Shown here piece by piece: positions 1-64,000 of a DNA stretch of 64,000 nucleotides. The stretch spans positions 372,001 through 436,000 of the forward strand of contig BLSF01000025.1 in NCBI GenBank assembly GCA_012862575.1, written 5' to 3'. The notes under the pieces are model-generated. The model made no database searches. It was not told the DNA's origin and worked only from the letters and a program-made list of their open reading frames with translations. How positions within the stretch are numbered: position 1 is the stretch's first letter; every line of letters begins with the position of its first letter. This DNA comes from Parietichytrium sp. I65-24A. Its lineage: Eukaryota > Sar > Bigyra > Thraustochytrida > Thraustochytriidae. The translations under genes were made by a program, and so were the position numbers.

Positions 1-494
1 CTTCACTCACGCACTCCGTATAGTATCTAATAGCACCTCCGCTAGCACCCGAGGAATCGCCCACTGCAGACAGTCCGAAAGTAACGCGGGAGAGTGCGCA
101 CACGTCCGCGGACAGGTAAGGTCTTCTAGCGCCGCATCTAACACCCCGTACGCCGCGCACCCGGCGGAGCGACTCCCCAGCAGCTTAGTTTGAGGGAGAG
201 AGAGATAGCCGTCGCGCCGTCGCTCTCTCTGCGGCGCCTGTGCACGCGCAGTGCGCTGGACGACTCTTTTTCGTTTTCGTTTTCTTTTCCTTTTCCATTT
301 TTTTTAAACGCCGCGGACACCCACTAGAAGGTCCTCGGGCACGTACGCGTAACGTAACGGCAGGAGGCAGAGAAGCAGGCGGGCCGGGACGATCGAGGAG
401 TGCGGTAGGCGGGTCGAGTAGGCGGACGTAAGGAACAGAGCGGTGTATTTGACGGGGCTTGTTGGTTGGTCCTTTGGTCCGTTGGTCCGTCGCG
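1..494. other. Left-edge non-coding stretch, leader of the FHA-RING gene
   Basis: I see no convincing coding region here. It contains a purine-rich GAGAGAGAGA patch near 190-210 and a pyrimidine-rich tract around 265-305 (TTTTCGTTTTCG-like). It ends in the presumed 5' leader of the gene beginning at 495. Long minus-strand frames crossing this stretch lack a conserved-looking product and are shadows. Confidence 0.6.
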
Positions 495-1943
495 ATGGGC
501 CTGAACTCGTCCACGCCAGCAGGGTCGGGCAGTGCCTCTGGCGTGACTGGGCGCGAGAGCAGTGCCCACAGAGTGGTGAATCTGCGCGATGCTCGCAGCG
601 TCCGCGCGGATGATGTGGATCTGCTGGACACAGAGGCGCTCACGAGCGCGGAGGAGAGCAGCGCGGCGTCAACGCCGAGATCTCCCACGGAAGGCGGACC
701 ATACTGGTGCGTGATCAAGGCCAAGACACGGCAGCACAGATCCTCGCGGTTCAACAAACGCGTGGTCAAATTTGAGGCGAAACCGGGGTCTTCGTTTACC
801 ATAGGGAGTGGGGATGGGTGCGACTTGCAGCTCTCTGATGATCGTTGCGCTGTGCAAAATGCGCTTTTGGAACCCACGATGCGAGATGGCCTGGCAGGGA
901 TTTCGCTGACGCCCAAGGCGCGCATGTACCAGCTGGTGGGCATGGGGGCGAAGAAGAATATGAGCGAAGCAGTCATTCATGTGGGTACGGTGATCAAAGT
1001 AGGCTCTGTGAGTTTGGAGGTCACTGATACTTGCACAAGCGAGAATGATGACTTTGTGGAGCGATTCGCTGTGGAGATCAATCACAACACGGCCAGGCCG
1101 CTTTCCAGGCGCATCTCGGCTCGCAAGGCGCAAAACTCTGGCAGCAAAAGGGACACAGTGGCAACTTGCGGGAACGAAGCTGAGTCCGAGGGTTCTATCG
1201 AGGGCATGTCGAATGCTGGAGACGAGACTGGACACGAAGACCTCGCGCGAGGATCCATTTCCGACGCATCCGTGGATGACCATGATATCTCAAGCGTAGA
1301 AGATGACGATGCTGACGCCATGTGCTACATTTGCTGGGGCGGCGTGGATGCCGTATCCAGTGATGGTGACGAGGCTGACGGAGAGCACAACGGTGATATT
1401 CCAGGCAAGAAGAAGGCGAACCCTCTGATCCAGAATCCGTGCGGGAAATGCTCGGGAAGCTCGCGATACGTGCATCTTAATTGCTTACTGACTTGGATCA
1501 AGAGTAGCGGCTCTGGCCATTGTTCGATCTGCAATGGACCTCTTCCCCAGCACTTTTCTTCGCCCCCTCCAAACATTGAGTTGAAGGTGGTGCGCCATAG
1601 GCGTGGTCAACAGTGGGTGGGCACCAGACGCTTTCGCCTCAGCTTTGCAGATCGAGACGAGGCGATTATTGGCAGAGATGCCGAGGCTGATGTGCGCCTG
1701 ACGGACAGCTCTGTCGGCAGCAAGCATGCCCGTATCGTCTTCAATCGCGAGACAAGGCAGTTCGAGCTTTCTGACTGCAACTCTCTTGGTGGCACGTATC
1801 TCCAAGTGCGTGGTGCAATGGACCTCGTTTTGGAGACCCCCACGTACTTAAAGATTGGGAGAACGCTTCTGACTTTAAAAATGACGCATAAGAGAGGCAC
1901 TCTCCAAACGATGTTCCATGGCCTCTCATGGAGCAAACGTTAG
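495..1943 (+). CDS. FHA - RING-CH (RINGv) - FHA domain protein, probable membrane-anchored E3 ligase
   Basis: This is a 482-residue protein. The frame is open from a TTG at 459, but the first ATG is at 495 and gives the N-terminus MGLNSS, a match to the N-myristoylation pattern (Gly2, Ser6); this supports the start. An FHA-like region lies at about residues 87-180 (FTIGSGDGCDLQLSDD). A C4HC3 RING-CH zinc domain lies at about 275-350, with Cys-Tyr-Ile-Cys, Pro-Cys-Gly-Lys-Cys, the core YVHLNCLLTWIKS, and a final Cys-Ser-Ile-Cys. A second, better FHA domain lies at about 377-465 (IIGRDAEADVRL, SSVGSKHARI, NSLGGTYL). RING-CH domains are ubiquitin ligases and FHA domains bind phosphothreonine, so a phosphorylation-dependent ligase is inferred. 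No transmembrane helix is evident, unlike MARCH proteins, so a lipid anchor would explain membrane association. Both flanking FHA domains are visible; the first is the weaker call. Confidence 0.85.
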   Translation: MGLNSSTPAGSGSASGVTGRESSAHRVVNLRDARSVRADDVDLLDTEALTSAEESSAASTPRSPTEGGPYWCVIKAKTRQHRSSRFNKRVVKFEAKPGSSFTIGSGDGCDLQLSDDRCAVQNALLEPTMRDGLAGISLTPKARMYQLVGMGAKKNMSEAVIHVGTVIKVGSVSLEVTDTCTSENDDFVERFAVEINHNTARPLSRRISARKAQNSGSKRDTVATCGNEAESEGSIEGMSNAGDETGHEDLARGSISDASVDDHDISSVEDDDADAMCYICWGGVDAVSSDGDEADGEHNGDIPGKKKANPLIQNPCGKCSGSSRYVHLNCLLTWIKSSGSGHCSICNGPLPQHFSSPPPNIELKVVRHRRGQQWVGTRRFRLSFADRDEAIIGRDAEADVRLTDSSVGSKHARIVFNRETRQFELSDCNSLGGTYLQVRGAMDLVLETPTYLKIGRTLLTLKMTHKRGTLQTMFHGLSWSKR

Positions 1944-2506
1944 ATCATTGTGTACTCTACTGTGTTTTTTTTTTGGCTCACCAACCACACCCCTGCTGTC
2001 GTTTTTCCACTCTCTGCAACTTCTGAAACTCTAACTTTATTGCGTACGTGCTGCACCAGCGAAACTATCTCGCTTCCGTATTCCATCGTTTTGGTCCGTG
2101 AATCGGTGGGAATGTCTTTCCCTATTCTCGGAACAGGATTGAACACCACCATGCATCGTCTTATTGAATTACATCTTCGGAGATCTCGTTTTTGGGCCAG
2201 AGAAAAGGCGTTGTTGCTGTCATTTCCATAATGCGAATCAGCAGCTTCTGTACAAAGGTAATTCAATCTACTGAGGTTTTTTCAATTTTTACCAAAGTCG
2301 TTATTTTTTAGAAATCCAAGCATTTTCTTTGACAAAGAAATTCAGGAAACGAACAAGAGAGGCCGCCAAAAAAGGCCTTTCTCTCTCAAGTTTTTACCCC
2401 GTACTAGCTAGTACCATGGAACAATAACACAGTCGGCAAGTGGTCATTCAGTCCATCTAAAGCCACCACCCCTTTAATCAATATTTGAATCGTGTTCGAG
2501 GCTCTA
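1944..2506. other. Convergent intergenic region
   Basis: This lies between the 3' end of the FHA-RING gene and the 3' end of the minus-strand gene at 2507. It holds no supported gene. It contains a T-run near 1964-1974 and the 14-bp palindrome GTACTAGCTAGTAC at 2401-2414, which includes the recurrent CTAGCTAG motif. Confidence 0.6.
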
Positions 2507-3802
2507 CTAGTAGTTGTGCCCTGGCTCTTCTCGCGAATTCTTAAACTCAAACCTTTTTTTCGGGGGCGCTTTCACCCCGAACACTGGCGCATTGTAAATC
2601 GTCGCAGCAGTGCACTTTTTCGGTTCCCTCAAATCCTGTCCATAAGGCAGCAAACTTTGTTCCCGAGACGCGGAACTGAGTTCTACTTTTTTGGTCTTGG
2701 AAAAATGCTCAGCGCACTTTTGAGAAATATCTTTGACGAGATCGTCGCGAGGAATCCGACTCTCTTGGAATTTGACACTTGTACCTGAGCCTACATCCTC
2801 GATGGGCAATGAGGTCCCAGAAGATTGTCGGAGAAACCGCTTCTCACGGTCCGAGCGGGTTTGCTTGCGGAGGTTTGCGATTGGCTTGGCGAGATAATCC
2901 GGCGGAGAACCGTCGAATTCCATGTTAAGGAGTTGCTTTTCAAGTCTTTTCATCTTCTTCGCATCGAGATATGGCGTCTTGTGAAGTTCCTTAGATATTT
3001 TGGAGAATGGGTCGCCGGGCTGAAGCATCGATGCATCTTCGTAAAAGGCAGCCGAGCCGTCCTCTAGTTCATCTGGGCTCTTACACTCAAAGTCGGGCGC
3101 ATTATTGCGGCGCAGAAAACCTTGCGCCGCAGAGGTTCTTGACTTGCCAGATAGTTTTTTGGCCGGCACAGCTTTATTTACGACGTCGCTCTCCACGGCG
3201 GACCGCCTTTGTTTTCCTTGGCGCTTGAGCACATTTGGCGTTATAGGACGCGTCGTGGACATGCCTGTTTTACGCGACTCCCTTTTCTTCTCTATCCAAT
3301 GTGCCTCTTCATCTGCGCCATCGAGTGACGTTCTGGTTGTCGACCGAAACAGAACCCGGGTGTTTACCTTTTCTTCTGCCTCTGCTTCACCATCGTTGAA
3401 AAGTCCCAGGCATTCCTGCAACACAGCGCAAAAGTGCCAGTGCTCCACTTGTCCGCCTCTCCACACGAGCGCACGCAGCACTTTAAACTCCGTGTCAGAG
3501 AGGTGCAAGTCAAACGTGATCAGGTGCTGCCTGAAGGAGGCAAACGATTGAAAGTACACTTGCTCATGGGGAAGATCCTCAAAAAAGTACTGAAGCTCGG
3601 ACTGCCGCAGTGCCGTCAGCGGGCTCAACGCAGAGCGGAGAACACTGGCGGCTCGCTCTTCATTCGTCAGCTCCTTCTCTTCGGCTGTGTCATCACCGTT
3701 TTCACAAGCGTGTGACAACCTCACGTGGGCATGTTTCGGCTCGGGGTCAAGAACTGTTGTGCGCAAACCGATTGCCGAGTCGACCACCTCCCTCTCGTCC
3801 AT
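2507..3802 (-). CDS. Unrecognised basic protein, 431 aa
   Basis: The long open frame extends upstream to a TTG at 3895, but the first ATG is at 3802 (MDEREVVDSAIG), giving 431 residues. I do not recognise the family. An alpha-helical, Leu/Phe-rich segment at about residues 60-140 (SELQYFFEDLPHEQ, HLSDTEFKVLRALV) looks like a small folded helical domain. The rest is Lys/Arg/Ser-rich and probably disordered, with clusters such as KRQGKQRR and KKMKRLEKQ that could be nuclear or nucleic-acid-binding signals. No signal peptide or membrane helix is seen. It converges on the FHA-RING gene. The length of the frame and the ATG start support a real gene; the function is unknown. Confidence 0.6.
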   Translation of the reverse strand: MDEREVVDSAIGLRTTVLDPEPKHAHVRLSHACENGDDTAEEKELTNEERAASVLRSALSPLTALRQSELQYFFEDLPHEQVYFQSFASFRQHLITFDLHLSDTEFKVLRALVWRGGQVEHWHFCAVLQECLGLFNDGEAEAEEKVNTRVLFRSTTRTSLDGADEEAHWIEKKRESRKTGMSTTRPITPNVLKRQGKQRRSAVESDVVNKAVPAKKLSGKSRTSAAQGFLRRNNAPDFECKSPDELEDGSAAFYEDASMLQPGDPFSKISKELHKTPYLDAKKMKRLEKQLLNMEFDGSPPDYLAKPIANLRKQTRSDREKRFLRQSSGTSLPIEDVGSGTSVKFQESRIPRDDLVKDISQKCAEHFSKTKKVELSSASREQSLLPYGQDLREPKKCTAATIYNAPVFGVKAPPKKRFEFKNSREEPGHNY

Positions 3803-4080
3803 GTCGCGCGCTGCTTGAAGCAGCGACACTCGACACGACCTTGCAATCTTATCCCGCGGGCTCTTGGTGGACCGAGCTCCGCATTCCCATGCCAACCACA
3901 GTAGATCCGTTCATGAACTTCAAAGTTCGTTTCTTTTTAATATCTGCTACGGACGACTGGGAGATTAAGGCAGAACAGAGTCGCTGTTTGATGTTCATTT
4001 GAATGAAAATGAACGAAAAAGAAATGTAAAGAGATAGAGTCTGGTCTGAAGAACGACTTTGCTATCCCTTTTTGCGAAAA

Positions 4081-4208
4081 GCTGCTCTCGTGACCATGTT
4101 CTGTTGTCATCATGTCGTGTATTGTCAATTCTTATTGCCGGGAAGCTGCTCTCGTGACCATGTTCTGTTGTCATCATGTCATGTATTGTCAATTCTTATT
4201 GTCGGGAA
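4081..4208. repeat. 64-bp tandem duplication
   Basis: Two adjacent copies, 4081-4144 and 4145-4208, start with GCTGCTCTCGTGACCATG and end with GGGAA. They differ at only two positions by eye (G/A and C/T). The near-identity suggests a recent slippage or unequal-exchange event. No coding frame is supported across it. Confidence 0.85.
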
Positions 4209-5035
4209 CCCGCACTCGTGCGATGAGAACTCCGAGTGAGCGTCTCCGCAACCACAACAGAGTTTAACTCGCGACCCGTAAAGGCTCGGCACTCCACGGT
4301 GCATGATTGCAATTCTCGAGCTTGCAGTGCTCGCCCATGGTCGACCAACACAAGTTAGGAGGCGTAGCATCGTTGGCGGCCAGCGAACAAGTTTTGCTCT
4401 TCGCGGGAGTAGGCTATGGCCCATAGCGTCAGTTGATAACGTAAACCATCTTCGAGAGGAGTGAGGAGGAGTAGTAAAGAGAAAGACCAAGACGTATGGA
4501 AATACCGTTGCAGGATTTTTCGTCCTGCTCAGCCAATGGCACGGAGAATGACGAACGGTAAAGCGCGCATCTGGGGGAGTTCAATATCATCGTGGGGGAG
4601 GGAAGCCTGCTATATTCTTGGCACATTGTTTCCCCAGCCGCTGTTCGCACTGTTGCTGTCACTGCCAGAGTCAGCGTCAGTGTCCTCCTCTTTGCAATAT
4701 TCGCAATGCAGCAACTTGCTTGCGAGGATTGCTGAGTCCGTTTCTATGAATTCCGTCACTCCGTGTCATAGGTGGCCGACCGGTGTAACACGCTGAAAGA
4801 ATCCCTCCACCCACCCTCTGCGTTTCCGGATCCGGATGAACGGAGCAGTTGACGCGGGCCGAAAACAGAAGCAAAAACTGAAACTACAAATAAAATCGAC
4901 AGTGACTTTCACAAATCTGAATTTGAGAGAATTCTGAGCTTGGGGACTCTGCAAAAGTGACTGTGCGAAACAGAAGAGTTGGACTTTGGAAAGTGTTCTT
5001 GACAGCGAGATAGTAAGTAAGACCACAGCAGGATT

Positions 5036-5060
5036 CCGAATTCAGAATTCAGAATTCGGA
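5036..5060. repeat. (TCAGAAT)n EcoRI-site-rich microrepeat
   Basis: Three GAATTC units spaced by a 7-bp period (GAATTCA) form an almost perfect palindrome flanked by CCG and CGG. Similar TCAGAATTC arrays occur at 47897-47924, 60881-60918 and 61181-61196. Confidence 0.6.
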
Positions 5061-5708
5061 GCACAACAAGTTCCTTGCAACCTGCCAAGCCAATCGCAGC
5101 AAGCCAAGCTCACAGAGACTGACTGACTGACTGACTGTTGTCACTGTTGCCACTGTCAGGCGTGTTGTCAGTGCAATCAGTGCGATCAGCGCGGTAAGCG
5201 CAGTCAGCGTAGTCAGGTGCGGTGCCTCTGTGAAGCGCGTCGTAGTGCACTCTTATCGATGCCGGTACCCTGCGACCCTTACGTTGCGCTGGCGCCCCGC
5301 TTAGCCTTCGAAACGGAAACCTGTGCGAGCGTAGTCGCGCTAGCGAGCTCTTACCAAACTGACAACTCCTTCTCACTGCACCGAAGAAGACTTGCTCGGT
5401 AGGCCGTTGCGTGCCGAGCCTTAGTGCTTTCGGAGAGAAGCGCTTACGCTGCTAGCGTGATTGTAACTCGTCGAGTGAGAAGTGCTCCCAGCGGTCAAAG
5501 TCTGCGTCAAAGTCTGCGTCCGCGTGCGTCAGTGCTCGAGCGATAGAGCTTGGAAAGGTTGAGTACACGCCAAGGCCGTCGCAGCTGCAGGAGATAGCGT
5601 GCCAGGAAAGAGTGTCGCCACAACAGGAGTACAAGAAAAGGAAAGCTGCTTGGGCGCTTAGTTCGCGCGGTGGTTTGCTGCTGACAGTTGCGTGGTTCGT
5701 TGACCAAG

Positions 5709-6713
5709 ATGCCGCTCTCTCTCGATGATTTCACCGTGGGCGTAACCCTGGGAACGGGCTCGTTCGGGCGCGTGAGGTTCGCCAATTATAAGTCCAATTC
5801 CTCCGTTCCGTGCGCGATCAAGATGCTCAAGAAGGAGGAGATTGTCAGACTTCAGCAGGTGGAGCACATGCTTGCCGAGAAAGCGATTTTGGAGTCCATC
5901 AGCAAGGGATCTGACGGGCTCTCCACACACCCGTTCATCGTGAATCTGTATGGAACTTTCCAGGACGACAGCTTTTTGTACATGGTACTCGAGTATGTGA
6001 ACGGAGGCGAGTTCTTCACCCATCTTCGGAGAATCGGGCACCTCGAGAATAATGCAGCAAAGTTCTACTGCGCGTCGGTGACCTTGATCTTCATGCATCT
6101 CCACAAGGACGACATCATTTATCGCGATCTCAAGCCAGAAAACCTTCTTTTGGATTATCGTGGGTACCTCAAGATTACTGACTTTGGCTTCGCAAAGAAA
6201 GTTTTGTTTAAAACGTACACCCTTTGCGGTACTCCGGAATATATTGCACCTGAGGTGCTTTTGAACAAGGGCCACGGTAAGGGCGTCGATTGGTGGACCC
6301 TTGGAATCCTCATGTACGAGATGCTGGCAGGACAGCCTCCGTTTGTGGACGACGATGCCATGGGTATTTACCAGCAAGTGCTCTCCGGTACCGTGACGTT
6401 TCCAAGATACTTTGACCGCAACGCCAAGCACTTGATCAAAAAGCTGCTGGTTTCTGACCTCACCAAGCGCCTCGGCTGCTTGAAGCGTGGGGGGCAGGAT
6501 GTTGCAGATCACAAGTGGTTCGCTGGCCTCAAGTTTGATGAGCTACTCGCTCGCAAACTTACCCCTCCTATTCAGCCTCAGGTGTCTGGACCAAACGATA
6601 CGTCAAATTTCGATCCATACCCTGACTCGATCAACGAGCCAAAGCCTTACGTCAGCGCTTCTGACCCATTCGCATCCTTTGACTGCATTGTTTCCGACCC
6701 TACCGTGGAATAA
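5709..6713 (+). CDS. cAMP-dependent protein kinase (PKA) catalytic subunit-like AGC kinase
   Basis: This is a 334-residue serine/threonine kinase. The ATG at 5709 is chosen over the in-frame TTG at 5688. Motifs in order: the glycine loop LGTGSFGRV (residues 14-22), the ATP-anchoring Lys38 in CAIKML, the AGC-type catalytic loop YRDLKPENLLL, the metal-binding ITDFGFAKK, and the activation segment YTLCGTPEYIAPE. The Thr of that segment matches the PDK1 site of PKA (T197). The C-terminal tail carries SGPNDTSNFDPY, close to the GPGDTSNFD tail of PKA, and a hydrophobic FASF near the end, which completes an AGC fold. The extreme C-terminus runs about ten residues beyond FASF, unlike animal PKA, which ends at the FxxF. 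By family it is the cAMP effector kinase; no regulatory subunit is in the window. PKG or another close AGC kinase is less likely given the tail. Confidence 0.93.
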   Translation: MPLSLDDFTVGVTLGTGSFGRVRFANYKSNSSVPCAIKMLKKEEIVRLQQVEHMLAEKAILESISKGSDGLSTHPFIVNLYGTFQDDSFLYMVLEYVNGGEFFTHLRRIGHLENNAAKFYCASVTLIFMHLHKDDIIYRDLKPENLLLDYRGYLKITDFGFAKKVLFKTYTLCGTPEYIAPEVLLNKGHGKGVDWWTLGILMYEMLAGQPPFVDDDAMGIYQQVLSGTVTFPRYFDRNAKHLIKKLLVSDLTKRLGCLKRGGQDVADHKWFAGLKFDELLARKLTPPIQPQVSGPNDTSNFDPYPDSINEPKPYVSASDPFASFDCIVSDPTVE

Positions 6714-7017
6714 ATTGCTCAGATCTGAAATTCAGTAAAACATTTTTATATTTCCCCATTCACTGCGGTAGTAAAGATTGTCGAGAAGCAGACCCTTCGA
6801 CCTCCCAGCGAGGCTGTAGTACGCCGACTGCTTTCGATTTTATACGCCGAGATTTCCTCACGTGGGCTTGACTTTGAAGCTCCCACGCAAAGCCACATTC
6901 TCGATTTCTCTGCTAGCTAGTAGTGGAGAGGGCCAAGTAACAAAACGCGTGAAGGGAAATTCTTTTTCTCTTGTGAGTTTGACGAATTAGAGTTTTACAT
7001 GAACACGATCGGACACC
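6714..7017. other. Convergent intergenic region (PKA-like / CTFxP protein)
   Basis: These 304 bp lie between two convergent stop codons. They contain a CTAGCTAG motif at 6913-6920 and otherwise nothing I can name. Confidence 0.6.
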
Positions 7018-9330
7018 TCAAATCGAAAGAATGTTGCGAATTTTGGCCTGCTGCACAGAGGTGCTCGTTCGCGGCTTGAATGTGTAGTCTTCTGGCAAAC
7101 TTCCGTCGTATGTTCGGTACTTTGATTTTGTTCGTTCAGAGAGCTTGAATGGCTGTGGAATGGTGTATGGCTCAGGGTGGATATTGGTAGTGTCTTCCAG
7201 AAATGCTCTTGCTTCGCGTTCTCGCTGTTCTTCGCCAAGACGCTTGGCCAACTCCTTTCGCTCCAAAAACTTCCCGAGACCACGGACTACAACCGGTCCG
7301 TCTGCTTTGGGGATGTTTTCACGGTCGTTTACCTGCGGAGTAAAAGTGCATTCCAAAAGTGTTTCGTATTCCATCTCTCGCTTCTGCTGCAGCAGCTTTT
7401 GCTCCCGAAGACGGCGCTGCTTCTCAAGGGCCTTGATGGTCACATCTGTTGGAGCGCGTGTCGATCGAATCACTTCGGACGCCTGTGCATCTGGCCGCTT
7501 TAGGATTTTTGGACGGAAAGTACAGTCCTTCAGATTTTCATCTTCCATCTGGCTCTTTGCGACCTTCTTAAAGTGTTTGCCGCGCTCATTTCGATACAAG
7601 TCGTCGAAGAGATCTTGACCTGCTTTGTGTGATTCGCGCACTATCTCTGCAGACACCGGATTGATTACTGGCTTAAAATTGAACTGCGAATAAAAGTGCT
7701 CTCGAATCGCATTTTGCAGCTTGTCCTTTCGCATCTGATCTCGTTTGGAGAGCCTTACATAGCGCTCGTCGGCTGTCTCCACGAGACGCTCTGGCTTACT
7801 TTGCATCAATACCCGGTCTGGATCGCTCAGCTTTTTGACTGCCGGCTTGAATGTAGCGGCGCCACCCAGGTCGTGCACCTCGGCCCTTGTCCGCTCCTCC
7901 CGAACTTTTCTCTCGCGTTCGAGAATCTCTTGACGCTTGACAAAATCAACACCTTCGATATTGAATTTTGGGTGCATTTTCAGTATTTTTTCGGAATTGG
8001 CGGAGACCTTGGGTTTAAATCTGTACTCTTGCTCGCTTTGCTCCGCCCATGCCAATTGCCGAGACTTTTTCCGTTCTGCCAGACTGTTGCTCGTACTCAT
8101 CAGACGAGTCACTACATCGCCATGCGGGACTTGGCCTTTTCGTAATGCAGATTCTTGTGCAAGCCGCTGAGACCGCTCTGAAATGGTCGGTTTGAAGGTC
8201 AAGTCCTTGTTTCCGACTTCTATCTCGAGTTTCTTTCGCGCCAGTTTCTCCTGTTTCTCTCGCTGTATCCGGGCGGCTCTTGACTCGATCGGCTCGTGGT
8301 TTATCTGTTTGGCAATCTCTTCCGAGACAAGGTTCACCTTAGGGCGGAATGGTTTCGACTGAAGCTCAGCTTCCTCTAATTCTCGTTTGGCGCGCTCCCG
8401 TGCTTCCCAACGCTGGTTGGCATCTTGGTACAATCGGCGCTCCACGGGGACGTGGTTTCTGTAGGCCTCCCGGATTCTCTGCTGCCAAGCCGCCTTTCCT
8501 TCGTTTGTATCATCGCCGTCTGCGAACGCTGTCATACCGGTCGAAATATCTGGCTTGAACGTACACGACTGACGCAATTCGTCCTCCTCTTTAGACCGTT
8601 TCCGGAGCTCCTGCTTATTGTAATAATCACTTCTTGATTTCGCAAGGCGCTCAAGCCGTTCTTCCGGGTCCTCCTTCTTCAGAGCTTGATAAGTTTTAAT
8701 TTTAGGCCGGAATGTGCAGTCTTTTGAGCGCTCCTTCTCCACTTGCAGCTTGACCTGATCGATACTCTTTCTGTGGAACGGCTTTGATGAAACCCCTGCA
8801 GCGCCCAGAGGCTGACTTTTAAAAGAAGCTATTCTCTCCGCCAGACCTGGCGCACTCGCTTGTGCAGCGGCTGATCCTCTCATGCCTCCAGCACTAGCGC
8901 TTTTCGGCCTCCGCGTTTGGGCTCCACGCTCACCCTTGAGCTGTTTAGCGCCAGTCTCTGGCGAGTCCAGCATCGTTTCTGCGAAGATGCCCTCGTACAT
9001 TTCCGCAGCGAAAGCCGCGTTTCGCCCACTCGAGCCTTCGTCTGCGCCGCAGGATTCCGACTCCAGCTCTCTCTGCCGCCGGCGCTCGATGGCTCTCAGT
9101 TCTAGCTCCTCGGCCAAACGGTCTGCTTCCTCGGACGCTCTCAGAGTGCTCTCGCGCTCTTCCAGCAGCCTTTGGATGAGACCCTCCCTGGCCGTGGGGT
9201 CGCGGTACCTGTTCGTCTCCGTAACCACACCGTCGTCAGCCGCCAGCGCCTCCAAATCGCGGGCCATCAGCTCCTCCGCGCGCCGGATGGCCTCTTCCAC
9301 GTCGTCCACGTCGCCCGCATAGCTTTCCAT
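7018..9330 (-). CDS. Large charged protein with about ten CTFxPxI-type repeats
   Basis: This 770-residue protein starts at the first in-frame ATG (9330, MESYAGDVDD). The open frame runs on upstream only from a GTG at 9696 and through a hexanucleotide repeat, so that extension is treated as leader. The N-terminal third is acidic and helical with likely coiled coil (EEADRLAEELELRAIERRR). From about residue 200 a motif of the form [C/A/Y]-T/R/N-F-K/R-P-x-[I/V] recurs roughly every 45-65 residues: CTFRPKI, CTFKPDI, KPFRPKV, LTFKPTI, YRFKPKV, ATFKPAV, FNFKPVI, CTFRPKI, CTFTPQV and YTFKPRT. The motifs are separated by Arg/Lys/Glu-rich helices. Such repeats occur in large uncharacterised protist proteins; I know of no assigned function. 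No catalytic domain or membrane segment is seen. Confidence 0.75.
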   Translation of the reverse strand: MESYAGDVDDVEEAIRRAEELMARDLEALAADDGVVTETNRYRDPTAREGLIQRLLEERESTLRASEEADRLAEELELRAIERRRQRELESESCGADEGSSGRNAAFAAEMYEGIFAETMLDSPETGAKQLKGERGAQTRRPKSASAGGMRGSAAAQASAPGLAERIASFKSQPLGAAGVSSKPFHRKSIDQVKLQVEKERSKDCTFRPKIKTYQALKKEDPEERLERLAKSRSDYYNKQELRKRSKEEDELRQSCTFKPDISTGMTAFADGDDTNEGKAAWQQRIREAYRNHVPVERRLYQDANQRWEARERAKRELEEAELQSKPFRPKVNLVSEEIAKQINHEPIESRAARIQREKQEKLARKKLEIEVGNKDLTFKPTISERSQRLAQESALRKGQVPHGDVVTRLMSTSNSLAERKKSRQLAWAEQSEQEYRFKPKVSANSEKILKMHPKFNIEGVDFVKRQEILERERKVREERTRAEVHDLGGAATFKPAVKKLSDPDRVLMQSKPERLVETADERYVRLSKRDQMRKDKLQNAIREHFYSQFNFKPVINPVSAEIVRESHKAGQDLFDDLYRNERGKHFKKVAKSQMEDENLKDCTFRPKILKRPDAQASEVIRSTRAPTDVTIKALEKQRRLREQKLLQQKREMEYETLLECTFTPQVNDRENIPKADGPVVVRGLGKFLERKELAKRLGEEQREREARAFLEDTTNIHPEPYTIPQPFKLSERTKSKYRTYDGSLPEDYTFKPRTSTSVQQAKIRNILSI

Positions 9331-10112
9331 CAGGCGGACAGCGGAGTAAGCGAGGTTGCGGGGGGGCTGCGGCGAGACGACGCCGTGCGGAGCGTTGGCC
9401 TTATGCGAGAACTTGAAGCAACTGCGACTGCGACTGCGACTGCGACTGCGACTGCGACTGCGACTGCGACTGCGACTGCGACTGCGACTGCGACTGCGAC
9501 TGCGCGTATGGTGTTTGCAGACAGGCTTTCGCTGCTTCTCACGGTCTGTCAAACGGACCAAACAAGACGTGCTGACTTGCGCGACGGGTGTTCCTTCGAC
9601 CAGCGTGTTTTTTCTACGGTACGCCGGTACAGTTCGGTACAGACTGAGTGCAGGGCGGGAACTGACGCACCTGGTCAAACGTGCCGCTCGCCTCACGTGG
9701 AAAGACTTGGAATGACTTTTGTTTTGCCCGCCTTCCTCTTTCCTACACCTGCGCCAGTTGAGTTGACTGTGTCAAAAACTCGGACGGTTGGGTGGAACCC
9801 GTACTCGAGGACTAGTACTAGTCCACCGGGGAGAGAAGAGAAGGAGAGAAGGCACGATGTAACGAGGAATGGGCCCTTTTGGCGCCGAACATCTTTTTGA
9901 CTTTGAAAGAAAACAAAATGTAAGTCGTGTGATGGTCCTCTGAGGATGCGATGATATGAGGGTTCAGCAAATTTCATTTATTGACGGTGAGATATCGGTT
10001 CGAATGTTCCAGGATTGGGCTCTTTTCAATGAGGAGACGGGAAATAAGAACAAGGGACATAGAGAAACAAATTGCTGTTGCCTGCTGCTTTGCTTTGTGT
10101 GGTACTCAATGA
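9331..10112. other. Intergenic leader region between two minus-strand genes
   Basis: This spans the presumed 5' leader of the CTFxP protein and the 3' flank of the GH5 gene. It contains the hexanucleotide array at 9421-9504, a cluster of GGTAC motifs near 9617-9646, and ACTAGTACTAGT at about 9811-9823. No additional gene is supported. Confidence 0.55.
9421..9504. repeat. (ACTGCG)14 perfect hexanucleotide array
   Basis: Fourteen perfect head-to-tail copies span 84 bp, about 90-175 bp upstream of the ATG of the CTFxP gene. Read on the minus strand in that gene's frame it would encode alternating Arg-Ser, but no ATG lies upstream in frame. It is therefore more likely in the 5' leader or promoter than in the protein. 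Confidence 0.95.
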
Positions 10113-11774
10113 TTACGAGAGACCTTGTACCTGCTGCATGTCGGCAACCAAGTCCGCGTGTTTGATACTGGTGTAGTCCGAGCCGAGCAAGCCATATCCC
10201 TCAACTGCCCAGGTCTGGGTATCGTTCATCCATCGCTCGCCATCTAGTGCCCAGTACGCCCAACTCACTTCCGAATCCGCGAAAAACTCCATCAAGTTTG
10301 CCCACCAATCATTTCCATCGCGATAGTTGGTGCCAAACTCTCCCACCCATATCGGTGCGACCGTGGAATCGACTCGCCAATGAGCGTTAAAGTCCTTGTA
10401 TAACTGATCGTACGTGTTCGAGGTCAACGAAAGCCAAAGCATTCCGGCTGAGGTGAAAATCAATGTCGCACCTGTGAAGACGGCGTTCAATTGTAGGCAA
10501 CCTGGGAGACAGGCACCGTCGCGACGCAGATACTTCTCCTTCTGGTCCTCCAGGTAGCAAGGAATGGAAGCAGGCTCAACATGGCCAAGCTCACTCTTGC
10601 ATTTGACGAATAGAATAGCGCACGCACAGGACACAAAAGATATCGAACCAAGAACAATACATATTAGAGACCCGCCAGCCATGGCCATACAGCCCGACTG
10701 TTTCATAGCTTCTCTCCAGATTAGTCCAGCAACGATCAACAAGAGTGAGTAAAACATACCCCATGATGCTGCTGTCAAATACAGTGCTCGATGTGGCACA
10801 AGATAAAGAGAGTCTCTAAGCGACTTCGTGGAGAACATGGCTCCCGTGCAAAGGCATCCAAGAGCAAAGAGGACGAAGCCTAGAGTCATCCAGATTTGAT
10901 AAGAAAACGTGCGCTCTTCGAGGAGCGCCCACCACACACTGTAACCGTACGTGTGCGATGTCCACACCAGTTTGTTTGTTACAGGAAGATTCGGAGGGTC
11001 GGCTTGCTGCCTTCTCAAGTCGAACCCAAAGCAAAGCCCGCTCACGATAATGAGTATCTCGGGGTTTGCTTCTAAAACTCGCGAGCCTGCGAGCTCCGAG
11101 GCGATTTTCCAGTCGGAATCCTTGTCTTCTGAAGAGCCCCACGTCACGATCTTTTCACCGACATCGTGTATCTCGTTCCGCAGATCAAAAGCAGCGACAT
11201 GGGATACGTTGGCGTAGCGGCTTGTCAAGAGCGCAAGAGCTACGGCCCACTGGTCTGTAGAATAAGCGCTGGTACTCCAAGAACCTTCCTCCGAGTTGAC
11301 GTCACAACACCATCCCGCTTTTGAGTTGTGATTGTTGAGCACAGTCACAAGGTTTGACTTCGTGAATTCCTCAATCACCTTGTCCATTATTTGCAAACCA
11401 CTCAGTCCTTTTCCCACGAGAGTGGGGTCAGCCTTGATAAATTGATCTTTGACGATAGGGTCGGTGAGGACCAGCTCCAACGAGAACGGTAACCGAACGC
11501 AGTTGAAGCCCATTTCGACAATCGAACGGGTTATGTTCGCAAGAGGCACTTTGTGAAGTCCACTCACGACGAACTGCTCCATGTGCGCGCCATACCAGTT
11601 GACACAAGCAAGGCGAACCTTCTTCCCGCTGCTGTCCACAATGTCGCTTCCAACAGCACGAAGTGGAAGTCTACTCTCGTCCAGCAACTCACCCCCAGAA
11701 GCTGCGGACTGGAGCATCTGCAGACTTAGTGCCGCAGTCGCAGCGCAAAGGAGACGTGTGAATCGCCGCCCCAT
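10113..11774 (-). CDS. Glycoside hydrolase family 5 enzyme with four transmembrane helices inserted in the catalytic domain
   Basis: This is 553 residues from the ATG at 11774; the frame upstream begins only at a TTG. A signal peptide fits residues 1-27 (MGRRFTRLLCAATAALSLQM). The GH5/cellulase signatures in order are NWYG (59-62), CVRLPFS (92-98), LNNHN (146-150), DLRNEIHD with acid/base Glu201, SHTYGYS (273-279), and IWVGEFGT with nucleophile Glu479. Between HTYGYS and WVGEFG, normally a short stretch, lie about 170 extra residues. These include four hydrophobic helices at about 292-312, 328-352, 362-390 and 426-450. An even number of helices would put both halves of the barrel on the same, probably extracytoplasmic, side. 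It is expected to hydrolyse or transfer beta-linked glucans or mannans at the cell surface or in the endomembrane lumen; substrate unknown. Both catalytic glutamates are present. Confidence 0.88.
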   Translation of the reverse strand: MGRRFTRLLCAATAALSLQMLQSAASGGELLDESRLPLRAVGSDIVDSSGKKVRLACVNWYGAHMEQFVVSGLHKVPLANITRSIVEMGFNCVRLPFSLELVLTDPIVKDQFIKADPTLVGKGLSGLQIMDKVIEEFTKSNLVTVLNNHNSKAGWCCDVNSEEGSWSTSAYSTDQWAVALALLTSRYANVSHVAAFDLRNEIHDVGEKIVTWGSSEDKDSDWKIASELAGSRVLEANPEILIIVSGLCFGFDLRRQQADPPNLPVTNKLVWTSHTYGYSVWWALLEERTFSYQIWMTLGFVLFALGCLCTGAMFSTKSLRDSLYLVPHRALYLTAASWGMFYSLLLIVAGLIWREAMKQSGCMAMAGGSLICIVLGSISFVSCACAILFVKCKSELGHVEPASIPCYLEDQKEKYLRRDGACLPGCLQLNAVFTGATLIFTSAGMLWLSLTSNTYDQLYKDFNAHWRVDSTVAPIWVGEFGTNYRDGNDWWANLMEFFADSEVSWAYWALDGERWMNDTQTWAVEGYGLLGSDYTSIKHADLVADMQQVQGLS

Positions 11775-12286
11775 CTTGTTCGTCAGCCTTGTGCTGTTTG
11801 CTAGAGACTCGCGCCTGTCTGTATCTCCGGCGAGTCGGAGGCGCACCCTGAGCGGCAACCCTCGAGCGGTCTCTCACCGTCTTGTTCATGTGTCACTACT
11901 GTTCATGTTCTTCTGGGATGCGCTAAATTACTTGTTAATGCGATAGATTGCATACCGATTGGCAATCGTGGTCGTAGTGCAGATCAGTGCACACCTTTCG
12001 AGACTTAGCTGAGGGAGCAAACAGGTAATCATGTCCGTATTGCGCAACATGGTCGAGGGAATGAATGGGGAATGGGAATGATGAGCATGCACCCAACACT
12101 AGTATCGAGGCACGAAAAGGTACAGCAAGTCATCGCACAGTGTCCTTCACGACGAGTACAACGAGACCAGTTTTGGCTGCTGAAAAGGGGCATCATACCA
12201 GAGAGCCGAGAACGGATGATAGAGATGCGAATTTGACAGAAGAAAGGGATAGAAAGGGTAAATGAAGAGAGATAGGACTGGTATGC
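11775..12286. other. Intergenic region between GH5 and beta-COP genes
   Basis: About 510 bp with no supported gene. It holds the 5' leader of the GH5 gene and the 3' flank of the beta-COP gene. A purine-rich stretch (GAAAGGGATAGAAAGGG) lies near 12240-12260. Confidence 0.55.
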
Positions 12287-15211
12287 TTACTTTTCTACGT
12301 CAAGACTCTTTTGGATAAAGCTCAAACGATCTCCAAGCGAAAGAGCAATGCCCTGGGTCTTTGAGCGGATCCGAATGGTTCCGGACACAGTTGTCTGGCC
12401 CTCTGGCTTCTCAATACTAACGTTAACCAGTGCTGCCTCATTGAAGACCGACTTGGCGAAGAGATTTGCAGCCAGGAAATGCGACTGCCCAGATTTGGAA
12501 GACCGTGTCGCAGGCTGGCTTGGCGCTTTGGAGTTCTTGCCACCAGAGCCGGATTTTGTATGATTCTCAAGTGGCTCGCCAAGAACAGCCAGGTTTGACA
12601 TGTTGACGAGGTGCTGCAGGAACACGTCTACGTCTGTAATAGAGGTGTTCACCGCCACCTTGTTTTCCCACTCGAACTCGGCCCACATCTGCCTGAACTC
12701 CGCGTCGCTACACATAGCCGGGTGAATGTAGTCCATGATCTCTACAGGAATCTCATTCAAATTAATCACAGTGGAGTCTGCACTTGTGGAAGAGTCGTAG
12801 ACGATGTTTCCAAAGATCTGACCGGTCTCCGTGCTTGCAACCTTGATGTTTGCCTTGAATCGTCTGTAATCATTGGGCCCGATGTTGTGGCTCTGTGGGC
12901 GCTCTACAAGTCGCAAATCCCCGACGCAACTCAACTCAACCGTGAGATTGGACAAGGTATGATTTGTACGGTTGATGACAAGAATATCCAACACAATATC
13001 GTATTCGTGAACGGAAATTTGCGCTTCCGCATATACAGGATCAGAAAAGCCGGTCAGCTGATGCACGTGTGCAAGCTGCTCAGCAAAGTCAGGAGTCTTG
13101 TCCGCCCCGGTTGCTTTAGAAAGGCCTGATTCGTCATCAAGATCAATGTCATCCGCACCGAGAGCACGGCGCGCTTTGAGCTGCCGAAAGGTGATGAGAG
13201 AGTCTGGCTGGGAGACCAATTCGCTGCCCTTCTCTTTCTGCTTCTCCTTCTGGCGCTGGTGCTCCTCTTCAATTAAATTGGAGAATACGGCCCGGCAGTC
13301 GTCCAACAAAACTGGCATAACGTCCGACTGTACTGAAGGATCAACGATGACCTTCATGCAAAAGGAAATCCGTTCAAAGCTGTCCTTGTCCATCCTCGAG
13401 GTCCCAGTCGCGGCCTTGCCAGCCTGGATGATGGCACAGCAGAGGATTAGAAGACGAGCACAAAAGTCCTTGGTCCTAGCATCCTCCGCCCCGTATTCTT
13501 TTGTGATCCTCAAAGCAATCTTCGTCAATGCAGCAACGGCAGAAGCCCCAAGCAGGTAATTGCCTTGGAGCATCAACTTGCGCAGTGTTGGCATGCCATC
13601 GTCGCCATCATCCGCATCGACATACCCGACAGCAAGAGCAGATTGTGTTGCATAGGTTCCGTCCGCGAGAACAGTGACTTTCGAGACCGGCGCCGAAAGT
13701 GCCTGTTGCACGGATTTCTCAGTCTCCTCTTGCTCCTGAGCTGCAGCCTTTTTCTCCTCATCTCCGATAAACGGCATCTCCCCAAAACACTCATATATCG
13801 CCTCGACAGCATCTTCGCGCAATTCCTGTGTCTCGGCGTACTCTCCAAGAATCCACAACGCCACTCTGTACACCTGCGCAGCCTTAATCTCCCCGATGCT
13901 GCTAATCAGCTTTCTCAAAACGGATTCGCGCATCTTCGGATAGACTTGAACAATCTCGCGCACGAAGAGCACGACATCGTGTGCACCTTCAGAGGAGAGG
14001 AAATCCATCAAAAGATGCACAACAGAGTCGGCAACGCTAGCAAAGCGAATGGCACATGTATGGATAGCTTTCACAAGCATCGCGCGATACTCCGTGGCGC
14101 TCTCCTTGTCCACGTCCTTGCTCTGAGTCTTGACAATCTCTTTCTTGAGCACGAGCATCACTTCGTTGACATTCCGGGGAGAAACAAGTTCTATGACAAT
14201 TTGCAGAGTCTTGCGGCGAATTGAAGAGTTTGGCGAGCTAAGCGCGCGAAGAATGTCCATGAGAAGCTCCTGAAGGACCTTGGAGTGGTACTTGCGCATC
14301 GACATCAGCTTCTCAAGAACAATCAACTTCACATTGTTGTCGCTTTCGGCGTTGAGCAGCTGAGTGTACGTCTGCGCTGCGGCGCGGACAGCTGTTGGCG
14401 CGGACGAGAGAGAGATAAGCGTCCAGGCTGCTTCGTAGCATACTGCAGACGAGGAAGATTGCAAGAGCTGAAAGATGATCCTGATGAATCGAGACTTTTG
14501 GCTCGGGTCTGTGCGGCACACTTTTCTGGTGAGTTCGAGGATAACGAGTTGGAAACCGTCGCCAAACTTGGAAACAGAGTCCAGGTGCTGCGCAAAGTAG
14601 TCGATCGCCTTCTCCTGAGAGCACTGATAGAGCATCAAGAACGCGTTGCGGCGGGCGCCAGCGTCCGATTCATTCACAAGAAATTTTTCGATGAGTTCGT
14701 CCGCATCCGGCATAAGTTCGTCTCCAAACTCTTTTGCGATTTGGAAGACGGCCATCACCGCGGACCTACGGACCAACGGGTGGCGGTGCTCCAGGTTTTC
14801 CTTTACAGCGGCAATGAGCGGCTCGATAATTTCAGACTCTTTAATGCGGCACAAGAAACGCAGTGTGTAAGCCCTGATAAACTCATTTGGGTGCTTGAGG
14901 TTCTGTAGGAGAGCATTGCAAACCAGAATCGTCTCAGGCAAAAGTTTGCCACCTTCGCCATGCTTCTCCACGGTCTCGAAAAATAAGCAAGCAAGCTTTT
15001 TCAGCTCGTGATCATCAGACGGTGCCACAAAGCGAATGACTGTCATAAGCAAGGCTGGAAACGATTCTCCATTTAGCATGAGCATGATGAGTGTCTTCAT
15101 GCCCTTGATCTGCTTTTCAGGCACCCTGCTCTCCAAATCAGCCTGGATCTCCTGCTGAGTGGAGGGAGCACTCTTCTCCAGGTGCACAAGGAGTGAGCAA
15201 TTCTTCTCCAT
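12287..15211 (-). CDS. COPB1: Coatomer subunit beta (beta-COP)
   Basis: This is 974 residues from the ATG at 15211 (MEKNCSLLVHLEK); the longer frame starts at a TTG. It is collinear with beta-COP: an N-terminal HEAT/adaptin-like solenoid (for example MKTLIMLMLNGESFPAL, LKHPNEFIRAYTLRFLCR, HRHPLVRRSAVMAVFQIA), an acidic/Lys-rich hinge at about 500-520 and 660-720, and the C-terminal coatomer appendage (YDIVLDILVINRTNHTL, RRFKANIKVASTETGQIFG). In COPI coats the beta subunit pairs with delta in the adaptor-like F-subcomplex on Golgi membranes and binds Arf1. Its length matches the usual 950-970 residues and no internal break is seen. It is intronless. Confidence 0.96.
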   Translation of the reverse strand: MEKNCSLLVHLEKSAPSTQQEIQADLESRVPEKQIKGMKTLIMLMLNGESFPALLMTVIRFVAPSDDHELKKLACLFFETVEKHGEGGKLLPETILVCNALLQNLKHPNEFIRAYTLRFLCRIKESEIIEPLIAAVKENLEHRHPLVRRSAVMAVFQIAKEFGDELMPDADELIEKFLVNESDAGARRNAFLMLYQCSQEKAIDYFAQHLDSVSKFGDGFQLVILELTRKVCRTDPSQKSRFIRIIFQLLQSSSSAVCYEAAWTLISLSSAPTAVRAAAQTYTQLLNAESDNNVKLIVLEKLMSMRKYHSKVLQELLMDILRALSSPNSSIRRKTLQIVIELVSPRNVNEVMLVLKKEIVKTQSKDVDKESATEYRAMLVKAIHTCAIRFASVADSVVHLLMDFLSSEGAHDVVLFVREIVQVYPKMRESVLRKLISSIGEIKAAQVYRVALWILGEYAETQELREDAVEAIYECFGEMPFIGDEEKKAAAQEQEETEKSVQQALSAPVSKVTVLADGTYATQSALAVGYVDADDGDDGMPTLRKLMLQGNYLLGASAVAALTKIALRITKEYGAEDARTKDFCARLLILCCAIIQAGKAATGTSRMDKDSFERISFCMKVIVDPSVQSDVMPVLLDDCRAVFSNLIEEEHQRQKEKQKEKGSELVSQPDSLITFRQLKARRALGADDIDLDDESGLSKATGADKTPDFAEQLAHVHQLTGFSDPVYAEAQISVHEYDIVLDILVINRTNHTLSNLTVELSCVGDLRLVERPQSHNIGPNDYRRFKANIKVASTETGQIFGNIVYDSSTSADSTVINLNEIPVEIMDYIHPAMCSDAEFRQMWAEFEWENKVAVNTSITDVDVFLQHLVNMSNLAVLGEPLENHTKSGSGGKNSKAPSQPATRSSKSGQSHFLAANLFAKSVFNEAALVNVSIEKPEGQTTVSGTIRIRSKTQGIALSLGDRLSFIQKSLDVEK

Positions 15212-16259
15212 ATTTGTCAGAGTTCTCAACTGTTCCGAAAGTATCAAAGCTAAGCTGGTCAACTTGTGCGACCAGGTCCAAAAGCTAAGAAAAAGCCAAT
15301 CCTTCTCACCCTGTCGCCCTTCGCGTTACCACCCTCTGGCTCCCCTTCCCCCTTCCCCCTTCCCTTTTTCTCCTTCGCCGCTATTGGCTTTCTAGACCGC
15401 CTCTCTCTGCTCGAGGCCTGGACCGCCGGTGGCCAATACTGTGTGTTGCCGCGCGCTATCGGTCAAGCTCTGCGATCGCAGTCTATCAACGGCGCTGCTG
15501 TCGCTTTTGCTTTTGCTTTCCTACGACCTCTGCTGGATCGACCATGGATCATCTATCTATCCATCTTACTCTTGTATCTATCATTGATATGATAATCGAT
15601 CATCGATCATCGATCATCCACATCATACCATACTTTACTATTCCAGTGCTAGCACTCACTCTCAGTGATTGATAGCGGACTCCCAGCGACTGACTGGATC
15701 ACCTATCGAAGCTTAGGGAAGATTCGTAGACTTGACTCGCTACTGGCCCGTGGAGCAGCTGGTAACTAGCTAATAGCTACTTAGGCCTACTATATAGAGA
15801 GAGGCGATAGATATCAGAGTGAGACTAGTGAGACCGTCTTTCTTCGGGGGTAAGCCATCGCTATGAAAAACGGTGCAGACGTGGCACGAACAAGGGATCA
15901 AAGGATCGATCGCGCCGAGAAAGATTGCAAAATTCTCTTTGATTGAATTTCCAGGAAGTAAATGTAAGTGTCTTCTGTGTCTGTGTCGAGAACGCAGCAC
16001 TTTGCTCGAGGCGAGTCACATCGGATCTTGAGAGCCATTAGTTTCGTCGGGCCCAAACCATGTCATTTAAACGACAAAGACTTGCTCAGCTTCAACATCG
16101 TACTCAGTTTCTTTCAGAACGAGATTACAACAATCGTGCGAGAAACCAAATTCTCTATTTCAGCTTGGATACAGAAACGCACAAATAAGGACGGCTGAAA
16201 GCGTAAGTTGTCTGCCACTTTTTGCTTGCAATGCTTGGAAGGCGATACCACGAGGAGCA
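15212..16259. other. Intergenic region upstream of beta-COP
   Basis: About 1 kb without a supported gene. It includes pyrimidine-rich blocks at 15340-15385 (CCCTTCCCCCTT-like) and a run of overlapping ATCGATC units at about 15594-15617. It presumably carries the beta-COP promoter and the 3' flank of the Sep15-like gene. Confidence 0.55.
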
Positions 16260-16860
16260 TTAGCTTTTAGACGCGGACACCTTGTTCCTCATAAACTCTT
16301 CCAATTGGTCCTCATGCCAATCAGAGACATCCACAAACGCGATTGCATTTTTGTTTTTTCCGCGCAGCACTAACTCCGGACGCTTTCCCCATCGAGTCTT
16401 GATATTAAGTACGTGTGAGTGTGCATGTGCTTTGGAGTTGACGAAGGCATAGACGCCTTTGAACCTATTCAAAAAGTTGAAGTCGACGAGCAAGTCTGCG
16501 CTCGAAATGGGTTCGTCGCTAGAGTCCACCTCACTGACGCAGCAGGACAAGCACGTCTTTACAACCTGTGCGGCAACATCGCGTTCTTCGTCTTGCTCGA
16601 TGCTGGCTTGAGCGGGGTGAGGCGAGAAGGGTACCAGGCATTTGGTGGGCTGCAAGGTCAGAAATCGATATACCTGCACGTGCGACCTCGCGAAAAGACT
16701 TACCAAAAACTTGTTGCAGCTTGGAGCACGTTCCGCAGTCCACTTCATCCTTTACGAACCCGTACGCGTCGCAGAGCCCTTCATCAGCTGCCAACGCCCT
16801 AAAGTCGCAAAGGAGAGCCACAGCGGCAAGCAGAGTTAAGTAGGTAGATCGTGAGAGCAT
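16260..16860 (-). CDS. SELENOF/Sep15-like ER thioredoxin-fold protein lacking the redox motif; one intron
   Basis: Two exons, 16860-16704 and 16606-16260, are joined across a 97-bp intron (16703-16607, GTAAGTC donor, CTCAAG acceptor, phase 1). They give 167 residues, close to the roughly 165 of Sep15. A signal peptide fits residues 1-25 (LTLLAAVALLCDF). The Cys-rich N-terminal part follows Sep15 (LCDAYGF, DCGTCSKLQQVF, KTCLSCC); in animals this region binds UDP-glucose:glycoprotein glucosyltransferase. The C-terminal part has RFKGVYAFV, LNIKTRWGKRPELVL and DQLEEFM, matching the Sep15/SelM thioredoxin-like domain. Where Sep15 has Cys-Gly-Sec just before that segment, this protein reads Asp-Phe-Asn (residues 94-96) and no in-frame TGA is present. 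A structural, non-redox role in ER glycoprotein quality control is inferred. Exon joining is by reading frame and family match only. Confidence 0.82.
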
Positions 16861-17117
16861 TATGAATGGAAGAGTACACCAGCACTGAAAAGTTCGCGGT
16901 GCTGTAAGCAAAGGTAAGCCAAGCTCTCTCTTTCTTTTCTCCTTTACGTTTCAGCTGAAATGTGGCAGAGCCAACACGTGACGGGTTTCCGCACCACAGA
17001 GACCACAGAGGCACACTGCGAGCAATGCCGGCTTGCAAAGTCAATAACATTTTTTAAAGCTCTAACAGTATACTAAAATTATCACTAGCTCGACTCAAAC
17101 ATGGAAAGATTTGCATG

Positions 17118-18287
17118 TTACCGCCATTGAAGCCTCCGCCTCTTCTGCGCTTTCCTAATAGACCCACGAACCTCCTCCATATTTACAGTTTGATAAGCCA
17201 GGGTGAAGAACGGTTTCACACCTTCAATGTACATGGCGTCGCCGCCAAGTTCTTGCCAGCGAAGGAGGGGTACGGGTTGCGTACACAACACAAGTGAGTC
17301 CACCTCCTCGAGGACCTCTTCAGACTCTGGGGTGAGAATGTGGAGCTCGTCTCGGTGTGTATCAACACTCCGAACGATTCCCATGGCAAGAAAGACGAAA
17401 AGCTCACAAGAGGGGTCGAAACGGCAGAGGCCAACAAAGCGCCCGCACACTGCGCCAAGCTCAAGGCGCCGATCCCCGTCGAAAGTTGCAGCGAGATCTT
17501 GGCTTTGGAGGACATCCACCGAGTAATAGATGTTTACGTCTCCAGTCGATATGACGTACGGAACTTGGCTTTCAAGAGCCGTAAGCGTGCGCGCCTTAAA
17601 GTATCGCGAGAACCGCACGAAGCGAGCTTCTGCAGGTGAGTAATGTGCACCAGACAACACTCCAGGGAGAGTGAATGTTGTTTTGAGGGATTCGACGGAT
17701 TTCAGGTTGATTTCGTCAAGACGAGAGACGCTCTTCAAGTGCACAGCGATTGTGATCCGCGCTGCTTGGCAGATGAGCTCGACCATGGAAGCCCCCAGTC
17801 CGTTACTCCAACCATGGGTGTTAAGAAGAAGAACCGGGAAGACCCCCTCGGATGCTTGCAGTGACTGATACTCCTCTATTACCCGCCGGCATGCGCTCAA
17901 GTAAGTCATCGGATGCCTATCGGGGTTCGCGCCTCCTACAAGAACGGCATATTGTAGCCGAGCAGTCGCATCTTTGTGAGAGACCTTTCTCAGGGAGACA
18001 ACGCCAGGGACGCCGACTTCAGGCTGGCCAATGTCTGTGTCAAGATAGTATACCTCTGTTGCACAGCCCGGATCAGAATCGCTCTCTCCAAGACGAGCCG
18101 ATAGCTTCCGTAGAAAAGTAGATTTCCCGAGACCCTTTGCACCACAAACCGCTATGGCGACAGGCTGTGCGGCTTGTTTTGCTTTCCTCGCCTTGTTCGC
18201 TGCGCGACTCACTTTGCCGAGTACCTCTTCCAGGACGCGGTCCCACTCGTTGGGCGTCTCCACGGCCACTTCCGCGCGTTCGTCCAT
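17118..18287 (-). CDS. NOL9: Polynucleotide 5'-hydroxyl kinase, NOL9/Grc3 family
   Basis: This is 389 residues from the ATG at 18287. The P-loop AVCGAKGLGKST (about 46-57) is followed by YYLDTDIGQPEVGVPGVVSL, the hallmark of the Clp1/Grc3 kinase family, and LLLNTHGWSNGLGASM. In yeast and humans Grc3/NOL9 phosphorylates the 5' end of the ITS2 fragment released by Las1 during 60S ribosomal subunit maturation in the nucleolus. This protein is shorter than human NOL9 (about 700 residues) because it lacks most of the N-terminal extension; it resembles a minimal Grc3 or a Clp1-like form. TDIGQPE and the lack of the Clp1 N-domain favour Grc3. Its 5' end faces CDKAL1, with about 700 bp between the starts. 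Confidence 0.88.
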   Translation of the reverse strand: MDERAEVAVETPNEWDRVLEEVLGKVSRAANKARKAKQAAQPVAIAVCGAKGLGKSTFLRKLSARLGESDSDPGCATEVYYLDTDIGQPEVGVPGVVSLRKVSHKDATARLQYAVLVGGANPDRHPMTYLSACRRVIEEYQSLQASEGVFPVLLLNTHGWSNGLGASMVELICQAARITIAVHLKSVSRLDEINLKSVESLKTTFTLPGVLSGAHYSPAEARFVRFSRYFKARTLTALESQVPYVISTGDVNIYYSVDVLQSQDLAATFDGDRRLELGAVCGRFVGLCRFDPSCELFVFLAMGIVRSVDTHRDELHILTPESEEVLEEVDSLVLCTQPVPLLRWQELGGDAMYIEGVKPFFTLAYQTVNMEEVRGSIRKAQKRRRLQWR

Positions 18288-18986
18288 CGCAGAGTCAGGT
18301 TGTGCGCCAATACACCTGATTGGCGAGGCTCCTCTTATTTGGTGTCAGGCTCCAGGGCTCCAGGGCTCCACCTCTCTTCACGCTTCAATCAGTCAGAGTC
18401 AGTGTTCACTTGAACATTTGCAACAACTCTACACACTCTTCCACGGCTGCCAACCACTCGTCTCACTACGTTTTAGCCGGCTAGGCTTCCTCCCTATTCC
18501 TTTATTGAATCTGGAGTATCGCTAAAACGTTCCAACCAGTCCAGTGTAGACCATCACACTACCATTGCTCCATCAGCTCCATACGACGAATGATACGGGA
18601 ATGGCATCGCGAGAATCGTGGTCAGTCTCGTCACGGTAGCGCTTATGTGACGTGAGACAGTGCGATGATGATGGGAATTATAGGAATTATGATGAATTAT
18701 GGGAATGATGGGTGACGATTGTGACGATGGATGGCTCTGATCTGCTGTGATCTGATCTGCGCGAGAGACGATTCACTGGTGTGCGACCTTGACCAGATCG
18801 TCAAAGTGGAGAAGTGGGGCCGAGTGGGGGGGAGCCACCAAACTGGAGGAGCAGGAGCGGTTCTGGGTTGAGGCCAATAAGCAAGAAAGGCTTCCGCACT
18901 TTGTGTTGTGATCCTCGTTCGAGACAAAGACTCTGCAGGTTGGCCGAAGCCAAGGCTGAGGAAGGGCCTTGCCAAGTCAAGGTGCT
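18288..18986. other. Divergent intergenic region between Grc3/NOL9 and CDKAL1
   Basis: About 700 bp between two divergent starts, presumably holding both promoters. A CCAGGGCTCCAGGGCTCC duplication lies near 18352-18370. A stretch rich in GATGATGGGAATTATG-like and GTGATCTG repeats lies at 18662-18765. No gene is supported. Confidence 0.55.
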
Positions 18987-20474
18987 ATGGAAGATATCGA
19001 GGATCTTGTTGGCGAGCTTGGGCTTGAGGAAGATGGCGTGCGTTCTGCTAGAGAGCACGTAGTGAAGGTGCATCGGAGGCGCCAAGACCAAGACGAGCCG
19101 GAGGGAGAAATTAGCCAAGGCGATGTCCAGCTTCCTGGAAGAGCCAAGATCTGGAGCAAGACGTTCGGGTGCTCCCACAATGTCAGCGACGGGGAGTACA
19201 TGGAAGGTGCCTTACAATCCTACGGCTATATGCTGACGGAAAACAAAGACGAGGCAGACTTGTGGCTTATTAACAGTTGCACGGTCAAGGACCCAAGTCA
19301 AAGCGCATTTGTAAATTTGGTGTCTGTGGGGAAGGATCACGGGAAAGGTATTGTCGTAGCAGGTTGCGTTCCGCAGGCGGACAGGAAAATTAAAGAGCTT
19401 GCGGACGTGAGCATGGTTGGCGTCACGCAAATCGACAAAATTGTTGACGTTGTAGAAAAAACCTTGGAAGGCAACACCGTCCGCCTTCTGGCGAAAAAGT
19501 CGCTTCCAACATTAGACCTTCCAAAGGTGCGCAAGAACAAGCTCGTAGAGATCATCCCTCTGAGCACAGGCTGCCTTGGTAGCTGTACGTATTGCAAGAC
19601 CAAGCATGCAAGAGGTAAGCTTGGGAGTTACGATCCGGACGCTATTCAAAGCCGTGTCTCTGCAGTTCTCGACGAGAAGCCTGATCATGGCGCCCTTGTA
19701 CCGAAGGAGTTTTGGCTAGCTTCGGAGGACACTGGAGCCTATGGGAGAGATATTGGGACGGACATTGCCGCACTCATGTTCAAGCTCATTGGAACTCTGG
19801 AGACGAAGGGCGGGCCAGATACGATGTTGCGACTGGGTATGACCAACCCACCTTTTATTTTGGGTCTTTTGGATCGGATCGCGGAAGCTCTTAGGCATCC
19901 AAACGTTTTCAGGTTTCTTCACATCCCAGTTCAGTCCGGCAACAACAGTGTGCTCGAGGGTATGAATCGCGAGTACACTGTGGAGCAGTTCTGCCTGGTT
20001 GCCGATTACATGATCAAACATGTTCCAGGAATTACGCTGGCGACAGACATCATTTGCGGATTTCCTGGGGAAACCGAAGAGCAATTCGATGATACGATGC
20101 GTCTGGTTGAAAAGTACAAGTTCCCCATCCTCAATATTTCGCAGTTTTACCCTCGCCCTGGTACACCTGCCGCCAAAATGCCTCGCATTAATACTCAAGT
20201 TGTCAAAGAAAGGAGCCGCAAGCTCTCGAAGCTATTCGAATCCTACTTGCCGTATGAATCCCTCGTCGGTCAAACGCTGCCGTGCTGGGTTGCTGAGGAG
20301 GTGTCTAAAGATGGCAAACAGACTATTGCTCACTCTCAGTCGTACGTCAAAATTTGCTTGTCGCCAAGAAACGATGAGTTGAGAGGGAAGAAGATTTTGG
20401 TGAGGGTCACCGCGGCGTATAAATTCCACGTTGACGCAACTCTTGTGAGCGAAGAAGAAGACGGCAACGCTTAG
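18987..20474 (+). CDS. CDKAL1: CDKAL1-type threonylcarbamoyladenosine tRNA methylthiotransferase
   Basis: This is 495 residues from the ATG at 18987 (MEDIEDLVGELG); a TTG at 18969 is in frame but less likely. The N-terminal UPF0004 domain carries the three [4Fe-4S] Cys residues: Cys62 (KTFGCSHN), Cys98 (INSCTVKDPS) and Cys127 (VAGCVPQAD). The radical-SAM cluster motif is CLGSCTYC (Cys196, Cys200, Cys203). TDIICGFPGETEEQF and SQFYPRPGTPAAKM are typical of e-MtaB/CDKAL1. A C-terminal TRAM-like domain follows (LVRVTAAYKFHVDATLV). The enzyme converts t6A37 to ms2t6A37 in tRNA-Lys(UUU). Unlike the animal protein there is no C-terminal transmembrane anchor, so a cytosolic location is inferred. Confidence 0.95.
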   Translation: MEDIEDLVGELGLEEDGVRSAREHVVKVHRRRQDQDEPEGEISQGDVQLPGRAKIWSKTFGCSHNVSDGEYMEGALQSYGYMLTENKDEADLWLINSCTVKDPSQSAFVNLVSVGKDHGKGIVVAGCVPQADRKIKELADVSMVGVTQIDKIVDVVEKTLEGNTVRLLAKKSLPTLDLPKVRKNKLVEIIPLSTGCLGSCTYCKTKHARGKLGSYDPDAIQSRVSAVLDEKPDHGALVPKEFWLASEDTGAYGRDIGTDIAALMFKLIGTLETKGGPDTMLRLGMTNPPFILGLLDRIAEALRHPNVFRFLHIPVQSGNNSVLEGMNREYTVEQFCLVADYMIKHVPGITLATDIICGFPGETEEQFDDTMRLVEKYKFPILNISQFYPRPGTPAAKMPRINTQVVKERSRKLSKLFESYLPYESLVGQTLPCWVAEEVSKDGKQTIAHSQSYVKICLSPRNDELRGKKILVRVTAAYKFHVDATLVSEEEDGNA

Positions 20475-22133
20475 GTTCCAACATGTTGGCTGGAGCGACG
20501 TTCTTTGGTAAAGTTCCTCCAGGGCGAATCAAGTTGATGTTGTACGCTCCGCGGGGCACCTTTAAGCGGTGCAATCTACTGCAAGTCCGGGTTTGTTTCT
20601 AATACGCGGGTGGTACTGTACTCAGTACACATGTCACTTTGCGAGCTGTCCTTGTTTTCTGTCTCGCACCATCTCTCAAACATCCCAGTTTCGCATGATC
20701 AATGCCGACGCACACTCTTCCTGGACTCAATAGCATTTCTTGTAAAACTTGTTTGCCAGGTACATGCAAGTTCCTTCTGTGTAGCAGTAGGACATAGGAC
20801 TGCTTATGGAGTACTGTATGACTAACCCCTCTTGGGAATTGCTAATCTAAAATACTTTCTCATGGTTTGTAGAATCTTGTAACCCTGTCCTTTGTCTTAT
20901 AGGGAATCACCACTCTGTGATACCGGTAGCACCTCGAGGTGGTAAGTCTGCTGGACTCATTACCCCGATTCCAATTTAGGAACAATCACTTGCAGAGCCT
21001 CTGTTCAGTGAATGCGACGAATAACACGGGCAAGGAGGACCCAAGGCGTCATCGATAAAACTCGTCACGAGTCGCGAGCAAGGTGCCTACGCGCCCATCG
21101 CCCAGTGACGAGCACCTGGGACATGCCTAGCTGGCTAGAGCACCCAGATAGTGCGGAGGAGACCGTCCTGCTCGCTCTTAGTTAAGAGCCCAACAACCAA
21201 ATCACTATACCACCAATACCACCGATGGCTGTGACCATGTGACACATGGCTTTTAGCGTGTTGGCATAGTGAGTTAGTTGTCTAACTCACTGAGCAGTCT
21301 GCAGGTACTCACTCTCAGTACCGTTCGGAGTAGAGCAGTCGCTATACCCGTCAATAGGCCCGGCTATTGTCATCGTGCGTGCGCGGTGACAAGCAGTGGG
21401 GCATAAGTTAGTAAGGCATGGCAAGGCATGGCGGAGCAGACTGGAGAGAGAGAACTGCAAGTCAGGGATATGGTGCTATGGTAGTCGGTGGTTACACGGC
21501 TAGCGCCACAGCCACTCCTATGCCGCTCTCCTAGAATTCGTAATAATTCATTTAAATCGGCACTAGCGGCCGAGCTAGTCTTTCCATACTAGCCCCGGAT
21601 AATGGCTTGAGCAATAGCAGCTGCGTCTCCGGAAAACAGTAATGCAAACACACAAAAGGAAGAATCGGGAGAGGAAAAGAGTGAAAAGAGAGAGAGAGAG
21701 AGTAGAGAGTAGAGAGAGTAGAGAGAGACAGAGGAGCTAGTCTGTGTAGAGGGAATACAGTGAGTGCGTGCGTCGAAGTCCCAAGTTCTCCGTACTCGAC
21801 ACTCGAGTATACTCGTCGGGGGGCCACAGCCTGATAGTCAGATAGTCAGATAGCCGGATAGCCAAATAGTCAGATAGCCAGATAGCCAGATAGCGGGCGG
21901 GAGTGGAGGAGTAGCTGAGCAGGCGAGGGAGAGCAGCCGCTGGGCTCTAGAGAAAACAAGCGAAAGGTGAAAGGTGAAAGGTGAAGGTGAAAGGTGATCG
22001 GCCCGAGGATACCGAACAAGCGGGGCAGAGGGGAGTGCTTGAGCGGGATCAGCAGCGAGTACGCGCACTCCCAGCGGACCCGGAGTGGGCACCCGGGAAG
22101 CCTTCGGGCTCTTGCCGAGGTGGCTGTAAGCAT
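20475..22133. other. Long non-coding stretch with microrepeats before the BTB-WD40 gene
   Basis: About 1.66 kb without a supported gene. It contains the palindrome GTACTCAGTAC at 20618-20628, a short hairpin GCTCTTAGTTAAGAGC at about 21175-21190, GA-rich repeats at 21680-21730, an 8-bp tandem array at 21833-21893 and a 7-bp AAAGGTG array at about 21964-21996. The BTB-WD40 frame is open from a GTG at 21981, but no ATG occurs before 22134, so this end is taken as leader. Confidence 0.6.
21833..21893. repeat. GATAGTCA/GATAGCCA 8-bp tandem array
   Basis: About seven and a half copies of an 8-bp unit, GATAG(T/C)C(A/G), with few mismatches, sit roughly 240-300 bp upstream of the BTB-WD40 start. 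It is a minisatellite-like slippage product. Confidence 0.85.
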
Positions 22134-25016
22134 ATGTCCAATCAGCTGCGCCAGACTCCTTTACCGCTTGAATCTCGTGGAATGGAGTCCGAAAAGGCCG
22201 GCCCTATACTGCAAACCGGTCCGTCGGACATGGCCTACCCTTTGCAAGGCTCGCACGCATCCTATGGTGCGGGGGTGGGGACCAGGAATCAACAAGGCGG
22301 TATACCACAATCATCATCGTCCTCGTCATCAAATTTACATTCAAGTTCGGTCCACAGCAACGTTGGTCGTCTCGGCCCAACGAATCAGCAGCCATTCGGT
22401 AATTCCACCGTCCACTCAATACCCCGTCAAGTCCACCTAAACGCAATTGGAAACCAGAGCCCACATGCGGTCGGAGCGCAGATTCAGCAGTCTCAACGTC
22501 AAATTCAACTTCAACACCCTCACAACCCACATCACAGCGAAATTCATCGTCACCATCAACAGCAACATGCCACATCTTCTCACCAAAACGTCGGGAACTC
22601 CGCCGCACAAATGTATGGACCAGATGGTGTGCCCCCGCCGCATCCTCGAAGGTTGTCCCTGGGCGGAGGGGATCTGCTGGACTTTGACGAGTTTCTTGGC
22701 GCTGTGCCTGCCGACCCTATACCTGCCTATTCTTTGTATTCTTCTTCCCACGGGCATCACGGTGGGGACTATGGCAGTGGTGGGGACGACCTAGATGCGG
22801 CGCAAGCCAGCGAATCTGGCTTTGTGTTCAAGATGGAGAGAAATGGAGTGATCCTCGCACCCAATCATGGCTTTCACACCTTGACAACCCAGGAACATTG
22901 CCTCGTCATGGCGCAACAGCTGCTCGAAATGTCTTGTAAAAATGAGTTTTGCGACTTGGACGTGATTTTGTCCGGACCAGGTGCTCGCAGGAGTGCGGTA
23001 TTGCATATGCACCTTTCACATGCCTGTGCAGCTTCCCCGACAATCCGCTTACTTGTTTCGCGGCATCGCCGTAGTGAACTCGGGAAAAGGAAACGCGGGG
23101 ACCAACTAGACCAACAAAATTCGCCATCGGGGCACTCGCTGGGTGGGGACACTGACTCTTATGAATCATCGGCTCCTAATGTCATAAGTGCAAAAGGAGA
23201 CGACGACAAGTTGCCGAGTAGCTCTGAGTTTTTGAGCACAAAGAGGAGCAAAATTGAAGTCTCCTCCTCTACCTCCGAAAAAGCGCTTGTGAATTCCCAA
23301 TCGCCTTCGCCGGTGCATGGGCAAGCCCTCTCTCAGAGCTCTTTGACGTCGCCGTCGTCCTCGAAAGGCCAAAGTCAGTCTACCCTGAGCGAAAAAAATC
23401 AGAGCATCTTGAGTTCTGCTCGTGTGACTAGCCAAACGGAAAGAGGCTTCTCCAGAACTGTGATTGAGCTCAACTATGGAGAAATCGACTTGCCAACACT
23501 GGAGACTGTTCGCTTGTACATTTACACAGGAATACTGCAACTGCGCCCCAAGTCGGTGTTCAAGGTGCTTGATTGCGCTTCTTTGTTTGATATCAAGCCA
23601 CTAGTGCACTTGGTTCTTGAGTACGTGGAGTCTAATATTTCAGATGAAAACATGGCGGAGATTCTGCGAATAGCGCGAGAGCATTCCCTCGTATCGTTGT
23701 ATGAGAGCGCCGTTCAGTACATTTGTAATCATTTTGACTCTTTCACGGCCACCGAGAGCTGGAGGACAATCCCTAGCGGTGTCGTGGCGGACATTGCGAA
23801 ACGGGACAGCCTTCGCACCGAGAACGAGATGAATGTGTTTCACGCCCTCTCTTCCTGGTCAAATGCTGATCCAACAAACAGGTATGAGACGTTTTTAAAC
23901 TTGGTGTGCACCGATCTGCGTCTATCCAATATGAGCCGCACGGAGCTGATGGAGTTGAGTAAGCACGACGTTTGCACCTCTTCGAAGGCAGTCCGAAAGG
24001 CTCTCTTCAACGAGGCAAATAGCCGTGTCAAAAGCGGTGGGACGAGCCAGACCGGAAGGTTACGCTTATATGGCCCTTCGGACGCTGTTGCGCACATTGG
24101 CGACGTCGCGGAGAGCCACGACTTGGAGTCGTCGCGACATATGCATGTGTCTCATTGCGAGAAAACGATTGCCGGGCATAGCCCCGTATGCGGACTGGCG
24201 GTAGTCGGTAAATACGTGGTCACCGCCTCAGCCGACTCGAAGCTCAGGGTATACAATTCAGAGAACGATTGGAACTGTGAACGGGTGTTGGAAGCGCACA
24301 CCCGAGCAGTGGTTGCCTTTAAGGTTTTCGATGGCAAGCTGTTTTCGGCCTCACCGGCGCCGGATAAAACGATACGGGTTTGGTCGACCAAAACTTGGAA
24401 TTGTATTCGGACTCTGCATTCCGGCAAGTCCGTTTGCTCCATGACAGTTGTGAACAATAAGTTGATCGCAGGAACAGATGATGGGCTTTTGAAGTCTTGG
24501 AGTGTCGAGGGATGGGGCCTCCTAAGAACTGTACCAGCGCATCAGCACATGATTTGGGCTCTTGCTCAGTATGGGCAAAGCACCCTCATCAGCGGTTCCT
24601 CCGATACGTCTATCAAGATTTGGAACGTAAACCGGAACGAGTTTACTCTTGAGAGGACGCTTAAAGCACATGACGATGAAGTTCAAGCTCTTGCTGTGGA
24701 TTCGCGGCGACACTGGCTTTTCTCCGGGTCGGACGATGGACGTATAAACATTCACGACTGTAAGACATGGACACTGCTCCGCACTCTGTGCTGGCAAGGC
24801 CGCCCTGTAATATGCCTTTTAAATTTTGGAAATGGCATTGCTGCTGGACTGGGAAATGGTTATGTTGTACTTTGGGATAAGCACACCATTCTTTCCCATG
24901 ATGAGTGTGCGGTAACGTTGACAGAGCACAAGTCGTGTGTTATGGCTCTTGCGAGCATGGACGATAAGCTGCTCTCGGCTAGCTATGATAGAACTGTGAA
25001 AGTGTGGGGACTTTAG
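22134..25016 (+). CDS. BTB-BACK-WD40 repeat protein
   Basis: This is 960 residues from the ATG at 22134 (MSNQLRQTPLPLE). The first 250 residues are low-complexity (Ser runs, then His/Gln-rich). A BTB domain begins at about residue 259 (KNEFCDLDVILSG), is interrupted at about 305-437 by a Ser-rich segment with the basic clusters GKRKRGD and TKRSK, and resumes at about 438 (TVIELNYGEIDLPTLE). A BACK-like helical domain follows (ENEMNVFHALSSWSNADP). Seven WD40 blades fill about 675-960 (VVTASADSKLRVYN, FSASPAPDKTIRVW, ISGSSDTSIKIWN, FSGSDDGRINIHD, LSASYDRTVKVWG). BTB-BACK proteins typically recruit Cullin-3, and the WD40 propeller would be the substrate-binding part in place of the usual Kelch, so a CRL3 adaptor is inferred. 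The basic clusters suggest nuclear entry. Confidence 0.88.
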   Translation: MSNQLRQTPLPLESRGMESEKAGPILQTGPSDMAYPLQGSHASYGAGVGTRNQQGGIPQSSSSSSSNLHSSSVHSNVGRLGPTNQQPFGNSTVHSIPRQVHLNAIGNQSPHAVGAQIQQSQRQIQLQHPHNPHHSEIHRHHQQQHATSSHQNVGNSAAQMYGPDGVPPPHPRRLSLGGGDLLDFDEFLGAVPADPIPAYSLYSSSHGHHGGDYGSGGDDLDAAQASESGFVFKMERNGVILAPNHGFHTLTTQEHCLVMAQQLLEMSCKNEFCDLDVILSGPGARRSAVLHMHLSHACAASPTIRLLVSRHRRSELGKRKRGDQLDQQNSPSGHSLGGDTDSYESSAPNVISAKGDDDKLPSSSEFLSTKRSKIEVSSSTSEKALVNSQSPSPVHGQALSQSSLTSPSSSKGQSQSTLSEKNQSILSSARVTSQTERGFSRTVIELNYGEIDLPTLETVRLYIYTGILQLRPKSVFKVLDCASLFDIKPLVHLVLEYVESNISDENMAEILRIAREHSLVSLYESAVQYICNHFDSFTATESWRTIPSGVVADIAKRDSLRTENEMNVFHALSSWSNADPTNRYETFLNLVCTDLRLSNMSRTELMELSKHDVCTSSKAVRKALFNEANSRVKSGGTSQTGRLRLYGPSDAVAHIGDVAESHDLESSRHMHVSHCEKTIAGHSPVCGLAVVGKYVVTASADSKLRVYNSENDWNCERVLEAHTRAVVAFKVFDGKLFSASPAPDKTIRVWSTKTWNCIRTLHSGKSVCSMTVVNNKLIAGTDDGLLKSWSVEGWGLLRTVPAHQHMIWALAQYGQSTLISGSSDTSIKIWNVNRNEFTLERTLKAHDDEVQALAVDSRRHWLFSGSDDGRINIHDCKTWTLLRTLCWQGRPVICLLNFGNGIAAGLGNGYVVLWDKHTILSHDECAVTLTEHKSCVMALASMDDKLLSASYDRTVKVWGL

Positions 25017-25323
25017 GCGAGCCCTGGTGTTTCTCTGGTGTATCTCCGTTGTTGTCGTTTTGTTATTATAATAATCGCGTTGTTCCACAATTGTCTACTT
25101 GACTGTTCATCCATTTTTACCAACGCACAGTTTATTGAGGCCGAGCAACTATTCAGTTCTCACTTTGTGTGTTCTGCTTCTTCTGACTTCAACGTGCGAA
25201 ATGCTCGAAATCATACTCGCAATAGCTTGCGCCAAGTGAACGTAAGAGGAAGGACGTGTACTTGACTTATCACTTTAGTGTTGAGAAAAAAAAAGATATG
25301 AAAGCGAATAGCCACTTGTATTA
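25017..25323. other. Convergent intergenic region
   Basis: About 300 bp between the BTB-WD40 and SLC37-type stop codons. It is A/T-rich, with an A-run near 25286-25294. No gene is seen. Confidence 0.6.
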
Positions 25324-27225
25324 TTAGCAAAAGAGCTTTCGACACTCTCGCCACACCAGTCGGATGAGCATTACGGCACTGAGAGCGTTCGCAACCATGA
25401 GAAAAGACCATACCTCAGACCAGCTGCTGGAGGAGATATAACCCAGCACTACACCCTGAATTATTGCCCCGAAAGATCCTGTCCCGTCGATGATGCCTGT
25501 AACGAGAGAAAGCAGTCGGTCGTTCCCTTGTACCTGAGTTCCAAGATCAGCAGCAACGGCAGTGGTGATCAATGCGTAAGGCGCATTGATAAAGAACCCG
25601 ACCAGCATCATGAGCCAAATATTTGGACCAATTTGGTTTCCAATCGAATTCGTCCATGAGTAGTACAAAGCCATTACCGGAACCCCAATTACCTGAAAGG
25701 CAAAAGCAACAACTCCGCGAGCTTTCAGTCTGTCCGACAAAACCCCAGCAGCAATGCCGCCCAGTACGCCGCCAACATCGAAGAAGCTACACAAGTACCC
25801 TGCTTTCTCGGCAGTGAACCCCAAGCTTCCAAGATAATATGGGCCCCAGTAAAGTAAACTATACGCACACATTTTAGAAAACAAAAGCGATACAGAGAAG
25901 GGCAGCAAGCCCGGAATGCGCAGAGCATAGCACACCGTCGCGCCGAACGATGACTTGCTCTCCGCTGCCGGTTCTCCGGGTGTCTGATCCAAAGCGCCAT
26001 CCGCTGGAGAGGTTAGTAAGGGTGTTTCGTTATCTTCACCGGGACTGAGCATCCGCCCCGACTGGGTTGAAAGAACGGAATCTAGCCCTCCGCGCTCATG
26101 AGCATCTTGATACTCTATCGATGTCACTGATTCGTGATCGCTCTCATAGTCGTCAACAATCAAGTACCCGTCACGCATCTTTAATCCGATGTGCTCAGGG
26201 CTCGGAACCAAGAATGCAAAAACCACAAGAGCGCTGAGAAACATGATTACTCCCGGAATGACATAGCCCAAGGGCCAATCCTCATGATGCATTCCAACGC
26301 CGACTGAAGCCGCAGTTATTACTGATCCCAATATGTTTCCCAACGAAGTATGCGCATTCCAAACTCCCATGACAAAGCCTCGACTGCCGTGCCCAAACCA
26401 CGAGCCCATCACCGACACAACGCTAGGCCACCCGACGGATTGGAAAAGACCAAACAAAGCGTTCACGGTGCCAAAATAGACCAGGGAGTGAATCTCCCAT
26501 ACATACGCAAGCCCCATCAGAAACATACAGAGTGAAGAACCAAGCATACCAATGACTAGGAAAATGCGCAGGTTGACACGATCTCCAAGATATCCGGAGA
26601 CAAAGAGGCCAACGGTATAAAAGCTGAGAAAAATAGAATCCATGATCCCGAGGAGCACGCTACCGTCCGTCATATCTGGTTTCGCTTTCACGCCTTCGTC
26701 GATAACGAGTTTTCCATCTTCAAGCTTTCGCCAAAAGATACTGTCCGCGGATTTGCTAGCAGGTGTCCTCGCCGGAAGTAGGCCATTTGAATTTTGAACG
26801 AACATGACTTCAGAATTCTGTTCTCCGCAAGTATTTGAGATCGTCCAGCACCGAGGAAGTGAACACCACTCAAGAGCGATAGGTCTTTGACGGCTTAATC
26901 TATGGCATTGCCCAAAACTGTACTCTGCGCAGATGTCGTCAGATCCCCAAGCGGTGCAGCGATATTTCCCAGAAGCCTCTCTGGCGCCAGTAATGACAAT
27001 GCCTGCATGGGATACTTTTCTTGGCACCAAGTCCTCGTTGAACGGGGCCCAACCCGGATTGACGTTCTCGTCATATGAGCTATTGCCAGTTGCCGAAAGC
27101 GGATGTAGGACGCTTTTCGTCACACTTGGTACCTTTCTCGTGAGGTGAAAGCAGCAGTACGTCAAGAAGGTCAGCGCAAACGCCCTGACGCGATGCCGGC
27201 GAAGAAGGCTGTGGTTGGTAAGCAT
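25324..27225 (-). CDS. SLC37-type sugar-phosphate/phosphate exchanger (major facilitator superfamily)
   Basis: This is 633 residues with about 12 membrane helices. The ATG is at 27225. The N-terminus FALTFLTYCCFHLTRKVPSV matches the first helix of SLC37/GlpT-type organophosphate antiporters. The MFS motif A occurs as SGYLGDRVNLR, and VGWPSVVSVMGSWFG and GFVMGVWNAHTSLGN match the SLC37 helices 4-5 region. A large insertion (about residues 42-175) between helix 1 and helix 2 and an acidic central loop (about 345-430) lengthen it beyond the usual 500-550. Family members exchange glucose-6-phosphate or glycerol-3-phosphate for phosphate across the ER or another internal membrane; the substrate here cannot be read from the sequence. 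Confidence 0.9.
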   Translation of the reverse strand: MLTNHSLLRRHRVRAFALTFLTYCCFHLTRKVPSVTKSVLHPLSATGNSSYDENVNPGWAPFNEDLVPRKVSHAGIVITGAREASGKYRCTAWGSDDICAEYSFGQCHRLSRQRPIALEWCSLPRCWTISNTCGEQNSEVMFVQNSNGLLPARTPASKSADSIFWRKLEDGKLVIDEGVKAKPDMTDGSVLLGIMDSIFLSFYTVGLFVSGYLGDRVNLRIFLVIGMLGSSLCMFLMGLAYVWEIHSLVYFGTVNALFGLFQSVGWPSVVSVMGSWFGHGSRGFVMGVWNAHTSLGNILGSVITAASVGVGMHHEDWPLGYVIPGVIMFLSALVVFAFLVPSPEHIGLKMRDGYLIVDDYESDHESVTSIEYQDAHERGGLDSVLSTQSGRMLSPGEDNETPLLTSPADGALDQTPGEPAAESKSSFGATVCYALRIPGLLPFSVSLLFSKMCAYSLLYWGPYYLGSLGFTAEKAGYLCSFFDVGGVLGGIAAGVLSDRLKARGVVAFAFQVIGVPVMALYYSWTNSIGNQIGPNIWLMMLVGFFINAPYALITTAVAADLGTQVQGNDRLLSLVTGIIDGTGSFGAIIQGVVLGYISSSSWSEVWSFLMVANALSAVMLIRLVWRECRKLFC

Positions 27226-30200
27226 TTCACCGAGGCTCGGCTCAGCCGCGGGAGTGGCACTGGCAAGCGTGAAGCGAGTTCCGAGTCGGTCTGCCGCAGA
27301 GCGTGCTTGCAGTCAGCACTGTACTAGCTAGCACACAGCCCGTCACGAGCGTATGTACGTTTCTCGCTTCTAGTCCCCGGGCCTACCTTGCCCACCTCGA
27401 TTCAGATCTTGTTTGCTACCTCTGGCCGACACACCTACGTAGTACGTACGCAGCAGCTACTACCGTGGAGACCATAAGACAATTCTCGAGCCATGAGGCT
27501 TTCACTTTATCTTTCTCAAAATCCATTCTCAATTTTCTTTGAGGATGAAGAACCGAGCCATAAAGCATTGAAATGAGTTTCACACCAAGTTGTTCAAGAC
27601 ATCAACTATGGCCGTGTGACCATGAATGTGGTGAGTGTGGTCGCTGTAGCTCCGGCCAAGGCATTTTACAAAACTGGAGGGGGCGAGACCAATCCTTGAG
27701 TAGATAATTTATCTCTGCGCCGCACGGAGACAATAGGATATCCGAAAGAGGCTTTTACGAGGAAACACTCATTTCGTCAGGGGTTATATCGATATGCTCG
27801 CCAGTGCTTGCTGGTTTATCGAAAATCTCCCGAAAACGACTGCGATTACACCAGGATTGAAGATTTCCGGAGGTTGAAGAAAAAAGATATGGACTCATAT
27901 CCACTCCATGGTTAAAAGATGGTTCAGTCAACTCAGCGCTTGCTTGTAGTGAATATCTTTATGATCTTTACACAAAAGACAAAGAGAGAGCTTGGAGAGG
28001 CTTCAAGAACCCATTTTGAGAAGCGAATTGCTCTAAAAATGGAGCTTTGAGCTTTGAAAGTCTTGTTCTAAAATAACTCCTCATCGAGAAAATCGCCTAG
28101 TACTAAACCGCATGTCGAAGTGCGTTTTGGCACGTTCTTGCAAAATTGCGGAGCTCTTAGAGATTTCAAAAGGTATTGTTTTGATTGACTGTGATATGAG
28201 ATCATCCTGATAAGACGTGGAACGTCATCGTTTCTTGTCGGAAGGGTCGTTGGAGAGCTGATACTACCAAGTACTGAGTACCGGCCCACGTTGTCCCACG
28301 TTGCTATTTCCTACTATCAGCGATAGATCGGGTGAACGAGTTGAAAGGGAAAGACAGTGACGTTGGGAAAAGGCTAAACTTCAACTTGAAGAATAAGCGC
28401 AGATTATGATTTATTCCTTTCAAGTTGAAAGCTAAACTCGGATCGAATTTGAGCAAGCTGCGCCAAACCAGATGCAGGACTTCTAGTGCAAGAGAGGTCC
28501 ATTTGACGTGTGACCCATTGCGAAGTGCTCTATCGGACAGAATTCCGGCGTACTAAATGGAGTACAGGGGACTCTGACTTCGGGCCATGTATCTCAAATG
28601 GTTACAGTGTACTCTATGAGTCTCTTCCAAGTAGCATTTGAACTTTGCTCCTACGTTTTCAGCGGTCCCACTTTCAAGCCAGAGGCCACCCTTCCGAGTG
28701 GACAAGGACTTGATGGCGGCAAGCCGGTGTCGGTCTCTTTTGCAGCTTCCGAGCCTTGCCTTTGACTTCCAATGTGTGAGGTTGGATTAGTAGTGTCGGA
28801 GGCGGGAGGCTGCGGCCACCGCGCCACTTGGGTTGAACGGATAGAACGCTACCCGTAAGATGCGTCAAGGAAGTAAATAGTGCCTCGCAATCAGCCTGAC
28901 CGGTACACTCTGTCTGCGCAGGGAATTTGCCCGAGTTATTCTTCAACGCCAACCAACATATACAATACTATCTCATGGAGAGTGTAAGCGTGAGATTTCC
29001 ATCACCAAAGTATTTTAAAATTCGCAACCGCGAGAGGAAGGTGGTGTCGTTGTTAGCTGAGAGAATCCGAAACTTCGTATTCCGCATGTGGCATAATCTT
29101 GTGGCCCGCTCGTATTTGATTGCACTCCTTCATTCCGCTAGAATGGATAGAATGGGGCAAAATGAAACGATGCTTCTCGGTAAGATGCAAATGGGATTCG
29201 TACGCTTTTCGACTGTTTCGAAACTCGTTTGCTGTACACTGGGTTCTCTATACTGGTTCATAAATTCCTGAGCTGCTAAATTCACCTGGTGCAATGCGTC
29301 TGGACGATTTGTGCGCAAAGCACAACTCTTCGCTTGTTATACATCTTATGAAATATTAATTTTAACTTTGACAATTTTGTCGTTCATTGTGCAGAAGCGC
29401 AAAAATAGAATAAAAAAAAATAGAAATTTGTGCATGCATGAATTCTTCTATCTCACAGTATCTCGCAGTGTTCAGTTTTTCTGTTCTGATTGTGAGTTCT
29501 AATTTGAGCTGGGGGATTTGAGCTAGTCAGACTCAGACCTCCCTTATTGACAGTATGTCCGTTTGACAGTAAGAATGCTCTAGTAGTCATTCACTTTGCC
29601 CCTTCACACCCCATAACCCAGGCAATCTCGTTGCGTGGGCCTGTTTGTCCTATTCAGGGAACTTTGCGGACAGAGCTCCAACAGAAGCGAGCGATAGAGA
29701 GCAGCGGTCGACTCTGCCACAGTGGGATGACAAATTTCTGCCGCCATTCAAAGCATGCAACAATGACTTCTCCCGAATGAAAGCAACCGACCGAAGAGGC
29801 AGTAGAGGCTTCTGAGAAGAGGAGCCGAACGAACGAGTCCGGCAATCGCGTTTCATTGACAGTCGTCAGCAAACGGTAAGTAGTACGCCATACCCACTAC
29901 TACCTTCAGGTGGATTTGAGCATGTTGGAGAGAGGCTTGAAAAGCCCGAAGCTTTCCAAGATGTCTTTGTCTTCTCAACGGAATCATTTCGAGGAAGAGA
30001 TGAGCGAAAGATTGTTTCCTTCCCCACGTTGACGGTGATGAGGGGAACATATCAACTGTGATCGACAGAGGCAAGTTGAAAAGGCAATACTGTGTACTAG
30101 GCAACACCCAAAAATGTTGGGCAAAGCCTTCAATCTGTAGAACCCTAACACTGGGCAAGAGCAAGCTTTCAAACAGCAAGAGCTTGCTGAGCGCGCGGGC

Positions 30201-30267
30201 ACCTGGCACGGTGAGAAACTTTGTGTGCACAAGCTGGGTTCGTGCGGGTCTGCTTTGATTGCCAGCC
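27226..30267. other. 3-kb gene-poor stretch
   Basis: I find no gene I can support. The longest frames (28975-29271 plus strand, about 98 codons from ATG; 29853-30269 minus strand, 138 codons) have no recognisable product. The palindrome GTACTGAGTAC lies at 28271-28281 and CTAGCTAG at 27324-27331. The right end is the leader of the seven-helix protein. Confidence 0.5.
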
Positions 30268-31418
30268 ATGGCTTACGAATTGGAAACTTTCCGCAGCGTT
30301 TCCACGCCGGATGCCTTCAGTTTTTGGATGTCAGCATCTCAGTACGGCGGAGCATGTTGGGCAGTCTCCCAGACGTTTCTCGCGCTATTTATGCTTCACC
30401 GAAGGAGATTCGTATCGCGTACGCGAGTTCGCGTGATCAATTATCTTCTTGGAAACATCTTTTGCTCCATTCTCGGTTCGATAAGTATCGCAAATCAGGC
30501 GAGGCAACTGAGTGAAACTGGTAAGTCATTTGGTTGTCTTGAAAATGACTTGAAATATTTGAAACTTATTGTAAACCACAACCTCCAGATTGTTTTTGGT
30601 TTGCGAAAGGACCAGGGGTTTGTTACATTGCCGCAAACGCGTTCACGTACATGATCTTGCTTTGTCGTGCAGAGGCGACTAAAGGAACCGAAAGAAATCC
30701 TCTTCGTGAAAAAGTCACGCTCTTCTGCAAACTTATGACCTATTCCGCGCCTGGAGCTGCAATTTTTTACTGCATTGTGGCTCGCGGGGAGTTATTCTTT
30801 GCTGAGGGGTATTGTCTCTCAACCTTCGAGATTTCTGTTGCATGGATCGTACTCGCTCAAATGGTCGTAGTGAGTTCGGCATACTTATATCTCTTCATGG
30901 AACCTCTGTATGCGCACCTGAGAGTGATGGAATCAGCGAATGAGTCAGCCGGCAAAGAGGTCGTGAATCTCCGCGGCTTACGACGCGTGGGCCAGAAGAA
31001 CTTGAGGTGGAGTGTGTTCACGCTGCTCTCTTCGGTCCTCTTCTTGAGTTTCACCATAGGGCAGCTAATGTACGCAATGAACAATCCGTCTCCGGATGTA
31101 ATATGGATCAGGGCTGCACAAATGTTTTTCCACCTCTTGGATGTCCAAATCAATACCTTTGGAAGCCTTTCTATCACTTCCGGAATTTGGGCTCCCAGAA
31201 CTTGGAAGTTTTTGACTGCTTCAGAAAGCTCTGTTGGCCCAAAAAAGAGGCTTTCAAGCATCTACCCCAAAGGGTCCGCGGCCGACAGCAAAAAACAAGG
31301 CTCTACATTGAATTCGCAACTGGAGAACTCTCGCATTGGCAGCGCGAAGACTGATACCCCACGGCATCCCCAAGCAATCGCTTCGCCAACCTCACCGACT
31401 TCAGAGCTGACCAATTAA
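30268..31418 (+). CDS. Seven-transmembrane protein of unknown family, receptor-like; one intron
   Basis: Two exons, 30268-30520 and 30589-31418, are joined across a 68-bp intron (GTAAGT donor, CTCCAG acceptor, phase 1). They give 360 residues. The junction restores an open frame reading LSET-D-CFWFAKGPGVCY, which supports the model. Seven hydrophobic helices can be counted, including WAVSQTFLALFML, VINYLLGNIFCSILG, GVCYIAANAFTYMILL, SAPGAAIFYCIVARG, AWIVLAQMVVVSSAYL, TLLSSVLFLSFTIGQLM and AAQMFFHLLDVQINTFG. A basic loop before helix 6 (RGLRRVGQKNLRWS) and a Ser/Lys-rich C-tail are reminiscent of G-protein-coupled receptors. I do not recognise a named family, and there is no signal peptide. 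Confidence 0.72.
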
Positions 31419-33912
31419 TTCGAGCAGACTGCCAGAGGCACAATCAAGGAGCACATGCACTCGGGTGTGCAGTGATGAAAGCTCCCAGAGTGATTTAACT
31501 CTCTGCACTTCAAAGAGCATTGAAAGAAGCGATCTCGAAGAACCCCATGGACACGCATCTCTCGCATCTCTTCCCCTAGCCTTGTCTACCTTTCTCTTTT
31601 TGTAATGAGTAGACGTTTGGATCGACGCGAACCTGCCGTAAAAGAAGTTGATGCCCGGGAAGCTCACCACTTTGAGCTCGAGCCTCCGAAGGTACTAATA
31701 TCTGCTCAGAGAACCTTGACCACGCTGCGGCCGGTAGGCTTATTGCTTTCTCGTCCACGTGTCGGCAGCGATGAGATGATTTCTATTTCAAAGGCAAAAG
31801 GGGCAGAGTCGTTGCTTTTTTCGTAGAAGCCGCTTTAAAAAATGCAGAGAGCACAACAACCCTCATTGTCTCAGAGACAAATGTTGTGCAAAACAATAAT
31901 CACAAGGTCCTGGAAGGAGGTTCAATACATAGCAGTCACGGTGCTCAAGTCTACGACGTTATTTGCGCCAACGCAGCTAAAATTCACTGATGTTTACCTC
32001 CAAAGTAATAGGTTGCAAACTTTGGAGGAACTGGGATGAGACGCTTTTCATCTATCTCTAAAAGCATTAAAGATCTCGCTCTTTGGACATTTTGCTTCTG
32101 AAGGGCATTTTGCGTCTCCGTGTGTCTTGCAATACGAACGAAAATTCCAGCTCCTGGGCATATTTTCGTTCGACTGTGATCTCTTAGGTCCTCTTGCGCA
32201 TTCGGATTGGTTCACTTTTTTTGGCATCACAAAGAGCAGCGTTGGGAACAAAAATTACGTGCAGTGGTGGTGTAAAGAGGCCATGGGAGGTCAGTCTGAT
32301 CAAGTGTCTTCGCTCAGGAAAGATGGCCAGCCAGGAGAAGGATCAATGACGATTTTTTGAGGGTTGCGCAACAGACAGCTGAGAATTATTCATCTCTTCG
32401 AAAGAATAGGATCTCTTTGCAAAAGCCTCCTAAAAGCGAAAGATGGAAGAGGAGTTTTAAAAAAAGGCGAGGTAATTCACCTTCCAGTTCGTTGGTTCCC
32501 AACACTTATTGAATAAGGCTGTCCATAAAAAATATATATATTCCGCAACGGGTGGTCAGACTTGTGGTAAAGTTGCAATTCAATTTCAACTGCAAGCAAT
32601 TCCAAAAAAGAATTTCTGTTCACCAGTACCAGGTACCGATACTCAATCTCAGAGTATGTTCAAACTCTCGAGCGAAGAAGACCTCCGAAATGCAGGCAAA
32701 ATTCAGCTTGATATTCTGTTCTTTAGCTAATCCTAAAAAATGTTCTGACTGTGAATAAAACTGGAATCTGGAGCAAAAGAGCTGACCGTGAGAAAAGGAG
32801 TCGCCGAAGGAGGCACTCAGACTCGGAGAAGACGTGAGAAGACCCACCTACCCGGACTTTTGTGCTTTACAGTTAGAGTTCGAAACTGCCTGTGTCCAAG
32901 TGACAGCGAACGATTGAAGTAGTACCAGGCACTGATAGTAGTAGTGCGCAGCTGTATTTGCTAGCTAGAGCAAAGCCCGGCTTGGGGACATGCTGGACGC
33001 TTGTTGGGCCGCTGATTAGCACCAATACACACTCTTCTACCTCGTCAGTGTCTTTGTTGTCATTGTCGCCGTACCGGCACTATTACCAAATACTTGTTCG
33101 ATGAAGCAACCGTACCGCCGTCGAATTTGAAAAGAGGTGATAACCTGACCTGGATTTGGTGGGGATGAGGGTCGAAGAAGCGACACTCGCTCGTGTTCAA
33201 AATCTGCTTGGGTTCGAAATAGCATAAACCTTACGGAGAACCGTGGAACCCAGTCGGATCGAGGTGAATGGGGCGAAGTTCCTCTGTGGGGTGCTAGGCT
33301 ATTCTACCTGACTTTGCAGAGTAAATCGTTAGTTCAGGCAAGATTACCCCGTTTCAATTTTGCAAGCAAATCAGGGCCCTTCCCCACTCCCCAGTGAACC
33401 ATTTATTGATGATGGCGGGTCGAAAAGGATTGGGGTTCAACTGTATCTTTGAAGACTGCAATTTCAAGCGAATCGAGGGCTAGAATTCCTAGACCGCGAT
33501 TCCTGAAAGTAGGCTGCTGCCATCTGCTGCCTCCCAAAGTTTCGTTTTCCGGGTAGTGAGAACAATTTAAATACTTAGTAGCACCTTATCCCCCTGCTTA
33601 ACACTGGGATGAACCACCTGACCCAGGACAGCCCATCGGTCCTTCCCCGGCGTTCAATTCTACTATTCACACTTAAGACAAGCGATAGGAGTCCGAGGGG
33701 CTTGCAACTACCTCTCCAGATATCTTCACAAGCCAATCCCCGTAAACCACAAACCTCGGCATCCCGGAGCGTCGGTCAGCCAAGCAGACAGACAGACGAA
33801 GCAAGCAGCAGACAATTCGCGCGAAGCGAATAGCATCCGGCTGCGCGCGTCAAGAGCATACTGAGGAGAGACTTCCGCAACGAATCACGCCTGTATCCAA
33901 AGTTTAGCCAGC
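31419..33912. other. 2.5-kb gene-poor stretch upstream of cyclin B
   Basis: No gene can be supported. Two adjacent ATG frames at 31605-31826 (73 codons) and 31842-32039 (65 codons) are basic and without a recognised product. The second contains an LRR-like phrase (LQSNRLQTLEELG), which I judge insufficient. CTAGCTAG occurs at 32961-32968. The last 300 bp hold the cyclin B promoter and leader. Confidence 0.5.
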
Positions 33913-35133
33913 ATGTCTTCTCGGGTGGTCAACTCGTGGCAGGGGAGTCTCCGTTCCTCCAGCGGAGCAAAGGCGATGGAGAATCCAGCGACATCTGGTG
34001 CCGCGATTCCTCCGGGCGGATTTCCCCAGAAGAACATGATGGGAAAAGGAAAGGTAGGCCGGCCTGCCACCAGGAGCGCTCTTGGCGACATCTCGAACCG
34101 CACAAATAATCAGATGAACGCTGGGCTTGGGTTCAGAGCGGCGAAGAAGACTGGCCCGTCAACCTCAAAGCCATTTGCTATCGCTCAGCAAGATGAGTCG
34201 AAGATGGAGACATGCGTCGCCGACAACATCATTCGGGATGATGAAGACGATGACGTGCAAATGATGGACGAGAGCAGCCAGATGGACTCAACGGAACAGA
34301 TGGTGTCCGTCCACCATCTCCCGATCCCCGAGGTGGATAGATGCGACCTCAATGACCTGCATAACCCGAAATACGCCGCAGAGTACGTGAATGACATATA
34401 CGGGCACTTCCGCGAGGTGGAGTGCAAGTTTTTGCCTGACCCGAACTACATGGACAAGCAGAGCGATATCAACTCCAAGATGCGCGCTCTGCTGATCGAC
34501 TGGCTCATTCAGGTTCACGTCAAGTTTGAGCTTTTGCCACAAACTCTCTACTTGACGATAAATGTTCTTGACCGGTTTTTAGAACGCAAGGTGGTTCCTC
34601 GCCGCAAGCTCCAGCTTGTTGGATGTGCAGCTATGTTGCTTGCCTCCAAGTACGAGGAGATTTATGCGCCTGAGTGCTCCGAATTTGTTTCGATGTCAGA
34701 CAAGGCTTTTACCATCGAAGAGCTGCTCAAAATGGAGAGCATTCTAGTCAACGTTCTTGAGTTCCATTTTACCACACCGTCTCCATATACATTTCTCCGG
34801 CGCTACATGAAGGTGGCGTGCTCTACTGCCAAGACACAGCACTTTGCAACCTATCTCGTGGAGCGCTCTCTCCAGGAGTACGAGATGCTGAAGTTTAAGC
34901 CCTCGCTCATTGCAGCAACGTCACTCAACATCGCACAGACGCTCACGAATGACAGGCGAGCGTGGGGATCGACGCTGGTTCGCCATTCAGGTTATGTTGA
35001 AGCAGATTTGGAGGAGTGTACGGAGGCCATGAAGAGATTGTACAGCACGAATCAAAAAAATTACCTTCAGGCCGTGAACAAGAAGTACTCTAGCTCAAAA
35101 TACATGCATGTATCTTTGATTAGTCTGGAGTGA
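33913..35133 (+). CDS. Mitotic B-type cyclin
   Basis: This is 406 residues from the ATG at 33913. A perfect destruction box RSALGDISN (residues 54-62, RxxLxxxxN) marks it for APC/C-dependent degradation. The cyclin N-box follows at about 175-300, with MRALLIDWLIQVHVKFELL, LYLTINVLDRFL and LASKYEEIYAPE (the CDK-contacting helix). The C-terminal cyclin fold includes HFTTPSPYTFLRRYMK and KPSLIAATSLNIAQ. The size and the D-box position are typical for cyclin B, which activates CDK1 at the G2/M transition. Cyclin A is less likely, since the MRAILVDWL region and linker resemble B-type more, but an A/B intermediate cannot be ruled out. It is intronless. Confidence 0.94.
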   Translation: MSSRVVNSWQGSLRSSSGAKAMENPATSGAAIPPGGFPQKNMMGKGKVGRPATRSALGDISNRTNNQMNAGLGFRAAKKTGPSTSKPFAIAQQDESKMETCVADNIIRDDEDDDVQMMDESSQMDSTEQMVSVHHLPIPEVDRCDLNDLHNPKYAAEYVNDIYGHFREVECKFLPDPNYMDKQSDINSKMRALLIDWLIQVHVKFELLPQTLYLTINVLDRFLERKVVPRRKLQLVGCAAMLLASKYEEIYAPECSEFVSMSDKAFTIEELLKMESILVNVLEFHFTTPSPYTFLRRYMKVACSTAKTQHFATYLVERSLQEYEMLKFKPSLIAATSLNIAQTLTNDRRAWGSTLVRHSGYVEADLEECTEAMKRLYSTNQKNYLQAVNKKYSSSKYMHVSLISLE

Positions 35134-36018
35134 ATGAGATGAGCACACGTTGACATGTTGTGACACCACGAGCGAATCTTTTAGGTCTTGCTGCTCGCTA
35201 GGATTGGTAGACGCTGCTGCAGCGACAAGTGCGCTCCTGCTTGTGTGTGTGCAGGAATCTTCAATGGGTCGTTGAGCAATACAGCTCCCCCTTCGTTTGT
35301 ACACCTTGCTGACGCTCGTAACTGAGAAAAGTTAGTTACTTCAGAGTGATGCGTTCTTGGGATGATGAGGTGGATTCTTTGGAAGGGTTCATTAGACAAG
35401 CACCTAAAGTATACGTTGCAAAACTAAGTTTGTATTTTTTCTCCACTCCACCCATCTCGTCCCGTGTGCAGTTTTTTTAATTTTCATGGCTAACCTGATC
35501 TTGTTTTCATTTTCAAAGTCGTGGGTGTGGTTTTCAGGATTCGGGCAGACCATGGTGAGACTATTGTAGCTACAACTCTACTATTATCTACTAGGCTAGT
35601 TCTACAGATGGAGGAACAAACCAGTAGTCAACCGTGCTCTCTTGCTACTAGAGTAGCTCTACTATAGTAGAGAGTAAGACGCTTGGCTAGCTTGCTACTC
35701 TAGCTAGCACACTGTATCCCGGAAAATATTCGTTACATAGTCAAATCCTTGCTCGGGCCAAAACATGTTTTAATGTTTCTTGAATGTTTCATGAACCCAA
35801 AGCAATTTTTATGAGTAGATAAAGCTCAGGTCTTTCCAGCCATGTGCTTTGTTTGAATTGAATCCAAGTATTTTGTGCGCTACGCGTGTTCGCAATTTGG
35901 CATCTGCTAAGCAGTTTTACCTAGCTGAGTAGGAGGTAGTAGGACCTTGACTCTTACGATATACTACGTGGCTACCGGAAACTTGCCAATACGAATTCCA
36001 GCCGAGATGAGTTGCTTT
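35134..36018. other. Convergent intergenic region rich in CTAG/TAGTAG motifs
   Basis: About 880 bp between cyclin B and the minus-strand gene at 36019. From about 35565 to 35710 it is dense in CTACTAG, TAGCTAGC and related self-complementary strings, including CTAGCTAG at 35700-35707, and could fold into several hairpins. No gene is seen. Confidence 0.55.
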
Positions 36019-37242
36019 TCAATCAATCTGTATCGCTTGTGATTTCTTTTTAATGAACTGTTTTACATTATTGACCCGTCTCTTGAGCTTCTTGCAGTTT
36101 TCCTCATCTAAAAGCCAAGTATCGTCCTCGTAGGCAACCTTCAAGTTCTGCAGAACCTGCGTTGGAGTCTGACCCAAGTCCGCTTGTAACTTTTTCTGAA
36201 TAAACTGCTCAAAATGGGCAGGAATACCCAGTTGCCCGGTTCTTCCTGCTGCGAGAGCTCTACTCGTAGTCGGCTGCGCATTTCCCAAGGCTGGTACACG
36301 CGCACCTGTGGAGCTTGATGATTGACTCGGTGCGGCGGCCCCCTTCTTGCGGTGTGTTCGAATGTTTCCCATCCGCCGTATGAACTTAGTCTTGTTGGCG
36401 TCCAGCGATAGCCATTCCTTGTGGTCTTGCAAAGAGTCCAACGCTCGATGATAGCATTCAGCAGGAGGTACGGAGAACTTCCTGTCAATCTCGAGCTGAA
36501 TGAACATTTCCACATCATACGGCAGGTGGGAAACGGGTCCGCCTCCCTGTATTTTACCAGTTATGAAGTCCACGTACTGCGGCTCCTCCCTTTTCTTGGC
36601 GCACCGAGCGCGATAACTCAGCAACCTATCCAAAATAGATTTGACCTCGGATTCGGTGGGGATGTCACATCTGAAAGCGTTTTCAGGCATCAAGCGAAGC
36701 TTCTCGAGCACCCATGAATGATGCTGCTTGTCAATGCCCTCGTTGGCAATAATATGCGCAATAGTCGGATAGTGCTCCTTCCCGCACCGGGGCCCAAGTG
36801 TCTCACCTTTTCTTGGACGTCGAGCCCATCCGGGAAAGTAGTCTGACCAATCGAACGTGGAATGTTGTGCCAGCTGAAACTCGGGCTGCTCGATATCGCC
36901 TTTGCGAACGGTGAAACCAAGCTCATTTCGCTCCAGCATCTGGAATACTTTGCGGACACAGAACGCGATAAAGTCCTTTCGGTCCTCCTCCTCGTCCTCG
37001 TCAGCATCCTCGTCCGCCTCATGTTCTGGCACTGTTGCCTCGTCATCTTCATCGGACTCGAGATCGTCATCAACACCGTGAGCAGCAACAGCCGTATTCT
37101 GGAGAGAAAACTGCTCGTTGAGTGCCTCCTGGGCGCGTTTCTCGAATATCCTTAGACTCCTCAAAGGGCTGCAAGCAGTGACCGAAGCGCCAAACGTTGT
37201 CCAAGCTCGGTGGGGCAGTGCCTGCGGCACTCGTCCGGGTGT
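36019..37242 (-). CDS. Unrecognised acidic/basic protein; 5' end unresolved
   Basis: The frame is open for about 400 codons, to a TGA just above 37242, but contains no ATG until residue 98 of the open frame (about 36939). The true start is therefore missing or in another exon. One possible model begins at an ATG at 37283 and removes an 83-bp segment 37251-37169 (weak GTGTTT donor, CTTGCAG acceptor), which keeps the frame. The protein has a strongly acidic run (about 55-83), a Trp/Tyr-containing central domain (FDWSDYFPGWARRPRKG), and two similar C-terminal modules. These read about EMFIQLEIDRKF...KFIRRMGNIRTHRKK and EQFIQKKLQADL...KLKRRVNNVKQFIKKK. The basic modules suggest nucleic-acid binding. 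Function unknown; a transposon-derived gene is possible but unsupported. Confidence 0.5.
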   Translation of the reverse strand, partial: TPGRVPQALPHRAWTTFGASVTACSPLRSLRIFEKRAQEALNEQFSLQNTAVAAHGVDDDLESDEDDEATVPEHEADEDADEDEEEDRKDFIAFCVRKVFQMLERNELGFTVRKGDIEQPEFQLAQHSTFDWSDYFPGWARRPRKGETLGPRCGKEHYPTIAHIIANEGIDKQHHSWVLEKLRLMPENAFRCDIPTESEVKSILDRLLSYRARCAKKREEPQYVDFITGKIQGGGPVSHLPYDVEMFIQLEIDRKFSVPPAECYHRALDSLQDHKEWLSLDANKTKFIRRMGNIRTHRKKGAAAPSQSSSSTGARVPALGNAQPTTSRALAAGRTGQLGIPAHFEQFIQKKLQADLGQTPTQVLQNLKVAYEDDTWLLDEENCKKLKRRVNNVKQFIKKKSQAIQID

Positions 37243-37867
37243 TCAAAACACGTTCCGAGCCTGCAAGGGCAAGTTTTGGGCATTTTGCAACAAGTTCCAA
37301 CGTGGTTCCCTCACAAGGACCTTCCTCTCCACACTCAGGCACCGGAGCACGCACGCTCGCGCCACAAAGACACCGGTTTTGGAGGTTTCAAGCCTTCCGC
37401 CACCTCCCTGGCAGCTCAAACCCGACCCAGCAACAGCCGCACCATTAAATCGCACATAGTTAAATCCCCAGAGACTGGATATTAAGCAGGATACAGTGTG
37501 CTAGTAGCTAGAGCTAGCTACTAGTAGAGATGTACAATAGGGCAACGGTTACTTGGCTGGGTGTCCCCAAGCCTTGCAGCGGACAGTTTGCCATACTCAA
37601 ATTCCTCACTTCAGTCTGGCAGCTCGAAGATATTGTTGGCTTGGACAGTATCAATTCCTGTTTCGTGCTTGCCTTGCGTCGCTGGCGTAATCGCAGCCAG
37701 GAGTCGCGCGTCTGTGTGTCGTCGTTGACTGGCTCGCGAAATTTTCTTCACGAGAGGGCCTCTTCTGGTGGATTCAGCAGAGCCATTCATTCTCTGGCAA
37801 ACGGCAGGGCGTCGAGATTTGTGCTGTCTCGCGATCAAGGTCTACGTCAATCCTGAACGTAGAGAAA
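37243..37867. other. Region between the unresolved minus-strand gene and the CobW gene
   Basis: It may hold a 5' exon of the minus-strand gene (see that entry) and the promoter of the CobW gene. A self-complementary cluster CTAGTAGCTAGAGCTAGC lies at about 37501-37518. A plus-strand frame at 37530-37856 has no recognisable product. Confidence 0.45.
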
Positions 37868-39280
37868 ATGCCTGTCCCGTGTCAAATTGTAGTTCTCTGT
37901 GGATTCCTTGGTGCAGGTAAGTTGATTCCTTGAGATCTCGAACTTGAAAACAAACTGTAAATCCACTAAAAGCAACCTAAAATGTTCAATCACTGATGTG
38001 GTCAACTCACTATAGGTAAAACCACGTGCCTCTCCGCACTTCTTCAAGATTGTCCAACGAGTGTCAAGATTGGAGTCATTGCGAATGATGTTGCCAAAAT
38101 CAACATTGATGCAAAGCTGGTAAGTGAAGTTGTCACATCTGCGAGTGGAGCGATTTCCTCCATTCAGTTAGAAAACGGGTGTGCGTGCTGTACCGGGAGC
38201 GGCGACTTCACAAAGGCTATAGAATATCTTCTTGACTCAAATGAGTCAGCTCAAAACTTTGACTTTATTGTGGTGGAGACGTCTGGTGTCGCGGAGGTAT
38301 CTCAAATGAGACAAGTCATGGAAGCTTGTCCGAGTGTCCAAAGCGGCAGGGCCAAATTCTTAGGCATTGTCACTGTTGTTGATTCAAACGATTTCCTCAG
38401 TCAATATCGCAGCAGGGAAAGCCTTGACATGAGACAGGACCTGGTGGGTGCGGATGGAAGAGGTTCGCGTCGTCTGATTGTGGATCTTCTCGTGGAACAA
38501 GTGGAAGGGGCTGATGTAATTCTTTTGAACAAAATTGATCTGATCGAGACCGACGCGTCCAAGTACCCTACTCTTGCACATATCTCGGGAGCTTTGAATC
38601 CTCACGCCAGAGTTTTACCGTCTCTCCATGGAAATGTCGATCTATTAAATGTCTTCTCTGAAATGGCTGCGAGTTCAGAACTTGAACAAACACGCGGCAA
38701 CGCTTACATCATCGATAATCACGACCATGATCGTGACCAAAACGATACAGCTGAACATCACGCTCATGCTCACCATCACGAAGAGGAATGCAAGGGATGT
38801 TGCCACACCGACGAAGACGAACATGATTGCTGCGCACATGATACACCTGGTAGAGGGGGCAATCACACCTCAAAGTATGGAATCAAGTCCTTCACGTTCT
38901 CATCGCCTCATCCGTTCGATGGCCCAAAGCTGTCGGCATTTGTTCTCAAGCCCATGGCATCTGTGCAGCAGAGCTCTTCATTTCCTGCTCTCGACAAGCT
39001 AGACGAGAGCCAAGGAATTCCGTCGAACGTTTCTGAAGAAGCGTCAGCTGTCAACCCATTCCAAAACGTGCTGAGATCGAAAGGGTTTGTTTTCATCGGC
39101 GGAGCCCATCAGTCGCGGAAAATGTACTGGTCTCACGCTGGGAAGCATTTTGGTGTCGTCCCAAAGGGTTTTTGGGAGAACGAGGAAGCCAAGCAAGAGC
39201 TTGTATTCATAGGAGTGGACATGGATGAAGAAGCGATCACGTTAGCACTTACAAATTCCCTCCTGACGGCTGAGGATTGA
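37868..39280 (+). CDS. CobW/COG0523 metal-chaperone GTPase; intron splits the P-loop
   Basis: Exons 37868-37916 and 38016-39280 flank a 99-bp intron (GTAAGT donor, TATAG acceptor, phase 1). Joined they give 437 residues. The splice restores the P-loop GFLGAGKTT (12-20) inside codon 17, which makes the model secure. The family metal-binding motif GCACC is at 71-75 (ENGCACCTGSGD), followed by the GTPase signatures VVETSGVAE and LLNKIDLIE. A long His/Asp/Cys-rich insertion at about 250-302 (AEHHAHAHHHEEECKGCC, HDCCAHD) should bind metal, probably zinc. The C-terminal CobW_C domain follows (FVFIGGAHQSRKMYWSHAG). COG0523 proteins insert or distribute zinc or other metals; ZNG1 activates methionine aminopeptidase. 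The client here is unknown. Confidence 0.93.
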
Positions 39281-39481
39281 GCGATATGTAGCTCTAGTAG
39301 TTAGTGCACGGGGAAGCGAAATTGTTTATTCTCGCCACAAGAGAAAATACAAAATACAAACGTAGGTCTAGGAAACAGCGCTTTTCCTTAGGCTCTCGGG
39401 GAGCAAGTCACCCCCGACATAGTTTATTTTAATAAGGAAACTAAACTGCCGAGGCAAACAAAAACTGAAACGTCAGGAATT

Positions 39482-40480
39482 TCAAAGACCTTTGTTGCTG
39501 TAAACTTTGGTGATCAAGTTGCCATTCGAGTCCCGTAAGTTGTGAAACTGTGGCTCCAGCGAAGAGGTGTCCAATTCGAGAGTTTGCGGAAAGATGGCCA
39601 AAGTTGCAGGCAGCGCAAAGCAGAGAGCCCCAGTGATTGCAAAGAGCTCTGCAACCATCAGCGTGCGCTTTGGCAAAGTTTTCGGAACTGCGGCCATTAT
39701 TGCCGCTGGTAAGACCATAACGGGGATCGGCAGACCCAGGGAGCGCGAAAGGATGGTTTTCATTACACCTTGTTTGCCAGCTTCCTTCGAGACTCCGAGC
39801 TCTTTGCCATTCGCATCACGCACAATCACACCGTTGTCAATCTCCGGCTTTCGAGAAAAGTACACATTCGCGGCTCCTGCGGCGCCAACTGCAATGTATG
39901 GGACGACAAATGGTACTTTGGCAATCTTGCGGAACAGCGTAGGGCCATTATTTCCGAGCCATCGAAAAGCAAGCGCAAGGCCGCAGGAGGTTCCCACAGC
40001 AATGCCATAGCTGGTCAAGATTTCTTCCGTGGACATATCAGATCCAGATCTGTTGGCATAGTTTGTAGCCGAGTTGTAGCTTTGGTTCATCCACTGCCAA
40101 AACACGGTTCCGACGACAGAGTTCGCGTTAAGCATGCCAGCAACTATGGGGATGTTTGCAGGAATGAAGCCAGACATTCTAAAGGGGGCAGGGATGGACT
40201 CTCCAGTCCCTTTGTTCTTGACGGCATCCAAAATTTTCTTGGCATGCCAAAGTTGCTCATCGCTCACGTTGCTTGGCAAAGAGCCCTGCTCAAATTTTCC
40301 GAGCAAAGCCTCAGCTTCCTCAGCTTGCGTCTGAGTGACCAGTATCATACGGGGATCTACGACATCTAGAAATCCGAGAAACCGGCCTTGGTACGTTGAC
40401 TGGTCGAAGCGAGAGCCGTCCAGGGAGAAGGGTTTCTCTGGCGCGGCGGACCACGCCAGCACCGAACGAGCAGTCGCCAT
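39482..40480 (-). CDS. Sideroflexin, mitochondrial amino-acid (serine) transporter
   Basis: This is 332 residues from the ATG at 40480. It is collinear with sideroflexins: RFDQSTYQGRFLGFLDVVDP near the N-terminus, FRMSGFIPANIPIVAGML, the family signature FWQWMNQSYNSATNYANRS, and PYIAVGAAGAANVYFSR. About five membrane helices follow in the C-terminal two-thirds. SFXN1 imports serine into mitochondria for one-carbon metabolism; other members carry related small amino acids. Length matches the usual 320-330. It converges on the CobW gene with only about 200 bp between stop codons. It is intronless. Confidence 0.95.
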   Translation of the reverse strand: MATARSVLAWSAAPEKPFSLDGSRFDQSTYQGRFLGFLDVVDPRMILVTQTQAEEAEALLGKFEQGSLPSNVSDEQLWHAKKILDAVKNKGTGESIPAPFRMSGFIPANIPIVAGMLNANSVVGTVFWQWMNQSYNSATNYANRSGSDMSTEEILTSYGIAVGTSCGLALAFRWLGNNGPTLFRKIAKVPFVVPYIAVGAAGAANVYFSRKPEIDNGVIVRDANGKELGVSKEAGKQGVMKTILSRSLGLPIPVMVLPAAIMAAVPKTLPKRTLMVAELFAITGALCFALPATLAIFPQTLELDTSSLEPQFHNLRDSNGNLITKVYSNKGL

Positions 40481-41018
40481 GGAGAGAGAGAGGTCCTGGA
40501 GTATCTGTTTGCTCCGCTTTCTCGACCGAAATTCGGCGTGGCCGCTGGTGTAGCAAATTTAGGCCTGGCCTTTGCGTTTGGTTGGCGATCGACGTTGGTG
40601 TTTTGGATGCCGAAGCTTGTTACTCTGCCTTTGTTTTTCGCTCCGTCTGCTCCGTGCCTTGTGGCCTGCGCATGTCGGCAAATCTGGTGTACTTACTGTT
40701 AGTATACTCAGTACTCACTGTCACTGCTTAACTACTCGTAGTCAGGGTCAATCTTCTACAAGAACTAGAACCTACGAACGAGTGATTGCTGGAGTGAACG
40801 ACGATTCTGCACGAGCCTTTAATTGACACGTTCACAAGTGAAAAAGAAAAATAGTTTTGGTTGGTGCTAATAGGATAAAAACATTTCGATAGACATACTG
40901 TAAAAAATGAACAAAGCGCTCCGATCCGACAGACGAACACGAAGTAGCAAATGTCAGTCAGACCGAGAGTGACAGAGTACAGTCCTACCCAAGGTTCACA
41001 ACTCTGATTCCACAAGTC
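40481..41018. other. Intergenic region between sideroflexin and the kinase-like gene
   Basis: About 540 bp with no supported gene, holding the sideroflexin leader. An imperfect copy of the GTACTSAGTAC palindrome (ATACTCAGTAC) is at 40704-40714. It is followed at once by TCACTGTCA at 40715-40723. Confidence 0.55.
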
Positions 41019-43046
41019 TCATGACCATACGCGCAATCTTGCGTCCGACAAATAGCTCGTGTATGGACGACTTGCGATATAGGGGGACGGACAGCTCTGT
41101 ATTCCGCAATTGTAGTCTTTGCAAAGCTCAAGAAGTACGGGGACTACCCGGTCATCTTCGAGCCTCTCAATCGCCATCTTGTTAATCAGTTCAATCCAGC
41201 GAGGTTCTTCGCCGGAAGGCAGCGACAGCCTTGATTTCTGCATTACTGCTTTGTACATAACCGAGGGGTCGTCGCGTGCGTACGGAGCTTTGCCGCGGGA
41301 GAGAAAGTAGAATATGGAAGCGAGATGATAGGTATCCGAGGTGGCGTCACAATGGCGACCAGACAACGGGAGTGCTCTGTGAGACGGTGTCTGCTGGCAG
41401 CCTGCGTACGCCTCTGGGGTGTTTGGCATCATGCACCCTGCCCTCATTTTGCAGCTGTGGCACTGGCACTCTGTCGAGTATTGCGACAGGTCGGATGACC
41501 GTAACTCGAGGCGGAGCTCCTCCTGTGAGCCTTCGTCTTGAAACTTTGGGAGAGCTTCCTGCAGAGAGTCGATATCAATCAATCGAGTGGGAGGATACTG
41601 CTGACCGTTCTGAGCGCCTCCGAGGAAGAATTGCTTTGGGTGATTATCGTCGTAGACGAACACGCCAGCGGGGTGTGTGTGAAACCACTGAAAGATGCAT
41701 GCAATCTGGGTCGCGGACTGTATTTGACGAACTACGCTCCAAGGCCCTTGGTGCCGAAGTTTGTTGACCGACTGTCCCAACGTGTCTAAATCCAAAAACG
41801 GTTGTATTTGAATCACAATTCCTGTTTCGCGGTGGATGCAACTTGCGATCGGAGTAACTACAAGAGGATGTCTTTCTTGGCTACTTACTAAGCGATGGAA
41901 CCCCGAGAACAAGGAATAGAACTTGTGGTCAAAGAATTTGGCTACGACCTTCTCATTTCTGTATCGCCCGGCAAAGAGTATTGATTTCTGCCCTTGTTTC
42001 AACGTCTTAGTCAAGATCAAATCATCCCTGAGATATTCACAACGCCGCGGAAAGGCCACGCGATCGGTAGCATTTTCCTGAGTCGCTTGCAAATCGCAAT
42101 CGATCTGAACGCCTACGACACCACCGCCCTCGCAGAAGTTTCTTTCCAGTCGGCAATCGTTTTGTGTAAAACTCGCGGTTTGGGTCACTTGAAGGACTTG
42201 TTCTGCACTTTGCTCCTCGTCAAATATGATCAAAGTCCTTCCTCCGCTCGAAAGGACCGTCTGTTCAATTCTCTGGGCCGCAACAAACACAGTTGAAGTC
42301 GTAATGACTAGACGGGGATTCTCGCTCTGAATTTGATGTGCAATCCTTTCTATTCGTTTTCGGTTGCTCACTAGTTCCGCAGTCGCAGCGTATTTTAGTT
42401 CGCTTGAGATTTGCGAGACATTCTTTCCTCCATCGGAATTATAAATACTTGGAAGATTTTTCTTGAGCTTGCGTTGTACCCCGTCGGAGCTTTTTCGGAA
42501 TAAATCCAGAATGTTGCTGCGCTTTTCGAACAGCCGCGACACACAAGCGTCCGAATCTTCCCCGATCACGACTGTAACTTCCTCGGCGGAGAGTCTTTGT
42601 CCGGTCCACTCCAATACATCGCGTGCTGCGGCGGAGGCCACTTTGACAAGCTGGTCGCGAGACACCACGTTGGCGTCCGTTCGTTGGCCAGCTTCGCATA
42701 TAAAGGATGTGCTCGGTGACCGCCAATCGTCCAGCACCTCTCCGACAAATTCATTGGTTTTCTCCACGTTCCACAACAACAGCACTGCGTTTCCCAACAC
42801 CACAATAGACGCGAACACTGCGAAAACAACTTTTCTTTTACAGCAGTTGAACGCTTCATTCCGGTTGGACATGCCCCCCTCCAATAACTTGCTGCTTGGA
42901 GGCAGCAGCTCCGTGCGCTCCGGACGGATCTGTGTCACGCTGTGATTTTGACCGGGGGCCATTGTGCGCCACCTGCTGCTCGGCTCAGTTTCAGACTCGT
43001 TGTCTTGCGGGTCTGTGGGCCTGGTCGCTGGAGAAGCAAGACGCAT
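41019..43046 (-). CDS. Type II membrane protein with POMK/FAM69-like secretory kinase fold
   Basis: This is 675 residues from the ATG at 43046; other ATGs downstream (MAPGQNHS, MSNRNEAF) are possible starts. One membrane helix at about 72-92 (VVFAVFASIVVLGNAVLLLW) after a basic KRK predicts a short cytosolic tail and a large lumenal part. The C-terminal third looks kinase-like. There is a candidate ATP-binding Lys370 in EKVVAKFF, a catalytic-loop-like VYDDNHPKQFFLG (Asp466/467), and a metal-binding RLIDIDS in place of DFG. The pair D-x-P-x-QF and D-x-D is the pattern of secretory kinases such as POMK and FAM69/DIPK. A Cys-rich stretch (TECQCHSCKMRAGC) follows. A Golgi/ER kinase or pseudokinase acting on glycans or proteins is inferred. 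The N-terminal lumenal region (about 100-330) is unrecognised. Confidence 0.7.
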   Translation of the reverse strand: MRLASPATRPTDPQDNESETEPSSRWRTMAPGQNHSVTQIRPERTELLPPSSKLLEGGMSNRNEAFNCCKRKVVFAVFASIVVLGNAVLLLWNVEKTNEFVGEVLDDWRSPSTSFICEAGQRTDANVVSRDQLVKVASAAARDVLEWTGQRLSAEEVTVVIGEDSDACVSRLFEKRSNILDLFRKSSDGVQRKLKKNLPSIYNSDGGKNVSQISSELKYAATAELVSNRKRIERIAHQIQSENPRLVITTSTVFVAAQRIEQTVLSSGGRTLIIFDEEQSAEQVLQVTQTASFTQNDCRLERNFCEGGGVVGVQIDCDLQATQENATDRVAFPRRCEYLRDDLILTKTLKQGQKSILFAGRYRNEKVVAKFFDHKFYSLFSGFHRLVSSQERHPLVVTPIASCIHRETGIVIQIQPFLDLDTLGQSVNKLRHQGPWSVVRQIQSATQIACIFQWFHTHPAGVFVYDDNHPKQFFLGGAQNGQQYPPTRLIDIDSLQEALPKFQDEGSQEELRLELRSSDLSQYSTECQCHSCKMRAGCMMPNTPEAYAGCQQTPSHRALPLSGRHCDATSDTYHLASIFYFLSRGKAPYARDDPSVMYKAVMQKSRLSLPSGEEPRWIELINKMAIERLEDDRVVPVLLELCKDYNCGIQSCPSPYIASRPYTSYLSDARLRVWS

Positions 43047-46000
43047 CAGTGGCGACGAGACGGTGCGCTTTGTCCAGTTGCTTGCTTTATTTGGCTCAGA
43101 GCTCACACATGAGTACGAACTCACCAATACTCACCACCTTCCCCAATGTGCCTCTCAAAAGCCAATCAAGAGTCCCTTTTTCTCTGAAACCCTCACAGCC
43201 AGGTGTGCACGTGCTGATCACCCCAAGGTCTATCTATGGTGGGCTACCCGTATCGATAGTAGAGCCACAAGGTCGACTGTTCGCTTCTGCAAGCTTTGCT
43301 TTCCTCAGCAATCCATAGCAATCCAATGAAATAATTACAGTTACTTCGAAACCGACTTACTGCATGCCGTGACGAGAGCTGTAGTGTGGTTGATGCTCAC
43401 AACAATAAGGAGACTATATATTGTTCACCATACGAGGAGTGCGACATTATGCAAGTCTGATAGAATCCACCTTGGGTATTGTGCATTCCGTGCATTCCCG
43501 CAAAATAGGGAACACTACATCATTGTGAGTAGGCGTTAGTTAATACTTATAACATCCGAGATAGTTCATTTACGGGCCTCTCTCCGAGGACTATACGCTT
43601 CTACTACGCCGATCATTCAGTCTTTATATGCACCTGTGCAGTTCTAGTCCTGTATATAGTCAGTCACTCGTCAGTTTGCTTCTTCAGAGACATCCTTTGG
43701 GCTTCTTGGGAGGGGCGCTCTCGTTCTGGAGCACCAGAGCCGAAATGCTGACTTATACAACTTCCCTGGCAGATTTCTCCAAGATCAAAGGTGGTCTTTC
43801 TTCGCAACAACCATCGGACAGCGAGCGCTCGGGAGAAGAATTGACAGTGAAGCTGAGATTTGTTTTGTCATGACCATATAATATAGACTATACTACTGTT
43901 AGTCATCAGTCAGTGCGCGCACAACCTAACCAATCATAGTGGAAGGCCTTAAGCCATGGTAAAGCATCTCTATGTAACTGTATGTATACTATAGTATGTC
44001 TACATGCACATTTCGAAGAGAACAGTGGAGCCGATAAGGTTGACCCAAATACTGGGACTCTAGCTAGGACTGCTGGGACCGTGACTAATAACAGGCTAGC
44101 TCTTTACATCCAGTCAACTCTGTGTAAATTCGCAACCAGTAGCCAATAATTGTAATTATGTTGGAGTTGCCAATAAAAGTAATTTTCTCTTCCCGGTTCC
44201 CCATTTTCAGTTGGTTCTCCGCGCTTAGCCAGTGGCCGAATGTAGACATGAATCAAATGGAAAGGGCTAACATAGTTTTGGTAGGCCTAACGACATCGAA
44301 TTTGAGCGTTTTTTGCGACGAGTGTATACATCTTTCTTTTACAACTAAATGCCAGAAACGGGTTCGAATAGATAGAACCAAGGTTGAGCAGTGAGTGGCC
44401 AGCGCTTACTCTGACTGACGGAGCGAAAATAAGAGTTTGTTGAACTTTGATCCTTGTCGCCTTGAAAGATTTGCGATTTCACAACGAGCAATCTGTTTCC
44501 GAAAATCAATTACCCTCGCAGAGCCAACTAAGATGCTTCTCTGTCAATTCAAATCAACAAGANAAACGTAATAGGGAAGGCATCAATTGAGCCTCTAGCT
44601 AGAGAAAACTCGCGGGCTTGGGATGGGTGCCTGTTTATTCCGAGCGATTTGTTCGTTTATCTGTCGTTCACAACATTTCACTTTTTAGATATGTGGGTTA
44701 TTTGTGGGGGCATATGTACCGAAGATTACAGTATTCCTCTCGAGTCTTTGCAAAGCTCAATTGGACGATCGGGGTATGAGAAGGCATCATATCAATTTGT
44801 AAGTTTTGCGAGACAGGCAGCCATGTGTGCGTTCCAATCCCTCGCCACTTTGTTACAAATCTGTCTCCCGCAACTTCCGAGTGATACTCTACGGTTTGAA
44901 GCGTGCAAGTTCTACTGAAATTGACTGGAAGATGCATACCTGCTAGCCGAATCCTGTTGCGACAGCGATTTGGATTGCTGCCCTGGTCGTCTTGGTCATG
45001 GTATGAAGACTGGTTTCGCGATGAAGTTCATTCGGTTAGAAGCTTCCGTGTCATAAAGCAGTTGCAGATTTGTGACGCAAACGTGTTTAAAACCTTTCAC
45101 TTGGCGAGTCCTCTCTTCACTGTACAGGTACGGTCTTCTGGTCGATGAGGCCGCGAGTCCCAAGTGAGGTTTCTGCCCCAGTCTCCTTGGCCACTGAGTA
45201 TGTGGTGTAATGCGGTGTCATTGAGTACTTGCAGTTTTCAAAACGCAAACGTGTGTAAAACGTTTAAAATTGCCAGGGGTTCCGCCGAGAGGGTCTTCTG
45301 AATTCTGCTTACTATTCAGTTACCAATACGGTCTCCGAGCCGATCAAACTATGTGAACCGAGTGAGCCGTTTTATTTGATGGACCCCGAAAGCTTCTAGG
45401 GATTGATTACTGCATGAGGAAATTCACCAAAGGACAGTGAAACTTGTTGTTCTTGTTGCTTGGTCTAGTCCTAGTCTTCGCTCCGAGAGAGAGACAAGAT
45501 CGACAGCTCCAACGTTTCGGAGTATGCCAACGCTGCACAGCCTCGCACAGTGTCTGGGAGCCTTCACCTTCCATTCGGAACCTGCATCATTTGACACGAT
45601 AAGTTTAGAACAAAAAAAGGCTCAGAAGTTTAGAGCAGGCCTGTACCTCTTGAAGTACCCAAAAGATCCCGGGTAATCACTGCTTTGTCATTTGGGCACA
45701 GTTCACCCGAGAGTGTCTCTCGCCATCGTACTAGTATTGGTATATCATAAGAATGTCATGTCATGACTTGGTGTGGGGAAGAGAAGGGCTTGCCGTTCCA
45801 AAACCGCGTCATTGATGGAGTCCGCAAAACCAAACCTTTTTTTCTAAAACTGCAGCGACCTCGGCACCACACTCACCACACTGGATCTTGGCGCCGGCTG
45901 ACGCAAGGACATCTAGGGCTGTGGGATCTCAGTCTGCTCACACTCAGGCTCTGCGTCATGGTCACGGTTAAAGAAGTTGTAACGGCAACATGGGACAATG

Positions 46001-49000
46001 CTATCATGCCTCCATGGATCCTGTGGTGAAGTCTCACCCTCCCAAAACTCCTTTGCCGTGAGAGCCGTGAGTGGGACTGACTGGGCACGCGTCAATTACA
46101 GTCTGAAAACTGCAAGCTATTTGGATCAACAATATTGGGCTGGTTGTCTCCTCTGGCAACTGCGGCGCTCCTTTGCTCCTGCGCTCCTCCGAAAATCGGA
46201 AATTGGGGAAGTTGACAACATCTGCTGACAGCGGCCCAAGCCAACAGAAGAAGGCAAGTAGTTTCATTCTCGGTAAATTGCAAAACCAATGCAACGAATC
46301 TTTTTGACGAGAAAACTCCAATCCAAGAGTATCTATCTACGTAGATGACCACTTGTTCAGTGCGGAACTAGTGTTAGTAGCTATTAAGAGTGTTCCATTT
46401 CTCTCACAGCCTCCTTCTCTATCAGTTTGTCTATCTGTCATTCGCACACTCTTCCTAACTCCGTCCAAACTAACTAGTGATGGTATGGCCGTGAGAGCAA
46501 AACAGTACAAGGTTGTTACCTCAGGCCACGCGACCTCTCGCTGAAATTAGGAGTTGTGCAGTTTTTCCGACAAGACTCGCTCTCTGCCTCAAACCTGCGT
46601 AGGCAATAATCGCTTCTATACTCTCCCATAGGTTAGGCCAACTGCTCTCCCGCAATTTTCGGCAAATCATGATGCTGAAGGTGTGCGACTTTGTCACTGT
46701 CAGCAGTGTCATCGGTGTGCATGATTTGTTGGCTTGAGGAAAACAGCTCTACTGGTAGCTATTAAGAAGACTACTTTTTTGTGCGGTTGTCAGCACCTGA
46801 CAAGGCTGTGGAATTCGTCCAGGAAGGCTCGATCACAGTGAAAGCTCTTCTGAAGATCATTTTACAGTCGGTGCGACTCGAAAAAAGAATCACCGGAAAG
46901 TCACCAGTACCACTCAGTGCCGGTACAAGAATTTGTTTCCACCCGCGCTGTGCTTGGAAATGTTGGCAAAATTCGATCTGGATGATCTGGATACTCTCCT
47001 CGAAAGACTAATCCGAAGCCTTTTTCGCGGGAAACTGCGACGGAGAAGAAGGAAGAAAATTTCCCAAATTTAACCAAAGTCCCAAACCTGCGCTGGTTAG
47101 GGTTTGGGCTTTTGCTGTTTTGTGAGCATTTGACGTGATTGAAAACAATGTGGACACTGGGAAATCTCAGCATGTGGAAACACCGCATAGTGCGCCCTCT
47201 CGTGACTTTTGAGCCCATCGTTCCGTTGTTTGCTATCCGGTCCACTCCAGCGTTTGGTCCAAACGAATCATTGAAATGTGGAGGGCAAAGACACACCGCC
47301 AACACAGCGTTGGGCAAAGCTCTGCGTCGTTTTGTCGTTTTGTTTATTGTTATCCACGGAGTCGTGAATAGCGAATGAAAAGGATAGTGTGCGATTGTAA
47401 AACTGCGCTGTTCGCGTCACGAAAGAGTTCTAAACCCCTACTATGTAGAACATTAAGTTATATAGTGTAGCATAGAGGGAATCGGAATTTGCAGAGGGAG
47501 GTGATTCAGTTAAAGTGTACTTAACGACAGTGACGCGAGAGATATAAATTCTAGCTGTAGGCTAAAGTGTGATTTCTAGCCCTGTGTGAGCTCCATGTAT
47601 GTAGTAGGTGGTAGCTAGGAAAGATGCTTCGAAATCGTCTGTTGTCGAAGTCATTGTCAAATCTATCGAAAGTGCTGTAGTCTCACACCATCCGAATTTA
47701 CAGTCGTGCAAAATTTTCCTATTTCCGCATCACAGGTGGTATCACAGGTGCTTAATCGCAATCAGAAGGAAATGTCTTCTTCCAGGACGTTTCACCTCCC
47801 TATCGTAAACACTAATTTTCCACTACCAACCCAAAAATAAGACTGTAACCGTAACGGTGAATTGGGTCTCCTGACCGGATTTATTTCTTAGTTTTCAGAA
47901 TTCAGAACACATTCAGAATTTTCAGTTGGTCTACACATGTTGCGATCAAAATTCAACGAATGCACAGCAGTGGATGTGAATGTCAGTGCACTGGCCGGAT
48001 CCGTGTCACGGAAGCAATGGAGGCTTCATTTCCAACTCGGATTTGGTGGATGAAAGGCCTAGAACAATCTACCCGGCATCCGGTCGTGCTGCCATCACAA
48101 CGAATTTCTGCGAATTAGGCTTGAAGTTCGGGATAAATTCGTCGAGCCAAAACAAGGTTTCGAACACTGTCAATCAATTGAATTAAGACTGTTCCGCTCA
48201 CAGCGAGAAGTTTTTCGCGTCCGCATGGCGTGCCGTTCTCGTTGCTAAATTTGGCGGATCGATCAGTGGAATGGTCTCCAAAATGAGAATCTCGTCACCT
48301 GTGTGGCGTAATGCTCCATTACGGCACACTTGGCACTTAGCAGTACTAACGCCGCTGGCCTGCATCGCCCTCTCCCCGTATTCCCTCGCACATCCTTCCT
48401 GCGTCCGGGCCGGATGGGTTCAAAGAGCTGAAAGAGCTGAAAGAGCGAAACGTGCCGAGAGGCTTACAGTGCCAGAGAGTTATGTACCAACTAACATGTA
48501 AGTTGTCTACCTTAAAAGTATTTTAGTGTCTATCCAGGCACACGTCCCAGTGCTCAAGCACTTTCTACCGCCTTGCTCACTGTATGCTGTGGACTGCGAC
48601 TAAAATTGGTAGCCACCGCAATGGCTCGCAAAGTGCACAAGTTTGTGAGGGCACACGCTCCCTCATACCCCCTAGGTAATGATCGTAGTAACTAGCAACT
48701 CATACCCACATCTCAGTAATACCAGTGCATTGATTAGCGCCTGACTCAAGCCAATCTAGCTAGGCTCTAGAAGTCGCTGTCCCTTTAATTCTAAGCACCC
48801 TTTTACCTGGGCTATTGAGAGCTGGATGAAAGAACAATTGTTGTTGCGGTTACGAGTGCTCTTTAGTGAGGCGTCGTTAGCTTAATTTAAGTATCTCTCT
48901 CTATATCAGTGTGGGGTACTGGATATTGGTGCCCTAGTGGTGCAGAAGTCCAGCTTTTAGTGAATCTACAAGGAGATCTATCTTCACAAACAGACAATCG

Positions 49001-50419
49001 GCTGTGATCTGAACAGCAATCTCTTAGAGCTCCCGGGTCGGAAGACACGGGCGCTCTTCTGCAAGGGGGTTTGCTCGCTCACACTCTTAATTCCTGCAAT
49101 TCCTGCGACCAAGCCATAGTTGCTAATGAGGAGTGCAGAACTGCATCTGCGCCTCCTTCGCCCGAAATCTGAATGTGAAATCTGAACTCTGCGCGTGTAC
49201 TCTTAGTCGTGCATGGCACCGACTAAGGAATGCTTTGTGTGTATGTTGCATTGCTGTGAGAACCTCGCCCCTCACAATCTCAGGAGGGCTGAGCAGTCGT
49301 AGATGAAGTGATACGGAGGGTTAGTGCATTGCTTGATGTAACAGAAATCGAAGTTAGAGAGAGTAACAAAAATTTCCACTTGGTTGATTGATGATTGACT
49401 GATTGATTTCAATTGATTGAATGACAGAAAGAAGTAAGGGAGGAATGGAAGAAAGAGCAAGAGAAATTTGTGCAGTTCGTCCGGGAGCCAAAAAGGTGAG
49501 TTGGCTCTTCCGGGCTCGGCTGATTTGAGTAGCACCCTATGCTCTCCTCAGTACCAAGTTCTGTGTAGCTCAGAGGAGAAAAATATGGGCGAACTTGCGC
49601 GCGAACGAATCAAAGACGGGGCGATCAGAAAACAAAATGTTTCGGAAGCGCCCCAACTGCACATGCATTGCACATGCACTGCATGAAATGGATGGTTTCG
49701 AGAGACTTGGGCAGCTGCAGTATGGTGGCTGTTCACGTTCACTGTGTAATGCGAAAATGTTGGGCTTTCTCCCGACTCATAGGGGTGTGCTAAGGTTTAT
49801 GACGTGAGATTCTATTCCCCTTCACTGGTCTCACTGTCTCCGGTAGCACAGTTCGTGCAAAGGTACTGGTGCAGTGAAAAGTTTTCCCGAGAGGAGAGCT
49901 GCGCATCTTTAGAGCCGCCTGCCTACGCGCGCAAGTCAGCAGGGAGATTTTTCGTGATCGTTTTTCAGTTTGCCAGATAACCTACTCAACACATAGGTTC
50001 GTATAGGACGCAAATGAGAGCAGCAGCTTTGCAGTTTGAGATGTCTGTCCTAGTGCGCCGCCTAGCGGAGTTGTTAAAGCTAATTAGACACACTGATAGC
50101 GATGTGGTTCAATGCAAAATTGCGGTCAAAGTCGCAGGGCCAGGCGTAGCAGAGACCTAGCTCTTCGACCGAAAGGCATCGATTCTACGCTCTCGCTGGG
50201 CATTTTATCTAGCAGCAAGCAGTCCGTGATTTTCCAGGCACCAGACCCCAAACGAACACGGAGCGCCAAGAGCAAGCGGTTGGCTTGTTGGACTTTCTGC
50301 ACTGGTGTCGTTGGATTCGTAAAGTCTTTGGGCGTGGCTCGGAGTCGTTTTTGCTTTTTGATTAAACCGGCCGAGTCTTTCGCAGTTTCTTTTCGTGTTT
50401 TTTTTTCTCGTTTCCAAAC
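43047..50419. other. 7.4-kb gene-poor region
   Basis: No gene is supported here, in contrast to about one gene per 2-3 kb elsewhere. Frames are all short and unrecognised; the largest, on the minus strand at 46901-47317 (138 codons), matches nothing I know. The base composition is more A/T-rich than the coding parts. One ambiguous base (n) occurs at 44563. Contents include CTAGCTAG at 44060-44067, 44595-44602 and 48766-48773; TGACAGTGA-type motifs at 43842-43850 and 46694-46702; a TCAGAATTC patch at 47897-47924; and a possible diverged duplication around 45060-45330. The last 300 bp hold the ATPase promoter and leader. Confidence 0.6.
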
Positions 50420-53400
50420 ATGGCAGACGCAAAGGCGGAGGGTGCAGAGGCACCAACCGTCCACTTCCACGTGATGGAAGTAGAGAAGGTGGCAGAGCAC
50501 TTTCAAACCGACCTGAAAGCAGGCTTGACCACCGCAGAGGCCGCCATGCGCCTTGAGAGGGACGGCCCCAACGAGCTCACGGAGAAGAAGAAGCGTACTA
50601 TCTGGCACAAAATCTGGGACCAGCTTAACAACGTCCTTGTCTTCATCCTCATTGTGGTCGCAGTCATCTCTGCAATCAAGGGTGGCTTGGCTGTCGGCGT
50701 CGAAGGTGAAGAAGAGGATGTGACCACCGCATTTATCGAAGTGGCCCTCATCCTTGGAGTCATCATCCTCAACACTTACATCGGAATCCGCCAGGAGGGT
50801 AGCGCCGAGAAATCGGCAGAGGCTCTCAAGGCGATGCTTTCCTCGGACGCTCTTGTCATTCGCGATGGGAAGCGCATTTCTGTTCCTGCCCGTGAACTCG
50901 TGGTCGGTGACCTTGTTGTCCTCGGGCTCGGAGACAAGATCCCTGCGGACCTTCGTCTTACCGAGGTAAGCAACCTTGCTTCCCTCGAGGCCGCGCTCAC
51001 CGGAGAGTCTGTCCCAATCGACAAGCGCACGGAGATCATCTCGTGCGAGAACGCAGCCAATGTACCGCTCGGAGACCGCAAGAACCTTGTCTTCTCCGCC
51101 ACTCTCGTCAAGCAAGGTGAAGGTCTTGGTATCGTTGTCGCCACTGGAGACAATACCGAGATCGGAACCATCAACAGTCTTGTATCCAAGGTTGAGAAGA
51201 AGAAGACCAACGTGCTCAAGCAAATCGACATGGTTTCTAGGTGGATTGCCATCTTTGTGTGCATCACCGCCGTCGTTACCTTTCTGGTTTCCTACCTGTA
51301 CACCGGTCAGGAACCACTCGATGCAGTCAATACTGGTCTCGTGACCGCAGTGGCTATGATTCCTGAAGGTCTCGCAGCTATTGTGACTTTGACGTACGCA
51401 TGGGCCGTGAGTAATATGGCTAAGCACAACGCTATTGTTCGAGTGCTGCCAGCAGTTGAGACTCTCGGAAGTGTGACTGTGATTTGCTCCGACAAGACCG
51501 GGACGCTTACGATGAATCTGATGTCTCTGGTCGCCTTTGTGACCTCTACCGGACGCTTCCGTGTGGACGCGAACGCAACTTCCCGAACCCCAGGTAACTT
51601 TGTCCGTGACGACAGCTACCTTCGCGAAGCGAAGACGGATGGCAAGTCTATTAGTGAGGAACAGCCTGCCTCTTTCACCGCAGAGTCTGACGTCAAGATC
51701 AGCGAGTCTGAGTTGCCTGTACCGGTTGCCACGACCGTGAAGCCTGCCGAGCCAGAGTCCGAAAACACTGGAATCAAGAACGGTGCTTCGCCGGATACCG
51801 ATTTCATCCGCTCAATGCTTTCCACTGGTGTCTTGTGCGCTGATTGTGAGCTTGGTAAAGATGGCGGCCGCGATGGTGAATCCGGAAACCCGACTGAGAT
51901 CTCGATTCTCCGCGCTGCATACTTTGCGAACGTCGACCACGATGCGCTCCGTCAGCAGCAGCCACGCGTCAACAAGGTTCCTTTTAGCTCAGAGTACAAG
52001 TTCATGGCCACCATTCACCACGCCAGTGCAGCTGTTGACGGCACCGACGAGGGTTACGTTCTTCACGTGAAGGGTGCTATTGATCGCTTGATGCCATACG
52101 TCGCTTACGAAGCTCGTGGAGGCGCGGTTGGAGTGGAAAACCAGGACCCTGTACGCAAGGAATACTGGCTTGAACAAGCCGAGGAGATGTCTTCGCACGG
52201 CCTCCGTGTTCTTGCTCTTTGCCGCACCATCGTTCCTGCCGACTCTGTTTCCTCCAAGGATAAGCTCGACGCAAGCTACATCATGGACCGTACCGAGCCT
52301 TACCTCACCATTGTTGGGCTTGCCTGCATTTTGGACCCTCCTCGCCCAGAGTGTGTCGATGCTATCAAGGAAGCGCACGGGGCCTCTGTTCGTGTTGCGA
52401 TGATCACCGGAGACCACAAGGCAACCGCTATCGCTATCGGCAAAATGCTCGGAATTGTTGATGCTGAGCACCCACATGCTGTAACCGGACCTGAGTTGGA
52501 TGAAATGAGTGACCAGGACCTTCGTCTCAGCGTTATGACCCACAACGTGTTTGCCCGTGCTTCCCCAGAGAACAAGCTCCGCATTGTCAAAGCCCTTCAA
52601 GCCCAGAAACAAGTCTCTTCCATGACTGGTGATGGTGTGAATGATGCTCCTGCACTCAAGGCTGCCGACATGGGTGTTGCTATGGGTAAGGAAGGAACAG
52701 ATGTCGCTCGTGAAGCTGCTGAGATGATCCTGGCCGACGATAACTTTAGCACCATTGTCAAGGCTGTTCGCGAAGGCCGTGTTGTGTGGGACAACTTGCG
52801 CAAGGTACTGCTCTTCAACACCCCTGTCAACAATGCACAAGGTATGACCGTGTTGTTTGGTATGATCTGCGGCCTTCCGTACTCTCCTCTGACCCCAATT
52901 CAGGTGCTCTACTGCAACTTGATCTGCGCTGTCACTCTCGGCTTCGTTCTCGCTGTCGAGCCTGCTGAGCCTGGCATCATGAACCTCCCACCTCGTCGCC
53001 CGGGCAAACGCCTCATCGGTCGTTACCTATTGTTCCGCATCTTCTTTGGAACCGTCGTTCTCGTTGCATCTACTGTAGGTGCAGTCTTCTGGGTTCGTAG
53101 CATGGGCTATGACACTGATATCAACGATCTCGACCAGTACCGTAGTATCACCGCTCTGACGGATGAAACCGCCTGTGCCAGCGAATCCTTCAACCCCAAC
53201 TATGATGGTATTTTGAGCGTCCAAAACCCAAGTGAAGTACCGTTTATGCTCCGCAATGTTGACGGTGGAGACCCCATTTGCTGCCCATACCCATTGGAAT
53301 CTGGAAGGGATGAAGGTGTGTACGTGTGCCCAAATGACTTCGGACGCAACCTTGTCCGCTCTCAGGCTTCCAACACTCTTACTCTCTCGGCTATCAGTAT

Positions 53401-53791
53401 CATGCTTTCTGCACGCTTTGCCTACAACTCGGGATTTAGCACGCTCTTGTTCCGTGGCAACCCTTATGCTTGGTACTCTGCCGCCATCACTTTCGTTCTT
53501 CAAATTTGCATCACATACATCCCCGGCCTCAACAACGTTGTCTTCGGAATGGGGCCAATGAATGGCCCACAGTGGGGTATTGCACTTTTGTTTGTCTGCA
53601 CCACTTTCATCATGATGGAGTCCGAGAAGGCACTCATGCGGTACTGCAAATCCAAGCACGTCGACACCGATGATCGTGGAATTGGTGCTGATGATCTCAA
53701 TGTCGAAGAAGATGATGGAGTTGCCGAGCCATTTGCTCCGCAGACCTCTCAGCGCAGCGCAACCATGCACAGCAACCGTCTTCACCGTTAA
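50420..53791 (+). CDS. P-type (P2) cation-transporting ATPase
   Basis: This is 1123 residues from the ATG at 50420, with about ten membrane helices. Motifs: an N-terminal cation_ATPase_N domain ([19 protein letters not shown]), the actuator motif [22 protein letters not shown] in helix 4 (Glu316), the phosphorylation site [12 protein letters not shown] (Asp358), and the hinge [21 protein letters not shown]. Helix 5 reads VNNAQGM and helix 6 [20 protein letters not shown]. The AVTLxxxLAxEPAE phrase resembles bacterial-type cation ATPases rather than SERCA. Relative to SERCA, Glu771 is Gln807 and Asp800 is Ala837, so a Ca2+ pump is unlikely; a Na+ (or other monovalent) pump is inferred. The helix 7-8 loop is long with several Cys. 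Codon use is strongly biased (GTC, CTC, ATC, AAG), as expected of a highly expressed gene. Confidence 0.93.
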
Positions 53792-54527
53792 AAACCTCAA
53801 CGCCAATCGGCTTGAACTGTACCTGAACGCAATGATACCTCTCTCCACGAATGCCAGGTGGTAATGCTTTCTCATTTTTCCCACTACACAGTTTTTTGTT
53901 AGTCAATCTTTACTCAAATCAAACATGTTTATCTTTTCAATGAACATTTACAATGTCACAGGCAGTCACTTTGGATCCCCCAGCTGTCTCTATTATGACG
54001 GCAGTGGCAGCGTCCAGTTATGTCCAGTTCAATAATCATTGAAAATTAGAATTCCGCCAACCTTGGCCCCTAGGCTCGAGGGTCGCAATGGGTCGCAACT
54101 CACTGTCAACTGGAAGTGAAGAATTAAGTAAACCTCCACTTCAGAGTTCGTGTCGGGAAATCCAGAATTGCTTCTGATACTAGTAGTACTCATACTGTGG
54201 ACTTGCCCTACTCGCACGGGTAAGTAAAAGGACGGAAATACAACTCCCGCCTTTTAGCAGTGTGTTGCTAGTACCAAGTACCCAGTACTGCTGCTCACTA
54301 CCATAGTATCGTTCAAGTTAGCTCTGTGGCCTTTTTCACTGTTGCGTGTTGACGATTACTTCTTCGCATGTAACTCTGTCTGGTCTTTGCTCGGACAGAG
54401 GGACCAGCTCACAAGAACGCGAGCAAACCAGCGAATCAGCACACGGGACGTTGACCCACTCAATCAGATCGCCGGCAGAGCGAGTTGAAAGCGTGCGCCA
54501 AGCTCCGAGGAAAGAAAGAGGGCTCTC
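53792..54527. other. Intergenic region between ATPase and carnitine acyltransferase
   Basis: About 740 bp with no supported gene. It contains TCACTGTCA at 54100-54108, ACTAGTAGTACTCATACT near 54179-54196, and a variant GTACCCAGTAC at 54278-54288. The end carries the promoter and leader of the next gene. Confidence 0.55.
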
Positions 54528-56459
54528 ATGGCGCAGCAGCCAAAGACATTTGCACACCAGGCGAGCCTGTCAAGGCTGCCAGTTCCAAAGTTGGACGAGT
54601 CGCTCGCGGCGTATCTTGTGTCTGTGGAATGCCTTTTGAGCAAAGAGGAGTTCGCCAAGACTAAGGAGCTCGTTCAAGACTTTGGAAAGAGTGGGGGGGT
54701 TGGAGAACAGCTTCACAAACTTCTGCTAGAGAAAGCAAAGGGCATTGAGAGCAACACCGCGATCAAGGCGCCAGAGAGCATCACCCCTCTGGATCATCCC
54801 GATGGAACCATGTACCCGGACAATAGCTGGCTGGAGCGCTGGTGGGAAACCTACGCTTACCAATCTGATCGTATGAGTCTGGCTGTGAACATCAATTGCT
54901 TCCAGAGCCATTTCAAAGCAAACCCTTGCGCAAATCCAACTCTGCGAGCTGCTTGGGCAATTCGTGGCTCCCTCATGGGGAAACGGGCTCTTGACTTGGA
55001 GATGGTTCCGCCTGAACGCGCTGGGAAAGCATTGCTTTGCAGTGCCCAGTATCACCGCATCTACTCAACTACAAGAATTCCAGGCGATGAATGCGATCAC
55101 TTGGAGACCTATGGAGAGAGTAAGCACGTCTGCGTAGAGCGAAGCGGACACTGGTATGTGATCCCGGATGCCATTGACATGTCGGTTAGCGAGCTGGAGG
55201 AACAGCTCGTGTTTATTAAGGCTGATGCATCGCAGCGCAAAGAGGGGCCGGGCCTGGCTGCTCTAACCGGGGAAGACCGAACTGTCTGGAGTAAGGCGCG
55301 CAAGCACTTGCTGTCACTAGGAGATTCCAACAAAAACGCCATTCACGTCTTGGAATCAGCTATCTCTCACTTTGTGTTGAGTGAGGACAAACCAACCTGT
55401 CCCGACGATCTGCAGAAAATTGGACAGCATGGAAACGGATCACAAATTTGGTTTGACAAAAGCGGAACCAACATCATTTGCGACAATGGCTGCTTCATTA
55501 CCAATTTAGAGCACTCTTCTGCGGATGCCGTTGTCCCCGCGAGACTGTACGTCTTCGTCGATGACTATATTCAGGCGAACGCGCCGGCTGGGGTCGGCTA
55601 CCCTGAAGGGTTCAAGAATGTTCCGAAGACGAGCATGTCGGGCATTCCCGTCGTTCGTGATAATGGAGGAAACAACGGCCCTAGGACCGGCAAGAAGGCA
55701 GCTCGTGTGGACTTTAGCTTGGACAACGCCATGCATGATTCTATCGCTTCTGCAAAGGCTACCATGCAAAAGATCATAGACGACAACATTGTGACGTGCA
55801 TGGAGTTTCCTGATTTCGGGGCTCGTACGATCGCTCGAGACTGTAAAGGAATTTCCACGGACTCTTTTCTGCAAATGTCGCTGGCTCTTGCCTATTACAG
55901 GGATCAGAAGGAAATGCCCGTGCCTTACGAAACCGCTTCAAGCCGCGGGTTCCTGCATGGCCGAACGGAGACCATCCGCCCACAAAGTATGGCAATGAAG
56001 AGCTTTCTGGAAAAATTATCCGACGGGAAAACGCCACGAGCAGAAGTCGCTGCGCTCGTTCGCGAGGCCGGGGATTACCATCGTAATTATCTTAGGAGGT
56101 GCATGGCAGGCAGAGGTTTAGATCGCCATCTCATGGCTCTGCGTATTCTCGCGGCCGAAAATGGAATGTCCCTCCACCCTATGTTTACAGATAAAGCGTA
56201 CACGAAGAGTACAAAATTTACGCTCTCTACTAGTCAAATGCCATGGGCAGTGGAGGATTGGCCAGGTTTTGGAGCATACGATCCATCTGCATATGGATGC
56301 TGCTATCGATTCACTCACGTCGATACGATTGTGGCCACCGTGACGAGCAGACGCCATTCTGGTGGCGGAAAAGACGCACTCCGATTCTCCGAGGAAATTA
56401 AGAAGGCGCTCCGCGATATTTACAAGATCCTCTCTGAGCACCCACCATCCAAGTTGTAG
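54528..56459 (+). CDS. Carnitine O-acyltransferase with peroxisomal targeting signal (SKL)
   Basis: This is 643 residues from the ATG at 54528. It begins with the family signature LSRLPVPKLDESLAAYL. NSWLERWWETYAYQSDR follows, and the catalytic His329 sits in NLEHSSADAVVPARL. A carnitine-site Ser/Thr motif appears as TLSTSQMP near residue 567. YGCCYRF closes the fold. The length is normal for carnitine acetyl- or octanoyltransferase. The protein ends in Ser-Lys-Leu, the canonical PTS1, and there is no mitochondrial presequence, so peroxisomal acyl (acetyl or medium-chain) transfer between CoA and carnitine is inferred, exporting beta-oxidation products. Acyl-chain preference cannot be read here. 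It is intronless. Confidence 0.95.
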   Translation: MAQQPKTFAHQASLSRLPVPKLDESLAAYLVSVECLLSKEEFAKTKELVQDFGKSGGVGEQLHKLLLEKAKGIESNTAIKAPESITPLDHPDGTMYPDNSWLERWWETYAYQSDRMSLAVNINCFQSHFKANPCANPTLRAAWAIRGSLMGKRALDLEMVPPERAGKALLCSAQYHRIYSTTRIPGDECDHLETYGESKHVCVERSGHWYVIPDAIDMSVSELEEQLVFIKADASQRKEGPGLAALTGEDRTVWSKARKHLLSLGDSNKNAIHVLESAISHFVLSEDKPTCPDDLQKIGQHGNGSQIWFDKSGTNIICDNGCFITNLEHSSADAVVPARLYVFVDDYIQANAPAGVGYPEGFKNVPKTSMSGIPVVRDNGGNNGPRTGKKAARVDFSLDNAMHDSIASAKATMQKIIDDNIVTCMEFPDFGARTIARDCKGISTDSFLQMSLALAYYRDQKEMPVPYETASSRGFLHGRTETIRPQSMAMKSFLEKLSDGKTPRAEVAALVREAGDYHRNYLRRCMAGRGLDRHLMALRILAAENGMSLHPMFTDKAYTKSTKFTLSTSQMPWAVEDWPGFGAYDPSAYGCCYRFTHVDTIVATVTSRRHSGGGKDALRFSEEIKKALRDIYKILSEHPPSKL

Positions 56460-57000
56460 GTCTGTTCGTGACAGTGACAGTTGCCTTATATCCATCATCT
56501 CCTTATTTACGTCCAAGATTTCAATGACGAGCCTTTTTCTTTTATTTTGGCTTTTCGCTTTTCAGTTCCTCTGCTGGACTGTGGGTTCGCGTGTGCGCGG
56601 ACGGACAAGATGGCGTTCAAGTACCTTGGCCATTAGTTGTTTGCTTTTCTCCAGGAAAAAATAAAAAAAGAAAAGACTGTTGGGATTGACTGTGAGTTTT
56701 CACAGAAATTTACTTTACACTTTGTATTTTGAACCGCTTTTTGGTGACTTTGGGGGCACAGCAGCGAAGTGTACTAGTCCCGGTGCGTTTTTTTTTTTTT
56801 TTTTTGCAGCCGAAACCCCCCAAGCTGCAAAATCATAGAGAAAGGTTGGCTTGCCAACATTTTGAAGGGAGAAAACATGAATCACCCTTGCCCTCTAACC
56901 TTCCAAGCACGAACCATCCGAGTGATTCAGAAAGCGATTGCTTTGGCATCACAGGTGTTGGACACAAAACAAAAAAATCCGCGGTACACTGAAAACACTA
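56460..57000. other. Intergenic region with a T18 run
   Basis: About 540 bp without a supported gene. TGACAGTGA occurs at 56469-56477, ten bases after the preceding stop. An uninterrupted run of 18 T lies at 56788-56805. Confidence 0.55.
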
Positions 57001-57573
57001 ATGTGTGTATGTATGTGCGACACAACTTTAGCTGACAGTCGTGCCGCTGGATGCCACGACTGGGATCCATGCTCCGCGACCGCAGAAAGGGTTCAGTATG
57101 GTCATGAGAACGTCCACTACCTGCATTCAAAAGCAGTTCCCCATTCCAAACAAGGCAAGCTGCCACATTCCGCTCCTTCACTTTGTAGCATGTTTGCGAC
57201 GTGGTCAACGCGGGCGCCTATCAGCTCTTTGGATTTCCAGACAGATCACCCCGATGAGCTGGTGGTGGAGGTAGCGCGCCCGCTGCTTCCTGGAGCTCCT
57301 AGTCATGACGTTCCTGACTGCGCCGAATCGCCCCTGGCCAACGCGGGTGACGGGAGAAACTATGAAGAGAATCAGCTTTCCTGCAAGCACTCGACCATAG
57401 TGGTCGAGAAAGCATTGAGCTTGGGGCAAATGCTTGCCTTCCTGGTTCTCCTGTTTCTGTTCTGGCCTCTTAGCTGGGTTCCGCTCGTCATCGACTCGTG
57501 GAAGGACCAGGAGATTCGGTGCGGTGAGTGCTCTCAGTCTCTCTCCAATGACTCGTGCCGCTCAAGCTGCTGA
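57001..57573 (+). CDS. LITAF-domain membrane protein
   Basis: This is 190 residues from the first ATG (57001); the frame upstream begins at a TTG. The N-terminal 110 residues are unstructured-looking. The C-terminal part, LLFLFWPLSWVPLVIDSWKD followed by QEIRCGECSQSL, matches the second half of the LITAF/SIMPLE domain, where a half-inserted hydrophobic hairpin is followed by HxCPxCxxxLG. The second zinc CxxC (CGEC) is present. The first knuckle is degenerate: only Cys-Lys-His (NQLSCKHSTIV) is visible where CPxC is expected. LITAF proteins sit on the cytosolic face of late endosomes and lysosomes. A residual or unusual zinc site is possible, or a further exon might supply it. The start is uncertain; a later Met is equally possible. 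Confidence 0.68.
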   Translation: MCVCMCDTTLADSRAAGCHDWDPCSATAERVQYGHENVHYLHSKAVPHSKQGKLPHSAPSLCSMFATWSTRAPISSLDFQTDHPDELVVEVARPLLPGAPSHDVPDCAESPLANAGDGRNYEENQLSCKHSTIVVEKALSLGQMLAFLVLLFLFWPLSWVPLVIDSWKDQEIRCGECSQSLSNDSCRSSC

Positions 57574-58147
57574 CGGCCCTGGACGCGGTCTTTCCCCGAT
57601 CCGCTGTCCTTCTCTCTCCTCTTTCTAGCACTGGGCGACTGTACCGACGGGTGTGAAACGATGTGAAACGACCTTTTCCATTCAGCAACACTATGCAACC
57701 GGGATTCTCAGGTTCCAATTTCACAATCATTTCGCCAAACTGAAATTATCTAATTCCAGATATCCTGAACCAGCAGGCTCAGCAAAGCGACCTGTTTACG
57801 CAAATCGACCGGCGGCAAATTCAGAAATCAGAATTGACAGTGAGGTGAAGTTCCGGTACTCGTTGACATGATTCACACAATTCACACCTCAGGTTTCGCG
57901 TATACGTGCTCTGCGCTACTACTACGTAGTGTGAGAGTCTTGACGAGCTCATGGAGAATGGCTAGTAGTCGTCACCCGTGGTGTGTAGACGGGTTCGTAC
58001 TCAGTACACGTGAATGTGCGTCTGGGCGCAGGGTATGCGAAAGGAAGACTGGGAGTACTAGTCCGCCGGCGGCTGAGACGTGGGCAGCGCAAGTGTTTGG
58101 CCCGACGCCAGTAGCCTGGTCGGGGAAGGGCTTTGCGAGAGCCCTGG
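57574..58147. other. Intergenic region upstream of the SLC25 carrier
   Basis: About 570 bp without a gene. It carries GAATTGACAGTGA at 57831-57843 and the palindrome GTACTCAGTAC at 57997-58007, about 140 bp before the carrier ATG. Confidence 0.55.
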
Positions 58148-59138
58148 ATGATGACCGCGTTGTCCGACCTAGAGATAATGAGCTCCTCGGGAGCTGGAGC
58201 TGCTGGCGCTGTGCTGTTCACCAACCCGTGAGTGCTGGAAGAGTCAAGGTCTTGGTGTTGGTGTTGCTCTTTTGGGAGTGCAGACGCGTACACTGACACT
58301 GCGAGGTGGGGTAGAACATAGGCTGGAGGTGGCCAAGACACGGCTACAGATGCAAAACGAGCTTGTTCGCTCGAGCTCTAAAGTGTATCGCAACGTCCTC
58401 CACTGCTTGTCGGAGACGTGGAGAAGCGAGGGTGTTCGCGGAGTGCAACGCGGGCTCGAGCTTGCAGTTGTTCGCGATGGGTCAAAGTGTTTCTTCCGAC
58501 TGGGGCTTTACGAGCCTCTCCTTCGTAGAATGAATCCAGAGCCAGGAAGGCAAGCTCCATTTGCAATGCAGATGTTTGCAGGTGGGGTATCTGGTATGGT
58601 CTCTGCCATAATGTTCAATCCGCTCGACATTGCGAAGGTCCGCATACAGAGTTCAGGTGGCCTATCGACAAGCCATCACGACATTGCTCGTCTTAGCTCG
58701 ACAGCGGTGTTTCGCAAAATAGTAAAGGAAGAAGGCGTTTCTGCGCTCTGGAAAGGTACCTTTGTGAATATTCTACGTAGTATAAGTTTTACGTCCGTGT
58801 TGCTCTCCGTCAATTCGCGTGTAAAAACCTTCGTTGCCCAACTCGGCGTACCTGACGGCTTCAGACGAGACGCCCTTGGCTCATTCTGCGGCTCATTCGT
58901 TGGAATTGTGTTCATGAATCCTGTGGATGTTGTGCGAACAAGGCTGTACAATCAACCACAAGGGAACAAGCTATACTCTGGAGTGGCGGACGCGGTGATG
59001 AAGATTGCTCGCAAGGAAGGCCCTCTTGCGTTCTGGAAAGGCGCTTTCGCGCACTATTGCCGGGTCGGCCCACACACAGTTCTAACGTTTGTTTTCATCG
59101 GCAAGATCCAGCGGTGGATGATAAAGCGAGATGCATGA
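58148..59138 (+). CDS. Mitochondrial carrier family protein (SLC25A34/35 / OAC1-like); one intron
   Basis: Exons 58148-58227 and 58322-59138 are joined across a 94-bp intron (GTGAGT donor, CATAG acceptor, phase 2), giving 298 residues, the usual carrier length. The splice recreates the first carrier signature FTNPLEVAKTRLQ at residues 24-36, supporting the model. A TAG at 58112 closes the frame upstream, and ATG codons at 58148 and 58151 are the first available. Signatures two and three are FNPLDIAKVRIQ and MNPVDVVRTRLY. FTNPLEVxKTR, YRNVLHCL and EGVRGVQRGL are closest to the OAC1/SLC25A34/35 group, which in yeast moves oxaloacetate, sulfate and malonate. It is expected in the inner mitochondrial membrane; the substrate is inferred from the group only. 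Confidence 0.9.
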
Positions 59139-60880
59139 TGTCATGGCCAGACTCTGCGTTCTCTATTCACAACCCTTTCTTTAAATCAGCAACTCTACCA
59201 TTTCAATTTGAGCGTGGCTTCTCTTTTTTGTGCGACTGCCCATTGCGGTGTGCTTGTTTTGTACTCCGCCATGGTTGTTTCTGCTCGCTACTCGTGCTTC
59301 CTACCTGTGATCTGTCTGACTTGATTTGTTGCGTTGCATGGATACGCAGAGTCAGAGAAAACTTCTCCGAGCCCGTTTCGCCTTGTGCTGGTTCTCACAG
59401 TCAAGTCAAACTCGTAGCAATGGTCCGGAAAGTGTGTTGGCTAGGCCCTTTGGCCCCTGTCCTACCTGCTCTTGACCTTGTCGATTCTCGTCCAGTTCGT
59501 CGCCAATGATGATGATGATTATGGAACACGATCAATTGCCGTTGATTGTTCCGACGTCACGGTTGTACGAGAGAGGCGAGTGCAGTGAAGAGGCGCGTGG
59601 TATATTTCATGTCCTCGCAATCATAAATCGCGACACTCAAACTTCCACTTTGCGGCTGGCAAGCGTTTAGCCCCAGCTCCCCGGCCCATTTTGAAACACA
59701 AAGCATGTACACGCTTTCTTTTTTGCGGCAACTTGCGCGGGATTTTCGCTGGAACCGGGTGCTGACACTCACAGGCAGCATCGATGTTATTGATCAGTAT
59801 AGCAGGACAACCAGTATCGCTTGACTCTGACTGCCCAACTTGGTCATGTGCCAAAAACGTACAAGCAAAAAGATTCATACCTCATTCTGTGTGGTACGAG
59901 TGAAGTCTGAAGTGAGTCCGGGTCAGTCGCCGCTGGACGGGCCGGGAGAATCCATCGCTGGCAAGTGAGCGCAGTTCTCGGCATCAAGTTTCCGAATATG
60001 CTCGCACTCACTGCCAATTTCAAATATGTGGAATGTGGCTTGTGCATACCCTGGTCTTGAAGTACTCACAGTTGGTGCCTGGGTACAGGGTACTTGTACC
60101 GCTATCTAAGTCTACAAGCTCAAGGGCCATGTCCATTGAGTTGCAAGGACACATGTAAAATCTGGCAAGATGAAAGTGATGAGAACACAAGTGAGCACCA
60201 TGAACAAGGACGCAGACTTGAACGTTATCGTTAGTTAGTAAGAGAACCTACTCCCGTATCTCTCCTCGAGTTGTGCAGTTGCGTTGCTCGGAGCGTTTGC
60301 CTACTCTATCTCTGGCAGGTCACACTGAAACCCAGAAATTGTTCTCATGGACGGGGCAGCTTTGATGTCTACCCTGACAGCGAGACGGCGGGATGGAGGA
60401 CTAGAGCGCTCTTTCGTCCCAGCCCCTCTCACTGAGCTCGCCACTTGGCGCGTGTGCATGATTGCATTAACTTTCGCATTGAAGCTGGTAAGGGAGCGAT
60501 GGGCGCGGTTCTCGTATCGCCATCCCTTAACAGGTGACAAAGTGCGTCCGCCATTGGAACACGTCGGCCCGCCAGCATTACAGTGAGCTCTGATAGGGCA
60601 TGTTTCAAGTTCGCCTGGGACCCAATGAAAAAGATTGAGAAACAGGGAATATGGTTGTCGTGCCTTGGAGGGGTCTGCAAAGTGTGAGCAGATTATTCTT
60701 CTCGTTCAGCTTTCTAAGCAAGGGGGCGTGGCCTCTAGATTTCTCTCGCATTGGAGCAGCCTTACACCTTGCAGTTCTCTCCATCAGAGCAGCTGTCGAG
60801 GACGGGCACTTGCAGGATCCAGAATTCTAAGTACCGGTACCGGTAGTTCTGTACTAATTGTAAATGTTACTTTGCGAATG

Positions 60881-60918
60881 CAGAATTCAGAATTCAGAAA
60901 GTCAGAATTCAGAATTCA
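60881..60918. repeat. TCAGAATTC microrepeat array
   Basis: Four CAGAATTC units lie within 38 bp, with a further two at 61181-61196. This is the same unit as at 5036-5060. Confidence 0.7.
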
Positions 60919-62841
60919 TGATGGCGCATGTGCTCTTTTTGCGTTGTGTTGTAGTGTCGCCGTCACTTGTTAAGTGCGGTGAACTACTGTGAGTGTGATC
61001 TTCCAAGTTAGCATTGGTCCTCCCAGAACCGTCCAAGCAAATCAGAGAAGACATTGGAATGCTGGACTCGTTTTCGCCCTCTGATGTGTACACAATTTGA
61101 ACCCGACCGCGGATGCACTTGCCAAGAAACGAGAAGCATTCGCACGTACAGCTAGAACTCACTGTCAGATCAGAATCCATCAGAATTCAGAATTCACAAC
61201 TTGAACACCTGAGAGTGAATTCCGTTCCGAAATCTGAGAGCCAGACTCTGCTAAGACCCAAAGGGACTCACTTAGGGCCTTTACCTATTGCGATCCCATG
61301 AGAGTGCCAAGAGTGCAAAACGGGTCGTGCCCATCTTGCCAATCTGGGGAAAATGCGCACGTGCTGCGCCAGGCGCGCGATTTGCTCGCTCTATTGTGGT
61401 TTTGCATTAGTTCATTCTTTAGACCCAAGGGAGGGATCCCTGCCCTAGGAGCAAATTAAGACCCTCAAGCTCAAAGGCAGACTTGTACAGGTTTTCTGGA
61501 GATACTAATACGGCACATGCGCGAACCAAGTACTAGATGCCGCCACACGCCGAAGTCCATCGTGTGCATCCCTGCCTTGGGAACTAGCCGCATCCCTATG
61601 CGAGGTCTAAGCAATTACCCGAGCCAGCCGCCGATCCTATTGGTTTGCGTAGCAGTTACGTGGTGTGATGAGTGAATGAGTGAGGGCGAAAAAGGGAGCG
61701 TGCGCCAGATGAGGCAAGCCACTGTCCAGTGTCCACATCCACTCAGTGCCAAGTCCTAACACTGTAAATTAATCTGCGTCGTCCTTTTCAAGCTTCGCCC
61801 TTCTTCTCGGGGGCATTTTTGACGCGCAAATACTGCGCACAGCTATACCAGCGCTACCGCAATCCTCCTGTCCTGCGAATTATGTCCGTGGAGCGCACAT
61901 GCCACTAATTGGCGTATGAGAAGATTGGCGCTGTGGCAACATTCGCGGACTTAGTACCAGTACCAGCACCACTCCTAACGTCAGCAAGACATGTGCAAAA
62001 GATGGATCCGGCACCAAAACCAACTGCAAGTGCGAGCTCTTTGCTGCGCGTACTTAGCGCTGAGTTTACTGAGTAGCGGCTGCGCGTATCGGTAAGGTAC
62101 TGAGTACTCGTACCTGGCCGCACTGGCACATCGATGTGTCGTTCGATGTGGCGCGGAACGAGTCAGCGACACTCGACCACTCACGGCACTGTGCCGTGTT
62201 TTCGAACCAAAAGATATCGATTGGACCATTCCCTGCCATTTTTTTTCATGGATAGAATTCACTCTCAGCTCAACAAAGGTGTAGATTTCTTTCGTATGCA
62301 CCGTGCGAACGTGAGCTCACCAACCAGGCCAGCTGGTTCGGGATCTCCAGGGAGAGAAAGAATGAATGAAAAAAAAGTCGAAACCCAAGATTTATTTTTT
62401 CTCACAAATTGACACATGCACAGTTGGAAAGCACGCTAGAATAGAATTGCCACCTTTGCCATCTTCCCCTCCTCCTCCCCATTCTCCCCATCTTCCAATG
62501 CAGTTCAAAACTCAAAACTCGCATACCAGAGGAAGTGAGAGTCATTCCAGCGATTGCCGAAGCAACTCTGTGAATCTATCCATCTACCTCGACTTCTCAC
62601 TTTTGCGAAGAAATGCAATTTGCAAGATGGGCACGAGCCCCAATCCACGAAACCAACACTATCAGCGCACCTAACAAGTACGTTGAGCAGCCATGATGCG
62701 TTTCGGGGACCACGGATACTGCTACCTGTCGCGGCGGTGGCCCCTGTCCACGACAAGACAACGTGCCACCAAACTAACACCTAGCTCTTAGCGCCACTTT
62801 CCACTTTCATTTCACCTTCCAAGTCTCCTCTCCTCCCCTCG

Positions 62842-62922
62842 TTTCTCCCTTCCTCCTTCCTTCCTTCCTTCCTTCTTTCCCTCCTTCTTTCCCTCCTTCT
62901 TTCTTCCTTTTCCTCTCTTCCT
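62842..62922. repeat. 81-bp uninterrupted pyrimidine tract
   Basis: No purine occurs on the plus strand across 81 bases, with (CCTT)n and CCCTCCTTCTTT units. Pyrimidine-rich sequence continues on both sides. Such tracts can form triplex DNA and often mutate by slippage. Confidence 0.9.
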
Positions 62923-63710
62923 GCCATCTTTTCACCTTTTCACCTTTCCTCCCCGCCCCTGCCTGCGGCCATGCGAAATGCGAAATGCGAAAGACTTACG
63001 CGGATCACTGCAGAGATCTCTCTGTGGAGGACAGAAAAAAAGAAAATAGAAAACCCATCTGTTCTGCCAGAGTGTGAGGTGGCCTGTCTCGCATGCGAAT
63101 TCATTGATGTGCCAGGTTTACTCTTTACTGTTTATGCTGTTTACGTCTCGCCCTAACATAAGCCTTCCTTCCACTCTCCTCGACTAGCCGTGTTCACCCT
63201 CTCCCGCCCTGGGTCCACCTCGCGCCATTTTTGTCCTTCTCCCTGCACAAGCATGCAAAAGCCCGCCACCTCTACTCTCCTCTCTCCTTCGACTTGGGAG
63301 TCGCGCGCATTCTCTCTCCCCATTCATTCTCCCCTTGTGCAATCGTAAATCACTATAAGGTACCAGAGTGCCGACCACCTACGACCGGCGCTGCTTCGTA
63401 CACGCAAATGTAGAGAATTGGACCTCTTCCACATCCATTCGGAATCCCCTGGCGCCGTCCACGGTCGAGCGTGCACTTCCCTGCAGAAAATCTCAGCCTT
63501 TTTATGACGTGCTGATTTAGGAGTGAGGTGAAAAAAGGTCAGGAATCAGGCCCAAGCTAATCGTTCGTTCTATACTTCAACTATTTGTTACATCATGTAG
63601 TACCTAAACGACGGCAAGGCCAAAGACACCAACAACACTTGTGCACAGTACATCACCCAGGACGGCCAAACACACAAATCAGATCGAAACAAACCCAAAA
63701 CTACAGCTTG

Positions 63711-64000
63711 ATGCAAGCAGAGAAGAACGAGAACAACTCTGAAACTCGCAACCAAGTCTCAAACTTGCCACACAGACCAAAGATGGAAAGCGCAGCACTG
63801 GCACAGCTCTTCGGGTCTCCGCGATCTCCGCGGTCCCCCATGAGCAACGCTTCGAACAACATGGGCTCTCTGGACAACTTTGACCTGCTCACGTCGCTCT
63901 CCTTCCTCGCGAACTCGAACGGAATCCCAAACTCTGGGGCTGCAGCGTCCTCCCCAAAGTCCGATTGTGGAGATGAAATCGCTTTCTCCTTCAAGCCAAC
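63711..64000 (+). CDS. 5' end of an unidentified gene, running off the right edge
   Basis: The frame is open from the ATG at 63711 to the window edge (96 complete codons and counting); the preceding in-frame stop is at 63558-63560. The visible product is rich in Ser, Asn and Pro, with SPRSPRSPMSNASNNM, and a hydrophobic patch (LDNFDLLTSLSFLANS). This is typical of a disordered N-terminus of a regulatory or nuclear protein. The family cannot be told. The opposite-strand frame over the same bases lacks an ATG start. Confidence 0.5.
   Translation, partial: MQAEKNENNSETRNQVSNLPHRPKMESAALAQLFGSPRSPRSPMSNASNNMGSLDNFDLLTSLSFLANSNGIPNSGAAASSPKSDCGDEIAFSFKP

Follow-up and report, generated by a model that had tools for sequence, protein, structure and literature searches.

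What does a GH5 gene encode when its catalytic domain is interrupted by a segment that looks like a polytopic membrane domain? A minus-strand gene in the window, by which we mean the whole 64,000-nt stretch of Parietichytrium sp. I65-24A DNA that was analyzed, raises this question. The first-pass annotation had proposed a GH5 barrel interrupted by four membrane helices. Our analysis favors, with a probability of roughly 0.72, a gene for a GH5 beta-glycanase or beta-glycosidase that is integral to the membrane, with a barrel split by an insert crossing the membrane four times and a cleft turned toward the bilayer.

Results

A GH5 gene with an interrupted catalytic domain

Upstream of the gene, and on its strand, is a coatomer beta gene (Pfam Adaptin_N, Coatamer_beta_C, and Coatomer_b_Cpla); the source genome comprises 42.5 Mb and 172 contigs. 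In our reading of the window it forms one uninterrupted frame, and its start ATG at 11774 is the first in-frame ATG past the upstream stop. Its features are as follows.

10113..11774, minus strand: whole gene, 553 codons plus stop; an intron is not required
11697..11774, minus strand: signal-peptide-like N terminus, residues 1-26, judged from sequence; segment 5-23 at 1.9 kcal/mol
10938..11663, minus strand: GH5 first part, residues 38-279, with strands 1-6, R94, H149, N200, acid/base E201, H274, and Y276
11172..11174, minus strand: codon of acid/base E201, from motif position
10410..10937, minus strand: inserted segment, residues 280-455, borders uncertain by ~10 residues
10851..10907, minus strand: predicted membrane helix 1, core residues 290-308, from hydrophobicity and AlphaFold2
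10716..10772, minus strand: predicted membrane helix 2, core residues 335-353, from hydrophobicity and AlphaFold2
10608..10664, minus strand: predicted membrane helix 3, core residues 371-389, from hydrophobicity and AlphaFold2
10425..10481, minus strand: predicted membrane helix 4, core residues 432-450, hydrophobic, yet neither model shows it as an unbroken helix
10116..10409, minus strand: GH5 second part, residues 456-553, with helix 6, strands 7 and 8, nucleophile E479, and W508; PDB sequence support weak
10338..10340, minus strand: codon of nucleophile E479, from motif position
10946..10958, minus strand: near-direct repeat, copy 1, at the left insert border; 13 nt, 12/13 identical to copy 2
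10409..10421, minus strand: near-direct repeat, copy 2, at the right insert border; 537 nt (179 codons) from copy 1

Elsewhere in the window, positions 7021-9696 of the minus strand hold an 892-residue charged frame with an Arg-Ser repeat run near its start and repeated phenylalanine/lysine/proline motifs; it matched no Pfam family at E 1e-4.

The protein matched Pfam Cellulase (PF00150) at E 4.5e-25 and 89.1 bits, against a curated cut-off of 23.5, and the match was split in two stretches, the best of which covers residues 47-280. In a PDB sequence search, CelE2 (8fc0, 2.6e-33) and endocellulase E1 (1ece, 1.4e-29) aligned over residues 38-282. Three alignments had a second stretch past the insert (462-493, 463-509, and 464-509), each non-significant alone with i-Evalues of 11, 3.9, and 5.3, and an NCBIfam search of the protein gave no match up to E 1. 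What we take to be the GH5-conserved active-site set, eight residues in the order R, H, N, E, H, Y, E, and W, is present as R94, H149, N200, E201, H274, Y276, E479, and W508. Each of these is identical in 15/15 relatives of alignment A4, which consists of eight actinobacterial rows and seven E1-like rows. Seven of the eight are also invariant, and W508 nearly so, across the 42 relatives of alignment A3; for the latter, L075 and L080-L083 were left out of 68 loci by hand, L023 was dropped, and the remaining 62 were thinned at 90% identity. E201 and E479 lie where the first-pass annotation had placed the acid/base and the nucleophile. By the Pfam cut-off and the eight active-site residues we place the protein in GH5, with putative hydrolase activity.

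The insert carries four hydrophobic segments

In this protein, 204 residues run from H274 to the glycine before E479, compared with 43-59 residues between the equivalent histidine and the nucleophile motif in 68 of the 69 measurable prokaryotic relatives. The one other value, 112 for L075, is false and arose when the motif search took the histidine beside the acid/base glutamate. Our set comprised 74 prokaryotic loci, 68 from the relative search and 6 chosen from 58 plasmid records; L023 and L080-L083 gave no value. None of the prokaryotic relatives measured has the insert. An insert of ~170 extra residues had been claimed at the outset; its presence stands, while its net size relative to prokaryotic relatives is slightly smaller, ~145-160 residues. 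Because A3 and A4 put the gap around the insert in different places, its borders are not sharp.

Four hydrophobic segments between the GH5 motifs, as first proposed, were recovered on two hydrophobicity scales. Kyte-Doolittle peaks of the insert reach 1.98, 1.75, 2.57, and 1.56, and every 19-residue window in the corresponding gaps of the 69 relatives stays at or below 0.88. On the octanol scale, the 19-mers at 290-308, 335-353, 371-389, and 432-450 score 10.9, 10.3, 7.9, and 7.8 kcal/mol. Both scales give their lowest value to the fourth segment. A fifth segment above 2 kcal/mol (3.3, residues 267-285) overlaps strand 6. Among the 42 relatives of A3, 34 have no segment above this value, seven have one, and one has two, and shuffling of the insert produced at least four such segments in 48 of 20,000 trials. 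These results confirm a four-segment insert in a GH5 gene, and the frame, the motifs, the position of the insert, and its hydrophobic segments can all be read from the sequence itself.

The best Pfam match to the insert was DUF5316 (E 0.18 with the insert as query, 0.059 with the full-length protein), with nothing near the cut-off; PDB sequences gave no match up to E 10; and neither a DNA nor a protein search found a second copy in the genome, with few candidates scored.

The three N-glycosylation sequons (N80, N189, and N517) all fall in the GH5 parts that flank the insert and none falls inside it, as expected if both parts are lumenal. The suggestion that an even number of helices would return the chain to the same side fits these sequons and the even number of crossings; the loop charges support it weakly, with net charges of +2, +1, and 0 for insert loops 1, 2, and 3 and hence a weak positive-inside signal.

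The insert reads as coding sequence

Codons were scored with a table derived from 16 further long frames in the window, which are not verified genes. The insert scored +0.082 bits per codon in frame, whereas both alternative sense frames and the antisense frame in register with it were negative. The flanks scored higher, at 0.171 and 0.179, and synonymous bias was 0.036 in the insert versus 0.033 and 0.011 in the flanks. The shuffled insert stayed open in 10 of 20,000 trials; of 2,000 frames of 528 nt drawn at random from the window, coding sequence among them, 142 were open. An open frame alone is insufficient evidence against an intron, since Cpn60/TCP-1 genes of this genome contain stop-free in-frame introns; in three of these genes, two matching pieces lie within one open frame. 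In the six Cpn60/TCP-1 loci that we read (L086, L087, L088, L090, L092, and L094), introns start very uniformly with GTAAGTT, and the stop-free in-frame introns in some of these genes can mislead single-exon gene calls.

We read seven reference 5′ splice sites of the genome by eye, one from L008 and six from Cpn60/TCP-1 genes. Six are GTAAGTT and one is GTACGTT, with scores of 7.4-9.5, and the introns seen span roughly 60-220 nt. A GTAAGTT-like site is absent from the insert borders, where GT sites score at most 3.5 (codon 275), and that best site has no frame-preserving AG within codons 436-474. Five border GT candidates reach at most -2.9. A frame-preserving GT...AG candidate of 534 nt scores -2.9, and its removal would join the GH5 parts with a 26-residue gap. 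The highest-scoring GT anywhere in the gene, at codon 339 (5.8), is internal to the insert. Codon bias, splice-site scores, and enumeration of GT...AG pairs all disfavor the unspliced intron that had been raised as a concern.

A near-direct repeat borders the insert

The 13-nt direct repeat at the insert borders has a 9-nt core that occurs just twice in the window. A match of 12/13 was reached by 4 of 1,000 shuffled flank pairs and, among up to 1,000 pairs drawn at random from the window with those less than 200 nt apart skipped, by 6; an exact 9-mer was common to 28 shuffled flank pairs and 50 random window pairs. The repeat, which is only moderately unusual by this measure, is suggestive of a target-site duplication or may reflect chance. 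The repeat (10958-10946 and 10421-10409) has a palindromic CGTACG core.

Two alternative explanations concern the nature of the insert. In one, it is an in-frame, stop-free intron, and splicing would yield a soluble GH5 of the ordinary kind. We regard this as improbable, even with the facts that speak for it: spliceosomal introns exist in the genome, some of them in frame and stop-free, the 534-nt GT...AG pair would join the GH5 parts neatly, and alternate intron processing is reportedly on record for Phytophthora GH5 endoglucanase transcripts. The border GT sites nevertheless score far below the seven reference sites, the 534-nt candidate is far above the intron lengths seen, and the insert combines in-frame coding bias with four membrane-type segments. 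A retained intron is unlikely because the insert reads as coding and its borders lack a splice signal of the type used by the genome. In the other, the junctions come from an assembly chimera, or from a very recent insertion that disabled the gene. The flanking 12/13 repeat would suit such an event, as would the result that genome searches gave no other copy of the insert, but the frame is open across both junctions, the insert and both flanks have positive codon scores in one shared frame, a donor for a misjoin was not found in the genome, and the repeat is matched often enough by shuffled and random pairs to be only moderately unusual. This makes a chimera or disabling insertion very improbable, the least probable of the alternatives that we considered.

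Structure prediction supports a barrel completed across the insert

AlphaFold2 run 1, with 43 sequences, gave a mean pLDDT of 70.8 and a pTM of 0.71. It placed strands at residues 56-59, 92-98, 143-150, 193-197, 241-245, 269-275, 475-480, and 504-507. The insert was mostly helical, with ten-residue blocks at pLDDT 34-73, and confidence was also poor for helix 6 (~51) and after residue 511, where the last 40 residues lie at 44-65. Run 2, on residues 28-553 with 16 sequences, again gave eight strands (mean pLDDT 61.9, pTM 0.63). The fourth hydrophobic segment did not form a single continuous helix in run 1 or run 2.

When the run 1 model was searched against the PDB with Foldseek, 8fc0 ranked first (chain F, E 2.1e-23), and alignment to its chain G gave a target-normalized TM-score of 0.83 with an rmsd of 3.8 over 525 columns. 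For run 2, target-normalized TM-scores against 8fc0 were 0.72-0.76. Foldseek also matched 1ece, and the alignments to GH5 crystal structures cover about the whole chain. Since many Foldseek matches have an rmsd of 6-11 or more, the relative placement of the parts is inexact. With eight strands in two models, and strands 7 and 8 coming after the insert, the predictions agree with the original proposal that the two halves of the barrel can close, and they support a (beta/alpha)8 barrel completed across the insert.

Models and alignment both put the insert after strand 6 and ahead of helix 6 and strand 7. The linkers are short: ~15 residues separate strand 6 from the first membrane helix, and ~5 lie between the fourth membrane helix and helix 6 of the barrel. 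In TIM barrels, the post-strand (beta-to-alpha) loops make up the catalytic face. We therefore infer from this topology, and from the location of the insert behind strand 6, that the membrane domain would sit on the catalytic face. Such an insertion on the active-site side, which did not figure in the first-pass annotation, is the least expected feature of the protein.

Other GH5 genes and related families in the genome

A search of the genome with the Cellulase profile gave nine matches, and for the gene described here it picked up only the first GH5 part. Of the eight other matches, we read L001-L005 whole and L007 and L008 partly, and none of these has a comparable insert. We take L001-L005 to be GH5_2-like genes and L008 to be a GH5_12-like gene. 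L002-L005 each have one membrane segment past the GH5 domain, and with four of five GH5_2-like genes carrying such a single segment, surface-anchored GH5s appear to be common in this genome. Two of them have lost a catalytic glutamate, the acid/base in L004 (G000:C1:935343-939092) and the nucleophile in L005 (G000:C75:126754-130278), and are candidate membrane-anchored pseudo-glycosidases. L002 and L003 (G000:C24) are tandem and very similar, their matches ~3 kb apart, and have a cysteine-rich N-terminal region in addition to the C-terminal membrane segment. L001 (G000:C4:377461-381231) carries a CBM1 (Pfam CBM_1, E 2e-10) and a threonine/proline-rich linker with repeated APTTK.

Profile searches of the genome gave no match for cellulose synthase (PF03552), which was matched in 3/14 control genomes, and none for callose synthase (PF02364), for which 0/14 controls matched; both searches were run exon by exon, so that divergent genes can be missed. 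The light-harvesting (chlorophyll-binding) and phycobilisome linker families likewise had no match in the genome, which leaves the label of alga, used in the first-pass annotation, without support. Searches of the genome for FabA and PS-DH families, made for a thraustochytrid-type PUFA synthase, came back empty.

Discussion

Proposed arrangement and role

For the favored reading, a membrane-integral GH5 enzyme, we propose the following course of the chain. The signal peptide would take the N-terminal barrel part into the secretory lumen; past strand 6 the chain would enter the membrane, cross it four times, and come back on the same side; and helix 6, strands 7 and 8, and the nucleophile would then finish a regular GH5 barrel of eight strands that includes the two catalytic glutamates. 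Since the catalytic face is where beta-to-alpha loops lie and neither linker is long, the substrate cleft would adjoin and face the bilayer. An enzyme with its cleft toward the bilayer would work on membrane-held glycans rather than as a freely secreted cellulase. Putative substrates are glycolipids, membrane-tethered or newly secreted beta-glucans, and chains caught at the cell or food-vacuole surface. The beta6-alpha6 loop normally lines the substrate cleft of these barrels. A more daring version, in which a four-helix membrane bundle replaces this loop and roofs the active site, with substrate coming from the membrane plane or as chains delivered across or along it, is conceivable, though we rather doubt it.

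Two further explanations accept the membrane insert and differ in what the protein would do. It could be a membrane-embedded pseudo-enzyme with a binding or scaffolding function, its cleft blocked by the membrane domain, as the short linkers and the position of the insert on the active-site side might suggest; the same genome also holds L004 and L005, each short of one catalytic glutamate. Unlike these two, the protein keeps all eight conserved active-site residues, and we consider a pseudo-enzyme unlikely. Somewhat less likely again is a KORRIGAN-like partner in wall synthesis that trims glucan emerging from a synthase. The missing PF03552 match in the genome counts against it, and PF02364 was unmatched as well, with the controls also unmatched. 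The role in wall polysaccharide synthesis put forward in the first-pass annotation is thus unsupported, there being no cellulose synthase match (the callose synthase search had 0/14 controls matching). It seems at least as plausible that the enzyme would serve at a feeding surface or inside a digestive vacuole.

If the membrane-integral reading is true, the protein would be a test case for the folding of a TIM barrel whose last quarter is made after four membrane crossings, and likewise for glycan processing at a membrane surface. Split proteins of this kind are easily missed or shortened in annotation; here, the best stretch found by Pfam ends at residue 280.

Comparison with known GH5 proteins

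The insert-bearing GH5 is one sequence in one genome, after searches that covered the same genome, prokaryotic relatives, and viral_contigs. Searching the genome with the protein returned only itself (one candidate scored), and the viral_contigs search returned no relative of any kind. By both sequence and fold, the nearest solved relatives are 8fc0 (CelE2) and 1ece (Acidothermus E1), which we take to be GH5_1 endoglucanases. E1-like rows of A4 share the catalytic residues of the protein but have a gap of 43-44 residues without a membrane insert, and all seven lack NN148, C156-C157, R199, and I/V202, which the protein has. Eight actinobacterial rows of A4 (L016, L017, L019, L020, L034, L047, L053, and L057), an NNH/CC group at 30.5-36.1% identity to the protein, share with it NN147-148, C156-C157, and I/V202 in 8/8, G512 in 7/8, and R199 and Y278 in 6/8 each. 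Their gap is 56-59 residues, with neither the insert nor any hydrophobic segment. Subfamily signals are thus divided: the best PDB matches are of the E1 type, and the motif columns side with the actinobacterial group and not with the E1-like rows.

Around the first-strand motifs and the CC stretch, the protein also presumably resembles GH5_11, a subfamily in which we know of no membrane insertion. Table 1 of PMC3526467 lists GH5_11 from plants and fungi, with undetermined activity. The same paper describes plant GH5_14 enzymes in which a fascin-like module is inserted after strand 1 (PMC3526467), a precedent for a whole module placed in a GH5 barrel after a strand. That module and that loop are different ones, and membrane helices are not mentioned for them. 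Anchoring at the membrane has its own precedents: some fungal GH5_9 enzymes are membrane-anchored by single segments (PMC3526467), and Phytophthora parasitica has GH5s with membrane segments, which in GH5_20 are N-terminal (PMC4176579). Like the protein described here, GH5_9, GH5_20, and L002-L005 have a GH5 domain held at the membrane; they do so with a single segment, located outside the barrel in the cases that specify a position, whereas the protein has four that would interrupt the barrel on its catalytic side. Titles and abstract openings of largely open literature, among the matches listed, report no GH5 with membrane helices inside its barrel. The membrane-anchored glycosidases described in passages of PMC3526467 and PMC4176579 have a single segment or a chain-end anchor that leaves the barrel free. 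A polytopic domain within the barrel would instead fix the orientation of the active site to the membrane, here with the active site on the membrane side. As far as these sources go, the precedents found, a GH5_14 module and a GH5_20 anchor, differ in kind from four membrane segments that interrupt a GH5 barrel, and it is this arrangement that we consider new.
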